Of a stretch of DNA of 64,000 bases, positions 1-64,000 are shown piece after piece. The notes below the pieces were generated by a model. The model was not told where the DNA came from, made no database searches, and worked only from the letters and a program-made list of their open reading frames with translations. Origin of the DNA: a virus; the IMG/VR virus record IMGVR_UViG_3300031951_000003, positions 62,001 to 126,000 of that record. One strand, written 5' to 3'. The translations under genes and the position numbers were made by a program. Every line of letters starts with the position of its first letter. The first letter of the stretch is position 1.

Positions 1-2685
1 TAATTCATACATGTAATTAGGGTCAAGTCCACGTTTTTCCCAATAAGATAGTTCATCCGATGTTATATCTAAAACATCTTCTTGAAGTTTATCTTGGTCT
101 CCATCTTCGAATGGCATACCGTTGATTAGTTCACATTGTTCTCCCGTAAAAATTCCCCTTTCTTCAGGATTCGTAACAAGTAGTTGGTCACGAACGTCTT
201 GTTTATAAACAACAAGTAAAGGTTCAATTCTTTTGTTGAAAGTTACAATTGCTCTTGGAACATTATATTCACCTGTCAGATTGGGGTTATTTTCTAATAT
301 GTTTGCATCCAACATGTAACAATTAATCTGAACACTGTCTCCCTTTTTTTGGACATCACCATGAGAGGCTTTGACACCATTATTAACATACATAATAACA
401 TCTCCCAAGTTTACACCTATCCCCGTTTGAAGTGCAAGTTCCATGTGTGCCATACGGGACATTGTATTCCCTGCTTTAGTCTTTTGGGTTAATCTTTTTT
501 TATAATCCTCGAGTGTTAACTTAACTTTCGCTCTTTGTGCAATCTTTGAAAGGGGAATTTGTTGGTTGAATATTTTTTGAAGATACTCATAATAATATTC
601 CACGAAGTCTTTACCCTTACCCTCCAAAAGTAATTTGATACCTTTATCCAAAAACTCCTCGATATACAATGGAAGTTTTTTTGATTTGATGGAATTGCCA
701 GTCAATTTAATCTTTCCTTTGGCGTCCATGACCGCATAATTTTTTCTGGCAAGATTAATACATGAAGGCCACACACCATCAGTATCGAGAGCCATCTCAC
801 CCCTCATGAATATGTCATTGTATTCTGCAACGTCCGCTTCAGGACCTTTATAAACTTTTCCCGCCTTTACCTTCCAATTCAACCCACGACCAACATAGTG
901 ATGACTTTCCACATCATCGGGACTGGAGAAGTTTACACCGTCTGTATCCATTACAAGTGGGACATAACCCTTAGACATAAAAAATTTAATCATTTGTCTC
1001 AGATATTGTCTACCTGTGCAAGTAATCTGTTCCCCCATATACATGTCACCCCAAGCAAAAACTTGTGGAGCAGACAAAGCACCAAACATGGAGTTGATGA
1101 ATATTTTGATGGGCAATTGTTTGTTTGAATATGATGCGGACTTTTGTGGGTCAGACTTTTCAAACTCTTCCGCAAGTTGTTTGTAACGAATACGTGTGTC
1201 ACGGAAATACTTCAACATTCCTTTCATCGCACCTGTCACATCACAATCAGGAAATACATCATGCACAAGCTGAATAGAGGGGTATAGAGAGGAGAAGTCG
1301 AGCTTTAATACATTCTTACTATAACCAACCTTAAGTAGTCGAGAAAGACCTCCTACGAAGTCTGTCTTCGATTGTTTGGCAGGGATTGCCAGTCCGTGTT
1401 TGTATGACCAAGCAAGCATCAGCATTTTCCAAAGAGTCGCAGTTCCCATGGTTGATACTCTTTCGTAAGTCGTAGGAATCATAGATGCAAGTAGAAATGA
1501 CGCTTGGTTAAATTCTTTATCCACAGCCAAGGTTTCTTCCAAGTCATCATCAAGATATCTCTCAACAAGATTGTCACCAGTAGTTTTGATATAAATGTCA
1601 TTTCTTTTTTCACATACCTCATCAATCTTTGGGTCCAAACCAACCTTCTTGTAATTACCGTTTTTAATATTTAACCAATATTCTTCCTTAGCGGCATAAA
1701 ATTTTCCAATGTCCGTGTGTTCGATATAAACACGGTCAGGAGCCTCTTTATTAATAAACTTTGTGATATACTTCAAACCAGCCGCCTTGATATTTGAATT
1801 GATGGCTTGAGCTCTTCGAACAGCATGAATTATATCGATTACATTATATCCCCAAATTGATGTTTGAAGAAAATCTTCGACTTCATTTGCTAATTTGAGA
1901 ATCGTATCTTTTCTTGTGTATGAGTGTTGGGGATGTAAGGATTTAATCGCCTTCCTCATATCTAAACCAAGTCTTTGACCTCTTTCGAATATCCAGTGCC
2001 AGTCGAAGTTTGCCGAATTATATCCACCTATGATTGATGGTTTGAGTTGGTCAATCACATTGAAGAACTCCTGTATAGCACCCTTCTCTTGTGATTCATC
2101 CAAACATTCAATTACTCTATGATATCCTTTATTGGTCTTAATTCCTATCATGAATATTCTACCATCTTTGGGGTCTAACGCATTTGTTTCCAAGTCAAAT
2201 ACAAGACGTGTCACATCATCATAATCAGTAAACCCCTTGAATAATCTTTTTTCTTTAGAGACCAAATATTGTTCTACAGGTGGAAGGATTAATATTTTAT
2301 CTTTCGTTTTTTCTCCCCATGGGTCGCATCCACCATCTCTAAAAAACTGAATCAGTTCTCTGTATCCCTTGAGCGATTTTACCATATAGGTCAAACCGTT
2401 TTCTAATCTTTCATTATCCTTTGTATCTAATTTTTGTATTACAATTCCATATTTTGTCATGGCTTCTTTTTGAGCCATTTTGGAATCGTTGTAGAAATTT
2501 ACACCACGTAAATCACCGACCCATGCGAATGGGATAAAAGTGTCTTTACGTATTTCCTTACCTTTACCAGGTATTTCTTTTACCTTGAAAATTGAATTGG
2601 AGACGTAGTCAAATTCTATTGCTACAATAAATTCTTCGGGGTCGTTTCCTAATAGGAAAGACTCAATTGCTTCGTGACTGAACAT
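1..2685 (-). CDS. Family B DNA polymerase, 3' end truncated by window
   Basis: The reading frame is open from the ATG at 2685 to base 1 (895 residues seen, C-terminus missing). Exonuclease motifs are VFDLET (about residue 163) and YNSANFDW. Polymerase motif A is DFSSLYPSI (about 463), motif B is KIFINSMFG (about 528) and motif C is VMDTDGVNF (about 580). The order and spacing are those of a proofreading family B replicase, presumably the phage replicative polymerase. Motif C ends DTDG where DTDS is usual; both aspartates are kept. The gene starts with no Shine-Dalgarno and has a 64-base leader after a TATTTAT element, with a hairpin in that leader. Family assignment is firm; the replicative role is inferred. 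Confidence 0.95.
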   Translation of the reverse strand, partial: MFSHEAIESFLLGNDPEEFIVAIEFDYVSNSIFKVKEIPGKGKEIRKDTFIPFAWVGDLRGVNFYNDSKMAQKEAMTKYGIVIQKLDTKDNERLENGLTYMVKSLKGYRELIQFFRDGGCDPWGEKTKDKILILPPVEQYLVSKEKRLFKGFTDYDDVTRLVFDLETNALDPKDGRIFMIGIKTNKGYHRVIECLDESQEKGAIQEFFNVIDQLKPSIIGGYNSANFDWHWIFERGQRLGLDMRKAIKSLHPQHSYTRKDTILKLANEVEDFLQTSIWGYNVIDIIHAVRRAQAINSNIKAAGLKYITKFINKEAPDRVYIEHTDIGKFYAAKEEYWLNIKNGNYKKVGLDPKIDEVCEKRNDIYIKTTGDNLVERYLDDDLEETLAVDKEFNQASFLLASMIPTTYERVSTMGTATLWKMLMLAWSYKHGLAIPAKQSKTDFVGGLSRLLKVGYSKNVLKLDFSSLYPSIQLVHDVFPDCDVTGAMKGMLKYFRDTRIRYKQLAEEFEKSDPQKSASYSNKQLPIKIFINSMFGALSAPQVFAWGDMYMGEQITCTGRQYLRQMIKFFMSKGYVPLVMDTDGVNFSSPDDVESHHYVGRGLNWKVKAGKVYKGPEADVAEYNDIFMRGEMALDTDGVWPSCINLARKNYAVMDAKGKIKLTGNSIKSKKLPLYIEEFLDKGIKLLLEGKGKDFVEYYYEYLQKIFNQQIPLSKIAQRAKVKLTLEDYKKRLTQKTKAGNTMSRMAHMELALQTGIGVNLGDVIMYVNNGVKASHGDVQKKGDSVQINCYMLDANILENNPNLTGEYNVPRAIVTFNKRIEPLLVVYKQDVRDQLLVTNPEERGIFTGEQCELINGMPFEDGDQDKLQEDVLDITSDELSYWEKRGLDPNYMYEL

Positions 2686-2711
2686 ATGATTAAGACGAGT
2701 GGTTTATTGGC

Positions 2712-2734
2712 TTTCACACTATCGTGAAATTCAC
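2712..2734 (-). promoter_or_regulatory. Hairpin/operator-like repeats in the polymerase leader
   Basis: Between the TATTTAT element and the polymerase ATG, TTTCAC (2712-2717) faces GTGAAA (2724-2729) across a 6-base loop. GTGAAATTCAC (2724-2734) adds an overlapping palindrome, so three TTTCAC/GTGAA half-sites lie in 23 bases. T4 polymerase represses its own translation through a leader hairpin; a similar role here is only inferred. Confidence 0.45.
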
Positions 2735-2749
2735 CTTACTCATTCAATA

Positions 2750-2757
2750 ATAAATAT
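2750..2757 (-). promoter_or_regulatory. Late-type element ATATTTAT before polymerase
   Basis: Sense-strand ATATTTAT, 64 bases before the polymerase ATG. It matches the TATTTAT core found before many genes of this window, but the distance is unusually long, so this copy is less certain. Confidence 0.4.
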
Positions 2758-2781
2758 AAAAAAAATTAAGTCTTAATCAAA

Positions 2782-3159
2782 TCAACAACACGCAGTTTCG
2801 GAAATGAAACTTGGTTGAATATTAATATAAAGTTGTTCTCTGATTGGAAGAATTAAATTTCCTTCATCATTTTTGATTAAGAATTGTCCTTCGTATCTTC
2901 CTGGCGTATCAGTATCTCTCGAAGTAAATTTGAAATAAATGTAGTATTCTGCAGGAGCACCAGGGTCCAAAATGAGATTAACTATTTCACATGGGGCTGA
3001 AACTATTTTTGGAATCCCAGTCTCATAATCTATCATAGTGAAATATATTGTGGAAACCTCCAACGCTTCCATAAACTGAATATACCCCGCTCTACCGTCT
3101 TTTACGACTTGCATTTTCAAAACTGGTAACGTAGCATTTTGTTTGATATAAAATTCCAT
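2782..3159 (-). CDS. Small putative virion protein
   Basis: A 125-residue protein with no signal peptide or membrane segment, mostly alternating hydrophobic and polar residues as in a beta-sandwich, ending in a Cys pair. I do not recognise the family. Its N-terminus (MEFYIKQNATLPVLKM) and Asp/Gly-rich middle resemble small Ig-like tail accessory proteins. It sits between the polymerase and the glycosyltransferases, with a TATTTAT element only 4 bases before its ATG, which points to late, possibly leaderless expression. The virion role is inferred from the promoter type and composition only. Confidence 0.6.
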   Translation of the reverse strand: MEFYIKQNATLPVLKMQVVKDGRAGYIQFMEALEVSTIYFTMIDYETGIPKIVSAPCEIVNLILDPGAPAEYYIYFKFTSRDTDTPGRYEGQFLIKNDEGNLILPIREQLYINIQPSFISETACC

Positions 3160-3163
3160 AACA

Positions 3164-3171
3164 ATAAATAT
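3164..3171 (-). promoter_or_regulatory. Late-type element ATATTTAT, 4 bases from ATG
   Basis: Sense-strand ATATTTAT ending 4 bases before the ATG at 3159. At this spacing a -10-like element would place the transcript start at or beside the start codon. Confidence 0.6.
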
Positions 3172-3175
3172 ATTG

Positions 3176-4849
3176 TTAGGACTCTTTACGTAACTCTCTG
3201 TTGTAATGTTCGAAACGGTCGTGTTCAGTTGGTGTCATTAGAAGTAAACCAGGATTTAATTTTTCTTCTTTTGTCAGTTGATACATATGACTCATCCACG
3301 TTTGTTCAAATGGATGTGCCCAAGTAACATCCAAAAACATTTTTTTGTTACCTGGTCTTGAAATAATTTGAGGCCAGTTACAATAATATATGTCGCCTGT
3401 CGCATATGGAACTTTTCTGTGTGAAAGAACTTTTTTGAACTCTGTCTTTGGCGCATTCGGGTCCAATCCTATTTGTGGTAATCTTGGATTTAAGGGCCAA
3501 TACTTTGACCTAACATCTTGAGGAACATTATACCAAGACCATTGAGTCCCGTTATCTCCGTAGAATTCAGAATAATTCAATTTTAAGAAATCAAAGTTTT
3601 CCTTTTGCATTATTTGCATCGAGATTGAAAATAGATTTGGTTCGTATCTTGAAAAACCGTTTTTACATTTCGAACCTTCATTCGGATAAAAAAACATGTC
3701 ATCTTCAAAAAACAAATAATAATCCAAATCTGTTTCTTCAAAATGTTCTGCAATCCACTGCCTTCCTCCACAAATACCCAAGTTATCTTTTTTGATATGT
3801 TCAAAATTATATTCATCACAAAGTTGTTTATACTCTTCTGTTGTTGACAAATCACTTGAGTTATCAAGTAAGAATTTTTTTGTTTTAAGTATGAATTCTT
3901 TATCATACATTAACATTGAATTAATCAACGTTTTGAATTGGTTTGGACTATTGAAAGTTATAACATATAGACCAACTTTGTTAATATCCAAATTTGAAAC
4001 TTGTCTATGAACTGATTCTGTTTTTACTTTCAAATCATCGTTCTTCAAATCCTCAAAAAATTTACCTAACAAACCATTTGATTCTATTTCAAAATAATTT
4101 ATTAACTCGGAGTGTCTATAACACATTATGCTGAATAAAGATTCTTCAGTTCCCATATATCCCGAATCCAAGGTTTCTTTCATCAGAGAATAATATATTG
4201 AATTGATTTCTGATATTGAGTGTTTTGGTCCACCGAAGAACCCACCTCTAGCAACCCTCTCAACTTTAGCACCTGCCATAGAGTTCATCTTATCGAAATT
4301 GAACCCGTGGACTTCTGTATTAGCTTCATAAGGAAAACAAACGAAACTGAATTTGGAGATATATTTTACTAATTTATCCAAAACCTTGTCGTGTGTAAAG
4401 TAACCAGGATGCACAGTATTTGTCAACCCACCGTCAATCCAAAACAGATATTCTGAATCAAACCTATCCATTATTTTTGCATCATTCAAAAGATAAACTT
4501 TTGACATAACCAACGGGTTATAGTTTTCCAATCTCGATTGAGTTGAATCTTTTAACCAACCAACTTGATTATACCACTCAGGGTTATTTCTTATGTTTTG
4601 GATTTTATCAAAAAATTCATTATTCCTGAACCAAGACATGTCTCTTACAATAAATTGTGTATTTGACTTATCCCTTTTTGAAAAAACAAATTCCTCTAAA
4701 CTTTTATCACCATAGATAATCATATTGGTATTGACATCCAATAGTTTTTCAAATTTATCCAAATAATGTTGAAAAGGTCTTGACCAACCTTCACTTAAAT
4801 CACCTCTTCCGATGTCCCAAATTCCTGTTACAAGTGTTATATTACTCAT
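3176..4849 (-). CDS. HtrL/YibB-like protein fused to a glycosyltransferase-like domain
   Basis: A 557-residue protein. Residues 1 to about 270 resemble the HtrL/YibB family: an N-terminal ITLVTGIWDIGRGD and the core FWIDGGLTNTVHP, followed by an Arg/Gly-rich GGFFGG segment. From about residue 290 a second domain begins (VGLYVITFNSPNQF) with a GT-A look and an acidic YLFFEDDMFF that could bind metal and sugar nucleotide. HtrL/YibB proteins are found in lipopolysaccharide loci and their chemistry is poorly known. The gene overlaps the next upstream gene by 8 bases in a four-gene glycosylation cluster. The two-domain reading is my inference; the sugar is unknown. Confidence 0.72.
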   Translation of the reverse strand: MSNITLVTGIWDIGRGDLSEGWSRPFQHYLDKFEKLLDVNTNMIIYGDKSLEEFVFSKRDKSNTQFIVRDMSWFRNNEFFDKIQNIRNNPEWYNQVGWLKDSTQSRLENYNPLVMSKVYLLNDAKIMDRFDSEYLFWIDGGLTNTVHPGYFTHDKVLDKLVKYISKFSFVCFPYEANTEVHGFNFDKMNSMAGAKVERVARGGFFGGPKHSISEINSIYYSLMKETLDSGYMGTEESLFSIMCYRHSELINYFEIESNGLLGKFFEDLKNDDLKVKTESVHRQVSNLDINKVGLYVITFNSPNQFKTLINSMLMYDKEFILKTKKFLLDNSSDLSTTEEYKQLCDEYNFEHIKKDNLGICGGRQWIAEHFEETDLDYYLFFEDDMFFYPNEGSKCKNGFSRYEPNLFSISMQIMQKENFDFLKLNYSEFYGDNGTQWSWYNVPQDVRSKYWPLNPRLPQIGLDPNAPKTEFKKVLSHRKVPYATGDIYYCNWPQIISRPGNKKMFLDVTWAHPFEQTWMSHMYQLTKEEKLNPGLLLMTPTEHDRFEHYNRELRKES

Positions 4850-5726
4850 AAATTCTTTTAAATTCTTCTAATATTTTATAGAAACTTTTATTTTTCTGAA
4901 ATAACTCATCTGTTACACCTTGAGGTGCATTATCCCTGCACCACCAAATATCAAAATGTTTTCTCTCAAATAACTCAATATGATTGAAATACATAAGAGT
5001 CATTATTTGTTCTTCATGAGGTAAACCCTCATCGTTAGATAAAACTTCTTGGACATAGTTTTCGAATATATTGACTATATTATCCCACTTGTCCCTGTGA
5101 CCACCAAACAATCCTCCTATGATATGAATACTTCTATCATAATTTTTATACCATCTTGGACTTACAGTTCCTGACCAATAGTTTCTTTCATTTTCTTTTC
5201 CTAAAATTAAAAATTTGTCTTTAGTGTCTTCTATCAAATTTTTCAAAAAATCATTATCAAACAAATTGCTTTCATAAAATCTTCTTAAGGCATGTTTTGT
5301 TTCAGTCAAATACTTGAGAGGTATTAAACCACAATGGGATAATCCCGCGTCTATCCAATAATAGTTATCGTAGGATTTATCCTCATTCCACCACCATGAA
5401 AATTTAGAATATTGTATTTCGATACATCTATCCCCTCTTTTAATCTCATCGACATTTTTTCTCGAATCAATTAAATGTTTAAACTTGGAATTTGAAATAT
5501 CGTATGTTGTAAATTTCAACTTGGATTCTGGTATATTGTTTTCTTCATAGAAAAATTTCTTTAGGGAATCTATTTCTCTATCCGAGGTATAACATAAAAA
5601 ATCCGCATCGGTCATCTTCAATAATGACAATAAACTATATCTATAGTGGGCACCTCTGTTAGGTCTACCACCAAATTCAGTTCCATAAAGGTCACTATAA
5701 ATTGCGGTTATAAACTTAGTTGACAT
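4842..5726 (-). CDS. HtrL/YibB-like protein, probable glycosyltransferase
   Basis: A 294-residue protein related to the first domain of the neighbouring 557-residue protein. Both start with a strand (FITAIYSDLYG) and share the core YYWIDAGLSHCG and a glycine-rich IIGGLFGGH segment. The family is associated with surface polysaccharide loci. It overlaps both neighbours by 8 to 11 bases, so translation is probably coupled. Function is inferred from the family and from its position between glycosyltransferases. Confidence 0.7.
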   Translation of the reverse strand: MSTKFITAIYSDLYGTEFGGRPNRGAHYRYSLLSLLKMTDADFLCYTSDREIDSLKKFFYEENNIPESKLKFTTYDISNSKFKHLIDSRKNVDEIKRGDRCIEIQYSKFSWWWNEDKSYDNYYWIDAGLSHCGLIPLKYLTETKHALRRFYESNLFDNDFLKNLIEDTKDKFLILGKENERNYWSGTVSPRWYKNYDRSIHIIGGLFGGHRDKWDNIVNIFENYVQEVLSNDEGLPHEEQIMTLMYFNHIELFERKHFDIWWCRDNAPQGVTDELFQKNKSFYKILEEFKRIYE

Positions 5727-6459
5727 TATAAGGTAAATATTTTTTTTCTGTTTTCATTTTTTTATTTTCTGATTCATTCAAAAATCTGTGATTAATCTTG
5801 ATTGGTGAATAGACATTCCAATTGTATGTTTGGGCGTAGAAATTGTTATACATTCCCTGCGACACATCAGAATAAGAATTTTTCTGAGGGGCAATTGGTA
5901 AGATTGGTGCATATGATTGAATTGAAGGATACACATGTTTTACCAATTGTTCATCAATAGGAATGATAAAATCACCACTATAAAAACACTTATCTTTAAT
6001 TTTTTCTATTTTTTCGAAAGATGATTCATCGTATATCAGAATATTTGTTGCGAAAGTTTCGGTCAATCTTTCATGTGGTTTTGGAGGTAAGTTTGTCAAA
6101 TCCAAAAGCATACTGTATTTTTCACTGACGTTCATTGGACGATTGAGTGTTGGAGAAAGATTCAATACACCAAAATCAATTCCATTTATATTTCTCTCCA
6201 AATCCTCAATGAAATTTTTTGCATAAGGCATAAATACACAATCATCTTCTATCACCATTACTCTCTTGTAACCTCTTTCTTTAGCCATTTCAATTATTGA
6301 CAAATGAGAAAGAGCACAACCCATATAATCGTTACGTGGAACAGCCTTAAACAAATCGTAATCCCAACCGATGTAATTCATCTCGAACTTTATATCTTCA
6401 AGTCTGTCAGGTCTACTTTCCAAATTTATAACAAATTTTGGTATGTCTTTGAAAATCAT
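5716..6459 (-). CDS. Glycosyltransferase family 25
   Basis: A 247-residue protein beginning KFVINLESRPDRL, then CALSHLSIIEMAKERG and VMVIEDDCVF. These are the ordered hallmarks of GT25 (lipooligosaccharide galactosyltransferases and relatives): an N-terminal Asn-Leu-x-x-Arg-x-Asp-Arg strand, the Cys-xx-SH helix and the metal-binding EDD. The length is normal. It overlaps the upstream GT60-like gene by one base. The acceptor is not shown by the sequence; the nearby Thr/Pro-rich virion proteins are candidates. Confidence 0.88.
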   Translation of the reverse strand: MIFKDIPKFVINLESRPDRLEDIKFEMNYIGWDYDLFKAVPRNDYMGCALSHLSIIEMAKERGYKRVMVIEDDCVFMPYAKNFIEDLERNINGIDFGVLNLSPTLNRPMNVSEKYSMLLDLTNLPPKPHERLTETFATNILIYDESSFEKIEKIKDKCFYSGDFIIPIDEQLVKHVYPSIQSYAPILPIAPQKNSYSDVSQGMYNNFYAQTYNWNVYSPIKINHRFLNESENKKMKTEKKYLPYNVN

Positions 6460-7733
6460 TAGCTTACAACATTATGATTTAATTGTCCAGTGATTCTATC
6501 ACACCATCCTTTTGATACCGAGTGAGGCCAAACAACCCAATATGTGGGAGTAACGTCCGTTTGAAATTCTCTCCAAATCTTACAATATTTGTCAGGGTCT
6601 CTCATATAACCAGCAATTTCATTTTTGTCGGAGTCCTTTCTGAATAAAGTTTCGTCGTTAGGTCCGTGGAAAGCCACAACCCAAAAATCATAATCCGTTT
6701 CAGGAACCTGTGAGTATCCAATATCTATACAATGTTTGAATACCTTAGCAAAATCATTTTTCCAATCTTCCTCTGATGAATAGTTATATGGGTTTGGAGG
6801 ATAATTCTTATCGAGTGTATATTTTTGAACAGCTCTCTTTTCAAATAAAATACCAGCATACTTCTCATATTCTCTTAAAGTTCTCACAGGACCAAAACCA
6901 TAAGGTCCATCATGACCCTCTTGGGTTTCACCATCCATACCAAAAAGTTTTCTGTTGGTCAAATGGGATACTTTGTTTTTCTCACCCCAAGTTTTGTCAT
7001 CATCCCATTGTTTTGTCCTACCCTTACGTGTGTATTCATGATAGACAACAGGAATGTGAGGGTGAAATAAATCATAACCCCATGTGTAAGCTCTAGCTGC
7101 AATTGAGATTTCTTCTCCGTGGAAGTAATATTCAGGATTGTGTTGGACTTCTAGAGAAAACTGACCCAAAGTAAAACAAAAATGTGCAGAATAAAATCTC
7201 GCTGTTACGGGTTTTGTCATCTCTCTCCAACCAGGAATTGTTTCAGGGAGAAAAAACACAGCACCCTCAGGAATGAATCTATCAAATGCCATTCTCCAAG
7301 CATCTTGTGCCCTTCCCGCTGGGTCATTTTCAGGGTCAAAGGAGGGCACATAACCCGTAAGTAGAGGTTTTTCATACCCATCCTTTTGTAGACCCTTAAT
7401 CATTTTTATTAATATTTCATCCCAATCCTTTACAAATCTCATGTGGGAATCAATTTGCATTGTGTATCCTTCACCATCGTAAAGTTGTTGGGTTAAGTTT
7501 CTTGCCCAACAAACGCCTCTAGATTCTTGATAAGGTATATCTAAAATCTTGAATCTTTTATCTTCTCTAAACTCATCTAAGTTGTCAAATCCATCTGTTT
7601 CACTAAATTGTCTTGCGATTGAGAAAACCAAGTTCTTTGGTTTTTTAGCGTTTGCAATCATATCTTTGAGTGTTGGAACTAACTGTGGGTCCCTGTATGA
7701 TGCGATTTGAATAAAAATTTTACTGTTAGACAT
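6459..7733 (-). CDS. GT60-like N-acetylglucosaminyltransferase
   Basis: A 424-residue protein that opens with IFIQIASYRDPQL and contains SRGVCWARNLTQQLYDGE followed by MQIDSHMRFVKDWDE, then YFHGEEISIAARAYTWG and VVYHEY. These are the signature segments of the GlcNAc/GT60 family, whose studied members attach GlcNAc to protein hydroxyproline (Dictyostelium Skp1). The IDSHMRF segment holds the metal-binding acidic residues. It is the first gene of the cluster after a terminator and lies directly downstream of a 672-residue Thr/Pro-rich protein, an attractive acceptor. Family is clear; the substrate is inferred. Confidence 0.88.
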   Translation of the reverse strand: MSNSKIFIQIASYRDPQLVPTLKDMIANAKKPKNLVFSIARQFSETDGFDNLDEFREDKRFKILDIPYQESRGVCWARNLTQQLYDGEGYTMQIDSHMRFVKDWDEILIKMIKGLQKDGYEKPLLTGYVPSFDPENDPAGRAQDAWRMAFDRFIPEGAVFFLPETIPGWREMTKPVTARFYSAHFCFTLGQFSLEVQHNPEYYFHGEEISIAARAYTWGYDLFHPHIPVVYHEYTRKGRTKQWDDDKTWGEKNKVSHLTNRKLFGMDGETQEGHDGPYGFGPVRTLREYEKYAGILFEKRAVQKYTLDKNYPPNPYNYSSEEDWKNDFAKVFKHCIDIGYSQVPETDYDFWVVAFHGPNDETLFRKDSDKNEIAGYMRDPDKYCKIWREFQTDVTPTYWVVWPHSVSKGWCDRITGQLNHNVVS

Positions 7734-7756
7734 ATTATCTTTTTGTCTAAAAATAA

Positions 7757-7784
7757 AAAACCCTCCACGAAAGTAGAGGGTTTT
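7757..7784 (-). terminator. Rho-independent terminator
   Basis: AAAACCCTC (757-765) pairs with GAGGGTTTT (776-784) and, read on the minus strand, is followed by a T-rich run. It closes the Thr/Pro-rich gene ending at 7804 and separates it from the glycosyltransferase cluster. Confidence 0.85.
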
Positions 7785-7803
7785 ATCTTTATTATTTTTA
7801 AAT

Positions 7804-9822
7804 TTAATCTGTAAGTGTGATTTTTGCTACATCTGTATCTTGTAAAGGAACTCCACCACTAGTTAATCCAATCATTGATGGTGGGATTGTTGACCCTGAA
7901 TATAAGAACGACCCATTAAGTTCAACTATAAAATTAACAGGAGTTCCTGTTATAGAAGCTCTTGGATTACCGAATGTTAGACCGTGTAGTGCTGTAAAAG
8001 TTTGACCTGATGTTACAGGTAAAGCTCCTGATAGATTGGTAAGTGTTATACTTCCACCATCATCAACAAAATCTATAATTTCCGCTCCACCTGTTGATTC
8101 GTTAACCGCTATGATTTCGGGACAAATAAGAGTTCCTGTTATTTCACCGTTAGTTAATTCCCATCCGCCACCGCCAAGTAAGTTAAGCCATCCTGATGGA
8201 TAAATATCTGAGAAAGATGCCCCACTAAATATGATATCATTCGGATATGACGGTTGATTATAGTAATAAGAAGTTGTCGAAGTTCCTCCTGAACAAGCGT
8301 CCAATCCAGACACTGTTGAAAATTTAGTTGCACCAATTAATGCGAAAGTTCCTGGTGTTTCAGTAGGTGTTGGTGTGTATGTTGCAGTTTGAGATGGTGT
8401 TTGAGTTGGAGTTTCTGTGTTGGTTGGTGTTTGAGTTGGAGTTTCTGTGTTGGTTGGTGTTTGAGTTGTTGTTGGTGTTGGTGATGATATTGGTGTAGAT
8501 GTTGAAGTCACTGTAGGTGTCGGTGTCGGTAAGTTCGAACATCCGTTAGGGTCGGAACTTGTAATCAATCCTGCTCCACCGCTAACAATAAACCAAGCAA
8601 TCCCATTAGAATAATAACCATCAATAACAGGAACTGTCAGAGCTGTATTTTGATAAAGTGACTCACCAACGTTTGGACCTACTCCACCCGCTACAGTTCC
8701 GTAGACAGGATTAGTTGAACCCAAACAAGCTTCATTCGGAGTTGAACCTGAACCTAAATTATATGTATAGTATCCAAATGTTGCTGTTGGTGTTGTAGTT
8801 GGAGTCGGTGTTGGTGTTTCAGTTGGAGATGCGGTTACAGTTGCTGTTGGTGTTGGAACAACCAAACAAGAACTGAATGCACCCACTTGAGCACCATTCG
8901 AATCTATTTCTGTTACAATATTTGAACTGTTATAAAAACCTGCCAACATTGTTGACGGACCAAAACTTTCAGGATAGAATTGTGTGCAGTTATCGAAAAG
9001 AACCGCATTACCCCAAATATTTCCAACTATTCCTGAAGAACATGCTTCATTCTCAGTTGAACCTGAACCTACTGAAAACTCAAATCTTACTGGTGTCGGT
9101 GTAGGTGTTGGAGTTTGAGTTGGTGTTTCTGTGTTAGTTGGAGTTGGTGTAGGTGTTTGACTTGAAGTAGGAGTTGGTGTTGGACCACAATTTCCATCAA
9201 CTGTAATTGTAGCTCCCGTAATACAACCTGGTCCACAACCAGAAGCAACTATGTAAATAATACCATCTTCAGTATAATAACCTTCCGGATTACCTGTATT
9301 TGGACCTGTAGCATCTGACCAAACTAATGTTGAATCCGCCAAACTTGTTCCATTTACAAATATGTTTGCTGTTTGAACACAATCACAAGTTAGTAATATA
9401 TCCGTCTCATCGTGACATCTCACAATAGCAGTTCTCTCAACGTTTGTAGGTGTTGGAGTTTGCGTTGGAGTTTCCGTGTTAGTCGGAGTCTGTGTGAACG
9501 TTGGAGTATTTGTCGGTGTTTCTGACGCAGTTGGTGTCTGAGTATTGGTTGGTGTTGTTGTAGGCGTTGCAGTGTTCGAAGGTGTTTGAGTCGGACTAGA
9601 TGTCGGAGTAGGTGTGGGTCCAGTTGGTGGGAACGCACCCATATTTTGGAGAACGATTGTTGTATTCGCCGTGGAATATGTTCCATCTATCAACCAAATG
9701 TTTTTTACCTGATTTGGTTCTAATTCTACTTGGTAATCCCACATTGAATCTTCGCATCTTCTATAGTTGAAAGTTGCTATTGTGGAACCTGTGTTTGTTA
9801 AAATATATTTACTACAAGCCAT
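7804..9822 (-). CDS. Thr/Pro-rich (mucin-like) multidomain virion protein
   Basis: A 672-residue protein. A small N-terminal domain (residues 1 to about 65) is followed by alternating Thr/Pro linkers (repeats of [15 protein letters not shown]) and small Cys-containing domains. At least two of these share a pattern: GSGSTxNEAC, an aromatic-rich middle, then GxYxS before a last Cys. The C-terminal 170 residues form a linker-free domain rich in Gly, Ser and Ile. No signal peptide or membrane segment is present. I read it as an extended fibre or adhesin whose linkers could carry O-glycans. A TATTTAT element lies 14 bases upstream, fitting late expression. Confidence 0.8.
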   Translation of the reverse strand: MACSKYILTNTGSTIATFNYRRCEDSMWDYQVELEPNQVKNIWLIDGTYSTANTTIVLQNMGAFPPTGPTPTPTSSPTQTPSNTATPTTTPTNTQTPTASETPTNTPTFTQTPTNTETPTQTPTPTNVERTAIVRCHDETDILLTCDCVQTANIFVNGTSLADSTLVWSDATGPNTGNPEGYYTEDGIIYIVASGCGPGCITGATITVDGNCGPTPTPTSSQTPTPTPTNTETPTQTPTPTPTPVRFEFSVGSGSTENEACSSGIVGNIWGNAVLFDNCTQFYPESFGPSTMLAGFYNSSNIVTEIDSNGAQVGAFSSCLVVPTPTATVTASPTETPTPTPTTTPTATFGYYTYNLGSGSTPNEACLGSTNPVYGTVAGGVGPNVGESLYQNTALTVPVIDGYYSNGIAWFIVSGGAGLITSSDPNGCSNLPTPTPTVTSTSTPISSPTPTTTQTPTNTETPTQTPTNTETPTQTPSQTATYTPTPTETPGTFALIGATKFSTVSGLDACSGGTSTTSYYYNQPSYPNDIIFSGASFSDIYPSGWLNLLGGGGWELTNGEITGTLICPEIIAVNESTGGAEIIDFVDDGGSITLTNLSGALPVTSGQTFTALHGLTFGNPRASITGTPVNFIVELNGSFLYSGSTIPPSMIGLTSGGVPLQDTDVAKITLTD
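8350..9630 (-). repeat. Four Thr/Pro-encoding repeat blocks
   Basis: Degenerate repeats based on GTTGGTGT/GGAGTT (plus-strand reading) at about 8350-8531, 8780-8859, 9089-9186 and 9446-9628. They encode the Thr/Pro linkers of the 672-residue protein. Confidence 0.85.
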
Positions 9823-9836
9823 TTTACTTTTTTTAT

Positions 9837-9844
9837 ATAAATAC
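9837..9844 (-). promoter_or_regulatory. Late-type element GTATTTAT
   Basis: Sense-strand GTATTTAT, 14 bases before the ATG at 9822 of the Thr/Pro-rich protein. Confidence 0.65.
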
Positions 9845-9873
9845 TGAGAACTCGCTCAATTTTATTTTCTTTT

Positions 9874-10509
9874 TTAATAAATCTTATTCAGAACAAAAAT
9901 ATCACTGAAAATTGAGTTCAAAGGACTATTAGAACTAAACTGAGCAGTCACATTCAGAGTATTCGGAATAGTTGTATCAAAGGTTGTATCGTTTACAGTA
10001 TTGAACGCAAAACCTGCAGGAACACCACTTGATTGTTTTGTTGTATGAAATACTCCAAGAGATACAATATCGGCAACTCCAGCAACACCAAGAGTTCTAA
10101 TTGTAAAATTTATTGAGAACTGCCAAACATCGTCTGTCGCTGAACTCATAGTTTGTACACCACTGTCCGCCAACACAACTGAACCCGCCTTCACACGGAT
10201 TTGAATTGTGTCTCCATTTTTTGAAGACAATAACCCACCAAAATCCGCTCTAAAAGAATCCCCAATTTGAAATTGATTCGCACCAACGGTAAGAGTTCCA
10301 ACACCCCCATTGATTAAAGTCCCTTCAACAGTTGTTGCACTAATTGATACGCTATTTGCCGTTTGGGAAAATAATCCATAAACAGTTGGAAATGGTGCTA
10401 ATGTGCTATTTTTAACACGATAAGTTACTCCTCCTTGAGCAACTGCGAATTCAGCGTTGGCAGTCATCGCGGTTAATTCTGGTAATGCAGATATTGGTAA
10501 ATTAGGCAT
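9874..10509 (-). CDS. Putative virion beta-sandwich protein
   Basis: A 211-residue protein starting MPNLPISALPELTAM, a short N-terminal segment I associate with phage tail or head fibre proteins. A Ser/Thr/Val/Gly-rich body with regular short strands follows, as in a jelly-roll or TNF-like trimer domain. No catalytic motif is visible. It lies one base from the next gene, in line with the two Thr/Pro-rich proteins, so a structural role is likely. The fold is my guess. Confidence 0.7.
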   Translation of the reverse strand: MPNLPISALPELTAMTANAEFAVAQGGVTYRVKNSTLAPFPTVYGLFSQTANSVSISATTVEGTLINGGVGTLTVGANQFQIGDSFRADFGGLLSSKNGDTIQIRVKAGSVVLADSGVQTMSSATDDVWQFSINFTIRTLGVAGVADIVSLGVFHTTKQSSGVPAGFAFNTVNDTTFDTTIPNTLNVTAQFSSNSPLNSIFSDIFVLNKIY

Positions 10510-10510
10510 A

Positions 10511-10786
10511 TTATGTAATTAAAATTTTGTAATTATCCTCTTGGTCAAGGGTTGAATAATCTTCTTGTAATAAATAGTTTGTATCGGGGTTAGAAATATA
10601 GGTATAACATGTTTGGTCAAAAGCCCCAAAATAAAGTTCATAACTTCCATTAAAATATTCCAACTCAACCGTATATGGTAACACATTTGCACCCAAGCTC
10701 ACAGTTCCTCCCGTATCAGGATAAAAGGTAATATTGGCTATCTGACCATTAAAATTCGTGCTTGATATTTGTACTCCTGTAGTCAT
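10511..10786 (-). CDS. Small putative virion protein
   Basis: A 91-residue protein, rich in Tyr, Thr and Asn, with alternating hydrophobic residues. It is packed between two structural genes (1-base gaps on both sides), so it is probably co-transcribed with the 1309-residue protein upstream. I do not recognise the family; an accessory or decoration protein is plausible. Confidence 0.65.
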   Translation of the reverse strand: MTTGVQISSTNFNGQIANITFYPDTGGTVSLGANVLPYTVELEYFNGSYELYFGAFDQTCYTYISNPDTNYLLQEDYSTLDQEDNYKILIT

Positions 10787-10787
10787 T

Positions 10788-13700
10788 TTATAATAGTGGT
10801 ATATTCCATTTATTTGATAGATATTGTTGGACAGATTGTAACTCCGATGGAGATAAAGCTCTACTGTAAGCTAACACATCAAACAAAAATCCATTATAGA
10901 AGAACTGTGTGGTTCCCGCGGGTGCTCCCGTATAGGATACTCCCAAGAACACATAATCAAGAAGTGCATTTGTTGTTGTTCCAACATTAGTTATATAGGT
11001 CAAGGTTTGTCCTGAACCATCAATATAAAACTTTAATTTATCTTGATTGGTCACACCTGTTCCACTAAACACATAAGATATAATGTGTGGATTTGTATTA
11101 ACAACACCACCCGTAGCAAAACCACCACCAGCCGCAATGTTGTATGTTGAACCACTTTGTCTTATGTATGTTGCATCCAACCCTGTATTTCCATCAGAAC
11201 CTCCCTGAATATATTGAGCCGTATTAGTTGAATTGAGTGTCTTAACAACCATAATGATTGTTTGTCCTGATTTTGATGATAAGTCAACAAGAGGGTTTAC
11301 ACTTAAACCATCTGAGGTTCCATTGAACCAAACTCCTCCTAAACCATTTTGAACACCGCTCCACCATTCAGGAGAAGGACCAGCTCCACCACCAATTGGG
11401 TTGGCATTGTGCGCACTTGCAGATGAATCTTCCCATTGTGTAAATGTCGAACCACTTGTTGCATTAGGGTTAAATTGGTCACCAGTCTGACCTTGATAAT
11501 AAATTTCAAGGGTTGGGTCACTTGGTACAATCGCTTGAGTTGGTGTAGGTGTTACATCTGGTGTGTTGGTTTGTGTTGGAGTACTTGTTACCTCAGGTGT
11601 TGGTGTTTGAGTTGGAGTTTCAGTAGGTGTTGGACTTGGTTCATTTGTTGGTGTTGGTGTCTGAGTTGACGAAGGAGTAGGTGTTGGTAGTAAGGTTATT
11701 TGAATATCACAAACAGGATTAGGTGTTACATCAGGTGTTGGTGTTTGAGTTGGAGTTTCAGTATTAGTAGGAGTATTAGTAGGTGTATCTGTGATTGTTG
11801 GAGTTGTAGTATTAGTAGGAGTATTAGTAGGTGTATCTGTAATTGTTGGAGTTGTAGTATTAGTAGGAGTATTAGTAGGTGTATCTGTAATTGTTGGAGT
11901 AGGCGTAGATGTAGAAGTATCGGTTATGGTTGGTGTTACAGTATTAGTAGGTGTTTGAGTTGGAGACTCAGTTGGCGTATTTGTAGGAGTTTCAGTTGGA
12001 GTGTTAGTAGGAGTTTCTGTTGGTGTTTGGGTTACGGTTTCTATCGGGGTTCCTGTTGGAGTGTTAGTAGGAGTTTCTGTTGGAGTCTCAGTTTGAGTTG
12101 GTGTCTCAGTCGGAGTGTTAGTAGGAGTCTCTGTAGGAGTTCCGGTGTTAGTTGGAGTTTGTGTTATGGTTTCTGTTGGAGTCTCAGTAGGAGTTTGTGT
12201 TGGTGTCTCAGTTTGAGTTGGGGTATTTGTTGGGGTTTCACTCGGAGTTTGTGTTGGCGTCTCACTCGGAGTCTGTGTAACCGTTGATGTTGGTGTTGTT
12301 GTAGGACATATTGAGAAACTACCAATTGTGAACCCCTCTGAATCAAGTTCAACCACAATGTTATTATATGAATAATATCCAGAAAGATTAACCGTGTTTG
12401 AACCCGTAGGAGAATCAAAGAATTGATTATTCTCATCGAAGTTCTCAAACTCACCATATATAATTCCATTATCAACACATTGACATGCATCAATCAAAGT
12501 AGTTCCCGAACAAACATTAAACGCGAATCTCAATTTCGTCGGTGTTGGAGTGTTGGTAGGTGTTTCGGTTGGAGTTTCAGTTGGTGTCTCCGAAGGTGTG
12601 GATGTAGGAGTTGATGTTTCTGTAGGAGTATTTGTTGGTGTCTCGGTAGGTGTAGGTGTTTGAGTTTCAGTTGCAGTTGGAGTTTGACCAGGACTTGCAG
12701 TAATTGAAGGTGTAGGAGTATTTGTTGGGGTTTCTGATGGCGTAACGGTTGGTGTTTCCGTACTTGTTGGTGTCAAGGTTGGTGTTTCCGAAGCGGTAAT
12801 CGAAGGTGTTGGTGTTACAGTAGGAGTTACTGTAGGTGAAGGTGTTGGTAAAATTAAAACTCTACAGTCAGGACACTTAGGGTCTAACAAATCATATTTG
12901 TCTTTTTGAATTTTGAAATTGTGCCAAATCTGTGAAGCATTTAAAGGCTCTGTATACATTCTAAATGCACTAATGTCCCCAATTAAACTGCCACCAAAAT
13001 ATTCTTCAAGTTTGATGTGTGTTGTTAAACCTGAATAGATTGTGTTGTCCAAATCATGTGTTGTTAAACACTCTGGGTCTTGTTGATAAACTATTTCGTC
13101 AACAGTTTCAGGACATCCTCCTGAGAATGTAAGGTTGTCGTGTAATCCCTGTGTTCCACCACCAACAGAAATGTTATAAGAAACGCCTATTTGTTTTTCT
13201 CTTGGTGTGTCTAAAAGTCTCGGAATAATCTCTTCAAAGTTTTCAACAACCATGAAAAGTCTACCATTTACGTATAACTTGAATTTACCCAAACGGTATA
13301 TTTGTTCAAGTGTCCAATTGTCATTAAAAGTTACAATTTCAGTTGTTGCCGGGTCATAATCTTTCTCATGGGTTAGAGGAGGTTCAATAAGACTAACACT
13401 ATTGTGAGCAGGAGTAGCGGTATAGATTGTTTCTGTTATCAAACCTAATCCCCCTTTTTCATATAAATCACAAGTATCAAACCATTCATTTCTTTCAAAA
13501 ACAGCATCTATTTGTACCCAATGCTCAAGCTTTGAATAATCAGTTTGTTCACAATCATGGAAGATACCCCTTGTTGAACACCATTCATTTACTGTAACAC
13601 CAGTAACATAAGTTAAACCCGACAGGCATGCACCTGTAAATTCACAATCCCCTGTAATTCTATATGTTTTAACACACAGTCTTGGATTACCAGTGTCCCC

Positions 13701-14717
13701 ACTCAATCTCAAAGAAAGTGCATTTGACACTCCGTCATATAGTGGGTCTAGCTCAGGATACTTGACAGTTGTTTCACAATTACACGGACAACCACAGGAG
13801 CAATTTGTTGATGTTCCTCCCGATTGTTGATAAACTTTCATACAAGAATGTTCAGCGGTAATTCCCGTCAGTAGACATTCGCAGGTATGCATACAAGTCA
13901 ACCCAGATGTAACTCTTGTGTAACCTGTATCTTGTTTTGGGTGTCCGTCCGCATAATGATAAAATTTGTTTTCGGCTCTCGCACCCATGTAGAAGAATGC
14001 CCCTTTATTTTCAGGGTATCTTTTATTCAAACCTACATTTGTATCACCAGTCCATCTATAACGTAACATAACCTCAGTTGTCCAACCCCAATGAGGTCTT
14101 TGAGGGAATACTTGATAGGTATAACCTGGTAACTTATAGAATCCTTGGTAAAATCCTCCATTCAATCTGGCAAAATTTCCTACTAAATCACCATAACTGT
14201 CATACGATAAATCGTAGGTATATGAATCATCATTCCAAAGACGGTTACTTGTTGTTGTAAAACCTGTGATAGGATGAAGTTTCATTCTCCTATCATATTT
14301 GTATCTTGAAAACTTGTCGGATATGTTTGTATATAGACCAGTCGTTATCTCAATTGTTTCACCCGACATTCTTTTTACTAAACCATTATCAATACCCGTA
14401 AGACCAACATCACAAAGAGTTTGTGCTGATGGACAAAAATTTGGGTCGAGGTTGTCTGGGTTCCAGTAGTTTTCGGATACTATGGTATCAAAATCAAATG
14501 TTACCGCAGAGACTGTCGCAACAGTTGTCCCTGTCGAATTAAATTCAAATTTAAAAGGCATTCTATTACCGTCATCATCACCAATTAATAATGGTGAAAA
14601 AATTACCTCTTGGTCAAAGGTTTTTTCGTCTGACGCAAGACAAATATCCGTTATTTCATTAACAGGTAATAGGCCTAACCTTCTAAAATTGTATTGATTA
14701 ATATTCTGATACGACAT
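10788..14717 (-). CDS. Giant virion protein: Cys-rich head, mucin-like arrays, LamG-like C-terminus
   Basis: A 1309-residue protein. Residues 1 to about 620 form an N-terminal region with Cys clusters ([17 protein letters not shown] near 280-315) and Trp/Tyr-rich stretches with laminin-G/lectin-like segments ([24 protein letters not shown]). Then come three long Thr/Pro arrays, with one small Cys domain ([15 protein letters not shown]) between two of them. The last 240 residues look like a second LamG/concanavalin-type domain (ILYRQSG-like strands, [25 protein letters not shown]). Such domains bind carbohydrate, so this is a good candidate for a receptor-binding fibre. The linkers are candidate O-glycosylation sites. 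Late element 9 bases upstream. Confidence 0.82.
11534..12850 (-). repeat. Three Thr/Pro-encoding repeat blocks
   Basis: Repeats at about 11534-11692, 11728-12305 and 12539-12850 encode the Thr/Pro linkers of the 1309-residue protein. At about 11761-11905 the array becomes a near-perfect 48-base tandem repeat, close to three copies, encoding a 16-residue unit with the pattern [16 protein letters not shown]. Confidence 0.87.
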
Positions 14718-14726
14718 AAACTAATG

Positions 14727-14734
14727 ATAAATAC
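14727..14734 (-). promoter_or_regulatory. Late-type element GTATTTAT (leftward)
   Basis: Sense-strand GTATTTAT, 9 bases before the ATG at 14717. It is back to back with a rightward copy at 14746. Confidence 0.7.
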
Positions 14735-14745
14735 CTTGTGTCATA

Positions 14746-14753
14746 GTATTTAT
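14746..14753 (+). promoter_or_regulatory. Late-type element GTATTTAT (rightward)
   Basis: GTATTTAT, 16 bases before the ATG at 14770. With the leftward copy at 14727-14734 it makes a compact divergent late promoter. Confidence 0.7.
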
Positions 14754-14769
14754 AGTTTAAAAAGAAGCG

Positions 14770-15588
14770 ATGATTACAACAGATAAAGAATTTTATTCTT
14801 CACCATATTATTTCTTTTTAAGAGATAAAGGAAAAGACTATTCATTATATTTCTCTGTAGAGCCAACTCTTGTGGAAGCAAGAAAAAAAGATGAAATGAT
14901 TAAGGTCCCTAAATCTAAGGTTAAACACGTCTTAAATTATTTGGAAAAATTATTGAAAAATAAATCAAATAAAAACACAAAAGACATGAAAGGGGAAATT
15001 GAGGAGCTAGTTGCAACCGATGGTTCAATGACAAACTCTAAAATCCCAATCTTAGACCCGAAACTTCACCCTAGAAAAACTATGGACCAAACTGTTGCAG
15101 CTTCCCGTATAACAAACGACCCAATTTCACGTGGTTACAGAACTTACTATGGCGAGTCAATCGAAGAAATGAGCGAAGAGGATATGTCTGCAGCTTTCGG
15201 ATATGAAGAAACAAAAGACCTCGACGGAAAAGAAACTTTCAAGTATTTCAAAGATGAATTAGAAATGGGTTCCGAAGAGGCCAAGGACCGAACAGAACAA
15301 CAAGGCAAAGACCCTTCAGGTAAAAGAGACAAAAAGTCAAAATACAGAAAAGACCCTAATTTTATTTCAAGACAAATTTTACCTGAAATCCAAAAACAAA
15401 AAGCAATAAAAATGTTAGAGGATATGTTGGCCAAGAAAAAGGATTCGTCGAACGCAGACATTTCAGAAAAAGAAAAAAATATAGAAGTTTCAAGTCTGCT
15501 TAAGAAAAATGCGAAATCTTTGTTGAAACAAATGGAAAAAGAAGGATTATCTAAAAAAGACTTTTTGAAATTACTAGACGGTGAATAA
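14770..15588 (+). CDS. Charged hypothetical protein, probably virion-associated
   Basis: A 272-residue, strongly charged protein (Lys, Glu, Asp) with a folded-looking N-terminus (SSPYYFFLRDKGKDYSLYF) and a long helical, probably coiled C-terminal part with Lys-rich stretches (GKRDKKSKYRKD). I do not recognise the family. It is first in a five-gene plus-strand cluster driven by a TATTTAT element, so late expression and a head or neck role are inferred. It overlaps the next gene by 8 bases. Confidence 0.65.
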   Translation: MITTDKEFYSSPYYFFLRDKGKDYSLYFSVEPTLVEARKKDEMIKVPKSKVKHVLNYLEKLLKNKSNKNTKDMKGEIEELVATDGSMTNSKIPILDPKLHPRKTMDQTVAASRITNDPISRGYRTYYGESIEEMSEEDMSAAFGYEETKDLDGKETFKYFKDELEMGSEEAKDRTEQQGKDPSGKRDKKSKYRKDPNFISRQILPEIQKQKAIKMLEDMLAKKKDSSNADISEKEKNIEVSSLLKKNAKSLLKQMEKEGLSKKDFLKLLDGE

Positions 15589-16048
15589 AGATTTATACGA
15601 TAAGGAAATTGAATTACCCGCACACATAAGAAAGCATCTAAAAAAATCTTTCAAATATGTGGGAGAAGTTGATGAAAACACTGAAGGACTTAAAAGAAAT
15701 AAAGAACTTCAAGACAAAAGATTTATTGGGTATAAACAATTGAAAAGAATAAAAAACTTTTTCGATAGTTTTAAGGGAAATCAAAACGAAAAGGAATTCA
15801 TTCTAAACGGTGGTCATCTGATGAAAAATTTTGTGAATGATGAGTTAAGAAAAATGAGGGAATTTGGTCACCTTACTAAAAGAAATAAGATGGATGCAGG
15901 AATGCAGAATCAATTTATAAAACCTCACGAAAAAAAGGATTTTACAAATGTGAGACCTTCAAAAGAACATTCGAAAACCGTGGACAAATATACTGCCGCG
16001 GTAACTGAAAGTCTGAAAAGGATAAACGAAATAATTTCAAAATTGTAA
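15581..16048 (+). CDS. Hypothetical protein
   Basis: A 155-residue basic, mostly helical protein with a GTG start at 15581 that overlaps the stop of the previous gene, which suggests translational coupling. It contains PAHIRKHLKKSFKYVGE and many Lys-rich turns. No known motif. A DNA-contacting or head-associated role would fit its charge but is not shown. Confidence 0.6.
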   Translation: MNKDLYDKEIELPAHIRKHLKKSFKYVGEVDENTEGLKRNKELQDKRFIGYKQLKRIKNFFDSFKGNQNEKEFILNGGHLMKNFVNDELRKMREFGHLTKRNKMDAGMQNQFIKPHEKKDFTNVRPSKEHSKTVDKYTAAVTESLKRINEIISKL

Positions 16049-16051
16049 TTT

Positions 16052-16345
16052 ATGTCAGAACAAATCAATGTTGATTTATCACAGAACATACCTAATACCC
16101 TTACCGCTATCGCAGACGCTGAGAGAGCAAAGTTAATTCCAAAAAACGATTTTAATGCGGTTGGGAATGAATACTCATCAGTTAATAGAGACGCTGTTGC
16201 CGACGGTGATTCAATGGGTAGAGGAACGGGAACATTTTTAGATGTTTACAATGTTAATGCAGGAACAATCACAGACATTGTTGAAAGAAAAAATGAAATA
16301 AAAATCAACAAATTCAATTCAAGTAAAACTTACCCTGATTTCTAA
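16052..16345 (+). CDS. Small hypothetical protein
   Basis: A 97-residue protein rich in Asn, Asp and Ala, with no recognised motif. It starts 3 bases after the preceding stop, and its stop overlaps the ATG of the WYL-like gene. Its composition resembles short phage structural proteins. Function unknown. Confidence 0.6.
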   Translation: MSEQINVDLSQNIPNTLTAIADAERAKLIPKNDFNAVGNEYSSVNRDAVADGDSMGRGTGTFLDVYNVNAGTITDIVERKNEIKINKFNSSKTYPDF

Positions 16346-16749
16346 TGAATCTAACGAACACACTAAAAGGTTTACTCACGGAGATTGCTTCCATACAAAC
16401 AGTTCAAGATGCTGTCAATGGGAGAAAAGTTTGTGTGATATACTACGATGGTGACGAGCCAGGTGGTAGAGGACTTCGTGAAATAGAGCCCGTGGCTTTA
16501 GGTAAAAGTAAGGCAGGTAATTTAGTCATGAGAGGTTGGGATAGAGAAGGAGCATCTCACACAGGATATAAGGGTGAACAACCTTTACCTGGATGGAGAT
16601 TATTTAGACTTGATAAAATCCTATCTATGAAACCAACAGGTGAAGTTTACAATACTCCGAAACCAAATTATAATTTTAACGGAGATAAGAGTATGGTATC
16701 AGTAATTACGATTGCTAAGTTTGATAATACTCAACCTCAAACAACATAA
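16345..16749 (+). CDS. WYL-like domain protein with a short N-terminal leader
   Basis: A 134-residue protein. Residues 25 to about 110 read like a free-standing WYL domain: VCVIYYDGDE, then LREIEPVALG, NLVMRGWDREG and WRLFRLDKILSM match the family pattern of a strand ending YY, a ReIEP segment and a terminal F-x-L-D-x-I. WYL domains bind nucleic-acid or nucleotide ligands and regulate transcription or defence enzymes. Here no helix-turn-helix is attached. The N-terminus (NTLKGLLTEIAS) resembles a prohead-protease leader ending in Glu. The domain call is moderately sure; the packaging idea is inference. Confidence 0.65.
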   Translation: MNLTNTLKGLLTEIASIQTVQDAVNGRKVCVIYYDGDEPGGRGLREIEPVALGKSKAGNLVMRGWDREGASHTGYKGEQPLPGWRLFRLDKILSMKPTGEVYNTPKPNYNFNGDKSMVSVITIAKFDNTQPQTT

Positions 16750-16753
16750 TTTT

Positions 16754-17359
16754 ATGAACGAGAACGATTTAATGAGTAGATTAGTGGCTTCAAAAGCCAT
16801 AATGGACAGTCCAAAATTCAACCAATCTAGAAATAGTATTAGTGGTGGATTGCCACCAACATCTTTACAAGACTTCGATGTCCCACAAGCAAAATACAAT
16901 ATTCCACAGGAGTATTTACAAGAACAACAATCTGCACCTCTTCTGAGTCAAATCCCAAGAGAAAATACTAAACCTGTTGGAGTTCCTAGTGTCGATGCAA
17001 TCAAGAACTCAAAATTACCTGACGAAATCAAAAGATTAATGATTGAACATCCGATTGCGCAAGCACAACAACAACAAGCAACTCTATCAAATGACTTAGT
17101 AGAAAAAGCTTCAAGATTAATGAAGAGAGAAGATAGTAACTACATTCCTGAATCTGCTAAGAACAAACAAACAACAAAAGTATCCTCAGGTATTGACTAC
17201 AACATGATTCAAAAAATGATTGAAGAGGCCGTAGAGAAAGCATTAGAAAAAAATGGACTTTTGGTTGAAAGTGCAGAAAAAACTAATGAGATTTTCTCTT
17301 TCAAGGTTGGTAAACATATTTTCGAAGGAAAGGTTACAAAGATTAAAAAGTTATCCTAA
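16754..17359 (+). CDS. Hypothetical protein, helical C-terminus
   Basis: A 201-residue protein starting at the ATG 5 bases after the previous stop; an upstream in-frame ATG at 16712 lies inside the previous gene and is less likely. The first 100 residues are Pro/Gln/Ser-rich and probably extended. About residue 150 onward forms an amphipathic helix (IQKMIEEAVEKALEKNG) followed by a small beta unit ending FEGKVTKIKKL. I do not recognise it. Position and late promoter suggest a virion or assembly role. Confidence 0.6.
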   Translation: MNENDLMSRLVASKAIMDSPKFNQSRNSISGGLPPTSLQDFDVPQAKYNIPQEYLQEQQSAPLLSQIPRENTKPVGVPSVDAIKNSKLPDEIKRLMIEHPIAQAQQQQATLSNDLVEKASRLMKREDSNYIPESAKNKQTTKVSSGIDYNMIQKMIEEAVEKALEKNGLLVESAEKTNEIFSFKVGKHIFEGKVTKIKKLS

Positions 17360-17381
17360 CATATTTCTTTATTCAACATAG

Positions 17382-17414
17382 ATTGTTATATTTCTCCAAT
17401 ATAACAATTTTTTT
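17382..17414 (+). terminator. Perfect 11-bp hairpin with T-run abutting a start codon
   Basis: ATTGTTATATT (382-392) and AATATAACAAT (398-408) form a perfect stem with a 5-base loop, followed by a T-run. The last T immediately precedes the ATG at 17415. It is a terminator for the upstream cluster by form; its contact with the start codon suggests it may also control the glycosylation operon. Confidence 0.7.
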
Positions 17415-18626
17415 ATGCCCAAAATTAACGTATTAGTTGTCCCATCAGATAGAACAGGTGTTGGCAAATTTAGGTCTGTAGACCCTCACATTTTTCTACA
17501 AAATTTATATCCTGAAGAGTTTCATGTCGATATTATATATGAAGTTCCGTATAACGATGATTCTTTTTGGAAGAAATACCAAATAGTTGCGTTCCATAGA
17601 AGTTTAGGTGCTGATTTCGAAAAAGCCTATGAATTGATTCCGAGATTGAAATCAATGGGAATTAAAACAATATGTGACATCGATGACTATTGGATGCCAG
17701 GTAAGGAACACCCAATCCACGATGTAATAAGATTCAACAAAATAAATGAGAAAATTACAAACAATCTCAAAGTCGCCGAATTTGTTACAACAACTACCTC
17801 AATATTTGCAGACGAAATAAAAAAATTGAACAAAAACGTTTTCGTTTTTCCAAACGCAATTAACCCAACAGAATCACAATTTAAGGAACCAACACCTGAA
17901 TCAGACAGATTACGAGTAGGTTGGCTTGGAGGTTCTTCTCATCTACACGACCTACAGTTGTTAGACCAATCATTCAGTAAGTTATCTAAACTTTCAGACA
18001 AACTACAGTTTGTAATTTGTGGATTTGACACAAGAGGAACAATAACTGAAATCAACCAACAAACAGGAGAACATAAAAAAAGAAACATATTACCACACGA
18101 AACTGTTTGGGCTAATTACGAAAAAATATTCACACAAGATTTCTCTATTGTATCCGAAGAATATAAAAATTATCTTTTGAAATACTCTCAAGAATCTTAC
18201 CCTGAAGAAAACAAAGAATCATATATCAGAGTCTGGACCAAACCAGTTCAGTCATATGCAAAAAACTATTCAAAGTTCGACATATCTTTAGCACCAATTA
18301 AAAATCATATGTTCAACAGAATGAAATCTCAACTTAAAGTAATTGAGGCTGGTTTTTACAAAAAAGCAATAATTGCTTCTAACTTAGGTCCTTATACAAT
18401 AGATTTAAAACACGCTTTAAAAAATGGAGAATTTACAGACGGTAATGCTCTTTTAGTTGAAGAAAATAGAAATCATTCAGATTGGGCTAAGTTTATAGAA
18501 AAATTAGAAAAAAATAGAAATTGGGTTACCGATTTAGGTGAAAGGTTGTATGAAACCGTGAAGGACAAATATGATTTGAACATAGTCACCAAACATAGAG
18601 CAGAGTTTTATAAATCTATATTATGA
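17415..18626 (+). CDS. Glycosyltransferase, GT4-like
   Basis: A 403-residue protein beginning PKINVLVVPSDRTGVGKFRS. The middle has ICDIDDYWMP and VFPNAINP (a linker sequence typical of GT-B enzymes), and the C-terminal half has LRVGWLGGSSHLHDL, ISLAPIKNHMFN and KVIEAGFYKKAIIASNLGP, where E-AG matches the EX7E-type donor loop. This is a GT-B fold sugar transferase. It opens the long plus-strand glycosylation island immediately after a hairpin. Sugar and acceptor are unknown. Its stop overlaps the next gene by 4 bases. Confidence 0.85.
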   Translation: MPKINVLVVPSDRTGVGKFRSVDPHIFLQNLYPEEFHVDIIYEVPYNDDSFWKKYQIVAFHRSLGADFEKAYELIPRLKSMGIKTICDIDDYWMPGKEHPIHDVIRFNKINEKITNNLKVAEFVTTTTSIFADEIKKLNKNVFVFPNAINPTESQFKEPTPESDRLRVGWLGGSSHLHDLQLLDQSFSKLSKLSDKLQFVICGFDTRGTITEINQQTGEHKKRNILPHETVWANYEKIFTQDFSIVSEEYKNYLLKYSQESYPEENKESYIRVWTKPVQSYAKNYSKFDISLAPIKNHMFNRMKSQLKVIEAGFYKKAIIASNLGPYTIDLKHALKNGEFTDGNALLVEENRNHSDWAKFIEKLEKNRNWVTDLGERLYETVKDKYDLNIVTKHRAEFYKSIL

Positions 18627-19324
18627 TAAACATTCCACTTAGTAAGATTCTTTTTTTAGATATCGAAACCGTTGGAGTCCAACCCAATTGGGATTCCTTG
18701 GTAAAAAACCAACCAGCGTTGTCTTTCCAATTTGAAAACTATTTTGATTGGTTTCAAAAAAGATTCCCAGAAGATGCGGACAAACCAATCGGTGATATGT
18801 TCGTCAATAGAGCGGCACTTGTCCCTGAGTTTGCAAGAATTGCATGTATAAGTGTTGCATTTGTGACCGAACAAGGTAACACACGAATGCAATCTTTCAG
18901 TGACCCTGATGAGAAAAAGATATTATTTGAAGTTCAGAAACTTTTACAAAAAGTTGGGGAGTTAGGTTTTTTTCTTTGTGGACATAATGTAAAAGGTTTT
19001 GACATTCCAATGTTGGCTAAAAGAATGATTATAAACGGTTTTCAACCACCAAAGATATTACCAGGACACGATACGAAACCTTGGGAAATAAAGGCTTTTG
19101 ACACTAAGGAATTTTGGCAATACGGTGGCTATGGCTCAATTGCATCCTTGGAACTTATGTGTGTATGTTTGGGTGTAGAATCTTCGAAGACCATGGAAAT
19201 TACAGGTAATAAGGTTCATGACGCTTTTTGGGTAAAAAAAGATATTGAAGGTATTGTAAAATATTGTGAGAAAGATGTGTCTGTATTAATTGATGTAATT
19301 AAAAAAATTCAAAAACTTAAATAA
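18623..19324 (+). CDS. DnaQ-like 3'-5' exonuclease (PolB-exonuclease related)
   Basis: A 233-residue protein with ExoI ILFLDIETVG, a middle segment FARIACISVAF, ExoII LCGHNVKGFDIPML and ExoIII-like IVKYCEKDVSVL with the last Asp. The order D-x-E, H/N-x-x-x-F-D and Y-x-x-x-D is that of stand-alone DEDDy exonucleases related to the PolB proofreading domain. It probably degrades DNA or trims ends in replication or repair. It is oddly placed inside a glycosylation operon, next to dUTPase. Confidence 0.88.
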   Translation: MINIPLSKILFLDIETVGVQPNWDSLVKNQPALSFQFENYFDWFQKRFPEDADKPIGDMFVNRAALVPEFARIACISVAFVTEQGNTRMQSFSDPDEKKILFEVQKLLQKVGELGFFLCGHNVKGFDIPMLAKRMIINGFQPPKILPGHDTKPWEIKAFDTKEFWQYGGYGSIASLELMCVCLGVESSKTMEITGNKVHDAFWVKKDIEGIVKYCEKDVSVLIDVIKKIQKLK

Positions 19325-19325
19325 C

Positions 19326-19931
19326 ATGCAAAAAAAAGATGAAGAACTTCTGAAAGAAATCATGGAACAATTCCAAAGGATAAAGGATGAGGTAGGTATG
19401 GAACCTGATGAGAATTACCAACGTGAGTTGGAAGATTTATTTGGGATGTCCATGGAACAAATGAATGCCGACGCAACAATTGCATTACAGACACAAACGG
19501 TTGAGATTGAACTAATTCATGAGGACGCAATCTTTCCATCATATAACTACCCAACTGATTCAGGATTTGATTTATATTCTGTTGATGAAATGACCTTAGA
19601 ACCATTTGGAAGAGGTTTGGTTTCTACTGGTCTAAAGTTCAATTTCGAAGAGGGATATGAAATACAAATAAGAACCAAAAGTGGATTAGCAGTTAATCAA
19701 GGTTTAATGGTCTTAAACTCGCCAGGCACCGTAGACCAAGGATACACAGGGGAAATAAAAGTGCCTGTTTTTAATGCAAACCCAACCAAATTTACAATCT
19801 CAAAAAACATGAAAGTTGCTCAAGCAGTTCTTTGTCCTGTGAAAAACGGAAGATTTGTCAATTTAGTTCCTGTTGATGAGATTGGTCAAAAAGACAGGGG
19901 AGACAATGGTTTTGGAAGCACAGGAATTTAA
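19326..19931 (+). CDS. dut: dUTPase with N-terminal extension
   Basis: A 201-residue protein. After about 60 extra charged residues the trimeric dUTPase motifs appear in order: PTDSGFDLYS, RTKSGLAV, NSPGTVDQGYTGEIKV and the C-terminal RGDNGFGSTGI arm. The catalytic Asp of motif 3 (TVDQ) and the phosphate-binding Arg/Gly arm are present, so it should hydrolyse dUTP to dUMP and PPi, keeping uracil out of phage DNA and supplying dUMP. The N-terminal extension is unusual and of unknown role. Confidence 0.95.
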   Translation: MQKKDEELLKEIMEQFQRIKDEVGMEPDENYQRELEDLFGMSMEQMNADATIALQTQTVEIELIHEDAIFPSYNYPTDSGFDLYSVDEMTLEPFGRGLVSTGLKFNFEEGYEIQIRTKSGLAVNQGLMVLNSPGTVDQGYTGEIKVPVFNANPTKFTISKNMKVAQAVLCPVKNGRFVNLVPVDEIGQKDRGDNGFGSTGI

Positions 19932-19941
19932 ATTTTTGATA

Positions 19942-20112
19942 ATGGGAAAATACTACGAAAATCTGGACACTTTGATTGAATTAATCAAAAAACTAGAGAG
20001 GAAACATTTGCTCGCTGAGTTTATTTTGGATTGCATCCAAATATCCAAAATTGACCCCAACAAAACACCACACGAAATTATAAAAGAAGCAAAGAAAAAA
20101 AGATTAGGATAA
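19942..20112 (+). CDS. Small hypothetical protein
   Basis: A 56-residue protein starting at MGKYYENLDTL, 10 bases after the dUTPase stop. A longer in-frame reading from 19873 would overlap dut by 59 bases and is unlikely. It is amphipathic helical with a Lys-rich tail (KEAKKKRLG). It ends one base into the next gene. Unknown function. Confidence 0.55.
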   Translation: MGKYYENLDTLIELIKKLERKHLLAEFILDCIQISKIDPNKTPHEIIKEAKKKRLG

Positions 20113-21740
20113 TGATAACAGTTGGTTATTCAAGCAGAGAACACAAGCCTGAATTTATAGAATATTTAAAAAAGTCATCAGGATACAAAAAAATTAACGT
20201 TATTGAAAAAATAAATAACGGAGAAAAATCATTGGCTCAAGTTTATAACGAAATTCTGAAAGAATCAGAAACTGATATTATCGTATTTTGTCATGATGAC
20301 ATTTATTTCGATACAAACTCCTGGTATTCCAAAATCACTAAACATTTCGAAAAAACCGACTATGGTATTATCGGTATGGCAGGAACAACATCTATGCCCG
20401 CGAGTGGAAAATGGTGGGAGGATAGAAGAAAAATGATAGGAATTGTTAATCACGAAAGTGGAGGAAAAAAATGGGAATCAAAATACTCGGAATCAATTGG
20501 TAGTTCGGTGACTCCTGTGATTGTCTTGGACGGTGTTTTCATTGCTGTCAGTAAAAGTCGAATTAAGAAAAACTTCAATGAAGAATTCGAAGGATTTCAT
20601 TTCTATGATATCCCATTTTGTTTTGAAAACTTTATGGAAGGTGTTAAGATTGGAGTAATCACAAATATAAGAATAACTCACAAATCAATCGGTGCCACCA
20701 ATGACCAATGGGAAAAAAATAGACAGTTATTCGAAACCAAATACAGCCAAAACCTACCTGTCAAAATACCATATGATACTCAAAGAAAAATTAGAGTTTT
20801 ATTGAGTTGTTTATTTTTTAAAACTTTTACCGGTTCTGAATTATACGTTTATGAATTAGCACAAAAATTACAAAAATTGGGTTGTGATGTTACAATCATG
20901 TCTCAAATAGGTGGAGTGTTAACCGATATGGCAAAAAGACAAGGTATCAAGGTTATAAGTTTCGAACAAGCGCCTGGTTTTAAATTGGGTGACGGGAAAT
21001 GGGGATTTACAACGGAAAAAGGATTTCAACCTTCTACACCAAATATGATGTATAGAGTTACAGAGGCGCCATTCGATATTATTCATATGCAACACAAACC
21101 TGTTGCGGAAAGGATGATTCAATTCTATCCTGAGGTTGAAAAAGTTTATTCGATACATTCTGAAGTCATTGAATTAGAAAATCCAATCAAACATGAATCT
21201 ATAAAAAAATACATTGCAATCAGACCTGAAATAAAAAATTATATGATTGAAAATTTTCAGATTTCTGAAAATGAGATTGAAGTGATTTATAACCCTATAG
21301 ATGAAAACAAATTTGTTACTAAGAATGTAAAAAAAGAAAACGCGATATTGTTTGTTGGGACTATAGATTATCTTAGAAGAGAAACAATAATGGATTTGAT
21401 TGACTACACAAAAGAAAATGAAAAGGAACTTTGGATTGTTGGAGAGGATAAATCGAATTATCTTCCACAAATTCTTTTGAATTCACACGTCAAGCATTTC
21501 CCACCAACTTGGAATGTTGAAAGTTTTATAAATAGATGTTCAGAGACAGCCGGAATACAATTGGGTAGAACAACAATAGAGGGTTGGTTATGCCAGAAAC
21601 CAGGTTGGATATATAAGGTAGATTCGAATGGATTTATTATTTCTAAAGAACTTTATCAAGTTCCCGATGACGTTGAGAAATACCACAGTAGTAAAGTAAG
21701 TGAAAAAATAAAAAATATATACAGAGAAGTTTTATCATGA
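20112..21740 (+). CDS. Two-domain glycosyltransferase (GT2-like plus GT4-like)
   Basis: A 542-residue protein. The first 220 residues are GT-A-like: TVGYSSREH, then IIVFCHDDIYF as the DxD-bearing strand and DGVFIAVSKSRI. From about residue 230 a GT-B-like module begins (IRVLLSCLFFKTFTGSELYVYELAQKL, the glycine loop of group 1 transferases), with EVIYNPIDENKF and ILFVGTIDYLRRE. Such fusions add two sugars or combine anomeric control. It overlaps the following GT2 gene by 4 bases. Substrates unknown. Confidence 0.85.
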   Translation: MITVGYSSREHKPEFIEYLKKSSGYKKINVIEKINNGEKSLAQVYNEILKESETDIIVFCHDDIYFDTNSWYSKITKHFEKTDYGIIGMAGTTSMPASGKWWEDRRKMIGIVNHESGGKKWESKYSESIGSSVTPVIVLDGVFIAVSKSRIKKNFNEEFEGFHFYDIPFCFENFMEGVKIGVITNIRITHKSIGATNDQWEKNRQLFETKYSQNLPVKIPYDTQRKIRVLLSCLFFKTFTGSELYVYELAQKLQKLGCDVTIMSQIGGVLTDMAKRQGIKVISFEQAPGFKLGDGKWGFTTEKGFQPSTPNMMYRVTEAPFDIIHMQHKPVAERMIQFYPEVEKVYSIHSEVIELENPIKHESIKKYIAIRPEIKNYMIENFQISENEIEVIYNPIDENKFVTKNVKKENAILFVGTIDYLRRETIMDLIDYTKENEKELWIVGEDKSNYLPQILLNSHVKHFPPTWNVESFINRCSETAGIQLGRTTIEGWLCQKPGWIYKVDSNGFIISKELYQVPDDVEKYHSSKVSEKIKNIYREVLS

Positions 21741-22447
21741 TTATTCTAACCACCACTTTTAACTGCGAACAATTCATTGAAAGGTGTTTGTTGAGTATAA
21801 TGGGTCAAAAATTCAAAGATTTTATATGTTACATAACTGATGATTTATCTACGGATAAAACTAGAGAAATCATCAAAAGGACTATATCTGACGACCCAAG
21901 GTTTATTCTTATTGAAAATCATATCAAGTTTTATCAACCAGGCAACTACGACCAAATAATAAGATGGAGAGGTATTGAAGGGGAAGAAATCTGTGTTGAG
22001 ATTGATGGAGACGATTGGTTACCAAACTCACAAGTTCTGTCCAATATTGCAAAAGTCTATGAAGATAAAAATGTTTGGATGACAAGTGGTTCGTTCAAGT
22101 ATCATGACGGAAGACCAGGTTTTGCAAATCCACCTACGACAAATGTAGATGTAAGAAAACAAGTTTTCACCCTTTCTCACATGAGAACATGGAAATCTTG
22201 GCTTTGGAAAAAAATTGACGAAAAAGACTTGAGAGACGACAAAGGTAACTATTGGGATGTTGCTGGTGACCTATCTTTTATGTTTCCGATGTTTGAAATG
22301 TCAGGTATGGAACATTATAGATTTTTGACCGACATAAATTATATTTACAATGAATCTAACCCACTCAATGACCATAAAGTCAATATGAACAAGGTTATTG
22401 AAACGGTCAATAAAATCAGAAACAAAACCCCCTACACAAAACTATGA
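21737..22447 (+). CDS. Glycosyltransferase family 2
   Basis: A 236-residue protein with the GT2 start IILTTTFNCEQFIERCLLSIMGQ, DDLSTDKTREII and a DxD-type EIDGDDWLP. The C-terminal region has the acceptor-side WDVAGDLSFMFPM. It is a GT-A inverting transferase by family. Overlaps of 4 bases on both sides show tight coupling in the island. Sugar unknown. Confidence 0.9.
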   Translation: MIILTTTFNCEQFIERCLLSIMGQKFKDFICYITDDLSTDKTREIIKRTISDDPRFILIENHIKFYQPGNYDQIIRWRGIEGEEICVEIDGDDWLPNSQVLSNIAKVYEDKNVWMTSGSFKYHDGRPGFANPPTTNVDVRKQVFTLSHMRTWKSWLWKKIDEKDLRDDKGNYWDVAGDLSFMFPMFEMSGMEHYRFLTDINYIYNESNPLNDHKVNMNKVIETVNKIRNKTPYTKL

Positions 22448-23091
22448 GTTTTGATTCAAGTATAGAAAACATTATTTTGGAAATTAACCAAACAAAAAAA
22501 ATAGACAACATCCTCCACATCGGAGCGTGTTTAGGTGAAGAAGTAACTTTTTACAACAGACTCAATCCAAAAAAAGTTTACTGGTTCGAACCAAACCCAA
22601 AACTATTGAGCCAATTAGAAAAAAACCTTGCAGGATATAATTTTGAAAACTCATTATTTCCCTATGCGGTAAGCAATAAGAAAGGAGTTGCTAGTTTCAA
22701 CATAATTGAAAACACATCGAAAACAAACCCAGGATGTTCATCCCTTCAGGATTTGAAAATCCACTTGGAACTTTATCAAGATATACAGAAAGTTGATACT
22801 TGCCAAGTTAATACAATCAACATAGATGAATTCATTTCTGAAAATAATTTAGAGTCTAATTTCGATTTAGTCAGTCTTGATACACAAGGACATGATTTTG
22901 AAATACTTAATTCGAGTGAATTAATTTTTAATGCGAATATAATAGTAATTGAGACGGCTAAAGTAGAATTATACGAAGGTCAGAAAATTGACACAGAAAT
23001 AGATTCATTAATGGAGTCCAAGGGATTTCATAAAAAATACTATCACCAATTTCATAGTGTTTGGGGTGATACTCTATATGTAAAAAATTAA
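22444..23091 (+). CDS. FkbM-family methyltransferase
   Basis: A 215-residue protein with the SAM site ILHIGACLGEEVTFYN, then YWFEPNPKLL, NLLFPYAVSNKKGVASF-like strand, VNTINIDEFI and FDLVSLDTQGHDFEIL. These are the ordered FkbM signatures, including VSLDTQGxDxEVL. Such enzymes O-methylate sugars, so it may cap the phage glycan. It overlaps the preceding GT2 by 4 bases. Confidence 0.9.
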   Translation: MSFDSSIENIILEINQTKKIDNILHIGACLGEEVTFYNRLNPKKVYWFEPNPKLLSQLEKNLAGYNFENSLFPYAVSNKKGVASFNIIENTSKTNPGCSSLQDLKIHLELYQDIQKVDTCQVNTINIDEFISENNLESNFDLVSLDTQGHDFEILNSSELIFNANIIVIETAKVELYEGQKIDTEIDSLMESKGFHKKYYHQFHSVWGDTLYVKN

Positions 23092-23095
23092 AGTG

Positions 23096-23923
23096 ATGTC
23101 GAATTTAATATCAGCACACCTTATGGGTGGATTAGGAAATCAATTGTTTGAGGCTGCACACGCTTTAGCTCAAGGCTGGAAACACAACAGAGAGGTAAAA
23201 TTCTTTCCTGATTCTTGGACACCAGGTCAAGGGAGAAATGCTAAAAATTACATCGATAACGTATTCAGAAACTTGGAATTTTCAGATAAGATTGAAGGTT
23301 TTACACACGTATATGAAGGACCTTTCGAGTATTCTGAAGTGAATCCACTGGAAACCAATACCTCATTCTATGGATACTATCAAAGTTCCAAAAATTGGTT
23401 TGGATACGATGAAAAAATAAGAGATATTTTTCAACCTAACCCTGAATTGGTCGAAGAAATGAAATTAAAATATCCTCAATTATCCCAACCAAATACTTTA
23501 TCTCTCCACGTCAGAAGAAGTGAATATCTTCAATTCCCTGAGATTCACCCAACAATTAGTTTAGAGTATATTCAAGAAGCTCTAAAAGTAATTGGGGAAT
23601 ACTCAACAGTATTTGTTTTCAGTGATGACCACGATTTTGTTAAACAAAATTTAAATTTTCCAAGTGTAGTTTATGTAAATGAGTCTGAGGATTGGAGAGA
23701 ATTATACTTAATGGGACTCTGTCAAAATCACATAATATCAAACTCCACTTTTTCATGGTGGGGTGTATTTTTGAACAAAAACTTAAATAAAAAAATTGTC
23801 GCCCCATCTCGTTGGTTCGGTCCTAAAGGTCCTAATGCAAAGGATATCTACGAATCTTACTGGCACACTATAAATTGTGATTGGGTTGAGGGTGGAAGAT
23901 TAATTCCTCTAAAAAATGATTAA
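23096..23923 (+). CDS. GT11-like fucosyltransferase (alpha-1,2 type)
   Basis: About 275 residues. It begins LISAHLMGGLGNQLFEAAHALAQ, carries the donor-binding LSLHVRRSEYLQFPEIHP (HxRRxDY-type motif) and ends with NHIISNSTFSWWGVFLN. All three are GT11 hallmarks. The family transfers L-fucose from GDP-L-fucose. I prefer the ATG at 23096 over the GTG one codon earlier. With the GT10 and GDP-sugar epimerase genes downstream, it may use a GDP-L-sugar made by the phage. Confidence 0.9.
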   Translation: MSNLISAHLMGGLGNQLFEAAHALAQGWKHNREVKFFPDSWTPGQGRNAKNYIDNVFRNLEFSDKIEGFTHVYEGPFEYSEVNPLETNTSFYGYYQSSKNWFGYDEKIRDIFQPNPELVEEMKLKYPQLSQPNTLSLHVRRSEYLQFPEIHPTISLEYIQEALKVIGEYSTVFVFSDDHDFVKQNLNFPSVVYVNESEDWRELYLMGLCQNHIISNSTFSWWGVFLNKNLNKKIVAPSRWFGPKGPNAKDIYESYWHTINCDWVEGGRLIPLKND

Positions 23924-24548
23924 TACAAGTCCAAACAGCGAATCTTGTCAAATATCTGACGTAAAAAAAATTGTTACATCTCGAAACTTCAAATTGGATG
24001 GTGATGTAATTGAATTTGGAACTTTCACAGGTGGGAGCACCAAAGTCCTTTCAGGTCTTTTCCCCGATAAAACCATCTTCACAATAGACCATTTTCAAGG
24101 GTTAGAAAAAACAAACAAAAACGTTCCTAAAGATAGTGATTGGATTGAGAGAGCATTTGCTTTGGACAATCCTTTGTATAAACATATTTCTAGTGTTCCA
24201 AAATCTATAGAAGAACTTAAAAATAGATTCAAAGGTCATAATAATATCGAAATGATTATATCGGATATCCATGACTTAACTGAACCTTCGGATTATAATA
24301 TCTCAAAAATTTCCATATGTAACCTTGATGTTGACATTTATGAACCAGCAGTTTCTTCATTAGAGTTTTTAACAAAATGCGAATGGTCCGAGATATTCAT
24401 CAGGTTTGACGATTGGCACGGAGGTGAATCCGAATACGACCAACATGAACGTTTAGCATTCGTAGAGTGGATTGAAAAATATAAATATGATTTCCAAATA
24501 ACTCACGGTGGTTATATAGGTGGGGTCCACGTAAAAAGAGCAAGATGA
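23916..24548 (+). CDS. TylF/MycF-like O-methyltransferase, copy 1
   Basis: A 210-residue protein with the SAM-binding DVIEFGTFTGGSTKVLSGLF and IFTIDHFQGLEK, and with ICNLDVDIYEPAVSSLEFL near the metal site. TylF-type enzymes O-methylate sugar hydroxyls using SAM and a divalent metal. It is a tandem paralogue of the next gene: both share the DVDIYEP, KCEWSE and IRFDDWHGG segments. It overlaps its neighbours by 4 to 8 bases. Target sugar unknown. Confidence 0.82.
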   Translation: MINTSPNSESCQISDVKKIVTSRNFKLDGDVIEFGTFTGGSTKVLSGLFPDKTIFTIDHFQGLEKTNKNVPKDSDWIERAFALDNPLYKHISSVPKSIEELKNRFKGHNNIEMIISDIHDLTEPSDYNISKISICNLDVDIYEPAVSSLEFLTKCEWSEIFIRFDDWHGGESEYDQHERLAFVEWIEKYKYDFQITHGGYIGGVHVKRAR

Positions 24549-25153
24549 ACAACTCAAACCTTTCATGTAAATTAGAAATTTTAAAAGAGATATCGAAAAA
24601 ATATTCTCTAATTGGTGATGTTTTGGAGTTTGGAACTTGCACTTGTCAAAGTGCAATCCAACTTGCCACAATGTTTCCTGACAAAACAGTATTCACAATT
24701 GACCATTTTCAAGGACTTGGAAAAAGTTCCAAACCATTACCATCCTCAAGTGATTGGAGGGAAGGTTCTTTTGCGTTGGGTGCATGGAACGCAAAAGGTT
24801 GCGAGTTTCCAAAAACAATAGATGAGGCCCTGCAAAAACTATCAAGTAAGCCAAATATAAAACCAATTATCTCAGATATTCACAAATTAACACATCCATC
24901 AGATTACGGAATCGGAAAAATTTCTATATGTAATGTTGATGTAGACATATATGAACCAACGGTATCATCACTCGAATTTTTGTTAAAATGTGAATGGTCA
25001 GAGGTTTTCATAAGATTTGATGATTGGCATGGTGGGAATTCTGAATATGACCATCACGAAAGGCAGGCCTTCAACGAATGGATAAATAAACATAATCTCC
25101 AATTTGAATTAACCCATAATGGGACTTATGGTGGAGCATATATTAAAAGATAA
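24545..25153 (+). CDS. TylF/MycF-like O-methyltransferase, copy 2
   Basis: A 202-residue paralogue of the previous gene with DVLEFGTCTCQSAIQLATMF in the SAM site and the same VDVDIYEPTVSSLEFL and FIRFDDWHGGNSEYD blocks. The glycine pattern of the SAM loop differs (TCTCQS against TFTGGS), so the two copies may differ in activity or acceptor position. Tandem duplication is the simplest origin. Confidence 0.82.
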   Translation: MNNSNLSCKLEILKEISKKYSLIGDVLEFGTCTCQSAIQLATMFPDKTVFTIDHFQGLGKSSKPLPSSSDWREGSFALGAWNAKGCEFPKTIDEALQKLSSKPNIKPIISDIHKLTHPSDYGIGKISICNVDVDIYEPTVSSLEFLLKCEWSEVFIRFDDWHGGNSEYDHHERQAFNEWINKHNLQFELTHNGTYGGAYIKR

Positions 25154-25156
25154 AAA

Positions 25157-25990
25157 ATGGAAAAAAAATTAATCAGGAAAGTATCAGATTGGTGGGGTGA
25201 ATATGATTGTTCATCAAACCGCAACATGCCAAAGTATATACAATGGCTATCTAGAGAAACTGAAACACCACACGAAGTTAGTGTATATGTTGATAACTAC
25301 ATTAAAGATTGGGGATTCAATGACCCATCAAGAGAAAAAATTGGATGGTTACTCGAATCACCACAGATGAATGAGCACACAATCAAATATCTCTTAGATA
25401 ATATTGACAAAACAAGGGAACATTATAAGTGGATATTCACTTGTATGGATAGTCTTGTCGAAATGGGTGCACCATTTGTTTACAATATATCAAATGCGGT
25501 TCCTTGGATTTGGGAAAGAAATAGAATGATACACCCAAAAACTAAACTTGTATCCATGATTGCATCCAATAAAGGATGGTTGAGGGGTCACCAAAACAGA
25601 CTACAATGGGTTGAGAGATTGAAAGATAAAGTGGACCTATTCGGTTCAGGCAGACCCCACCAAATAAACGATAAAGAGGATGGATTGAGAGATTATATGT
25701 TTTCAGTCTCAATTGAAAATGATAATTCTGACACATACTTCACAGAGAAACTTACAGATAATTTTGTTATGGGAACTGTCCCTGTATATTATGGTTCGAG
25801 GAAGGTCGTTGAGAAATACTTCGACCCAACAGGAGTAATATTCTTGGAGGATGACCCCGACTTGTCAAGTTTAACTGTAGAAAAATATCAGTCCATGATG
25901 CCCGCAATTGAAAGAAATTTCAAGAAAGCGTTGGAATTACCACTAGCAGAAGATTACATGTGGGAAAACTATCTTAAAAATTTATTCTAA
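25157..25990 (+). CDS. GT10-like fucosyltransferase (alpha-1,3/4 type)
   Basis: A 277-residue protein with KLVSMIASNKGWLRGHQNRL, DLFGSG, then FSVSIENDNSDTYFTEKLTD and MGTVPVYYGS. The acceptor-side FGxG and the E-N-x-x-x-x-x-Y-x-T-E-K-L/I donor motif are diagnostic of GT10. These enzymes transfer L-fucose from GDP-L-fucose. Length is short compared with bacterial FutA but complete for the catalytic core. Stop and next ATG overlap. Confidence 0.92.
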   Translation: MEKKLIRKVSDWWGEYDCSSNRNMPKYIQWLSRETETPHEVSVYVDNYIKDWGFNDPSREKIGWLLESPQMNEHTIKYLLDNIDKTREHYKWIFTCMDSLVEMGAPFVYNISNAVPWIWERNRMIHPKTKLVSMIASNKGWLRGHQNRLQWVERLKDKVDLFGSGRPHQINDKEDGLRDYMFSVSIENDNSDTYFTEKLTDNFVMGTVPVYYGSRKVVEKYFDPTGVIFLEDDPDLSSLTVEKYQSMMPAIERNFKKALELPLAEDYMWENYLKNLF

Positions 25991-26805
25991 TGAAATATCT
26001 TGTTTTAGGCTCCGAAGGACAAATCGGAATGGAATTATGTAAATTCCTCAGAAACAAAGGGGAAACAGTAATAGAATTTGATAACGCTAAAATACCCAGT
26101 CAAGATTTAAGAATACCAAATATCATTGATGATTTGGTGATGGAATCTGATTTTGTGATGTTCTTGGCTTTTGATGTTGGTGGTTCAAGATATTTGAAAA
26201 AATATCAACACACATATGAATTTATTGAAAATAATACAAAGCTAACACTATACACTTTTGAAAGTTTGAAAAAACATAACAAACCTTTTATATTTGCATC
26301 ATCACAAATGGCAAATATGTCATATTCACCATATGGAGTTTGTAAAAGTTTAGGTGAGATTTTCTCAACTGCACTGAATGGAGTCACAGTCAAGTTTTGG
26401 AACGTGTATGGACCTGAACATGATTTGGAAAAATCACACGTTGTGACTGATTTCATATTAAAGGCTAAAAAAGGTCAAATTACAATGATGACCGATGGAA
26501 CAGAAGAAAGACAGTTTTTACATGCTGAGGATTGTTCAAATTGTTTGTATATTCTTTCACAAAAATATAATGAGATTGATAGGTCAAAAAACCTACACAT
26601 AACAAATTTTGAATGGAATACAATTTTAGAAGTTGCAAATATTATTCGTGAGACAATTCCTTGTGAAGTCATTCCTTCAACCGAAAAAGATTCTGTTCAA
26701 CTTAATAAAAAGAACGAACCCGACCCTTACATATTGAATTTTTGGAAACCTGAGATATCCTTGAAAGAGGGTATCAATAAAATTATAAATGAAATGACAA
26801 ATTAG
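25990..26805 (+). CDS. NAD-dependent sugar epimerase/dehydratase (SDR), divergent
   Basis: A 271-residue extended SDR. The Rossmann start VLGSEGQIGMELCKFL has the GxxGxxG spacing, followed by SSQMANMSYSPYGVCKSLGE with the YxxxK pair and FWNVYGPEH. A C-terminal FLHAEDCSNCLYIL is typical of nucleotide-sugar SDRs. It probably acts on a GDP- or dTDP-sugar with the adjacent epimerase. The exact reaction cannot be read from sequence. Confidence 0.82.
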   Translation: MKYLVLGSEGQIGMELCKFLRNKGETVIEFDNAKIPSQDLRIPNIIDDLVMESDFVMFLAFDVGGSRYLKKYQHTYEFIENNTKLTLYTFESLKKHNKPFIFASSQMANMSYSPYGVCKSLGEIFSTALNGVTVKFWNVYGPEHDLEKSHVVTDFILKAKKGQITMMTDGTEERQFLHAEDCSNCLYILSQKYNEIDRSKNLHITNFEWNTILEVANIIRETIPCEVIPSTEKDSVQLNKKNEPDPYILNFWKPEISLKEGINKIINEMTN

Positions 26806-26806
26806 T

Positions 26807-27907
26807 ATGAAACAAAAAAAAGTAGTTGTTTTAGGTGGTGGAGGATTCATAGGGGGGCATTTGGCTAAAAGATTAAAAGAAGAAGGATGTCACGTTAGAA
26901 TATGTGATATAAAAAAACATGAATACTTTTTCCAAGATGAAATATGTGATGAATTTATTTTGGGTGATTTGACTGACCCAAAGGTTGTGGAATTGGTAAT
27001 CGAAGAAGGTGTTGACGAAATTTATCAGTTAGCTGCAGATATGGGGGGTGCTTTGTATATTTTCACAGGAGAACACGATGCAGATGTAATGTATAACTCA
27101 GCAATGATTAATCTCAATGTTGCAAGAGAATGTGTTAAGAAAAAAGTAGGAAAGGTTTTTTACTCTTCTTCTGCTTGTATGTATCCCGAGCACAATCAAT
27201 TAGACCCCAACAATCCAAATTGTGAAGAATCTTCAGCATATCCTGCAAATCCAGATTCGGAATACGGATGGGAAAAGTTATTCTCAGAGAGAGTATTCCT
27301 TTCATTTCATAGAAACTATGGACTCAATGTTAGAATAGCAAGATTTCATAATATTTTTGGACCTCAAGGAACTTGGAAAGGGGGTAGAGAAAAATCACCC
27401 GCAGCGATGTGTAGAAAAGCTGCAGAATCAAAAGACGGTGATGAGATAGAGGTTTGGGGAGAGGGTAATCAAACCCGTTCATTTCTTTATGTAGACGAAT
27501 GTGTAGAAGCTGTGTTAAGATTAATGAAGTCTGACTTTACCGGACCTGTCAACATAGGAAGTGAAGAAATGGTTTCAATCAACGAATTAGCAATTCTAGC
27601 AATCAATATTTCAGGTAAGAAATTAAAAGTCAAAAATATTGCAGGTCGAGAGTTTGAAAAAAAATACGGTTTCAAGTGTCCGTTGGGTGTTAAGGGAAGA
27701 AACTCAGACAACAAGTTATATAGAGAAAAAATTGGATGGGAAGTTAGTCAACCTTTAGAAGTTGGTATAAGAAAAACATATCAATGGATTAAATCTCAGG
27801 TTGATGACTATGAGACACAAACCCCTTGGATATATGAAACACCTGACAATGGTAAAACAGTTTATAGAAGAGAAATAAACAATCCAATTAGAAAAAAAAT
27901 TAAATAA
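26807..27907 (+). CDS. GDP-mannose 3,5-epimerase-like SDR
   Basis: A 366-residue protein with VVLGGGGFIGGHLAKRL, YQLAADMGGALYIF (compare the family's AADMGG), FYSSSACMYPEHNQ, SEYGWEKLFSERV (YxxxK) and RFHNIFGPQGTWKGGREKSPAAMCRKA. These are close to GDP-mannose 3,5-epimerase, which converts GDP-D-mannose to GDP-L-galactose (or GDP-L-gulose). The product would be a close analogue of GDP-L-fucose for the GT10/GT11 enzymes upstream. Reaction inferred from family resemblance. Confidence 0.85.
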   Translation: MKQKKVVVLGGGGFIGGHLAKRLKEEGCHVRICDIKKHEYFFQDEICDEFILGDLTDPKVVELVIEEGVDEIYQLAADMGGALYIFTGEHDADVMYNSAMINLNVARECVKKKVGKVFYSSSACMYPEHNQLDPNNPNCEESSAYPANPDSEYGWEKLFSERVFLSFHRNYGLNVRIARFHNIFGPQGTWKGGREKSPAAMCRKAAESKDGDEIEVWGEGNQTRSFLYVDECVEAVLRLMKSDFTGPVNIGSEEMVSINELAILAINISGKKLKVKNIAGREFEKKYGFKCPLGVKGRNSDNKLYREKIGWEVSQPLEVGIRKTYQWIKSQVDDYETQTPWIYETPDNGKTVYRREINNPIRKKIK

Positions 27908-27908
27908 A

Positions 27909-28295
27909 ATGATAAATGTCCCTGTTAGTGTCGGAGAGTTAATTGATAAACTTTCCATCCTTCAAGTAAAAAAGACAAAAGTAAAAAATACAGAAAAACT
28001 TGAATACATCAAAAAGGAATTCGAGTTACTTTACAACTTGTCTTCAGAATATTTGAACGATATGACAATTGAAAATTTATACCACGATTTGGTAAACACA
28101 AACTCAAATCTGTGGGAAATTGAGGATAGACTCAGAGTTTTGGAACTTGAAAGTAAATTCGAGGGTGAGTTTATAGATTTGGCTAGAAAAGTGTATATCA
28201 CAAACGACAGAAGATTCGAATTGAAAAACGAAATCAATTCAATCACTTCATCTGAAATAAGAGAAGTAAAAGAATATGTGAACTACAAAAGATAA
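27909..28295 (+). CDS. DUF6165-like protein
   Basis: A 128-residue helical protein starting INVPVSVGELIDKLSILQVKK and containing NLWEIEDRLRVLE. This N-terminal VPVSxGELxDKLTIL and the central IEDxIR are the DUF6165 pattern, found beside glycosyltransferases in bacteria and phages. It is one base from the epimerase gene. Role unknown, perhaps an accessory of glycan assembly. Confidence 0.75.
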   Translation: MINVPVSVGELIDKLSILQVKKTKVKNTEKLEYIKKEFELLYNLSSEYLNDMTIENLYHDLVNTNSNLWEIEDRLRVLELESKFEGEFIDLARKVYITNDRRFELKNEINSITSSEIREVKEYVNYKR

Positions 28296-28311
28296 AAATT
28301 AAATTTATACA

Positions 28312-29046
28312 ATGGCAAAAACGACGAGAAAGTTGAGTGGAACGACCGCTCAGAGAGATGAGGCACAAATAAAAACAAAGAAAGACTTAATTTGTTCGAT
28401 AGTAAAAAAGAAAACCAAACAAAAATTTTTATCTGAAAATCAAAAAATATATTACGACACACTTTTAAATAATCAAATTACAATCTGTTCAGGACCAGCA
28501 GGTGTTGGTAAAAGTTATGTTGCAATGAAATGTGCAATAGACTTACTTTCTGACCCTCTAACTCCTTTCGAAAAGATTATCATCGTCAGACCGGCGGTGG
28601 AGGCAGAAGAAAAATTAGGTAGTTTACCTGGTGGCGTTGAAGAAAAGTTAGACCCATACATTTTTCCATCATACTATCTTTTGAATAAAATAATAGGTAA
28701 AGAGACGAGAGAAAAACTTAAGGAAGCTGAAGCTATTGAGGTCTTTGCATTAGCTTATATGAGAGGTATGAATATTGATAATTCAATACTCATTTTCGAA
28801 GAAGCTCAAAACTCAACTCCGAGTCAAATGAAATTATTATTGACAAGAATAGGATTCAATTCGAAATTTTTCATATCAGGGGATTTGGAACAATTTGACA
28901 GACATAAAGATAAAACACAAACAGGTTTATGGGACGTGATTAGAAGATTCGATGACATTGAAGATGTTGGCATTTTCGAATTCAAACCTTATGATGTAGT
29001 TAGAAATCCATTGATTTCGAAAATATTAAAAAAATACGAACAATGA
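28312..29046 (+). CDS. phoH: PhoH-like ATPase
   Basis: A 244-residue protein with Walker A CSGPAGVGKSYVAM, the PhoH-specific IIVRPAVEAEEKLGSLPGG, Walker B SILIFEEAQNSTPSQMK and a sensor segment FFISGDLEQFD. This is a PhoH-family RNA/DNA-dependent ATPase. The gene is frequent in large marine and flavobacterial phages; its role in infection is unsettled. It starts 16 bases after DUF6165 and overlaps the HAD-like gene by 4 bases. Confidence 0.93.
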   Translation: MAKTTRKLSGTTAQRDEAQIKTKKDLICSIVKKKTKQKFLSENQKIYYDTLLNNQITICSGPAGVGKSYVAMKCAIDLLSDPLTPFEKIIIVRPAVEAEEKLGSLPGGVEEKLDPYIFPSYYLLNKIIGKETREKLKEAEAIEVFALAYMRGMNIDNSILIFEEAQNSTPSQMKLLLTRIGFNSKFFISGDLEQFDRHKDKTQTGLWDVIRRFDDIEDVGIFEFKPYDVVRNPLISKILKKYEQ

Positions 29047-29636
29047 GAATTGGAATCGAAATAAATGGAGTTTTAAGAGACACCTTAAAAAAGATTCAAG
29101 AAGTTTATGAGAAGTGGTTTATAGAAAATCGTTTCGATGATGACGAAGAACCTAAAGGTGAAGTTTTTTCAGAATTGAATTCCTTAGAAATTATGAAACA
29201 TCTTAAATTTAAAGATGAAGATGAATTATATAATTTCTTATACAAAGAGTATACTATGGAAATATTCGGTCATGCCGGTTCTAAGGAATATAACGGTATG
29301 AATGATTTTAATGATTTTTATTTGGACATGAGAGAAGAACATGATATTATTGTTGTTTCTGACGAAATAGGAAAATCGAAACCAGCTTCTTTATTTTTTC
29401 TATCCAAGTTCGGATGTCTTACAGAAAACGTCAAATTTTATAGTGAATCTACAATAAATTATCTTTGGGACAGCGTAGACGTTTTACTTACTGCAAATCC
29501 AAACCTATTATTAAATCATCCTTCTAATGTGGAAGTCATTAAATATGAAACGTCATACAATAAGGATATAAATACAAACCATTCAATTCAGTCGATAGGA
29601 GAATTGAAATCAAAATTGAACAAACTTTATGATTAG
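29043..29636 (+). CDS. HAD-like protein with degenerate catalytic motif
   Basis: A 197-residue protein with the shape of phage 5'-nucleotidase/HAD proteins: an N-terminal GIEINGVLRDT strand, a helical cap, then IIVVSDEIGKSKPASLFFLSKFG with the conserved Ser/Asp and Lys. The HAD nucleophile motif DxDG is here ExNG (positions 5 to 8), so the usual aspartate is replaced and catalysis is doubtful. It may be a binding or regulatory remnant. Confidence 0.65.
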   Translation: MRIGIEINGVLRDTLKKIQEVYEKWFIENRFDDDEEPKGEVFSELNSLEIMKHLKFKDEDELYNFLYKEYTMEIFGHAGSKEYNGMNDFNDFYLDMREEHDIIVVSDEIGKSKPASLFFLSKFGCLTENVKFYSESTINYLWDSVDVLLTANPNLLLNHPSNVEVIKYETSYNKDINTNHSIQSIGELKSKLNKLYD

Positions 29637-29910
29637 TGTTTTAGGTGAAACTTATTATATCGATTTGGATAAAGTCGAAAATTATTTAGACATGTCCAAT
29701 GATGAAAACTACGAGCCACTTTCAGGAACATCTGAAATGAGAATAAATGTTATTAAATTTGAACTCATAAAATTATTATTAGAAACTGTTCTATCAGAAC
29801 AGGAACCTCTCGAAGATAAGTTAGGTTTAAACAATCCGAAGAACGTTAGTATACCGTTCAAATTGGCATTTAATACCTTACTAAACAAAAAATTAATAAA
29901 TCATTATTGA
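29629..29910 (+). CDS. Hypothetical protein
   Basis: A 93-residue acidic protein. It begins ISVLGETYYIDLDKVENYLDM and contains a Leu-rich amphipathic helix (FELIKLLLETVL). It overlaps the HAD-like gene by 8 bases and is 1 base from the following transferase gene, so it is cotranscribed. I do not recognise it. Confidence 0.6.
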   Translation: MISVLGETYYIDLDKVENYLDMSNDENYEPLSGTSEMRINVIKFELIKLLLETVLSEQEPLEDKLGLNNPKNVSIPFKLAFNTLLNKKLINHY

Positions 29911-29911
29911 T

Positions 29912-30961
29912 ATGCAGGCACCAGTAAAAGAAAAATTAGAAATTTCAATCAAAAATTTGGAAGACAAAAAAGCCAGAATTTATTTTTTGGTTCAAGATAC
30001 CAAAAACAACGCTAAAGCTTCTGTTAGATTTATCTATCAAGTTGCAAAAACCCTTTTGGATAATGGATTCAATCCAATCATTTTACATGAAAAGAAAGAT
30101 TACTTAGGTGTAAATTGGATGGGTGAGGAATACATGAAGATTCCTCATAAAACAATTGAAGGTGAGAATTTAGAAATTTCTCCCGAAGACTTTTTGGTAA
30201 TCCCCGAGATATTTGGATACGTTATGGAGCAAGTTAAACAATTGCCATGTGCTAAAATTGTTATAACTCAACAATATGCTCACATGTTAGAAACTCTCAA
30301 TCCAGGTCAATCGTGGTCACAGTTTGGATTTTACAAATGTATAACTACCAATTTCAAACAAAAAGAATATATCGAGAAGGTAATGAGACAATCCTCAATT
30401 GATGTTTTGAAACCTTATATAAATGATAAGTTCCAACCAAAAAATTTACCACCAATGCCGATTATTGGTATTCACACCAAAGAACAATCTGATGCGGTGA
30501 ACATAATCAAAACTTTTTATCTCAGGTTTCCACAATATAGATGGTTTACCTTCCGAGACTTAAGAGGGTTGTCGGAAACAGAATTTGCAAACTCTTTGAA
30601 AGAATGTTTTGTCAGCGTTTGGATTGACGATAAGAGTGGATTTGGAACATTTCCTTTAGAATCCATGAAATGTGGTGTTCCTTGTATTGGCAAAATTCCA
30701 GATTTGATGCCCGATTGGATGAACGAAGACAATGGGATATGGATTACAGACCAAACATTATTCCCTGATGTATTAGCAGATTTTGTTCAAAATTGGTTGG
30801 AGGATAACATCAAACCTGAACTTTACGAACAATTTCAAAAAACAGCAGAAACTTTCTCAAATAAACAAGAGTTTGAAGAGAACGCAGTTGAACTATTTCA
30901 ATCGTATCTAACCACAAGAGCAAACTCATTTAAAGAACAAATGTCAAAAACAGAAAACTAA
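29912..30961 (+). CDS. GT-B type glycosyltransferase-like protein
   Basis: A 349-residue protein. ARIYFLVQDTKNNAKASVRFIYQVAKTLLDNG is a GT-B N-terminal strand and helix. The C-terminal half has PIIGIHTKEQSDAVNIIKTF, FVSVWIDDKSGFGTFPLESMKCGVPCIGKIPDLMPDW, which matches the group 1 donor site where a Glu follows a Gly-rich loop (GTFPLESMKCGVP). It is a likely GT4-like enzyme. Sugar unknown. Confidence 0.8.
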   Translation: MQAPVKEKLEISIKNLEDKKARIYFLVQDTKNNAKASVRFIYQVAKTLLDNGFNPIILHEKKDYLGVNWMGEEYMKIPHKTIEGENLEISPEDFLVIPEIFGYVMEQVKQLPCAKIVITQQYAHMLETLNPGQSWSQFGFYKCITTNFKQKEYIEKVMRQSSIDVLKPYINDKFQPKNLPPMPIIGIHTKEQSDAVNIIKTFYLRFPQYRWFTFRDLRGLSETEFANSLKECFVSVWIDDKSGFGTFPLESMKCGVPCIGKIPDLMPDWMNEDNGIWITDQTLFPDVLADFVQNWLEDNIKPELYEQFQKTAETFSNKQEFEENAVELFQSYLTTRANSFKEQMSKTEN

Positions 30962-30962
30962 T

Positions 30963-31769
30963 ATGGAAAACAAATTTTCAGTATCTGTAATATTACCTAT
31001 CAAATCTTCTAAAGCAAAAGACTTTGAAGAGTATTTTAATAAAGCAATCAATTCAATCAAAAATCAGTCTGTAGAGCTAGAGGAAATTCTAATCGTTCAT
31101 TCAATTGAAGAATCACTTCAAGAATTTTTGAAAAGTTATAATTTCGAAAATCTGAATGTAAAATTATTAGAGTGGAGTCAAAAACCTAATTACTGTTCTC
31201 AAGTCAACTTCGGAATTAAAAATGCGAAAGCAACTTGGATTTCTCTTTTTGAATTTGATGATGAATACTCAAATATTTGGTTCAAAAATGTAAAGAAATA
31301 CGCTGAATCATATCCTGATGTTCAGATGTTCTTACCAGTAGTTGTCGAAGTGGACGAAAAAGGGACCTTCGCTGGTTTCACAAATGAAGCAACGTTTGCG
31401 GCAAACTTTACACAAGAAATGGGATTCTTGACAAATGACACACTTCAAGATTATCAGAACTTCCAAACCGCAGGGTCAGTATTCAAAAAATCTTTGATTG
31501 ATGATTTTGGTGGTTTCAAACCCTCAATCAAACTCACTTTTATTTATGAGTTCCTTTTGAGACTTACGTATAATTCAGTTTCTATTATGACTATACCCAA
31601 ACTTGGTTACAAACACGTTAACCTTAGAGAGGGTTCAATATTTTGGAATTACAAAAATGGTGATTCGAAAATGTTAGAAGATGAAGTTAAGTTTTGGCTA
31701 CAGACAGCCAAGAAAGAATATTTCTTTACTGACGACAGAGTCATAAAATATGAATCACCAAATGCGTAA
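30963..31769 (+). CDS. Glycosyltransferase family 2-like
   Basis: A 268-residue protein with SVSVILPIKSSKAKDFEEYFNKAINSIKNQS at the start, a middle YCSQVNFGIKNAKATWISLFEFDDEYS whose FEFDDE is the probable DxD region, and AGSVFKKSLIDDFGGF on the acceptor side. GT-A fold, inverting by family. The stop shares one base with the ATG of the sigma factor gene, so both are expressed together at the end of the island. Confidence 0.85.
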   Translation: MENKFSVSVILPIKSSKAKDFEEYFNKAINSIKNQSVELEEILIVHSIEESLQEFLKSYNFENLNVKLLEWSQKPNYCSQVNFGIKNAKATWISLFEFDDEYSNIWFKNVKKYAESYPDVQMFLPVVVEVDEKGTFAGFTNEATFAANFTQEMGFLTNDTLQDYQNFQTAGSVFKKSLIDDFGGFKPSIKLTFIYEFLLRLTYNSVSIMTIPKLGYKHVNLREGSIFWNYKNGDSKMLEDEVKFWLQTAKKEYFFTDDRVIKYESPNA

Positions 31770-32515
31770 TGCAAGAAACCCTCTCCGCTTTAACAGAAGA
31801 TATATCATCGAAAAAAAGGGGTAGGAAAGCAGTTAAAGAAAATTATTTTGACGTAAGGGAAGAGACTGCGGTAAGAAACTTTTTGTTAGCCGAATCTTCA
31901 GAAGAAAAAAATAAAATCTATAACGAATTCCTAAGAGCTCCTTTGGATAAGATGATATCATCTATTATCCGAAGATACAAATTGTATCGTAAAGATATGG
32001 ATTTCATTGAAATACACACTGACACTCATTCTTTCCTGATGACAAAGGTGGATAAATTCAAACCCTCTAAAAACAAAAAAGCTTATTCTTATTTCGGCAC
32101 TATTTGTAAGAATTATTTGATGGGTCAAATAATTAAAGACCAAAAAGAGACGAACAGAAAAATATCTTATGAGGATATATCCTCAATGATTGAAGAGCGT
32201 CCAGATATGATTTACACAATTGATGATGACGTTTTGGAAACAGATGTATTGATTGTAGAATATCTCAAAGAATTGAAGGATTTTATTGAGGTAGAAAACT
32301 TGAATGAAAATGAAAAAAAGTTGGGTTATGCACTCATAGACTTGTTTGACAACTACGAAAGTATTTTCTCCGGCGCAGATAACAATAAATTCAATAAAAA
32401 TGTAATCTTATTGTCATTGAGAGAGATGACAAATCTAAGCACCAAAGAAATCAGAAGTTCAATCAAAAGATTCAAAAAGTTATACTTGGTTATTCAACAT
32501 AAATTAAAAAATTAA
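31769..32515 (+). CDS. Late sigma factor, T4 gp55-like
   Basis: A 248-residue protein. Residues 60 to 140 hold a sigma region 2-like block (MISSIIRRYKLYRKD, HTDTHSFLMTKVDKFKP, KAYSYFGTICKNYLMGQI), the part that binds core polymerase and melts the -10 element. A C-terminal basic helix follows (LREMTNLSTKEIRSSIKRFKKLY). Overall size is near that of T4 gp55 with extra N- and C-terminal residues. It probably directs host RNA polymerase to the TATTTAT elements that precede the virion genes, one of which lies just downstream. Confidence 0.82.
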   Translation: MQETLSALTEDISSKKRGRKAVKENYFDVREETAVRNFLLAESSEEKNKIYNEFLRAPLDKMISSIIRRYKLYRKDMDFIEIHTDTHSFLMTKVDKFKPSKNKKAYSYFGTICKNYLMGQIIKDQKETNRKISYEDISSMIEERPDMIYTIDDDVLETDVLIVEYLKELKDFIEVENLNENEKKLGYALIDLFDNYESIFSGADNNKFNKNVILLSLREMTNLSTKEIRSSIKRFKKLYLVIQHKLKN

Positions 32516-32522
32516 TGAAAAA

Positions 32523-32530
32523 GTATTTAT
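32523..32530 (+). promoter_or_regulatory. Late-type element GTATTTAT, 4 bases from ATG
   Basis: GTATTTAT lies directly after the sigma-factor stop and ends 4 bases before the ATG at 32535. It is the likely head promoter of the baseplate cluster, with a leaderless first gene. Confidence 0.65.
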
Positions 32531-32534
32531 TGAT

Positions 32535-32900
32535 ATGCCAAGACCACAAAGAAAAGAAATTAATTTCACTAAGGACTCCATCCTTGCCTTGATGCAAGAG
32601 ATATACAACGAACTTGTAGAACAAAGACAAACCGCTATTCGTATCCAAAATAAAATGTTGTCAATGTTAAAGGACCCTGAAGACATGACAACCATAGGTC
32701 CCGTTATAGAGAAACAACAAAAAATTGTAAACGATTGTGTTGAGAAAAAAATAAGTCTTTCGAAACTACAGTCTAGTATTTGGGAAAAATCCAATAATTC
32801 ACAGGAAAGCTTCTCAATGGCTGATTTGGATGACGACCTACTTCAAAATCTCATTGAAAAGGATGTTTCTAATGACGAGGGAACATACAAAATGAGATAA
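32535..32900 (+). CDS. Hypothetical virion-cluster protein
   Basis: A 121-residue mainly helical protein starting PRPQRKEINFTKDSILALMQEIYNEL with heptad-like spacing. No enzyme motif. It opens the plus-strand structural cluster, ends one base before the 703-residue gene and is under a late-type element. Assembly or baseplate accessory role is inferred. Confidence 0.65.
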   Translation: MPRPQRKEINFTKDSILALMQEIYNELVEQRQTAIRIQNKMLSMLKDPEDMTTIGPVIEKQQKIVNDCVEKKISLSKLQSSIWEKSNNSQESFSMADLDDDLLQNLIEKDVSNDEGTYKMR

Positions 32901-32901
32901 G

Positions 32902-35013
32902 ATGCAAGCTAACAATGTCATAGATTTAACAAGTGGGGAACAAAGAGTAAACTCAAGAATAAGCGCTCTCAAGGCCGCGGTGGAAACTCTTAAAGCTGAA
33001 AAAGATTTATCAAAGTCAGTTGCGAACTCATTTGCCGAATCAAAAAATTTTACAACAAGTCAACTCGATAAAGTAAAAGATTTACAAAAAAGGTATCAAA
33101 GAAATCCCCCTAATTCGTTAGACCAATTAATAGGATACATCTTTCAAACTAAAGGACAAGGTTCTGAAACATTAAAATATCTAAGAAAAAAACTTTTAGA
33201 GGTAGCTACTACCTTAGAGCCAAAAGCCGCCGCAATTCTCAAAGAAGAATCTATAAAAGCTTTAGGTTGTTCACAAGAACAAACCTATAAAGGTGTATCA
33301 CCTTCTTTACTTCAACTTCAACCACTCTCAACAATTCCTCAGGGACCTAATGATGGATTCCTTTACATACCCGTGCAATCAATCGATTTTTTAGAAAATT
33401 TAAAAAATGCACCCGATACTAAGATAGGAAAAGTTTATTACGAAAAACCAGAGCCATCCGCTGACCCAAAATTTAAACCATTTGGTGGGATTGATTATTA
33501 TCCAATGAATAAACAACTCTATCAACTCATGGAACCTTCAAATAGTGGTAGAAGTTTATCTCAAATCTTGGGAAAAAATTACCAAGGAAAATCAGGACAG
33601 AATTTATTTGATGTTCAATATACCACAACAAATGGATTGGGTATTACTGGTAACTTTTATCGTGTTGCGTTAATTGATAGGGAAAATAATGCTGGGTTAA
33701 CCTCTAACAAGGTTGGTGAATTTATCTCGGACTACTATAGCACAATAACCATAAATGACCCAGTGGATATTGGTGCACAGCTTGTTAACATAATTTCAGG
33801 TGCAATTGATATTGAAGCCAAAACAGGGTCAGGGCAAATCGATAATCAATCAAGATATGGAATCATATTACAGAGGATTTTGGGATTATGTTTTGATAAC
33901 AGAAGGGAGATTGATGTCAGTGGAATTGCAAAGATAGCCGAATTAGATGGGGTTGATGAAAGCTTTTTTGAATTCAATGAGATTGATTTAAGAAATATTG
34001 ATATACAAATTTCAAACATCAAAAATGGTGTGATGGAATTTGAAGACTGTGATAATATCAAACTCCCAGTAGACGCTACAAATTTAGTTGACCAATTAAT
34101 TGCTTTTAGGGATTTAACTGGTGCCACAGTAGAAGAAAAAGTTGGTGTTTTGGAACAAATTCTAGATTCAATAGTAGAAAATCCTGAATGGAAAGTTTAT
34201 GGAATCAATAATTTGAATTTGGATGTTTCTGTGAACAACAAAATTCTGAAAACTTTGCCATTAGCGGTTGTGGCAAATATTCTATCGCCAAAGGTTCTTT
34301 TACCAATATTCTCTGTGATGGCCATAACACAATCGGCTGCAACATTTACCTATAACCAAGCAGTTACAAGTGCCAACACTTACATAAATTCCGCGAATAC
34401 AATAATCAATTCAGGAAACACCATGGCTACTGAAATTGGTCGAGAGGGTAGTAACATCATCACAAGTGGAACTGATTTTACAAAAAAATGGAAACAATTT
34501 ATGATTTCCATGGTCACCAAAATCAATGCTGAATTTCTGAAAACACTTTATGATATTTTGAAAAGGGACATATTGAATTTAATTAGTATCATAATAAAAG
34601 ATGTCGAAAATTCCAAAAGATTAAAAAACTATGCAATCATACTTAGATTAATTGAACTTGTATTAATAGTATCTCAATTAGTAAATGATTTTGCAAGGTG
34701 TAAAGATTTGACAAAAAATATTTTATTACTATTGAACTCAATCAATGGAATTTCTAATAATGCAATCCCTTTGGCATTGTTACCCGCAGCAGCAATATTA
34801 CCAGGTTTTTCACCTCAAAGAGCAAACATTAACTTTTTGGAAAAATTACAGGCCTTGGGAATACCCACAGGTGTATTACCCGATGGCTCCCCCAATTTAA
34901 TGAATTTGTATAATTTACTAACCAATAGAGCAATTGACGAGGAAAGAGCAGCAAACGAAAAAGTGGAAATCGTATTAACAAGCCCAATTAGTGGAGTCGG
35001 AAAAGCAATATAA
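32902..35013 (+). CDS. Large baseplate or tail-associated protein
   Basis: A 703-residue protein. Residues 1 to 100 are helical and charged; the middle is acidic with FFEFNEIDLRNIDIQ and VYGINNLNLDVSVN; residues 455 to 620 hold hydrophobic helices (LPLAVVANILSPKVLLPIFSVMAITQSAATF, VTSANTYINSANTIINSGNT). The C-terminal GFSPQRANINFLEKLQALGIPTGVLPDG is a distinct motif. I do not recognise the family. Its place before the gp5-like OB-fold gene suggests a baseplate hub or wedge component. Confidence 0.65.
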   Translation: MQANNVIDLTSGEQRVNSRISALKAAVETLKAEKDLSKSVANSFAESKNFTTSQLDKVKDLQKRYQRNPPNSLDQLIGYIFQTKGQGSETLKYLRKKLLEVATTLEPKAAAILKEESIKALGCSQEQTYKGVSPSLLQLQPLSTIPQGPNDGFLYIPVQSIDFLENLKNAPDTKIGKVYYEKPEPSADPKFKPFGGIDYYPMNKQLYQLMEPSNSGRSLSQILGKNYQGKSGQNLFDVQYTTTNGLGITGNFYRVALIDRENNAGLTSNKVGEFISDYYSTITINDPVDIGAQLVNIISGAIDIEAKTGSGQIDNQSRYGIILQRILGLCFDNRREIDVSGIAKIAELDGVDESFFEFNEIDLRNIDIQISNIKNGVMEFEDCDNIKLPVDATNLVDQLIAFRDLTGATVEEKVGVLEQILDSIVENPEWKVYGINNLNLDVSVNNKILKTLPLAVVANILSPKVLLPIFSVMAITQSAATFTYNQAVTSANTYINSANTIINSGNTMATEIGREGSNIITSGTDFTKKWKQFMISMVTKINAEFLKTLYDILKRDILNLISIIIKDVENSKRLKNYAIILRLIELVLIVSQLVNDFARCKDLTKNILLLLNSINGISNNAIPLALLPAAAILPGFSPQRANINFLEKLQALGIPTGVLPDGSPNLMNLYNLLTNRAIDEERAANEKVEIVLTSPISGVGKAI

Positions 35014-35016
35014 TTT

Positions 35017-35226
35017 ATGACAAAAGAACAACTTGACGAAATTGTAAAAGAACAACCAAATCTGAATAATTTACCAAACAACTTATTGGTCAAATACATG
35101 GATTTATTGACAGATGATTTCGAATCAACAAAGAAAAATATTATCGCAGGGACGATTTATTTAGATAAAGTTGAAATGTTATATAATAATATTTTGAAAA
35201 TTTACAACGATAGAGGAAATGGATAA
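35017..35226 (+). CDS. Small hypothetical protein
   Basis: A 69-residue acidic helical protein between two probable baseplate genes; its stop overlaps the next ATG by 8 bases, so it is translationally coupled to it. No motif recognised; it could be an assembly chaperone of the OB-fold protein. Confidence 0.6.
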   Translation: MTKEQLDEIVKEQPNLNNLPNNLLVKYMDLLTDDFESTKKNIIAGTIYLDKVEMLYNNILKIYNDRGNG

Positions 35227-36751
35227 CAATTCAATTTTTTTTCAGGTAAGAGTTATCGATAACAATGACCCAATGATGCTCGGTAGAATTAGAGGGTGTC
35301 TCGAAATTGATAACGTTGAGGACATTTTAAGAGCAGTGTCGGACCCACCGTGGAATCCAGAGAAAGACCCTTGGACATCCCGTGACCCATTGGTATTTAA
35401 TCCGCTCCTACCATACTTCTTATACCAAGTCCCCAAAAACGAGGAAATGGTTCAGGTTATATATTTGAACAAAGATTTCAAATATCAGAACCAATATTAT
35501 GTTCAAAACACATATTTTAGCCCAACTTCAACATTCAATCAATTCCAATTTGGCGCAAATAAATTTACAGGAACGGGTATGCAAATCAAAAGCCCAAAAC
35601 CTTTAAAAAACCAAGATGGAACTTATTCTGATAAGGCAATACATAAAGGTGTTTTTCCTGAACCTGGTGATAATGCTTTATTGGGTAGGGGTAGTGCTGA
35701 CGTAGTCATCAAACAGGACGACGTTTTATTAAGAGCGGGTAAATTCAAAGGGGAAACTTTACAACCTAATGTTGTCCCCGTCAATAATCCCCAAAGGAGT
35801 TTTCTTCAACTTTCAAGATTTCAATACATTAAAAGAAATCAGCCAGATAGAACGTTTTATCAGTTACAAGAAAATGTAGTTTTGGTAAAATATCTTATAG
35901 AATGGGTTCTCAACAATCCCGAAAATTCCCAAGACAAATTCAATGGTTCGGTTTTTCTTTATCAGTTGAAACCTGACGCAACCGTAAACTCTAAAAACTT
36001 AAAAGTTGATAGTGTAGTTAAGGAAAATCTTAAATTCTTGGTGACGAAACAAAGTTTCACAATGTTGTCAAAAGAGGATGCCATCAAATATATAAATAAT
36101 TTTATCAGGGACTGTAACAGTTCAGATAGAACCGTAGGTGGTAGAGTTGTTTTTCCGAATAACAACGCTGCCGAAAAGTTCCCAATATTTTATAGACCAA
36201 GTCGATTGATGAGTGAAAAACTAAATCTTACGACCCCGTCAGGTGTTAATGCAACATCAATTGAGGTCAAGAACATTTCGGATGTTTATAATAACATAAA
36301 ATTATTATCAGGAATAAAAGGTGGTTATGGTCTCATATATGCAAAAAATAAAGTTGGTGAACCTCAAACAATTAAAAAACTTAAAGTTCCTGACGTAAAA
36401 TATATAAACCAACAAAATACAGTTGGGGCTCTAGGTGGTGACAAATTATTCTTACTATCACATAATTCTCAAATTCCAGGTAAAGGAAAAATAAATTTTG
36501 ACAATACCTTGTATGGTATCGGTCCTGAAGAATTTGCAAACATAGAATCTAAAACATCTAGCACCGTTAGAGGTGAAGAGTTATTGGAACTTATAAATTT
36601 GATTGTAAGATATCTTATTACACACACTCACGCTTATCCTGGATTACCACCAATACCTGTGACAGAAGACGGTTCTACGTCTCAAGAAATACTTACTGAA
36701 CTACAAAATGCGGTAAACAAAATTCTGAACTCCAATATCCGAATTAATTGA
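35219..36751 (+). CDS. Baseplate hub protein with gp5-type OB fold
   Basis: A 510-residue protein. The N-terminus FFQVRVIDNNDPMMLGRIRGCLE is the OB-fold opening of T4 gp5/VgrG-like hub proteins (strand, D-x-x-x-P, GRIRxx). It is long in the middle and has the C-terminal LIVRYLITHTHAYPGLPPIP, where the HTH and Pro-rich tail resemble gp5/gpV-type ends. No lysozyme catalytic triad is visible, so cell-wall digestion, if present, lies elsewhere. Good structural call, moderate family certainty. Confidence 0.75.
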   Translation: MDNNSIFFQVRVIDNNDPMMLGRIRGCLEIDNVEDILRAVSDPPWNPEKDPWTSRDPLVFNPLLPYFLYQVPKNEEMVQVIYLNKDFKYQNQYYVQNTYFSPTSTFNQFQFGANKFTGTGMQIKSPKPLKNQDGTYSDKAIHKGVFPEPGDNALLGRGSADVVIKQDDVLLRAGKFKGETLQPNVVPVNNPQRSFLQLSRFQYIKRNQPDRTFYQLQENVVLVKYLIEWVLNNPENSQDKFNGSVFLYQLKPDATVNSKNLKVDSVVKENLKFLVTKQSFTMLSKEDAIKYINNFIRDCNSSDRTVGGRVVFPNNNAAEKFPIFYRPSRLMSEKLNLTTPSGVNATSIEVKNISDVYNNIKLLSGIKGGYGLIYAKNKVGEPQTIKKLKVPDVKYINQQNTVGALGGDKLFLLSHNSQIPGKGKINFDNTLYGIGPEEFANIESKTSSTVRGEELLELINLIVRYLITHTHAYPGLPPIPVTEDGSTSQEILTELQNAVNKILNSNIRIN

Positions 36752-36758
36752 TATTTAT
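36751..36758 (+). promoter_or_regulatory. Late-type element ATATTTAT
   Basis: ATATTTAT overlaps the end of the hub gene and lies 12 bases before the ATG at 36771. Confidence 0.6.
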
Positions 36759-36770
36759 AAAAAAAAGTGA

Positions 36771-38279
36771 ATGTCAATTTTAAGGTCATATTTCAGTAAA
36801 AATAACACAATTATTTCCAATTCATACGTGAACACAGGACGTAACCCTGTTGTTCAATTGAATTTTGGTGCGTCGGATTACATAGTTCCAAACTATGGAT
36901 ATACACGTTTCATTTTTGATTTAGACCTACAACAACTAAGAGATTCGATTGCAAACGGAACAATTTCGACAGGATGCACATCGGCGATGACACATACACT
37001 TAAGATGACAAACACGTCTTCTTTTGACAACGAGTTACTCAACACCTTTATGTCCGACTCAAGGAGAAGGGCGACCTCATTCGATTTAATATTATTCAGA
37101 ATCCCCAAAACCTCAGGCTCAACAGGTAACCCTCAAGAATGGGATGAAGGGGTTGGATACGATTATAACAATTTTAATTTAGCACAGAACAGTGCACAAG
37201 GTGGTCAATCCCCTTTGACATACGTTGACCCAAGAGCCTTTTCTACAAGACCATCCAATTGGTATCAGACTACCACAATTGATGATTGGTCACAAGCAGG
37301 AATTTACAATAACAAGAATGAGGGCAGTGTTAATTATACGGGTCTTACAGTCGTTTCTAGACAACATTTCGAGTTGGGTAATGAAGACCTCAACATGGAC
37401 ATGACAAACGAAATTAACGGTGTTTTAAACGGTTCTATAACGGGTGTAACAGGTTGGGGTTTAGCATATCTTCCTCAGATTGAAAATATAACAGGTTTGA
37501 CCGATAGTTACAGTGTTGCATTCTTCTCGAGACATACCCAAACTTTCTACCAACCATACCTTTTGACCAATTACGACGATTTGATTCAGGATGATAGAAA
37601 CCAATTTCTGAAGAACCAAGAGAATAGATTATATCTCTACATTTATCAGAATGGTGATTTGGTTAATCTTGATAGTGACCCGTTTGTGAGAATAGAAGAT
37701 AGAGTTGGTGTTGCTGTAACTGGTATGGAGGCATTGACAACTTGTTTAAGAACTAAAGGGGTTTATGAAGTAATTGTTCCGAATGGTTTTACAGGTGCTA
37801 CCCCATGTCAATACTACGATGTTTGGTCAGGATTAACAATTAATGGTCAATCACTTCCAAACGTATCGAATACCTTCACTCTTCAACAATATTCTGCAGG
37901 AATACAAATCGGAACTCTATCCAAAGAACCTCAAAAGTTTGGTTTCAATTTTTACGGGATTCTACAGAACGAACAAATTTTGAATACAGACATTAGAAAG
38001 GTTGGTGTCACAATTAAAAAAGCATACACCGGTCAACAAATGTTATTAGATGTATCAGCATTTTACAGGGTTTATGTCAAAGAAGGAACAACAGAAGTAT
38101 TAGTTCAAGATTGGACACCAATAAACAGAACGCCAAATGAGTATTATTTCATTTTCGATATGAGAGATAAAATTCCTAATCAATATTATGTTGACATTCA
38201 AGTTAACACTTCAGGTGAGAAAGATACTTATAAAAGACAATTAACGTTTAACATAGTAAATCAGAAACAAAATGGCTAA
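36771..38279 (+). CDS. Large virion protein, tail or baseplate
   Basis: A 502-residue protein rich in Thr, Asn, Tyr and Phe, starting SILRSYFSKNNTIISNSYVNTGRNPVVQLNFG. The middle has SVAFFSRHTQTFYQPYLLTNYDD. The composition and the repeated beta-strand pattern resemble virion fibre or wedge proteins. No signal peptide and no enzymatic motif. It overlaps the next gene by 8 bases and carries its own late-type element. Confidence 0.65.
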   Translation: MSILRSYFSKNNTIISNSYVNTGRNPVVQLNFGASDYIVPNYGYTRFIFDLDLQQLRDSIANGTISTGCTSAMTHTLKMTNTSSFDNELLNTFMSDSRRRATSFDLILFRIPKTSGSTGNPQEWDEGVGYDYNNFNLAQNSAQGGQSPLTYVDPRAFSTRPSNWYQTTTIDDWSQAGIYNNKNEGSVNYTGLTVVSRQHFELGNEDLNMDMTNEINGVLNGSITGVTGWGLAYLPQIENITGLTDSYSVAFFSRHTQTFYQPYLLTNYDDLIQDDRNQFLKNQENRLYLYIYQNGDLVNLDSDPFVRIEDRVGVAVTGMEALTTCLRTKGVYEVIVPNGFTGATPCQYYDVWSGLTINGQSLPNVSNTFTLQQYSAGIQIGTLSKEPQKFGFNFYGILQNEQILNTDIRKVGVTIKKAYTGQQMLLDVSAFYRVYVKEGTTEVLVQDWTPINRTPNEYYFIFDMRDKIPNQYYVDIQVNTSGEKDTYKRQLTFNIVNQKQNG

Positions 38280-38742
38280 AGTTGTAAAATTAACCGAATC
38301 AGATATAACCAAGTTGGTTAACAAAGTTCTCAATGAATCATACCAAGAGCATGAAAATTACATGTTTTTTTCTAACCTCAAACAGATTATGAGACAATGT
38401 AAAATGTTGTTGGAGTTTGACCCACAGATGATAGATGAAATTTTACAAAACGGTCACGACTGGGCCGATGACCACGTTACTGAGGCTAAAACCAACATGG
38501 ACCAAGTTTTTGATTTTTTCATGAATGAAAAATCTAAAATGGGAGATTATTTAGATTTCGAAGATTTGAGTGAAGGTAGAAAAAAAACAGGAACTAAACT
38601 TTGTGCAAGAGGTAAGGCAGCGGCTAAGAGTAAATTCAAAGTTTACCCATCAGCTTATGCAAATGGATATGCCGTTCAGGTTTGTAAAGGAAAAATGCCA
38701 GGTTTAGATGGAAAAAAACAATGTTCAGGTGCATATTGTTAA
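38272..38742 (+). CDS. Putative packaged head protein with DUF5872-like Cys tail
   Basis: A 156-residue protein. It opens VVKLTESDITKLVNKVLNESYQ, a leader ending LNE like the predicted cleavage site of the capsid protein. The middle is acidic and helical. The end, GTKLCARGKAAAKSKFKVYPSAYANGYAVQVCKG, is a Cys/Lys motif I associate with DUF5872-type domains of viruses. I infer that it is carried into the head and trimmed by the prohead protease. Not proven by sequence. Confidence 0.65.
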   Translation: MAKVVKLTESDITKLVNKVLNESYQEHENYMFFSNLKQIMRQCKMLLEFDPQMIDEILQNGHDWADDHVTEAKTNMDQVFDFFMNEKSKMGDYLDFEDLSEGRKKTGTKLCARGKAAAKSKFKVYPSAYANGYAVQVCKGKMPGLDGKKQCSGAYC

Positions 38743-38765
38743 TTTGATTATTATTTTTATCTTTG
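38736..38765 (+). promoter_or_regulatory. Host-type promoter TTG-N19-TATCTTTG
   Basis: TTG (736-738), 19 bases, then TATCTTTG (758-765), a full match to the Bacteroidetes -33/-7 pattern. It ends 4 bases before the ATG at 38770, so the transcript may start at the start codon. Confidence 0.6.
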
Positions 38766-38769
38766 ATTA

Positions 38770-39180
38770 ATGGATAACAAAGTTGTTGGTTTCATCCCGA
38801 ATATATTATATAAGGTTTTTTTAGCACTCAAGGAAAAGTTCGACCCCAAAAAACCGTTGCCGGCTGACGAAAGAATCACCTACGAAATATGTAGAAAGGT
38901 CCTTGACGACTCAGATTCAAAATTAACTTTAGCCCCATTATCTAATAAAAGATTTATAAAAAACGAGTCCAAGGATATGTTTATTGTTTTACATGACCAT
39001 AGTGTAAAACTAATAAATCATATATACAGTTATTCCGTGTATATCTCAGACACAAGTCTTTACGTAGAGTTAGTCGAAAAATTTGACAAGAAATTGGATG
39101 ATGAAAGAATGAAACTTGAGATTGAAATCAATAATAATATCAATCATTCTTTAGAGGAAATTTTAAAAAAACTTGATTAG
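38770..39180 (+). CDS. Hypothetical protein under a host-type promoter
   Basis: A 136-residue protein, predicted mixed alpha/beta with a charged helical C-terminus. I do not recognise it. It follows a near-perfect Bacteroidetes promoter and runs toward the convergent 39177-40070 gene, with a 4-base overlap of ends. Early expression by the unmodified host polymerase is inferred. Confidence 0.6.
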   Translation: MDNKVVGFIPNILYKVFLALKEKFDPKKPLPADERITYEICRKVLDDSDSKLTLAPLSNKRFIKNESKDMFIVLHDHSVKLINHIYSYSVYISDTSLYVELVEKFDKKLDDERMKLEIEINNNINHSLEEILKKLD

Positions 39181-40070
39181 TATCTCCCACTAAAATATAC
39201 GTATAATACCTCAGGTATTCTGAAACAACTTTTCTTTTCACCTTTATTGTTTACACAATCTATTGGTTTTAGATTTTTTACAAGTTTTCTCAGTTCATAT
39301 GGGGCTTTACTTGTCATTAGGTAAACCTGTTCAACAGGATATAACAAATTGGGACTATATTCTTCTTTTAAAACCCTCTTAATTAATCCCCTCAAAGATT
39401 CATTTTTTGGTTTATATGAAGTCATTGTTGGTTTGTTACCTGTTCCCATTTTAGGGTCTTTTTTCTCAGCTTTCCTTTTTTGAGCACATGCATTCTTTTT
39501 TTGAGAGTCACTCATTTTTGAAGCAACACCTGCCGCTCTACATTTTGGATATCCCTTACTATCTGCCTCGGGTCTTCCACACGGAGGATGTCCCCCACCT
39601 TCTTTTTTTCTACATATATTTACCCAAGGTCCTTTGGGTTGTTTACTACCTTTTGGTTTCTTTTTTGTCCCAAACCATACCGCTAAATCCTCTTTTAAAA
39701 CTGGTTCATATTCAGTTTTTGGTATATGTGCAATTCTTTTTACTTCTTTGGGTGTTCCAAGGGCATCACTTCCCATGGGTGAATACCCATTTATTGGATT
39801 TCCGTCATCATCGCTTTGTGAAAACATTTCTTTTGCTTTTTTAGCTCTTTTTATTGCCTTCGTTTCGTTTTTTCTTATTAACGTTTGGTCCCTTTCCATT
39901 TCACCATCATAACTATCGTAAGCATTCACCGCACTAACAAAGTTCGATACTGGTTTCGTGAAAGGTTCCAAGGGCTCTTTTTCCCATATTTGGGGTGCAA
40001 GAACTAATGGTATTTTCATTCTACCTGAACTACCTGAACCAGTGGCTTCATTAATGAATCTTTTTTTCAT
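39177..40070 (-). CDS. Putative packaged head protein with Cys-rich domain
   Basis: A 297-residue protein from the ATG at 40070; the promoter-like ATATTTAT at 40083 lies between this and the further upstream ATG at 40112, which favours the shorter form. It opens MKKRFINEATGSG, matching the capsid maturation motif INE. The centre has WFGTKKKPKGSKQPKGPWVNICRKK and CGRPEADSKGYPKCRAAG, a DUF5872-like Cys/Lys module. A second leader-like block SLRGLIKRVLKEEYSP begins the C-terminal part. I infer a head-packaged basic protein. Confidence 0.65.
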   Translation of the reverse strand: MKKRFINEATGSGSSGRMKIPLVLAPQIWEKEPLEPFTKPVSNFVSAVNAYDSYDGEMERDQTLIRKNETKAIKRAKKAKEMFSQSDDDGNPINGYSPMGSDALGTPKEVKRIAHIPKTEYEPVLKEDLAVWFGTKKKPKGSKQPKGPWVNICRKKEGGGHPPCGRPEADSKGYPKCRAAGVASKMSDSQKKNACAQKRKAEKKDPKMGTGNKPTMTSYKPKNESLRGLIKRVLKEEYSPNLLYPVEQVYLMTSKAPYELRKLVKNLKPIDCVNNKGEKKSCFRIPEVLYVYFSGRY

Positions 40071-40082
40071 ATATTTCTTAAT

Positions 40083-40090
40083 ATAAATAT
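40083..40090 (-). promoter_or_regulatory. Late-type element ATATTTAT
   Basis: Sense-strand ATATTTAT, 12 bases before the ATG at 40070. It decides the start of this gene. Confidence 0.6.
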
Positions 40091-40098
40091 CCTGTAAA

Positions 40099-40296
40099 AT
40101 GTTTGATAACAAGAATCAATTAATTTCTCGAATTATAGAAATTGAATATCACATTACCTCAGAAATCTCTAAAGGACATAAACCTTTTTTTGGTGACTAT
40201 TTAGAACCTCTCAGACAAGAAGTTGACACATTGAGATGTATTGTATTCGGTTACAATAGTCCATATTGTAAAAAAAAATTGGTGGATAAAAAATAA
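40099..40296 (+). CDS. Small hypothetical protein
   Basis: A 65-residue protein with alternating charged residues and a Lys-rich end. It lies between two host-promoter genes and divergent from the 39177-40070 gene. I see no motif. Confidence 0.5.
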   Translation: MFDNKNQLISRIIEIEYHITSEISKGHKPFFGDYLEPLRQEVDTLRCIVFGYNSPYCKKKLVDKK

Positions 40297-40309
40297 TCGA
40301 TTAATTTTG
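40279..40309 (+). promoter_or_regulatory. Host-type promoter TTG-N20-TAATTTTG
   Basis: TTG (279-281), 20 bases, then TAATTTTG (302-309), fully matching TAnnTTTG, 6 bases before the ATG at 40316. It lies over the end of the preceding gene. Confidence 0.6.
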
Positions 40310-40315
40310 TGTGAT

Positions 40316-40705
40316 ATGAAAAAATATTATTTATTTATCTTGTTTGTTATATCTGTTTTTTCCACTTTCGGACAAAACCTCGGATTTAAAAATCCGAAAG
40401 ATTGTTATCAATTTTTATCACAATCAGAAAAAATCTTACTAAATGAATGTTTGGATTCTCTAAATGTTAAACTTGATTCAATCAAAGGAGTTGATGAAAT
40501 TTATGATTCACCAATTTTATTGAACTGTAATATAAAAGCTGTAGTTAAAAGTGATTACCTTTTCAAGGATTCTAGAACACAAACTTATACAAACTATTTA
40601 ATTGAAACACTATTTCGTAATGCAACACTGATGGAACCAAAATACATGGTTTTTGTTAATAGGGATACTAATGGTTCAAAAATAACGGTGCAACAATATT
40701 ATTAA
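40316..40705 (+). CDS. Exported small protein with flavobacterial-type signal peptide
   Basis: A 129-residue protein. The N-terminus (KKYYLFILFVISVFSTFGQ) is a Lys-rich start, hydrophobic core and a likely signal-peptidase site after FGQ, typical of Flavobacteriia. The mature part has Cys near residues 32 and 45 and a run of acidic and Ser residues, without a known domain. A longer upstream reading is less likely because the promoter ends 6 bases before this ATG. It may alter the host envelope, for example in exclusion. Confidence 0.65.
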   Translation: MKKYYLFILFVISVFSTFGQNLGFKNPKDCYQFLSQSEKILLNECLDSLNVKLDSIKGVDEIYDSPILLNCNIKAVVKSDYLFKDSRTQTYTNYLIETLFRNATLMEPKYMVFVNRDTNGSKITVQQYY

Positions 40706-41268
40706 ACTTCGTAGGGTTTTGCTTCTTCCACGTCTTTAACTTCTAAAGAACGACCCTTGTTTTGTTTTACAATGAAATAATCATTTGGGGTGTAGGATTC
40801 TCCAGTCTTAAGTTTCTTTCTATTTTTTTTGTATTTGTCTAAAATATCAAAATCATACACAGGACCCAAAGATAATTTTCCGATAGCAGGTAAACCATTT
40901 TCTTTTGTATAGACAACCCAATTACCCTGACTCCTTTCGAAGTTAGTTTTAATCAAAGAGGCAATCATATTCGCGGTTTCGGTTGTCTCATTATTTTCGA
41001 ATGTGGAACCATTCCACCTTAGCGATAACTCAGAAAGTTTCGGTAAACTAAATTCAGTTTTCTCAATGATGTTACTTTTAGGTCTTTTCGCAAAAACATC
41101 ATAGGTATCTCCATTTTTAACCAAATATATTTCCTCCGCCTTGGTAGGTTCCGTTAAGGATGTGTTTCTTGAAAAAATAAAATCATAGTTTTGCTGTTGT
41201 TCATTAATTACTCTATTAACAATTTCCACAAATTCCGATTCCGTTAATCTTATTATTTTCTTGGTCAT
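40702..41268 (-). CDS. Putative packaged head protein (leader VINE)
   Basis: A 188-residue protein beginning TKKIIRLTESEFVEIVNRVINEQQQ, a leader nearly identical in pattern to that of 38272-38742 and ending INE. Its mature region is mixed alpha/beta with the segments YLVKNGDTYDVFAK and SLGPVYDFDIL. It lies just upstream of the capsid-gene terminator and has a late-type element 4 bases before the ATG. I infer packaging in the head. Function unknown. Confidence 0.65.
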   Translation of the reverse strand: MTKKIIRLTESEFVEIVNRVINEQQQNYDFIFSRNTSLTEPTKAEEIYLVKNGDTYDVFAKRPKSNIIEKTEFSLPKLSELSLRWNGSTFENNETTETANMIASLIKTNFERSQGNWVVYTKENGLPAIGKLSLGPVYDFDILDKYKKNRKKLKTGESYTPNDYFIVKQNKGRSLEVKDVEEAKPYEV

Positions 41269-41272
41269 ATAA

Positions 41273-41280
41273 ATAAATAT
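41273..41280 (-). promoter_or_regulatory. Late-type element ATATTTAT, 4 bases from ATG
   Basis: Sense-strand ATATTTAT ending 4 bases before the ATG at 41268. Confidence 0.6.
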
Positions 41281-41291
41281 CATAATAAAAA

Positions 41292-41315
41292 AAAAGGGTC
41301 CCGAAGGACCCTTTT
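41292..41315 (-). terminator. Strong terminator after the major capsid gene
   Basis: AAAAGGGTCC (292-301) and GGACCCTTTT (306-315) form a perfect stem with a TTCG tetraloop on the minus strand, followed by a T-run. It ends the capsid transcript. Confidence 0.93.
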
Positions 41316-41334
41316 ATATTTTGGTTAGACCATA

Positions 41335-43146
41335 TTATCTCAACTCTTTCAAATCGAATGTTCTAACACCATCAACTGTGATTCTACCGTAGAATCTGTT
41401 GTTCACCATTTTCTTAGCGTATCTAGTCATGATACCTTTGATTGGTGTGAAGTTGAATGGGTTATACATTGTTGGAGTAAGTTGTAAAGGTACATATGGT
41501 GCGTAAATGTAACCTGTATCAAGAAGCGAAGTTCCTTTGTGACCGATTAACACTTGGTTTGGTGGGAAGTAAGGGTCTCTATAAACTTGGTATCTACCAG
41601 CTAGAGTTCCTACTCTTTCAATACCCATGTTGTATTGGTCTTGCTCAGGAGCTGCGTTTGAAACGTGGAAATATTCTAAATCATCAAAAATCGCAGAGAT
41701 TTCAGAAGATACAACAATCCAGTTAGCACCGCCTCTTAAAGTTGATTTGTGAATTTGAGCTGACAATTGATTGATTGCAGTAATCAACGTTTGGTTCCAG
41801 TCTTTCTGAGTGTAAGAAACTGCGCCAGTTCCACCACCGAGTCTCTTCCAACCGTTGTAATCCCATCTCAAGTTCCATGCTGCACCTTTTCTAAGGTCTC
41901 TCAAGATTTCTCTATCGATTTCAGCCGCAACCTGCTCAGACAATAAAGCTGTCAATTCAGCTTCAGCGTCAATGTTGTGGAATGCTGCAACGTCTTGTGC
42001 CATTTCAGGTGACCATTGTGCTCTTAACTTTCTTTCTGTAACAGAAACAGTTACTGACATAAGGTCAAATGAAACCTCACCAATTTTATCTTCAAATTCT
42101 AAGTTCTTATACAATCTGTAAGTAGCTGAGAACGCTGAGTTTGCAGCTGTTGTTGAAGAGAATGTAGAACCTGTGTAACCGTCCATAGAACCTGTACATG
42201 TAATACATACTGGAACTTGAAGGTCGATTTCAAGATAGATATCACCATTTACATCACAGATGTTGTCATACTGACCACCATCAGTTAATGAACCTGGGAA
42301 ATCTAAAGTAGCGTTGTTGTTACCGTATTGAACGATACCTTTACCATATCTTTGAGTTACTACTCTGAAAAGGTAAGGACCACCACCCGCTGTTGTTGGG
42401 TTAGCAGATACACCGTAGATAGTCAAATCAGACAAGAATGATTCTGTGTCGATTGGGTTACCATCAGGACCGATTAATTTACCTGCTCCGTCAGATGCAA
42501 AACCTGACATGATAACTAATACTTTTCTATAGTTATCTGTTGCGTATGCCGCTGGTTCAAGATTCAAAGTTGTGTTGTTCCACTGAGCTGTTACAACTGA
42601 AGTTATTGCAGATGTTACAGAAGTGAAAGAACCCTTAGAATAATCGAATAAACCTGGTGGGTCTAACGCTGGTTCATTACCCTCATAAAATCTATCATAA
42701 AGGTCTCTACCATTGTTATAGTTGTATCCTGCATTTGGAGATGTTGGACCATCTGGTGCACCGTATGGTGAATAGTGTTGATTAAGACCTGCAGGTGCTG
42801 CTGGGTCATAGCTCTGAATGTTTGGTACAAAGTAGAACAATTTACCGATTGGTAAGTTCATTGCTTGTACTGAAACGATATCGTTAGCCAACAACTTAGA
42901 GAACACTCTTCTCACGATTGGAAATACAACAGTTTCAAATGCACCTGTATCAGATGTAGATGAAGCTTCGTTGATTAAGTGAGAAGCTTGGTTTTCATAA
43001 AGTTGAGCTACGTTTTCTCTCATGTGACCTTTAAGACCCTCTAAGAATCCTAATTTGTCCCATTTGTTGATTGTGTCTTCTTTGATAACTTTAAGGTGCT
43101 TAAGACCGATGTTACCAACAAGACCTGATTCTAATAATGCTCCCAT
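41335..43146 (-). CDS. Major capsid protein, T4 gp23-like
   Basis: A 603-residue protein. The N-terminal 60 residues end in ASHLINE and are followed by ASSTSDTGAFETVVFPIVRRVFSKLLANDIVSVQAMNLPIG, closely matching the start of mature T4 gp23 (maturation at Glu65 there). This places the predicted cleavage after Glu60. Late segments DLMSVTVSVTERKLRAQWSPE and EIDREILRDLRKGA are also gp23-like. It forms the hexameric shell. It follows the scaffold gene in T4 order and is probably cotranscribed with it. Confidence 0.93.
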   Translation of the reverse strand: MGALLESGLVGNIGLKHLKVIKEDTINKWDKLGFLEGLKGHMRENVAQLYENQASHLINEASSTSDTGAFETVVFPIVRRVFSKLLANDIVSVQAMNLPIGKLFYFVPNIQSYDPAAPAGLNQHYSPYGAPDGPTSPNAGYNYNNGRDLYDRFYEGNEPALDPPGLFDYSKGSFTSVTSAITSVVTAQWNNTTLNLEPAAYATDNYRKVLVIMSGFASDGAGKLIGPDGNPIDTESFLSDLTIYGVSANPTTAGGGPYLFRVVTQRYGKGIVQYGNNNATLDFPGSLTDGGQYDNICDVNGDIYLEIDLQVPVCITCTGSMDGYTGSTFSSTTAANSAFSATYRLYKNLEFEDKIGEVSFDLMSVTVSVTERKLRAQWSPEMAQDVAAFHNIDAEAELTALLSEQVAAEIDREILRDLRKGAAWNLRWDYNGWKRLGGGTGAVSYTQKDWNQTLITAINQLSAQIHKSTLRGGANWIVVSSEISAIFDDLEYFHVSNAAPEQDQYNMGIERVGTLAGRYQVYRDPYFPPNQVLIGHKGTSLLDTGYIYAPYVPLQLTPTMYNPFNFTPIKGIMTRYAKKMVNNRFYGRITVDGVRTFDLKELR

Positions 43147-43181
43147 TTTGAGTATTTTTTAGTTTTTATTTATTTTATTTT

Positions 43182-44759
43182 TTACCCCAACTTAGACATT
43201 AAGTCTTTCATTCTTAAGAATTGAGGATTTTCGTATGTTTTAGATTCAATCAAATTTGTCGCTGAACCTGATGAAACAGTATTGTTAATTTTCTTTTCAA
43301 CTGATTCGTTGATAGACTTTGATTCAGTCTTACCCAACTCATCTTTGATTGACTTATAAAGAGATTTCGATTCTTTCAATGATTCAACGTCGTCAAATCT
43401 TCTTAGAATATTAATTTTCTCTTTTTTAGTTGTTGAATGTTCTGTAAACAATCTTGTAGCATATGCTAAGTTTGAATTGAAGATTGCAACTTCGTTCAGT
43501 TTTTCTCTGAATACATTAAGCGCTTTTCTATACTCTTCATTTTTCTCTCTCAACATTGTTACTTCAGCTTCTGTAGATTCTACTTTCACACCATTTTTAC
43601 CATAAACAAAGTTTCTGTTTGGTGTAATTTTTCTTAGACCTCTACCTTCTTTTGAACCCATTCCGTAAGTTCTTGCAGCTTCTTTAGTTTCTGCCTTTTT
43701 AATAACTTTGGATTTTCCTTCCATATTTTCGCCTTTCTTGTAGTCGAATTTAGCTTTACCAGTGCCCATTGTTTTAGGACCTTCTTTTTTGTCCTCTTTG
43801 AATCCACCAGCTGCTTTGTCCTTGTATTTGAATTTAGGACCGCTACCAATTCCAACCCCTTTAGGTTTTACTGACATTTTTTTACCCTCTTTAGTCTCAG
43901 ACTTTTTCAAGCCCTTATGAGCTTTTTTGTGGTTGTATGCTTCGTCCAACATATCATCATCTTCTTCGATTTCTTCAGAATCATCCATGTCATCAGATTC
44001 GTCCATCATGTCTTCATCTTCTTCGTCCATTTCTTCAGATTCGTCCATCATGTCTTCATCCTCATCCATTTCTTCAGATTCGTCCATCATGTCTTCATCT
44101 TCTTCTAAAGATGACTCGATGTCAAGTTCAGTGTCCATGGGTTGTTCGTCCATTTCTTCCTCTTCTTCATCGAATTCGATTTCATACATAACTTCTTCTT
44201 CATCTTGGTCAACTTCAAAGTCGTTGCCGTCATTTGAGAAGATTGCGTCAATAACTTTTTGAGTATCAACGTCTTCCATTTCGTCCATTTCCATTTCTTC
44301 TAAGTTTTGGTCTTCTTCAGACTCACCAAGCTTTACAAGATATTCTGTGTCAGCATCGTTATCTTTAAGGTGAATGTCTTCACCATCTTTTTTAACAATA
44401 ATTCCGTCTTCTTCGCCCATAGCTTTGAAGACTCTTAGAATTTCCTCGTCAGAAGCGTCAGTTAAATCTATTGGAGTTTCATCAGAATCCATGTCCATGT
44501 CTAATTCTACATCCATGTCCATTTCATCATCATTATCAGTATCCATCTCGTCGTCTGACTCAACGTCTCCGACTTCCATGTCTACCTCTGCATCAACCTC
44601 TTCTTCATCGTCTTGCTCTGAAAGAGATTCTTTTACTAATTGATTGATTTCTTCCTTCATAGTAGAAGCAAGTATTCCTTTTGCATTTTGGGCAATAGCT
44701 TCTTCAACATTCTTCATTTGAAGAAGAGCCTCTTGTACTAAATTTTTATTTTCTTGCAT
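43182..44759 (-). CDS. Prohead scaffold protein, T4 gp22-like
   Basis: A 525-residue protein, extremely acidic in the middle (long Asp/Glu/Met runs including repeated DESEEMDED units), with a Lys-rich segment at residues 275 to 385 and a coiled C-terminal third. The C-terminus contains KSINESVEKK, another INE-type site. Position directly before the capsid gene and the composition are those of a scaffolding core. It should be degraded by the prohead protease. Sequence similarity to gp22 itself is weak, so the call rests on context and composition. Confidence 0.8.
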   Translation of the reverse strand: MQENKNLVQEALLQMKNVEEAIAQNAKGILASTMKEEINQLVKESLSEQDDEEEVDAEVDMEVGDVESDDEMDTDNDDEMDMDVELDMDMDSDETPIDLTDASDEEILRVFKAMGEEDGIIVKKDGEDIHLKDNDADTEYLVKLGESEEDQNLEEMEMDEMEDVDTQKVIDAIFSNDGNDFEVDQDEEEVMYEIEFDEEEEEMDEQPMDTELDIESSLEEDEDMMDESEEMDEDEDMMDESEEMDEEDEDMMDESDDMDDSEEIEEDDDMLDEAYNHKKAHKGLKKSETKEGKKMSVKPKGVGIGSGPKFKYKDKAAGGFKEDKKEGPKTMGTGKAKFDYKKGENMEGKSKVIKKAETKEAARTYGMGSKEGRGLRKITPNRNFVYGKNGVKVESTEAEVTMLREKNEEYRKALNVFREKLNEVAIFNSNLAYATRLFTEHSTTKKEKINILRRFDDVESLKESKSLYKSIKDELGKTESKSINESVEKKINNTVSSGSATNLIESKTYENPQFLRMKDLMSKLG

Positions 44760-44783
44760 GAAAAAATATATTTATTTTACCTT

Positions 44784-44791
44784 ATAAATAG
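44784..44791 (-). promoter_or_regulatory. Late-type element CTATTTAT
   Basis: Sense-strand CTATTTAT, 24 bases before the scaffold ATG at 44759. It probably drives scaffold and capsid genes. Confidence 0.65.
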
Positions 44792-44813
44792 TGTCAAAAG
44801 ATAAAAAGTTTAT

Positions 44814-45137
44814 TTAGGCTTGTATAAAAGCCCTATTTTGTTTTGATAAAGAATTCAATGTTTTGTCAGTCTGATTAGCAATCCAACTATTCACATTAGA
44901 TAATGTGTCATAAATCAAATATGATTGTTGTAGATTACTTTGGTTCAATAAAATCACACTGTAACAAACCTGTGACGATGGTTCATTGAGAATAACCTCC
45001 GTATCGAAATTTGAAATTGCCTGAGGTATAAAATTGTTTGAGTCACAATACAAAATTGCTGCGGACATACTACTACCACTTAAATTCACGAGGTGTAGAG
45101 TATTCTGAGAGTCTTTATAGGATAAATTGAATAGCAT
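44814..45137 (-). CDS. Hypothetical protein in the head cluster
   Basis: A 107-residue protein, Asn/Ser-rich, without catalytic motifs. It lies between the DUF4494-like and scaffold genes with its own late-type element 13 bases upstream. I do not recognise it; a small head protein is plausible. Confidence 0.6.
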   Translation of the reverse strand: MLFNLSYKDSQNTLHLVNLSGSSMSAAILYCDSNNFIPQAISNFDTEVILNEPSSQVCYSVILLNQSNLQQSYLIYDTLSNVNSWIANQTDKTLNSLSKQNRAFIQA

Positions 45138-45150
45138 ACTTATTTTCTTT

Positions 45151-45158
45151 ATAAATAT
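45151..45158 (-). promoter_or_regulatory. Late-type element ATATTTAT
   Basis: Sense-strand ATATTTAT, 13 bases before the ATG at 45137. Confidence 0.65.
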
Positions 45159-45165
45159 GTTATTA

Positions 45166-45196
45166 CAAAAAAAAAGTGGTCAAATTTGACCACTTT
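45166..45196 (-). terminator. Terminator after the DUF4494-like gene
   Basis: AAAGTGGTCAAA (173-184) directly abuts TTTGACCACTTT (185-196), a perfect 12-base inverted repeat, with a T-run on the minus strand after it. It ends the protease/DUF4494 transcript. Confidence 0.88.
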
Positions 45197-45199
45197 GAA

Positions 45200-45412
45200 T
45201 TATTTTTCGATTACTTCATCGATTTTACTTTCGGAAACTGAGGTTATCCTCCAATCATATGAAAATGATTCATATCTTTTGGTAACTTTAGCTTCCACAT
45301 CGGTTACAGAAAAACCTTTTACTAATTTTTCCTCTCTAATTTTTTTGATTTTTCCTGTGCTATCGTCAGGTAATTCATATTGAATTTTTGCTACAAAATA
45401 CTTTTCGTCCAT
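45200..45412 (-). CDS. DUF4494-like small protein
   Basis: A 70-residue protein with KYFVAKIQYELPDDSTGKIKKIREEKLVKGFSVTDVEAKVTK. The pattern of a strand, a basic turn, E-x-Y/L-V-x-x-x-S-x-T-x-x-E-A resembles DUF4494, a small domain largely restricted to Bacteroidetes. Function unknown. It follows the protease gene by 4 bases and ends at a terminator. Confidence 0.7.
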   Translation of the reverse strand: MDEKYFVAKIQYELPDDSTGKIKKIREEKLVKGFSVTDVEAKVTKRYESFSYDWRITSVSESKIDEVIEK

Positions 45413-45416
45413 AAAT

Positions 45417-46133
45417 TTATTTTCCTAAATAATGAGTAAGTTTTTTCATTAAGTCAATAGACTTGTCCTTGGTATCAGTAACTTCTCTTGACTTTTTTTC
45501 CTCCTCCAAATTTTCTTCATATTTAATTCTGTCCTCAGGATTCGTGAACAAGTAAGCACCTGGTGTCGATGGTGATGAAACTAAATCAAAACAAATTAAT
45601 TCAAAATCGTCTTGAACTTCATTTCTTTCCCCTACTTTTTTTAATGAACCAACTCCACGAGATGATATACCCAAAGTAACTCCTTGTCTCATGAGATTTG
45701 CAGCTACGTCACCTTTGGATGATACTATACCTCTCTCATGAAAACCTGGTGTGGTAAGTAATTTTAACTTACCCATCAAAATATTTTTATCCCACCAAAT
45801 GTCTGTAATTAAATGTGATACTCTATCCAAATCAATTAGAGAGGATTCGGGATGGTTCAACTCAGAAGTAGACAAACCCTTAGAAATTATTTTTTTATAA
45901 TTGTCAGCTTCTCTTTTCAGAATTCTTTCAGGATAAAATCTACCGTTCCTATTTGGTGTGTCATACTTTTGTAAAACAGCATAAAACTCAAATGGGTTCT
46001 TATAATCTAATTTTGCAGATTCTTGTAGTATCTTAAAATTATTTTCATCTTTTGGTGAAACATATCCCGCATCCATTTCGATGAGAATACCATGACCGAG
46101 TTCACTTGCTTCTAATATACGTAAATTTTTCAT
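45417..46133 (-). CDS. Prohead maturation protease, T4 gp21-like
   Basis: A 238-residue protein. Key segments are NPFEFYAVLQKYDTPNRNGRFYPE, then STSELNHPESSLIDLDRVSHLITDIWW with the candidate catalytic His, and GVTLGISSRGVGSLKK with the candidate Ser. These match the gp21/HK97-type herpesvirus-protease fold. It should cleave scaffold, capsid and packaged proteins after a Glu. It sits between the core-like and scaffold genes, as in T4. Late element 13 bases upstream. Confidence 0.92.
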   Translation of the reverse strand: MKNLRILEASELGHGILIEMDAGYVSPKDENNFKILQESAKLDYKNPFEFYAVLQKYDTPNRNGRFYPERILKREADNYKKIISKGLSTSELNHPESSLIDLDRVSHLITDIWWDKNILMGKLKLLTTPGFHERGIVSSKGDVAANLMRQGVTLGISSRGVGSLKKVGERNEVQDDFELICFDLVSSPSTPGAYLFTNPEDRIKYEENLEEEKKSREVTDTKDKSIDLMKKLTHYLGK

Positions 46134-46146
46134 TAAGTCTTTTAGG

Positions 46147-46154
46147 ATAAATAT
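46147..46154 (-). promoter_or_regulatory. Late-type element ATATTTAT
   Basis: Sense-strand ATATTTAT, 13 bases before the protease ATG at 46133. Confidence 0.65.
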
Positions 46155-46158
46155 ATTG

Positions 46159-46608
46159 TTAATCCAAGTTTGTTTGTTCAGCCTTCTTAGTAATCATAAA
46201 AATGAAATGATTATTATTTGAAATGTTATTTTTATAAATTGATTTTACAATTGATTTGATAGAATCTTTTAATTCTTTAGACTTAAAATCTAATGTGTTC
46301 TTTGTGAAAAGATTTACTTCTAAATTGAAGAATGATTTTTTTCCTGATGATATTCCACTTGTTCTTAAGTCTAAATCAACAATACTTTGTTCTCTGAATA
46401 TTTCAGTATCTATTGAATTAAATACTGAGTGTTTTATCTCTCGACTGAGGTTACATACAACTCTATTCCAATTATCATTTTCATTTTTTGGAGTTACCCA
46501 AGACTGTATGTTTATGTATAAAGATTTTAAGTTTTTAGAGTCTACTGTTCCATACATTGTTTTGATGGGTTGAAATAGCTTCAACTTGACACTTTTTCCT
46601 TTCTTCAT
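46159..46608 (-). CDS. Hypothetical protein in the head cluster
   Basis: A 149-residue protein with a basic N-terminus, a strand-rich middle and VDLDLRTSGISSGKKSFFNLEVNLFT. I do not recognise it. Its position between the core-like protein and the protease suggests a small head or connector component. No TATTTAT element is visible just before its ATG. Confidence 0.6.
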   Translation of the reverse strand: MKKGKSVKLKLFQPIKTMYGTVDSKNLKSLYINIQSWVTPKNENDNWNRVVCNLSREIKHSVFNSIDTEIFREQSIVDLDLRTSGISSGKKSFFNLEVNLFTKNTLDFKSKELKDSIKSIVKSIYKNNISNNNHFIFMITKKAEQTNLD

Positions 46609-46681
46609 TAAGTTTCATATTATATTAGTTTATTTTGTAAAAAAATACTATATATAATCAGTAATGTCAAAAAAATGAATT

Positions 46682-46698
46682 TTTGGAATAATTCCAAA
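46682..46698 (+). promoter_or_regulatory. Palindromic operator-like site before rpsU
   Basis: TTTGGAATAATTCCAAA is an 8-1-8 perfect palindrome ending 12 bases before the rpsU ATG. It could bind a dimeric regulator. No Shine-Dalgarno lies between it and the ATG. Confidence 0.45.
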
Positions 46699-46710
46699 TA
46701 TATGTAATAT

Positions 46711-46896
46711 ATGTTGATTATTAATATAAAAGAAAACGAGAATATCGAAAAGGCACTCAAAACCCTTAAATCAAAAGTAATTAAAACCAAACAGAATCAA
46801 ATTTTGTTTGAAAGAAAAGAATATACCAAACCCTCAATTAAAAAAAGGTCAGAAATACTTAAAGCAATCTACATAGAAAAAAAGAGAAAATCTTAA
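46711..46896 (+). CDS. rpsU: Ribosomal protein bS21 homologue
   Basis: A 61-residue protein with the bS21 plan: LIINIKENENIEKALKTLKSK, then TKQNQILFERKEYTKPSIKKRSEILKAIYIEKKRKS. The N-terminal I-x-V-K-x-x-E-N-I-E-x-A-L and the C-terminal K-P-S-x-x-x-R-x-E-x-L-K-A are the family core. bS21 binds the 30S platform near the 16S 3' end; in Bacteroidetes it helps sequester the anti-Shine-Dalgarno. It lies opposite to the head genes, its 3' end overlapping the core-like gene by 4 bases. It may replace the host copy during infection. Confidence 0.9.
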   Translation: MLIINIKENENIEKALKTLKSKVIKTKQNQILFERKEYTKPSIKKRSEILKAIYIEKKRKS

Positions 46897-47591
46897 ATAG
46901 AATTCTCTAAGTCTTTCAATTTCATAAAGTTAATTTGGTCAAATTTTTCATCTTTCAATTTAACAATTGTTTCATTGATTTTTTCTTTGACTTCATTTTC
47001 TTTTTCTTGTTCTAAAATGCTTTCTAATTTTACTATAGTTTTTGTCTTAAGTTCTTCAAACTTATTCTCCAAAGTTTTGTTGTCTTCAGAAATTATTTGA
47101 AAAAATTCCTTTTTGGAATTTTCGTCCATAGTTTCAATAAAATTCATTAAAGTTTGATTCGCAATTTTGACCATGGAACTTACAGGAATATTGATAGATT
47201 CTTTTATTGTATTCATCTCCTCTTTTAGAACTGAAACAATATTTTCTTTAGCCGTAATTCTTTCTTTCAAACTTATGTTTTTAGTATAAACCAAGGTATC
47301 AATATCTTTGTATTTGTTTTCAATACTTTCTTGTAATGACTTAGGCATTTTGATATTCGGTAATATTCTCTGTAGTAGAGAAACTCCTTCTTCCAAAAAT
47401 TCTTTAGCTTGAGATTCTGACAACCCTTGAGGTGAACTCAATTGGTCATAAATTGAGTAGGCTTTTGACAATGATTTATTATTCAAAACATTGTGTTTGA
47501 ATTCTCTAATGTTTTTCTTAAATTGTGCTTCATCTCTGTAAGATTCAAGCAAGTTTTTTTCAATGATTGATTTTACTTTACCGAAAGTCAT
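46893..47591 (-). CDS. Helical prohead core-like protein
   Basis: A 232-residue, almost wholly helical, charged protein with predicted coiled coils (ILEQEKENEVKEKINETIVKLKDEK). The start TFGKVKSIIEKNLLESYRDEAQ resembles the leaders of the other predicted packaged proteins. It lies between portal and protease, the place of T4 core proteins gp67/gp68. Core or packaged role inferred from position and helicity. Late element 16 bases upstream. Confidence 0.7.
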   Translation of the reverse strand: MTFGKVKSIIEKNLLESYRDEAQFKKNIREFKHNVLNNKSLSKAYSIYDQLSSPQGLSESQAKEFLEEGVSLLQRILPNIKMPKSLQESIENKYKDIDTLVYTKNISLKERITAKENIVSVLKEEMNTIKESINIPVSSMVKIANQTLMNFIETMDENSKKEFFQIISEDNKTLENKFEELKTKTIVKLESILEQEKENEVKEKINETIVKLKDEKFDQINFMKLKDLENSI

Positions 47592-47607
47592 CTTGGTGTA
47601 TTTTCAA

Positions 47608-47615
47608 ATAAATAT
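47608..47615 (-). promoter_or_regulatory. Late-type element ATATTTAT
   Basis: Sense-strand ATATTTAT, 16 bases before the ATG at 47591, touching the portal stop codon. Confidence 0.6.
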
Positions 47616-49453
47616 TATGAGTTCAACAACTTATCCAATTCTTTTTCAATTTCACCCAAAGATTGTTGTGCAATACCAAGATTGAGGGAACTCTTCCCTT
47701 TAATCATGTCATTTTCCAATAAAATATTAAGTTCTTTCTCTTTCGATTCAGGAGTAATCTCACCCCCCTCAGTAGGTGGTGGTGGAGGAGGAGCAGCCCC
47801 TAACTCTTCACCTCCCCCTGGAGGAAGTGGTGGTGGAGGTGCAAGTTCTTCTTCTCCGCCTGGTGTTGTTGAAGCACCTGCGGAAGGTGTGCTACCTGAA
47901 GAGCTACCATATAATTTGTCAATATTATCAAATAACCCTGTTTTACTTATAACAGTAGGTGTTGCTTTCAATTCTTCACCAACTGCTCTTTCGATTCTTT
48001 GTTGTTGTAAATCGAGTCTGATTTCTTCATCAGACCAATTAAATATGTGTTTCTTAGCCCATGTTGCAGAAGTTGCCGCAATACCAAATCCAGTATCTGC
48101 AACCAAATCTTTATATAGAAGAACTTTTTCTTTCCAAACATCAACTTTCAATAAGTCAGCTTGAGTTGATGGGTTAGTTAGTCCTAAAGTAAAATTATTC
48201 AATTCATCTTCGAATCCTAATAAGAACAGATGAACAATTGCAATCTTATTAAGTTCCGCCAACATACTCTTCTGAATTCTGTTGATAGTTCTAGCAAATC
48301 TAATATCTTGTAAGGCTAAGTTTTTACCATCTCCAACTACTTCCTCGAAACCTAAAAACGCCTTTGGAACACGGAGTGCAGTGAGTAACTTTTTCTGAAT
48401 ATACTCTATATCGGCAATCTCTGATAGGTTCGTTGCACCTGGTAATGTATCGATTGGACTAGGTGCCGCAGGGTCACGAACAGGAACAAAGTAGTCTTGG
48501 TCAACCGCCATTTGATTGAATCTCATGTCTACATTACCTGTCTTACTATCAACAATTTGTTCTCTTTTGAATTTGTTGGCCACACGTTGAACATATGCTT
48601 CAACATCGTCATCGTTCATATTCCCTACGAACACCTTGAAAATTCTTCTTTCAGGTGCTCTTGAGGTTCTATAAATCAACATCGCATCTTCACAAAGAAG
48701 AAGTTGTTTCCAAGTTCTTCTCGCTTTCTCCAACATAGATGTTCCATAAGGAAGTTTTCTGTCATCACCTAATAATCTAAAGTGAGCCATTTCCCAAGAT
48801 TGGAATTCCATATTCTTGTTCTTCCATGTAAAATGAAGGGCTTTTTTGTCTTTATCTAATTCTTGTGTAATATCAACTGAGATTTTTGCACTAACTCCAA
48901 CCTCATGTCTTTCTATTTCAATTGTTGGTAGTTGTTGACAACCTACAACACCCTTTTCAGGGTCCAGTTTCAAATAAACAAAGTTATCACCATACTTACA
49001 AGTGTTTCTTGTCCACATTGGCAAGTTGGTGTTGATGTCTAAATTACTATTGAATAAATCCGCCAAAACTCCTTTGATTCTTTTTGACTCAGAATATATC
49101 TGAAGAATAAAACCATCCTCATTTGTAGTTGTCGACTCCTCTGCGTATATATCCAAAGCGGCTGAAATTTCGGGTGTATACTCCATTGACTCATAGTCAT
49201 ACTGAGCAGACAATCTTGTTGGTTCGTAGTAGATTGCTTGAGAATATAAATTATTCTCTACCTTAGCCCACTGATTAGCCAAGTAGTAAGTCTGTTGTGC
49301 TTGAAGTTTTTCAACCTCGTATTCCTCTCTACTTTTGGTGCGTAGTAATTCTTTTTTATCAAACTTGAATGTAGGATAATCTTGATTCAGTAAAGAATTA
49401 GGTCCAAAAGTTTTCGACAGTCGTTGCCAAACTGTCATTTTTTGTTCAGCCAT
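47615..49453 (-). CDS. Portal protein, T4 gp20-like
   Basis: A 612-residue protein with the portal segments SQAIYYEPTRLSAQYDYESMEYTPEISAALDIYAEESTT, CQQLPTIEIERHEVG, AHFRLLGDDRKLPYGTSMLEKARRTWKQLLLCEDAMLIYRTSRAPERRIF and ALQDIRFARTINRIQKSMLAELNKIA. These are typical of gp20-type portals. The C-terminus has a Pro/Gly-rich stretch (APPPPLPPGGG) that is unusual. It forms the 12-mer DNA channel at the head vertex and follows terminase as in T4. Confidence 0.95.
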   Translation of the reverse strand: MAEQKMTVWQRLSKTFGPNSLLNQDYPTFKFDKKELLRTKSREEYEVEKLQAQQTYYLANQWAKVENNLYSQAIYYEPTRLSAQYDYESMEYTPEISAALDIYAEESTTTNEDGFILQIYSESKRIKGVLADLFNSNLDINTNLPMWTRNTCKYGDNFVYLKLDPEKGVVGCQQLPTIEIERHEVGVSAKISVDITQELDKDKKALHFTWKNKNMEFQSWEMAHFRLLGDDRKLPYGTSMLEKARRTWKQLLLCEDAMLIYRTSRAPERRIFKVFVGNMNDDDVEAYVQRVANKFKREQIVDSKTGNVDMRFNQMAVDQDYFVPVRDPAAPSPIDTLPGATNLSEIADIEYIQKKLLTALRVPKAFLGFEEVVGDGKNLALQDIRFARTINRIQKSMLAELNKIAIVHLFLLGFEDELNNFTLGLTNPSTQADLLKVDVWKEKVLLYKDLVADTGFGIAATSATWAKKHIFNWSDEEIRLDLQQQRIERAVGEELKATPTVISKTGLFDNIDKLYGSSSGSTPSAGASTTPGGEEELAPPPPLPPGGGEELGAAPPPPPPTEGGEITPESKEKELNILLENDMIKGKSSLNLGIAQQSLGEIEKELDKLLNS

Positions 49454-49490
49454 ATTACAATTTAACTTATTACGTCAATAATATAAATAG

Positions 49491-51248
49491 TTATTTGGCA
49501 CCAAATAACCACCCATATTTTTGATAATCCTGTTTAGAAGGACCCTGATTATTTGGGTGTTGCCTTCCCATTTGTGGCACGAAAGGATTGAAAAATTCTG
49601 AAGTATTTTTGTTTTCATTTACAACTGATGTCCATGAATTCAACATTGCCTTAGTATGATTTACGACTTTCTGTAATGATTGAAATGATTTTTCCGCAAC
49701 ATAAATTGCCATTGACATCCCCATAATACAGTCGTCGTGATGTCCCTTTTGATGGTCGGGTCTACCATTTACATAAATGAACGTATTCATTTCGTTGTAT
49801 AATCTATGTGAATATATTTTGAATTTGTGTCTAACCGCTTCCTCAAATGATGAAATAATTTGAACTCTCTTGGAATTGAAATTTATTCCTGGAATTTTTT
49901 CATTCAGTTTGGGGTCCCATTTCCATTTGTTGGTTGTATCTACATTATCAACATATAGTCCTGCAGGATAAGACATCTCTTGCATTTTTCTTGCAGTTGA
50001 AACCCCCATCCCTCCTGTTATATCTATAACACAATATGCATTATACATTGAACCCCATTTGAATGCTATTTCTGCAATTACATCAGGTGGGACTTTACCA
50101 ACATATTCTAATACCTGTTCTCTTTCATCAAAATCGATTATTTGTATACACGAAAAATCCTCAGAATCTCCACGTGATACGTCAACACCCATAACATATT
50201 TGTGATTATTTTCGGGTTCCTTGAATATCCATAACGCACCCCCCATTAGTTTTGCTGATGGTTCCCTTAGAGTGTTATGTGAGATTTCTTGCATCAAATC
50301 AGATTCGAAAACGTTATCACCTGAACCCAAGAAGTTACATTCCAATTCCTGAGCAACTTTTCTTCTATCGAATTTGAGTTTCTTTACCATACCCTCAAAC
50401 CAAGCAGAACAAGGTTTGTATCCTTTAGCAATATAATCTGTTGTTGTTGTATGGTCCCTTTCATAAGGGTTTTCTACAGATAAATCTAAAACTGTATCGG
50501 CAGGATAATCCTCCCTATTCAACAGAAAATGAACTAAGTCATTCGTTTTCACCATATACAGGTCTTTAGTATATCTTGGGTCTCTATACCAAAACATCTC
50601 AGAGATTTTGAATTCATTCATTCCTCTCAAGGCTTGGTCATAGATATCATAATAAATTGGGTCATAACCGTTTGGAGTTGATATTACAATCACCTTACCA
50701 CCCGTGGAGAGTGATGCCATACAAGCGGACCAAAAGTCGTTGTCGGCTTCAATGAACGCCGCTTCATCAAATACAAGTATAGTAGGGGTATAACCTCTCA
50801 GGGCATCTCTTGATGTTGCAACCGCTTTTACTTCACAATCATTTGTGAGTTTGAAATGTCGTTGAGAATTTTTTTCAGCGGAAAATCCAACACCAACCCA
50901 TGATGGCCATTGTTCAGTGAATCCCCTGATTTTGTTTGCCATCTCGACAGATGTATCGAGTTTGTTAGCGATAATGAGAATTTTTTCTGGCTTATTCTTT
51001 TTTGCAAATACTAATTTTTTTGATGCCCAAGCAGCAGTCACTGTTGATACTCCAGCCTGACGATACTTTAAGGCAATATTTTCATTATACTTATCGTAAT
51101 CTTCTATCAGTGAGACTTGGTCAGGGAATAAATCTAATGGAACATACTTCTGAACAGTGTTGTCGTATGTTTGTAAATAAGTTCGAAGTGCATAAGGAGT
51201 GCTCCTAACACACTTCGTAACCTCTATAATTAATTGTTCTTTAGTCAC
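49491..51248 (-). CDS. terL: Terminase large subunit, T4 gp17-like
   Basis: A 585-residue protein. The ATPase has a Walker A-like YRQAGVSTVTA (residues 62 to 72) and Walker B ILVFDEAAF (157 to 165). The nuclease has MGVDVSRGDSEDFS, CVIDITGGMG and HHDDCIMGMS, holding the three acidic metal ligands in order. It packages the genome into the prohead through the portal and cuts the concatemer. No small subunit was recognised in the window. Confidence 0.96.
   Translation of the reverse strand: MTKEQLIIEVTKCVRSTPYALRTYLQTYDNTVQKYVPLDLFPDQVSLIEDYDKYNENIALKYRQAGVSTVTAAWASKKLVFAKKNKPEKILIIANKLDTSVEMANKIRGFTEQWPSWVGVGFSAEKNSQRHFKLTNDCEVKAVATSRDALRGYTPTILVFDEAAFIEADNDFWSACMASLSTGGKVIVISTPNGYDPIYYDIYDQALRGMNEFKISEMFWYRDPRYTKDLYMVKTNDLVHFLLNREDYPADTVLDLSVENPYERDHTTTTDYIAKGYKPCSAWFEGMVKKLKFDRRKVAQELECNFLGSGDNVFESDLMQEISHNTLREPSAKLMGGALWIFKEPENNHKYVMGVDVSRGDSEDFSCIQIIDFDEREQVLEYVGKVPPDVIAEIAFKWGSMYNAYCVIDITGGMGVSTARKMQEMSYPAGLYVDNVDTTNKWKWDPKLNEKIPGINFNSKRVQIISSFEEAVRHKFKIYSHRLYNEMNTFIYVNGRPDHQKGHHDDCIMGMSMAIYVAEKSFQSLQKVVNHTKAMLNSWTSVVNENKNTSEFFNPFVPQMGRQHPNNQGPSKQDYQKYGWLFGAK
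49493..49500 (-). promoter_or_regulatory. Late-type element CTATTTAT
   Basis: Sense-strand CTATTTAT at the end of the terminase gene, 39 bases before the portal ATG at 49453. Confidence 0.5.
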
Positions 51249-51256
51249 AGGTAAGG

Positions 51257-52564
51257 TTATTTAGGTCTTGATATACCTAAACTACCTAAGAAATCATCTA
51301 AGTCATCTTCGTCATCCTCATCTTCAGAGTCTGACCCAGTTTCTTCCTTGTAGTCATCAAACTCTCTTTTGAGTTCTTTAGCTTCTTTCATGATTTCATC
51401 GAATCTTTGAGTTGCTTTTTTCACTTTTGATTGGTCTTCGGAAATAGCGTTTCCGATAATCTCCAAAAATTCTTCGGCAGGTATTTGGTATAACTGAATG
51501 TGGAACCAGTTTATTAGACCCTTGTTTTCCTCTTCAAACATTTCATCGGGTAATGCGAATCTGATTTTTTCTACGATTTCAGGACCTATTCTTAATTGCA
51601 TAGGTTCGTTAGATAAAATATCAACTTGACCTTGAACCTTTTGTCTCATGTCCGGGTCTTCAGGTAGACCATATCTACCTTTAGCTTCTTCTATACCTTT
51701 TATAATTTCATGACACAAGATTGGGAAAATCATACCAAAGGCGTTTATTACAGTATCTGGTTTTTCTTCAGATTCTCCTTCTTCATCTCCTTCTTCATCA
51801 TCATTGTCAGAGTTTCCTAATTCGACCTTTCCAGCTACGCCTTGACCTGTTTGGCTCATCATCTCAATCATTTGTTCCATAGTGAAATACATGAAATCAT
51901 TGATTGCCATTATACCCAAGTAATCCCTATATAGAGATGGGTCAATTGCATCCAACCTTTCTTTAATTTCAGGTTTTTGAAAAACGTAGTGTCCTTTTTT
52001 TGCCGCCCCTTGAATTATAGCATTAATGATGTTTCTTTTGTGTTTTTCAAGTTCTAATTGTTCTTCATCTGTCAAATCTTCAACATCAAAAGAAATTTGT
52101 GGCATTTGAGGTTTTTTTTCCTTTTCTTCTTCTTCGTCTTCTTCAGGTTCATATCTGAAGTTAGAAACATCGATTGGTTCCCTATTAAGATATGGCTTTA
52201 TAGTAAACCAACCAGCAGGAATTTCGGTCTCATCTAAAGACGCCTCAACAGCTAACTGCTCTAACTCATCCCTGTGTTGAGATTCGATTCTCATTATGTT
52301 AGGTAAACGACTCATCATTTCCTGATAAATCATGCCTTGAACCTGTTTTGAACTTATATTTCTATTTCCAGTAACTTCTCTCAACTTATCGGCTACTTTT
52401 CCGAAACGGGAACTCACTAACCTTTGAACATCTTCAGTCCCCTTTTTCAGTGCAGGATTTTTTGCATAAAGACCTTCAGGGTCTTTCAATTTTCTTTCAA
52501 GACTAGGGTCCATTCTTTCGCTTCTCCCACCGTAATTGATTTGTTCTTTAATTCTCTTTGCCAT
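51257..52564 (-). CDS. Hypothetical protein of the head cluster
   Basis: A 435-residue protein with an acidic Glu/Asp-rich C-terminal tail (GSDSEDEDDEDDLDD) and another acidic loop near residue 265. The core is helical (IIQGAAKKGHYVFQKPEIKE, INDFMYFTMEQMIEMM). It is 8 bases upstream of terminase on the same strand and 1 base from the next upstream gene. No motif for small terminase or neck proteins is certain. A packaging or neck role is inferred from position. Confidence 0.65.
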   Translation of the reverse strand: MAKRIKEQINYGGRSERMDPSLERKLKDPEGLYAKNPALKKGTEDVQRLVSSRFGKVADKLREVTGNRNISSKQVQGMIYQEMMSRLPNIMRIESQHRDELEQLAVEASLDETEIPAGWFTIKPYLNREPIDVSNFRYEPEEDEEEEKEKKPQMPQISFDVEDLTDEEQLELEKHKRNIINAIIQGAAKKGHYVFQKPEIKERLDAIDPSLYRDYLGIMAINDFMYFTMEQMIEMMSQTGQGVAGKVELGNSDNDDEEGDEEGESEEKPDTVINAFGMIFPILCHEIIKGIEEAKGRYGLPEDPDMRQKVQGQVDILSNEPMQLRIGPEIVEKIRFALPDEMFEEENKGLINWFHIQLYQIPAEEFLEIIGNAISEDQSKVKKATQRFDEIMKEAKELKREFDDYKEETGSDSEDEDDEDDLDDFLGSLGISRPK

Positions 52565-52565
52565 G

Positions 52566-53444
52566 TTATTTTTCTAATAGATTCATAATTAAGTCAATCA
52601 CCTCATCTTTAGCAGACTTAGCGGAAACCTTTTTAGCTTTAGGTGCTGGATTTTCACCAGGGTTAGGATTTTGTCCAGGGTGTTTTGGTCTTGGTCTCGG
52701 GGCAGGTTTTCCAGGTTTCGTGCCAGGTTGTGTTTTTGGTTTGGTAGGAGCTGTTGAAGGTCCTTGTTCCGAGATATATTTAACTAAATCACCTTTAGTT
52801 ATTCTTGGAGGCAAGTTTTTTTCTACTATCTTCATAATTTCGTTTTCTAAGAATAAAGATACAGGATTTTTTCCTTCCTTCAAAGACTTTTTTACATCCT
52901 TTACACATCTTTCGTATTTGTTTTTTTCTTTAGCACTCCAAAGATGTCTTTCCTTTGTTCCAAATTCTTTTCCTAATTGTGCAGTGCAGATAGCCCATGG
53001 ATTTTTCTTTGTCTTCTCTTCCGACATCCCCATCATTTTTCTATTATTATCAGAATCATTATCCATTCCGTCAGGAGCCATATCATTTGCATCATGAGGT
53101 GCCTCTTGACCTGTAAGTGATTGTAACGCATCCGCACCCAAGGCGTTTTGGTCAGTTACATCATCTGTTTCAGTCTCATCTAATTCTCCTTCGGTTGTTT
53201 GAGATGCAACCACATTACCCGCAGCATCCATCTTTATAGATACTCCATCAACATTAGCACCCGTAGTCCTTGCAGTTGCCGCAGGTATAGTTGTCTTTGT
53301 GATTTGTTTTTTTTCTTGTTTAACTTGTTCACTAATTACAAATCTATCAACAAGAATATCAATTTGGCTTTCGCTCAATTTAGAAAGTGTCTTTTCAGTA
53401 AGACCCTTCTCTATCAGTTTTTTAATCTTTATTTCAGTTTTCAT
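52566..53444 (-). CDS. Putative packaged head protein with Pro-rich linker
   Basis: A 292-residue protein. It starts with two leader-like helices (IKKLIEKGLTEKTLSKL, then SQIDILVDRFVISEQVKQEKK) whose ISE resembles the cleavage motif. The middle has KNPWAICTAQLGKEFGTKERHLWSAKEKNKYERCVKDVKK, a Cys-x-Cys type module seen in other phage head proteins of this sort. The C-terminal third contains a Pro/Gly/Lys linker (PGTKPGKPAPRPRPKHPGQ). I infer packaging in the head. Confidence 0.6.
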   Translation of the reverse strand: MKTEIKIKKLIEKGLTEKTLSKLSESQIDILVDRFVISEQVKQEKKQITKTTIPAATARTTGANVDGVSIKMDAAGNVVASQTTEGELDETETDDVTDQNALGADALQSLTGQEAPHDANDMAPDGMDNDSDNNRKMMGMSEEKTKKNPWAICTAQLGKEFGTKERHLWSAKEKNKYERCVKDVKKSLKEGKNPVSLFLENEIMKIVEKNLPPRITKGDLVKYISEQGPSTAPTKPKTQPGTKPGKPAPRPRPKHPGQNPNPGENPAPKAKKVSAKSAKDEVIDLIMNLLEK

Positions 53445-53826
53445 AAACTACTTTCTTTTCAAATTCTAAAATCAAATCTCTTTCGTAGAGTTTGTCTTTT
53501 ATTTGTTGTTCTGTTTCACCAAATCTGAAGACTAATCTTTTTTTATTTTCATCATCAGACTCCCAAGCTAACGAGACTACGTCATCAATTGCATCTACCA
53601 TAGAAAAAAAATCGGAGTTCTGAATCAAATCCAATTTTATCTCGGTATTTCTCAGAACTCCTACTTTCTTTATATATTTTAACTCAGGTGGTGTCGGGTA
53701 TCCATTAGATGGTTTACTCTCCCAATATTCTCCCCACACATCCAAAGTATCTGAGAAAATGAATTCGTAAAGGTTGTCTCCTTTATAGTTGGGACCTAAT
53801 CCGTTTACAAATATCAATTGACTCAT
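53434..53826 (-). CDS. Hypothetical protein
   Basis: A 130-residue protein, mixed alpha/beta and acidic, starting QLIFVNGLGPNYKGDNLYEFIFSD. It overlaps both neighbours (11 and 4 bases), so it is part of the same polycistron. I do not recognise the family. Confidence 0.65.
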   Translation of the reverse strand: MSQLIFVNGLGPNYKGDNLYEFIFSDTLDVWGEYWESKPSNGYPTPPELKYIKKVGVLRNTEIKLDLIQNSDFFSMVDAIDDVVSLAWESDDENKKRLVFRFGETEQQIKDKLYERDLILEFEKKVVYEN

Positions 53827-55148
53827 ACTAATAATCCTTCAGGTGAAATTTTAACTTGTTTTCCTTTATTTTCAAAAACTAAGTTTTTTTTGTTACTTTT
53901 ACCTATGATGGTTGCGTTAATGTTTTCTTCTAAAAACTTTTTTGCTGCCATTTTTTGTTCGATAGATTCACCAAGTCTTTTGACTTCGGTCATCTGTCTT
54001 TTCAAAGAAATCATAGATTGTTTTTTTCTCTCACCAAATTTTTCTCTATTCTCCAATATTTCTTTTTTACTAATCTCGAAATATTTCGAAATAACTTTGT
54101 CGATTTTGGATTCACCAAAAATACTGTCAAAAATTGCTCCATTAGTAGATTTCTTTTCTTGCTCGTCTGATTGTGTTAGTTTCGAAGTTACATAAGATGC
54201 TACTACAGGTGCCGCTGCTCTTGCAATTGTATCCCATTGTTCACCTACCTCACCTTCAACTGGAATGTCCATATCTGTTTGGATATCTTCTACTTCAGTA
54301 TCATAAGTAATATCTTCCTCTGCTGATGGTTCTTCCATACCCATTTCTTCATCTTCACCTTCAACCTCTTCAAATTTAGATAAAATATCTTCTTTATCTT
54401 CTTCACTTAAAACACCTAAATCCAATGAAGATAAAACCATGTTGATAACGTATTTCACGTTTTCAGATGTCATACCTTCTTCACTATCAAGAGTTCTTAT
54501 TTTTTGTGTGAGTTTACCAGTAAGTTTTTGTATTGTTTTGAATGTAACTTTCTCTTCTCCACCAATTTCTACTTCAGCATCCATTTCAACTTCACCTTCA
54601 GGTGCACCCATTTCATCAGCCCCCATGTCTTCCATTCCCATTTCTTCACCGCCAATTGCATCTGGTGCATCTGCGGCAGAAACTTCAGCATCAGGTGATG
54701 GTGGTAATTCAGGAGATGGAACTGCAGGTGGTTCAGCTGGTGGAACATCCTGTGGTTCAGCAACGGGTTTTGGAGTCTTTAAAACGATTTTTTTTTGCTC
54801 ACCATAAAGTGAGACACCTTCTTCGTTTTCGTTAATTCTATTCAACTCTCCCGCCAATAAATTCAATCTTTTGAATGCTTGAGAATATGATGAATAATAT
54901 TTTCTATTCTTCATCGGCTCGATGTAATCTGTCTGACCTTCAGATACCATTTTCTTAATGATGTAACCTTGTCTTTCTTTTACAATCTCATAAGAATTAC
55001 CGTCAGCTAGACCGATAGAATATTCGCTTCTACTTGTCTCATTAATTTGATTAGGAATAGACTCATTGAAACGAGCTATTTCCATAATTCTTTTAATTTT
55101 TTCTTGGCCTGTGAGCTTTTCACTTCCAATTGGTTTTAAGTCTGCCAT
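53823..55148 (-). CDS. Acidic, Pro-rich putative head-internal protein
   Basis: A 441-residue protein. Residues 1 to 110 are folded and hold RFNESIPNQINETSRSEYS, with an INE site like the capsid maturation site. Residues 125 to 210 form a Pro/Glu/Ala-rich linker; the next part is acidic with repeated GMEEP and EVE units. The C-terminal 100 residues are Lys-rich and helical. This resembles a scaffold or packaged internal protein. The call is from composition and place in the head cluster. Confidence 0.6.
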   Translation of the reverse strand: MADLKPIGSEKLTGQEKIKRIMEIARFNESIPNQINETSRSEYSIGLADGNSYEIVKERQGYIIKKMVSEGQTDYIEPMKNRKYYSSYSQAFKRLNLLAGELNRINENEEGVSLYGEQKKIVLKTPKPVAEPQDVPPAEPPAVPSPELPPSPDAEVSAADAPDAIGGEEMGMEDMGADEMGAPEGEVEMDAEVEIGGEEKVTFKTIQKLTGKLTQKIRTLDSEEGMTSENVKYVINMVLSSLDLGVLSEEDKEDILSKFEEVEGEDEEMGMEEPSAEEDITYDTEVEDIQTDMDIPVEGEVGEQWDTIARAAAPVVASYVTSKLTQSDEQEKKSTNGAIFDSIFGESKIDKVISKYFEISKKEILENREKFGERKKQSMISLKRQMTEVKRLGESIEQKMAAKKFLEENINATIIGKSNKKNLVFENKGKQVKISPEGLLV

Positions 55149-55167
55149 ATCTTAAATTATAATTTTT

Positions 55168-56178
55168 TTAGTTGTTTAATCCGTTAAACCCTCCTAAGGT
55201 TATTGCGTTTAGTTGTATCGCAATGCCATTCTCGGTTGCGTATGCTGGATGAGGTACTTGTGTTCCTGCAGGTAATGTCCCGCCACTGAACGAACCTAAC
55301 ATTTCAGCAGTATATTCATAATTTTGGTTTACAGAAGTTCCAGTATAAACCACACCACAATCTGCACAATCAACAAATGGACCGTCTACAAATGTTGCAG
55401 TTGCAACGATTGGACCATAACTTGTATCAGTTATGAAATAACAGTTATAATCTAAATTGTTGTTATCAAACGTGAATAAATACATTTCACCAATAGTTGG
55501 TGAAACTCCTGAAATCTCTACACTCCATGTTGTTCCAATACAATCCGTAATTAACCAGAATCCTGGAGGTGTTGGAGTTGGAGTTCTTGTTGGCGTAGGT
55601 GTTGTTGTGTTTGTTGGTGTCACAGGTGGTGTTCCTGTTGGCGTTGATGTTACAGTCGGAGACACAGTAGGTGTAGTTGTTGTTGTCGGTGTAACCGCTG
55701 GAGTTCCTGTGTTTGTTGGTGTTTGAGTTAATGTTGCCGATACTGATGGTGTAGGTGTTGATGTTTGAGCAGGTGTTCCTGTATTGGTATTCGTTGGTGT
55801 GTTTGTTGCCGTTACCGACGGAGTTGGTGTTGACGTAACTGAAGGAGTTCTTGTTGGAGTAGGTGTTTGAGTTCCTGTTACAGGAGGTGTTGATGTTACC
55901 GTAGGAGTTTGAGTTGTGGTAACTGATGGTGTAGGCGTTGGGGTGACAACCGCTTGACATGTTGCACAATCACCATAATCAGATGACATGAAACTAACCA
56001 CATCCAAACCTGTTGTAGGCTCAGCATTATCGATAATGTCATAACAACCCTCAGCTGTAGCTCCTGTGAATCTTAAAAAGTAATTCCCGTTTACCGCAGG
56101 GAGATTTGAACTATCAAAATCGACTAGTATCGCTGGACCGCCACTACAAGCACCAATAAGATATGTAACTAAAGCCAT
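55168..56178 (-). CDS. Third Thr/Pro-rich (mucin-like) virion protein
   Basis: A 336-residue protein. An N-terminal Cys-containing domain (YLIGACSGGPAILVDFD...CATCQAVV, about residues 1 to 80) is followed by a Thr/Pro array of about 125 residues and a second Cys-pair domain (WLITDCIGTTWSVEI...CADCGVV). The same plan is seen in the 672- and 1309-residue proteins at 7.8 and 10.8 kb. It is likely a fibre or decoration protein. A late element lies 13 bases upstream of the ATG. Confidence 0.78.
   Translation of the reverse strand: MALVTYLIGACSGGPAILVDFDSSNLPAVNGNYFLRFTGATAEGCYDIIDNAEPTTGLDVVSFMSSDYGDCATCQAVVTPTPTPSVTTTQTPTVTSTPPVTGTQTPTPTRTPSVTSTPTPSVTATNTPTNTNTGTPAQTSTPTPSVSATLTQTPTNTGTPAVTPTTTTTPTVSPTVTSTPTGTPPVTPTNTTTPTPTRTPTPTPPGFWLITDCIGTTWSVEISGVSPTIGEMYLFTFDNNNLDYNCYFITDTSYGPIVATATFVDGPFVDCADCGVVYTGTSVNQNYEYTAEMLGSFSGGTLPAGTQVPHPAYATENGIAIQLNAITLGGFNGLNN
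55564..55943 (-). repeat. Thr/Pro-encoding repeat array
   Basis: Degenerate GTTGGTGT/GGAGTT repeats (plus-strand reading) encode the Thr/Pro linker of the 336-residue protein. Confidence 0.85.
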
Positions 56179-56191
56179 CTAATTTTTCTTT

Positions 56192-56199
56192 ATAAATAT
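56192..56199 (-). promoter_or_regulatory. Late-type element ATATTTAT
   Basis: Sense-strand ATATTTAT, 13 bases before the ATG at 56178. Confidence 0.65.
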
Positions 56200-56227
56200 A
56201 CGATTTATATAAAATAACTAATTATTA

Positions 56228-56971
56228 TCAATCAAGAGACTTAATTTCAATTGAAAGTTCTTTGTCTTTGATTTTCGTTTTTTCATCGAATAATTTTCCA
56301 ATGTGTCCTGACCTTCTCAAAAATTTGAAAACTAAATTTTCATATGAGAATTCACCGTCTTTATTTAAACCTGATTGTCTGTAGTCTTTGAGTTTTTCTT
56401 TCAATTTTTTCAACTCTTCAGTTTTACCTGTTGATTTAGCGTCTTCAACAGCATCGTCAATTTTTTCAGTCCAACATTTGATTTTATTTTTCAAAACTGA
56501 CATATTAAGCTTCAATTCCTTTTTTTCAGGTTTATGAATCCATTCGTCATTCATTATTGAAAATACACCATCACTGTGGTGTTCGTCAGATTCACCCTGC
56601 GCATAGACTTCCACATCATATCCATAAATTTTGATATTGTGTTTGGAATTGAATATTTTCTTTTTTAAGTCAAATAGTTCTACGTAAAGTTCTTTTTCTT
56701 TTCCGTATCTCTCAAAATCTATAATAACGTGTAAATCAAAGTCTGAAAACTCAGACCAATTGTAGTTTGCCAAAGAACCCATTAGAAACACGTCTTCAAC
56801 AAAAACATCATCACCTAAATCATCCACAAATTCTTCAGCAATCTTCATTAACCCTTTTCTGATTTTAGGTTTCAAAGTTGCCTCCTTTGGGTCATTTGGA
56901 TTTTCCCAAATTTTTGGATTCAAAGTATCACGAACCGAAAAACTACTTATAATTTTTTGAAAATTACTCAT
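56228..56971 (-). CDS. Nucleotidyltransferase-fold protein
   Basis: A 247-residue protein with the NTase core VFLMGSLANYNWSEFSDFDLHVIIDF (Gly-Ser, then D-x-D) and a later GYDVEVYAQGESDE that can supply the third acidic residue. The C-terminal half is helical. Such predicted nucleotidyltransferases are common in large phages; transfer of a nucleotide to protein, RNA or a small molecule is possible, but the substrate is unknown. Late element 5 bases upstream of the ATG. Confidence 0.8.
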   Translation of the reverse strand: MSNFQKIISSFSVRDTLNPKIWENPNDPKEATLKPKIRKGLMKIAEEFVDDLGDDVFVEDVFLMGSLANYNWSEFSDFDLHVIIDFERYGKEKELYVELFDLKKKIFNSKHNIKIYGYDVEVYAQGESDEHHSDGVFSIMNDEWIHKPEKKELKLNMSVLKNKIKCWTEKIDDAVEDAKSTGKTEELKKLKEKLKDYRQSGLNKDGEFSYENLVFKFLRRSGHIGKLFDEKTKIKDKELSIEIKSLD

Positions 56972-56976
56972 CCTAA

Positions 56977-56984
56977 ATAAATAG
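56977..56984 (-). promoter_or_regulatory. Late-type element CTATTTAT, 5 bases from ATG
   Basis: Sense-strand CTATTTAT ending 5 bases before the ATG at 56971. Confidence 0.6.
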
Positions 56985-56992
56985 TCAGAGTG

Positions 56993-57235
56993 TTATAGTT
57001 TTTTATATTTGAATTTTTTTGAAATATCAGTTGTGAAAAACTTTCCTTGTGATTCTGATTTTCTGAACTTTGTGTAAATCTGATGTGGAACTTCATCGTA
57101 TTCATATCGAAACCCGTTGTTAAATTCAACAATCATTTTTTTAGTTTCAGTATCATATTCGCTTTTTTTGATATTTGAAGATTTTATTTCATTCAAAATC
57201 TTTGTTCCTTTAATTTCTTCTTTAATTATTGCCAT
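56993..57235 (-). CDS. KTSC-domain protein
   Basis: An 80-residue protein. SSNIKKSEYDTETKKMIVEFNNGFRYEYDEVPHQIYTKF matches the KTSC pattern, where a Ser/Lys-rich strand is followed by Y-D-x-x-x-x-x-L-x-V-E-F-x-x-G and V-P-x-x-V-Y. KTSC domains are small, often fused to lysyl-tRNA synthetase or stand-alone in phages; function is not firmly known. It overlaps the next upstream gene by 14 bases. Confidence 0.82.
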   Translation of the reverse strand: MAIIKEEIKGTKILNEIKSSNIKKSEYDTETKKMIVEFNNGFRYEYDEVPHQIYTKFRKSESQGKFFTTDISKKFKYKKL

Positions 57236-57524
57236 TTTCGAGTGGGGTTAATGAATCAATTTTAGATAATTTAGGTTTTAAATAAAGTATGAAATCATCA
57301 TGAGAAACATCAAACCCATAATTTTTTAATTGTTTTTGAAGATTGTCTGCAAGCATGGATATTTCTGCTCTGATTTCAAAAATTCGGATTGGACCAGACG
57401 ATACACTTTCAAGAGACTTATCAGAATAACCTTGTTCTTGAAATATAATTCTAAGTTCCAAGTATTTTTCTAAGATTTCTTGGAAGGAGGAATTATCCTC
57501 AACAAATTTTTTCCATAGTTCCAT
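57222..57524 (-). CDS. Hypothetical helical protein
   Basis: A 100-residue acidic protein rich in Leu and Glu, predicted helical (ILEKYLELRIIFQEQ, EIRAEISMLADNLQKQL). No known motif. It is at the head of a short minus-strand operon with the KTSC gene. Function unknown. Confidence 0.6.
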   Translation of the reverse strand: MELWKKFVEDNSSFQEILEKYLELRIIFQEQGYSDKSLESVSSGPIRIFEIRAEISMLADNLQKQLKNYGFDVSHDDFILYLKPKLSKIDSLTPLENGNN

Positions 57525-57566
57525 ATTGTTAAATAGTTCTGATGATTATTACTATTTACTAATATC

Positions 57567-58148
57567 GTGTCATCTTTAGAAAAAATAATAAAAAAAGTTT
57601 TAATTGAGGTAAGAACCCAAAAAAAAGACGAATTCAATCGTGGTATGGAACATAGAATATATGCATCCAAATCTAACCCCGATAGACTATTCAAAGTGGG
57701 AGATGAGGGTGTAGGATATTGGGTCGAAGTATTCCGTTCAAATCCTGATATTTTTGCACAAGTTTACAGAACAGGAAAATTGGATAAATGGAATTATTAC
57801 GCCGAGATAGAAAAATTGGAAACAAATAGGGTTTTAAACGAATGGCAACAAATTGAAGAAAAATTAGAAGAAATTGGAATTATCGATTCTGAAGATGGTT
57901 CATACGGAAGAGATATTACCGACATATACACCAATCATGGGCATGACCAAAAAACAATAACAGAAATTTCAGAGAAACTGAGAGATTACGACAAACAAAC
58001 CTATAGTCTTTTTATCAAATATTTTAAACTTTTCAAAGATTGTGAAAGAGCTATTGAAAAAATTGTTGGTCATGAGACACTTGTTGATGCACATCGTTAC
58101 AATTTTGGTTATAGTAAGGATGGTAAATTGAAATGTTTGGACATATAA
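57567..58148 (+). CDS. Protein with kinase-like fold features
   Basis: A 193-residue protein with a GTG start (a later ATG at 57648 is possible but would drop the leader helix). The core HRIYASKSNPDRLFKVGDEG resembles a kinase beta-3 strand with its Lys. The C-terminal LVDAHRYNFGYSKDGKLKCLDI resembles a catalytic loop (D-x-H-x-x-N-F-G) and the following D-I. A leader-like start LEKIIKKVLIEVRT precedes this. It may be a small kinase-like or pseudokinase protein; the call is tentative. Confidence 0.55.
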   Translation: MSSLEKIIKKVLIEVRTQKKDEFNRGMEHRIYASKSNPDRLFKVGDEGVGYWVEVFRSNPDIFAQVYRTGKLDKWNYYAEIEKLETNRVLNEWQQIEEKLEEIGIIDSEDGSYGRDITDIYTNHGHDQKTITEISEKLRDYDKQTYSLFIKYFKLFKDCERAIEKIVGHETLVDAHRYNFGYSKDGKLKCLDI

Positions 58149-58176
58149 AAAACCCCCGCCATTGATAACGAGGGTT
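58145..58176 (-). terminator. Terminator after the hsp20-like gene
   Basis: AACCC (151-155) pairs with GGGTT (172-176), with an inner CG/CG pair. On the minus strand a run of T follows. It ends the hsp20-like transcript and lies directly after the convergent kinase-like gene. Confidence 0.65.
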
Positions 58177-58197
58177 ATGGATGTTCCTTTTCAGAGC

Positions 58198-58596
58198 CTA
58201 TAGAATACTAATTCTTTTCTTTTCTTGTTTTATATAATTGGGAACAAAAACTGTTAACATGCCGTCTTCAATTGTTGCTTCGATTGATGAAGGATTGTAA
58301 CCTTCACCAATTTTAAATTCCTTAGAAATTTTCTTGGTTTTTTCTTCACCATTCAGTTTATAGTTTCTCATTCCGTCAATATGTAAAACACCATCTTCCA
58401 TTTCTACTTTCAAATTTGTTTTGTTGAATCCTGGTGCTTCGAAAAAAAGATAAGCACCGTCTTTGGTGTGGTTTATTTCATAATTTTCTTCAGAATTATT
58501 TTTTAACACTGAGGTGGTGAAATTGTAATTTCCCCTTTTGTTGTTAAAGAATGAATCCATAAGGTCTTCAAAATTTGAGAAATTTGAGTAATACAT
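58198..58596 (-). CDS. Small heat-shock protein (Hsp20/alpha-crystallin)
   Basis: About 132 residues from the ATG at 58596 (MYYSNFSNFED); an upstream in-frame ATG at 58668 would add a basic, unlikely N-terminus. The alpha-crystallin domain is clear: YEINHTKDGAYLFFEAPGFNKTNLKVEMEDGVLHIDG, then ATIEDGMLTVFVP, and the C-terminal RISI motif that links oligomers. It holds unfolding proteins soluble. It is divergent from the Clp gene across a 198-base region with repeated operator-like sites. Confidence 0.92.
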   Translation of the reverse strand: MYYSNFSNFEDLMDSFFNNKRGNYNFTTSVLKNNSEENYEINHTKDGAYLFFEAPGFNKTNLKVEMEDGVLHIDGMRNYKLNGEEKTKKISKEFKIGEGYNPSSIEATIEDGMLTVFVPNYIKQEKKRISIL

Positions 58597-58669
58597 AATT
58601 TTTAATTTTTGTTTTATAAATTTATTATTTATTTTTGAGTAGTCAACTTTGATACCAAACCACCACAAA

Positions 58670-58770
58670 TGACAATTTGTAAGTGGAATTATAGATAATA
58701 TGACAAAGTGTCAATAAAAAAAATAAATCCTGTCAATTTGTCAAAACATTTGTTTGTGTCTCAAATTTGA
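58670..58770. promoter_or_regulatory. Array of ~30-base spaced operator-like repeats between hsp20 and clp
   Basis: TGACAATTTGTAA (670-682), TGACAAAGTGTCA (701-713), TGTCAATTTGTCA (731-743) and the palindrome TCAAATTTGA (761-770) have centres 31, 30 and about 28 bases apart, close to three helical turns. The second is a perfect 5-3-5 inverted repeat. The arrangement suggests a cooperatively bound regulator shared by the two stress genes. Confidence 0.5.
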
Positions 58771-58772
58771 TG

Positions 58773-58780
58773 TTAATTTG
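58773..58780 (+). promoter_or_regulatory. Weak host-type -7 element before clp
   Basis: TTAATTTG differs from TAnnTTTG at one position. A TTTG lies 20 bases before it, and the ATG is 14 bases after it. It is a possible early promoter for the unfoldase gene. Confidence 0.4.
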
Positions 58781-58794
58781 TAAAAATATCTACT

Positions 58795-60810
58795 ATGAAT
58801 GATTTAATGGATGACGACGAAAAAATGATGAGCAAGAAACAAAAACAATCATCAGACAGTCCAACCCCTGTGTTGGATAATTTTAGTCGAGACTTAAATA
58901 AGCTCGCAGAACAAGGTAAGTTGGACCCAGTTATAGGTCGCGACAGAGAAATCTTGAGAATTGCACAAATTCTTTCAAGAAGAAAAAAGAACAATCCAAT
59001 TATTATCGGAGAACCAGGTTGTGGTAAAACCGCAATTGTTGAGGGACTGGCAATGAAAATTGTAAGTGGTGATTGTCCCCGTAACTTAGTTGACAAACGT
59101 ATCGTAAACTTAGACCTTACCTCTGTTGTCGCAGGAACAAAATATCGCGGCCAATTTGAGGAAAGAATGAAAGTTATCATCGAAGAACTACAATCCAATC
59201 CGAACGTTGTTGTATTCATTGATGAAGTACACACATTGGTTGGTTCTGGTAACTCGGCGGGGTCTATGGATGGTTCCAATATTTTCAAACCCGCTCTTTC
59301 ACGCGGTGAGATTCAAATTATCGGTGCTACAACCCTCGATGAATTCCGAAAGAATATAGAAAAAGACGGGGCACTAGAGCGTAGATTCCAAAAAGTTGTT
59401 GTTGACCCATCAACAGTTGTTGAAACAATCCAAATTCTCAAAAACATCCGTGAGAAATATGAAAGTTATCACAAGGTTTCATATTCGGATGAGGTCATCG
59501 AATCATGTGTTAAACTTGCAGACCGATACATCACCGACCGTGAATTCCCTGATAAAGCATTCGACATCTTGGATGAAGTAGGTGCAAGAATGCAGACAGA
59601 ACTCAAGGTCCCTGAATCAATCGAAGAATTGAAAAAGAAGGCGGCTGAAATACGTCAGTTAAAAGTTGATGTAGTAAAAAAACAGAACTACGAACAAGCG
59701 GCACAGTTACGCGATAAGGAAAAGAAATTGTTGGACAAATTGGATACTGAGAAGAAGAAATTCGAAGAAGAAATGATTAACAACAAACAACAAATTTCCG
59801 TTGAGGATGTGTATGATGTGGTTTCTTCTATGACCAAAATCCCTGTGAATAAAATGAGTGTTGATGACACTAAAGCTCTTGTCAATTTGGATAAGGAATT
59901 AATAGGTAAAGTCATTGGACAAGACGATGCTGTTAGGAAAATTGCTAAGGCAATCAAAAGAAACAGACTTGGTATCAAAGACCCAAATCGTCCCATCGGT
60001 TCATTTGTTTTCTTGGGTTCGACAGGTGTGGGTAAAACTCACTTAGCTAAACAATTGGCAAAAGAAATGTTTGGAAGTGAAGACTCCCTAATCAGAGTTG
60101 ATATGAGTGAATATCAAGAAAAACATACCGTATCTAAATTAGTAGGTGCTCCTCCAGGTTACGTAGGTTACGAAGAAGGTGGACAGTTGACTGAAAAGGT
60201 AAAAAATAAACCATACTCAGTTATTCTTTTCGACGAAGTTGAAAAGGCGCACAAAGATGTGTTCACAATTCTTCTTCAAATTTTAGATGATGGACATGTA
60301 ACTGACAGCTTAGGTCGTAAAATCAATTTCAAAAATACCTTGATTATTTTGACATCAAACCTCGGTGTAAAGAAATTACAAGATTTTGGAACAGGTATTG
60401 GGTTTGGTTCTAGCACTTATAGTAATGAAGAGGCCAAGAAACAAGTATTGATGAAGGAAATGAAAAATTTCTTCTCTCCTGAGTTTTTGAATCGTATTGA
60501 CGATACAATTGTATTCAACTCTCTTAGTCAAGATGATATTAAAAAAATCACTAAGATTGAACTTGATAAGTTAATCTCACGTCTCAACGAAATGAATTAT
60601 AAAATCACATACGATGAGACCTTGACTGAACATCTCGCAAAAGTTGGATTCGATGAACTATATGGTGCAAGACCTCTCAAACGAGCAATCCAAGATAAAG
60701 TCGAGGATTTGATTTCAGAAGAAGTTTTGACCGACAAATTAGTAGAAGGAAAAAACTATATTGTCAAAGTAGAAGAAGATACTGTTAAGGTTGTTAAGAA
60801 AGGAAGATAA
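58795..60810 (+). CDS. ClpC-like AAA+ unfoldase lacking the N-terminal domain
   Basis: A 671-residue protein with two AAA+ modules. The first has GEPGCGKT (72-79), VVVFIDEVHTL and GATTLDEFRKNIEKDGALERRF (Arg finger). The second has GSTGVGKTHLAKQLAKE (about 406), VILFDEVEKAH and NRIDDTIVF. Between them, KQNYEQAAQLRDKEKKLLDKL (about 295-316) is a UVR-type segment found in ClpC. The Clp N-domain is absent: the protein starts 30 residues before the first module. The IGF tripeptide (535-537) lies where ClpP-docking loops occur. It probably unfolds proteins for host ClpP. Confidence 0.92.
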   Translation: MNDLMDDDEKMMSKKQKQSSDSPTPVLDNFSRDLNKLAEQGKLDPVIGRDREILRIAQILSRRKKNNPIIIGEPGCGKTAIVEGLAMKIVSGDCPRNLVDKRIVNLDLTSVVAGTKYRGQFEERMKVIIEELQSNPNVVVFIDEVHTLVGSGNSAGSMDGSNIFKPALSRGEIQIIGATTLDEFRKNIEKDGALERRFQKVVVDPSTVVETIQILKNIREKYESYHKVSYSDEVIESCVKLADRYITDREFPDKAFDILDEVGARMQTELKVPESIEELKKKAAEIRQLKVDVVKKQNYEQAAQLRDKEKKLLDKLDTEKKKFEEEMINNKQQISVEDVYDVVSSMTKIPVNKMSVDDTKALVNLDKELIGKVIGQDDAVRKIAKAIKRNRLGIKDPNRPIGSFVFLGSTGVGKTHLAKQLAKEMFGSEDSLIRVDMSEYQEKHTVSKLVGAPPGYVGYEEGGQLTEKVKNKPYSVILFDEVEKAHKDVFTILLQILDDGHVTDSLGRKINFKNTLIILTSNLGVKKLQDFGTGIGFGSSTYSNEEAKKQVLMKEMKNFFSPEFLNRIDDTIVFNSLSQDDIKKITKIELDKLISRLNEMNYKITYDETLTEHLAKVGFDELYGARPLKRAIQDKVEDLISEEVLTDKLVEGKNYIVKVEEDTVKVVKKGR

Positions 60811-60813
60811 TAG

Positions 60814-60839
60814 AAAAGGGGGATATTCCCCCTTTTTTT
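60814..60839 (+). terminator. Terminator after the Clp gene
   Basis: AAAAGGGGG (814-822), 5-base loop, CCCCCTTTT (828-836), then T to 839. It is followed immediately by a late-type element. Confidence 0.9.
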
Positions 60840-60847
60840 GTATTTAT
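60840..60847 (+). promoter_or_regulatory. Late-type element GTATTTAT, 4 bases from ATG
   Basis: GTATTTAT starts the base after the terminator and ends 4 bases before the ATG at 60852. Confidence 0.65.
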
Positions 60848-60851
60848 AAGT

Positions 60852-61460
60852 ATGAGTAATTTTTCAAGATTATTAGGTCAGTTCAAAGAACAGTTTCCTG
60901 ATGAATTTAAATCAAAAGTTGACATTATCGAAAAATTTGTTGTTGATTATATTAATAAAAACAAAATCACAATCAAGTTTTTGAATTCATGTGGAACCGG
61001 TTTCAGTGGGGTAAGAACCAAAGAACAAGTAATCATTTGTTCGCCAATGAACATGAGAACAATTGGTGATTTTCTTTATACCATATTTCACGAAATACGT
61101 CACGAAAAACAAATCCGAGATATTAAGATGGATAATCCCTTAACCGATTATGATTTGGAGGATTTTGAAAAACTATATAATCAATACTGGGAAATGGAAC
61201 TGGATGCAGACCAGTTTGCAAAAAATATGATTGCCAAATTAGTTATTAAATTAGAAATACCCATTTGGTTTGCCAAAGGGCAGTTCAATTTATCACACTA
61301 TATCGAACAATATCCATCGATGTCAAAAAGTGTTCAGATGTCCCTCAGGTCAATTGTAGACACAATTCGACATATAAAAAAATCGGGTGGTGAATTTAAT
61401 GATATTCAAGACCACCCGATGGTTAAAACACATATTGAAAGATTAGAAAACTTTATCTAA
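60852..61460 (+). CDS. Zincin-like metalloprotease
   Basis: A 202-residue protein with the zinc motif FLYTIFHEIRHEKQ (HExxH at about residues 78 to 82) and a downstream EMELDADQFAKNMI that can give the third, Glu ligand (E-x-D-A-D-x-x-A, common in gluzincin-like peptidases). No signal peptide, so it would act in the cytoplasm. It may process host or phage proteins. It lies between Clp and the M20-type peptidase. Family name is not certain. Confidence 0.68.
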   Translation: MSNFSRLLGQFKEQFPDEFKSKVDIIEKFVVDYINKNKITIKFLNSCGTGFSGVRTKEQVIICSPMNMRTIGDFLYTIFHEIRHEKQIRDIKMDNPLTDYDLEDFEKLYNQYWEMELDADQFAKNMIAKLVIKLEIPIWFAKGQFNLSHYIEQYPSMSKSVQMSLRSIVDTIRHIKKSGGEFNDIQDHPMVKTHIERLENFI

Positions 61461-62302
61461 ACCTTATAAGGGTTTTGGTTGTAACTATATTCCTTAGCCT
61501 TTTTAAAATGTAGTTTGTACCCAAGTTCTTCAATCATTTTTCTTCCCATATCGATTCCATTGTAAACATCTTCCACAACAACGTATTCATTTTTTGTGTG
61601 GTAATCATAGTACCCTATTGAGAAATTAATACAAGAAAAATCAAACTTTCCTCTCAAGGCATAAACATCTGTATATGGATGGACCATATATTCCATATCC
61701 GTTGGGACCATACCTTCAGTTAGTACTTTGTCACACGCCTTAAAAAAGTCCGTATCTCTATCGAATAGAATTTGACCGAAACATTTTTCAGTAATCATCC
61801 AGTTTTCAGGTGCGTCAAACTGAATTCCATATCCAACATTTTCGAAAAATTCAGGGTCTGCGTTTCTTGAACCGTGACAACCTGTTTCTTCAGAAACGAA
61901 AAACGCTGCTTTCAAATATGGAAGTTCTTTGAGTAATGTAAGACATGCAAACACTCCGCATTTATCATCTCCACCTATACCAGTGGGATTACCTTGGTCG
62001 TTATATGCCTTTAAAGATAATTTGAGTGCTCCTTGAGCATTTGGAAGATTTTCTTCAACAACGTTAATCGTGTCAAGTTTGTGTACAGTGTCTGTGTGAG
62101 ATATTACACAAGGGAAATAAAAACCTTCAGGTAAATCCCCAACCGGTTTCTTTGTTGCATACACATTATTTTTTTCATCGAGATAATATTCGATTTGATT
62201 TTCTTCCAACCATTTGGTTAGATAAAGAACCATTAAATCTTCTTTGTATGTGTGTGTTGGAACACTTAAAACTTCTTTGAGTAACTCTAAACTTTTTGTC
62301 AT
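61457..62302 (-). CDS. M20-type metallopeptidase, peptidase T-like
   Basis: About 281 residues from the ATG at 62302 (MTKSLELLKEVL); an upstream ATG at 62320 lies before the promoter-like element and is less likely. The metal-binding set is complete: PCVISHTDTVH, GIGGDDKCGVFA, FFVSEETGCHGS, QFDAPE and HTKNEYV. The enzyme should release an N-terminal residue from di- or tripeptides, the type of product that ATP-dependent proteases leave. It overlaps the convergent zincin gene by 4 bases. Confidence 0.87.
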   Translation of the reverse strand: MTKSLELLKEVLSVPTHTYKEDLMVLYLTKWLEENQIEYYLDEKNNVYATKKPVGDLPEGFYFPCVISHTDTVHKLDTINVVEENLPNAQGALKLSLKAYNDQGNPTGIGGDDKCGVFACLTLLKELPYLKAAFFVSEETGCHGSRNADPEFFENVGYGIQFDAPENWMITEKCFGQILFDRDTDFFKACDKVLTEGMVPTDMEYMVHPYTDVYALRGKFDFSCINFSIGYYDYHTKNEYVVVEDVYNGIDMGRKMIEELGYKLHFKKAKEYSYNQNPYKV

Positions 62303-62306
62303 ACTG

Positions 62307-62338
62307 CAAATATATGACAAAATTACAATTCAACCAAA
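62307..62338 (-). promoter_or_regulatory. Host-type promoter TTTG-N20-TATATTTG
   Basis: Sense-strand TATATTTG (62314 down to 62307) fully matches TAnnTTTG and lies 4 bases before the ATG at 62302. A TTTG lies 20 bases further upstream. Confidence 0.55.
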
Positions 62339-63369
62339 TTAAATAATTCTGGTTGATAAAGTAATTTGTTGAAACCGTCTTCAGAAATTTTGAATTTATT
62401 TATACCCGACATCCCTTTCTTCTTTTTCAAAGATATGTCAATTTTTTTTGTTTCCCTATCAAAACCATCGATTCTAAAAATTAAATCCGACCCTTTTGGT
62501 ATTTCATACCATATACCGATTTTATGTTTTTTTGTAACCCTATCAATCATATCCATAAAGGTGTTAGAATCACCTGATTCATAATCTTCTTCAATTCTCT
62601 CCAAAATTTTTTCCAACGACCTATTTGCTTCTTTATTAAAACTTTCATTGTCGAATACATCATCATCTTGATATTCAAACCTATCTTCATCCCATCCACC
62701 AATTGTTCTATTGGAATCTTGGAATATAGTTTTCAGTAATTTTTTGATTGACACGTGTGGAACATTATATTGAATGAAATTTGATATTAAATCACCCACA
62801 GTTGTTTTGATTCCATCTCCATGTCTCTGAAAACCAAAATCCCCTAAAAAATTATTCAATTCCGAATTTACATGTTCAGATGCAACGTGTCTTATTTCAA
62901 TATTTTTTTCGTGGGTCCAATCAATCACTATTGAGCCAATCTCTCGGGGATAATACTTTTCTAAAAACACTGCAAAACCAGCTCTGTCTTCTTCATCCTC
63001 GTAGTCAAATTTTTTACTATATATAAGTTTGGATATTCTTTGTAAAAGTTCTTTATTATCTGAATCGAAATTGTACCAAGGACCATACCCGTCTAAAAAA
63101 TCTTGTTCGGATGCACTTGAATCTTGAATATCGTAAGTATTGTACGGATTGTTAATTGCCTGTTCGAACCAAATATCATCATCATCCAAACCAATAATTT
63201 TTCCAAACTCATTCATGTCTGTGAATTCTATAATAACTTTTGACAAAGCAGGATTTTCCCTACTCGCAATAACTCTTCCAATGGACTTATCCGCCCCTTC
63301 CAATTCATACTGATTAATTTTTCCTTTTACAAATTTTCTTAAAGCAAAAAAACTATCTCCTGGTTCCAT
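62323..63369 (-). CDS. Hypothetical protein
   Basis: A 348-residue acidic protein. It has many Asp/Glu segments (DDDDIWFEQAINNPYNTYDIQDSS), a helical middle and a basic C-terminus (DISLKKKKGMSGINKFKIS). I recognise no family. It is the first minus-strand gene after the tmRNA, with a late-type element 5 bases before its ATG. Confidence 0.65.
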   Translation of the reverse strand: MEPGDSFFALRKFVKGKINQYELEGADKSIGRVIASRENPALSKVIIEFTDMNEFGKIIGLDDDDIWFEQAINNPYNTYDIQDSSASEQDFLDGYGPWYNFDSDNKELLQRISKLIYSKKFDYEDEEDRAGFAVFLEKYYPREIGSIVIDWTHEKNIEIRHVASEHVNSELNNFLGDFGFQRHGDGIKTTVGDLISNFIQYNVPHVSIKKLLKTIFQDSNRTIGGWDEDRFEYQDDDVFDNESFNKEANRSLEKILERIEEDYESGDSNTFMDMIDRVTKKHKIGIWYEIPKGSDLIFRIDGFDRETKKIDISLKKKKGMSGINKFKISEDGFNKLLYQPELFNLVEL

Positions 63370-63374
63370 ATCGT

Positions 63375-63382
63375 ATAAATAG
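63375..63382 (-). promoter_or_regulatory. Late-type element CTATTTAT, 5 bases from ATG
   Basis: Sense-strand CTATTTAT ending 5 bases before the ATG at 63369. Confidence 0.6.
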
Positions 63383-63390
63383 ACTTTTAA

Positions 63391-63421
63391 TTTGGAAATT
63401 TAATATTTATGTATATCTTTG
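63391..63421 (+). promoter_or_regulatory. Host-type promoter TTTG-N19-TATCTTTG for tmRNA
   Basis: TTTG (391-394), 19 bases, TATCTTTG (414-421), an exact Bacteroidetes-type promoter ending 20 bases before the mature 5' end of the tmRNA, leaving room for a leader removed by RNase P. Confidence 0.72.
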
Positions 63422-63441
63422 TTGTGTTCTTTGAAAATATT

Positions 63442-63836
63442 GGGGAAGTCATGGCAATTGATTGGCGTGTGTAGTTATAGGTGGCACGTAGGAGCTGAGT
63501 TAACTCCTTTATCAACTGATTTGAAAAAACAAATGGCAATACTTTTGCTAAGATGGCTGCTATCGGTTTAATCGCTGAAGAAGCTACTGTTGTTGCTTAA
63601 TTTAAGTCACGACACTCGGGTCGGTTAGGACATTAACCTAGGAACAGAAGTCCAATATACGGGTCACAGGTCAGAGCTCGTTTAAAATAATTCTGAGACC
63701 AAGTTGTTTGTAGGTGGGTTTCTCACATATATCAAACCTAATATTTCGGAACATTGAGAAACAATGTTGTAATAAACGTGTAGTCACTTATAGTTGTCGC
63801 GAACAAGACACGGGTTCGACTCCCGTCTTCTCCACA
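63442..63836 (+). ncRNA. ssrA: tmRNA (transfer-messenger RNA)
   Basis: The acceptor GGGGAAG (442-448) pairs with CTTCTCC (827-833), with one G-U. The T arm is ACGGG, loop TTCGACT, CCCGT (810-826). A 15-pair P2 helix (471-485 with 783-797, six of them G-U) closes the molecule. Between them, a reading frame ends at TAA 598-600; its last 13 codons give AIGLIAEEATVVA, the probable tag end. The tag ends VVA where LAA or VAA is usual. After discriminator A834 the CCA is not fully encoded (CAG). It should rescue stalled ribosomes and tag peptides for proteolysis. A terminator follows at once. Confidence 0.93.
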
Positions 63837-63845
63837 GCAGATTAA

Positions 63846-63870
63846 CCCCGAGAAACTCTCGGGGTTTTTT
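63846..63870 (+). terminator. Terminator after tmRNA
   Basis: CCCCGAGA (846-853) and TCTCGGGG (857-864) form a perfect 8-base stem with a 3-base loop, followed by six T. Confidence 0.92.
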
Positions 63871-63872
63871 AT

Positions 63873-63901
63873 TTGACTTGTTAAAGATTTATTAATATTA
63901 T
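63873..63901 (+). promoter_or_regulatory. Possible promoter TTGACT-N17-TATTAT
   Basis: A sigma70-like pair TTGACT (873-878) and TATTAT (896-901) with 17-base spacing lies before a short reading frame starting at 63955. It does not match the TAnnTTTG type, so confidence is low. Confidence 0.25.
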
Positions 63902-63954
63902 TTAGACGACTTTGGAAATTAAGACCATACTTATTTTAGTCGGAGAGCAATTTT

Positions 63955-64000
63955 ATGAAATATTATTTACTGACGAACTTCAAAACTTGTAATATCGGAA
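63955..64000 (+). CDS. Start of a coding region, cut by window end
   Basis: An ATG at 63955 opens a frame (MKYYLLTNFKTCNIG) that is still open at the window end. It follows an AG-rich GGAGAGCAA at 63942-63950, one of few purine-rich starts here. Too short to identify. Confidence 0.35.
   Translation, partial: MKYYLLTNFKTCNIG

Follow-up and report, generated by a model that had tools for sequence, protein, structure and literature searches.

Genes for tmRNA carried by phages have been described in mycobacteriophages and phage G (PMC4131195) and, together with SmpB, in huge phages (PMC7162821). In an earlier survey, 2.3% of phage genomes carried a tmRNA, and a phage tmRNA that tags host proteins for degradation has been put forward speculatively (PMC9004378). 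Equally, ClpP, ClpA/X and Hsp20 of jumbo phages have been published, with proposed roles directed at host proteins or in assembly (PMC7824862). The locus analysed here shares with the trans-translation system of Bacteroidota a one-piece tmRNA, a glycine resume codon at the same position, the G3-U70 pair and a putative C-terminal small hydrophobic degron, as well as SmpB in the relatives of the phage, although SmpB is missing in the phage itself. In contrast to the tmRNA-SmpB-ssrA-ClpXP/ClpAP system of Bacteroidota, however, it is encoded by the phage, its tag comprises 21-22 instead of 9-10 aa and never ends in LAA, and the tmRNA is paired with a ClpC lacking the N-domain and not with ClpX. 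A location on the phage genome, sometimes together with SmpB, is common to the tmRNAs of mycobacteriophages, phage G, huge phages, Melnitz (PMC9004378) and Cellulophaga Calle_1, whereas the tmRNA of the clade considered here is fixed beside a ClpC and an M20 peptidase of its own and comes with a phage-encoded ClpP and a recoded tag that is conserved. The clade's Clp and Hsp20 proteins belong to the same or related families as those of jumbo phages (PMC7824862), but ClpC and ClpP co-occur here with tmRNA and SmpB, which points to tagged nascent chains as substrate. No report of a fixed combination of tmRNA, recoded tag, N-domain-less ClpC, ClpP and SmpB was found in a literature search beyond whose reach most subscription journals lay.

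The window, the whole stretch of 64,000 nucleotides that was analysed, comprises bases 62001-126000 of a 321,139-base IMG/VR virus record and contains T4-like head genes. A Bacteroidota host is likely, because the 80 best cellular relatives of the phage ClpC are almost all Bacteroidota by title, mostly Flavobacteriia (55-61% identity), and because the promoter of the tmRNA is of the Bacteroidota type. The clade is large and comprises uncultured giant viruses with probable Bacteroidota hosts, with ClpC identities from 100% down to about 69% (69-70%) in the fetched set. All five parts of a protein quality control island that the initial annotation had proposed, namely Hsp20, a ClpC-like unfoldase, an HExxH zincin, an M20-type peptidase and a tmRNA, were recovered among the following features.

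41335-43146, major head protein
45417-46133, gp21-like head maturation protease, between head protein and portal
47615-49453, portal
49491-51248, large terminase
58198-58668, minus strand, Hsp20 small heat-shock protein (PF00011, 47 bits, 2.3e-12; likely ATG at 58596)
58608-58637, plus strand, match to the Bacteroidota-type promoter pattern TTTG-N-TAnnTTTG in the divergent intergenic stretch between Hsp20 and ClpC
58795-60810, plus strand, ClpC-like unfoldase, 671 aa (PDB match and motifs)
60852-61460, plus strand, HExxH zincin, 202 aa (FHEIRHE...ELDAD)
61457-62320, minus strand, M20/PepT-like metallopeptidase (PHROG 4191, 1.6e-31; likely ATG at 62302)
62323-63369, minus strand, unknown 348-aa protein (ORF348), conserved in order and fast evolving (identity down to 22-30%)
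63391-63421, plus strand, tmRNA promoter of the Bacteroidota type, TTTG-N19-TATCTTTG
63442-63837, plus strand, one-piece tmRNA (ssrA), RF00023
63535-63600, plus strand, tag reading frame within the tmRNA, GNTFAKMAAIGLIAEEATVVA followed by a stop
63844-63866, plus strand, intrinsic terminator directly 3' of the tmRNA (10-bp stem and T run)

The promoter match at 58608-58637 could be due to chance, being one of 15 such matches in the window. Genes of the island are found on both strands and are separated by terminators, a further one following right after the tmRNA, so that the island is a gene neighbourhood rather than an operon. Shortly before it, a 336-aa protein (55168-56178, minus strand) contains long Thr/Pro/Ser repeats of the TPTPTPS type and may be a fibre or a low-complexity linker. 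Directly 3' of the tmRNA and outside the window, from about window position 64059 (L008:60-3335), the phage encodes a 1091-aa outer-membrane beta-barrel protein with a carboxypeptidase-regulatory domain (TonB-receptor/Oar-like; OMP_b-brl_4, 6e-53), an unusual phage cargo.

Conservation of the ssrA, Clp and M20 neighbourhood, a check proposed with the initial annotation, was found in all 44 loci with at least 7 kb of sequence downstream of ClpC: each contains the N-domain-less ClpC, M20 on the opposite strand and the tmRNA on the same strand as ClpC, 2.0-5.6 kb from it. These three linked genes form the conserved core of the island, which does not extend to Hsp20 and the zincin; both are accessory (17/74 and 17/44 ClpC-anchored loci, respectively). 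Within one clade, such proximity reflects shared descent and is therefore not independent evidence.

Our preferred reading, to which we assign a probability of about 55%, is a phage module for trans-translation and ClpCP-dependent proteolysis, with a recoded tag that would be read mainly by the phage ClpC. The tmRNA would be transcribed from its own promoter of the Bacteroidota type, charged with alanine by the host AlaRS and, with SmpB (of the host in this phage, of the phage in many relatives), would free ribosomes that stall on broken mRNA in the course of infection. A tag of 21-22 aa with the host resume position and a V-x-V-A-type end instead of YALAA would thereby be appended, whereupon the N-domain-less ClpC as the main reader of the tag would unfold the protein and feed it to the phage ClpP.

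The tmRNA of the window scores 76.4 bits against RF00023 (E 6.7e-28; gathering threshold 47) and has no BLASTN match in known phages, and 45 of the 50 clade records carry a tmRNA above the Rfam cutoff, compared with the 2.3% of phage genomes in the earlier survey (PMC9004378). The G3-U70 alanine identity pair is present in the window and in 82 of 92 relatives, and an acceptor stem with at least 6 of 7 pairs in all 92, a slightly generous count since the best register was picked per sequence. Upstream, the full Bacteroidota-type promoter motif is found in 49/92 relatives versus 0.8% of random 100-nt stretches. ARAGORN alone misses many tmRNAs of the clade and shortens some tags, so that surveys undercount phage tmRNAs. 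Its tag for the window, AEEATVVA, covers no more than the C-terminal part of the full 21-aa tag, for which an alignment of 92 relatives places the GGC resume codon at tmRNA position 94. A frame of 21-22 codons that opens with G[NK] between tmRNA positions 90 and 97 is present in 84 of the 92 distinct full-length relatives. On the host side, represented by the 30 genomes with the closest ClpC (one not read by ARAGORN), tags are 9-10 aa long, start at position 95-99, read mostly GENNYALAA and end in LAA or MAA in 29/29 readable cases, whereas the phage tags end in A (77/84) or I (7/84) and in no case in LAA (0/84). With start positions that match and ends that do not, phage and host tags have the resume site in common and differ in the tag end. 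The tag frame is under purifying selection, strongest there among the frames, with pN/pS of 0.55 for 21-aa and 0.52 for 22-aa tags compared with 0.76-2.1 in the remaining two frames, where almost every row is interrupted by stops.

The unfoldase finds its best PDB match in Staphylococcus aureus ClpC (754 bits versus 658 for the best ClpB) and possesses two AAA domains, a UVR middle domain and the ClpP-docking loop GTGIGF, this loop and the PDB scores ruling out a ClpB disaggregase. Among 123 relatives, all 616-687 aa long, the Walker motifs and GxG[IVL]GF are invariant and the pore loops nearly so. The adaptor-binding Clp_N domain is absent; the alignment begins at residue 147 of S. aureus ClpC. 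Host ClpP, to which the initial annotation had assigned the proteolysis, need not be invoked, because the phage encodes a ClpP of its own some 22 kb downstream of the tmRNA, past the end of the window (C1:147522-148049; PF00574, 8.6e-59), with a Ser-His-Asp triad that is intact here and in 26/26 relatives. This ClpP is divergent, as it scores below the NCBIfam cutoffs despite its match to the CLP_protease family. Among the 32 tmRNA contigs that extend 28 kb or more downstream, 28 encode ClpP on the same side, 12-27 kb downstream of the tmRNA; in the other four, all of the deeper branch, no ClpP was found in the 30-45 kb that follow, which counts against the module. By their intact catalytic residues, ClpC and ClpP are predicted to be active, and from the sequences we infer activity, the reading of the tag by ClpC, the pairing of ClpC with ClpP and the timing. 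A role of ClpP as prohead protease is unlikely since the separate gp21-like protease is encoded between head protein and portal. Equally, its neighbourhood was rejected as a structural module, with a carbamoyltransferase and unknown genes as flanks and one match to a minor coat protein nearby. Just 5' of ClpP lie a NolO-type carbamoyltransferase gene and then a second gene with a carbamoyltransferase C-terminal domain (L008:17465-19135, L009:25-729), and the 20-kb stretch between tmRNA and ClpP contains 23 genes that ARAGORN reads as apparent tRNAs (L008:8989 on; C1, about 134,990 on).

Going further than a tag read mainly by the phage ClpC, the tag might be a private degron of an orthogonal viral pathway, read by the N-domain-less phage ClpCP and only poorly by host ClpXP, and used in the clearance of nonstop products, as host or defence nucleases cut mRNA in infection, or in amino-acid recycling; this we regard as possible and tentative. 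A rather doubtful alternative limits the tmRNA to rescue, with tagged proteins delivered to host ClpXP or without a specific fate and the phage ClpCP an independent protease, acting on proteins of host or phage, that is merely nearby. VVA or VAA tag ends may still suit host ClpX, and elsewhere the two parts occur singly: ClpC/ClpP without tmRNA in the huge phages LR745206, LR756502 and SCTP-2, which also counts against the module, and tmRNA without Clp in Cellulophaga phage phi40:1, which has M20, and in Calle_1. In the clade, however, the ClpX-read part of the host tag, LAA, is replaced in 84/84 tags, and almost all relatives retain an intact ClpC and ClpP nearby. Beyond the clade, both a tmRNA and a match to an AAA unfoldase occur in LR756508, LR756504 and the two Lak phages that were included, with ClpP detected by profile in the former two and by tblastn in Lak. 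In LR756508 and LR756504, tmRNA and ClpC are far apart, another point against the module, and the tags of the Lak phages look conventional (DDEIEFRMAA). The unrelated 636-kb phage LR756504 encodes SmpB 3.7 kb from an N-domain-less ClpC.

Several side observations concern these phages. At the ClpC match of LR756508 (L209) and LR756504 (L211), open frames of 664-666 aa apparently lack the N-domain, the ClpC ORF of LR756504 being 648 aa, and the ClpC frames of the huge phages without tmRNA measure 709-752 aa; the lineages are few and the pattern could be chance. About 2 kb 5' of ClpC in the 635-kb phage LR745206, a GOLLD RNA was found (287 bits; L208:9535-9940). The tmRNA of phi40:1 (KC821612; Rfam 87.6 bits, L213:3351-3710), unannotated in its record, has a long V-rich tag ending in NLEVAVGV and lies 1.3 kb from an M20 peptidase gene. 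That M20 and long V-rich tags travel together was considered and dropped, with only three lineages at hand.

The M20 peptidase had been called complete in the initial annotation, which is correct for its metal ligands (HxD, D, EE, D, H; the full set in the window and invariant in 116/116 relatives) and incorrect for the PepT lid domain, which is absent. The Pfam M20 score is just below cutoff (22.8 versus 24.6 bits) and NCBIfam PepT-like reaches 28.8 versus 274, while the PDB matches of an AlphaFold (AF2) model with pLDDT 90, built from an alignment (a single-sequence fold gave pLDDT 33), are to PepT. The fold and the metal ligands are thus those of peptidase T and the M20 family; the phage protein of about 280 aa is, however, a minimal phage form (PHROG 4191), its 281-aa model leaving no room for a lid (dimerisation) domain. 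That M20 trims the tagged product, as had been proposed, could not be sustained: in scans started from phi40:1, LR756504 and an M20 alignment, such peptidases were found mainly in small phages, and 0/50 contigs with other phage M20s carry a tmRNA over the cutoff, so that a dedicated tag trimmer was rejected. The zincin has only weak family matches and fits no described family well; its HExxH and E ligand are invariant in 52/52 relatives and the gene is limited to nearer relatives. M20 and zincin probably both act more generally on peptides or proteins.

That tmRNA, ClpC and M20 are ordinary cargo, kept together by shared ancestry alone without joint function, with the tmRNA possibly an integration-site relic, is improbable. 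In its favour, Hsp20, zincin and ORF348 vary and the M20s of other phages do without tmRNA; yet the order of the core holds over the whole range of ClpC identity while neighbours come and go, the tag frame is under selection, the tmRNA is full length with promoter and terminator, and SmpB has apparently been acquired next to it repeatedly. The window phage has no SmpB, which counts against the module and means that host SmpB must serve, and only 2/50 clade records carry one. Starting from one of these two records, a scan turned up 34 clade loci in which SmpB (TIGR00086 match, 151 bits versus cutoff 119) and tmRNA are 0.1-2.2 kb apart; M20 is encoded in the same flank in every one of them, and ClpC in most. 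In L027, with a ClpC 88% identical to that of the window, a different SmpB (50% identical) is encoded 128 nt 3' of the tmRNA on the same strand, and the SmpB tree excludes it from the first SmpB group with support 99/98. On this tree, SmpB is placed as gained beside the tmRNA at least twice, which is the strongest independent sign of a use of the tmRNA in rescue. After the SmpB of L027 follows a gene (1098 aa; L027:16713-20009) that looks similar to the one for the 1091-aa outer-membrane beta-barrel protein of the window phage. Improbable to a like degree is a stabilising or sorting tag that shields products against host ClpXP or directs them to a fate other than degradation, with ribosome rescue the sole benefit, since for all its doubled length and lost LAA relative to the host tag, the phage tag still ends small and hydrophobic as in degrons, and a protein unfoldase and a peptidase are kept alongside.

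Although tmRNAs have long been noted in phages, no clear purpose has been assigned to them. In the clade described here, a tmRNA with a recoded tag is kept throughout together with an unfoldase and a peptidase of the phage, and frequently with SmpB, which makes the use of phage tmRNAs directly testable. This arrangement suggests, short of proof, that unfinished proteins are tagged and destroyed by a private system of these viruses. If the tag is indeed a private degron, it would provide a useful orthogonal degradation tool.
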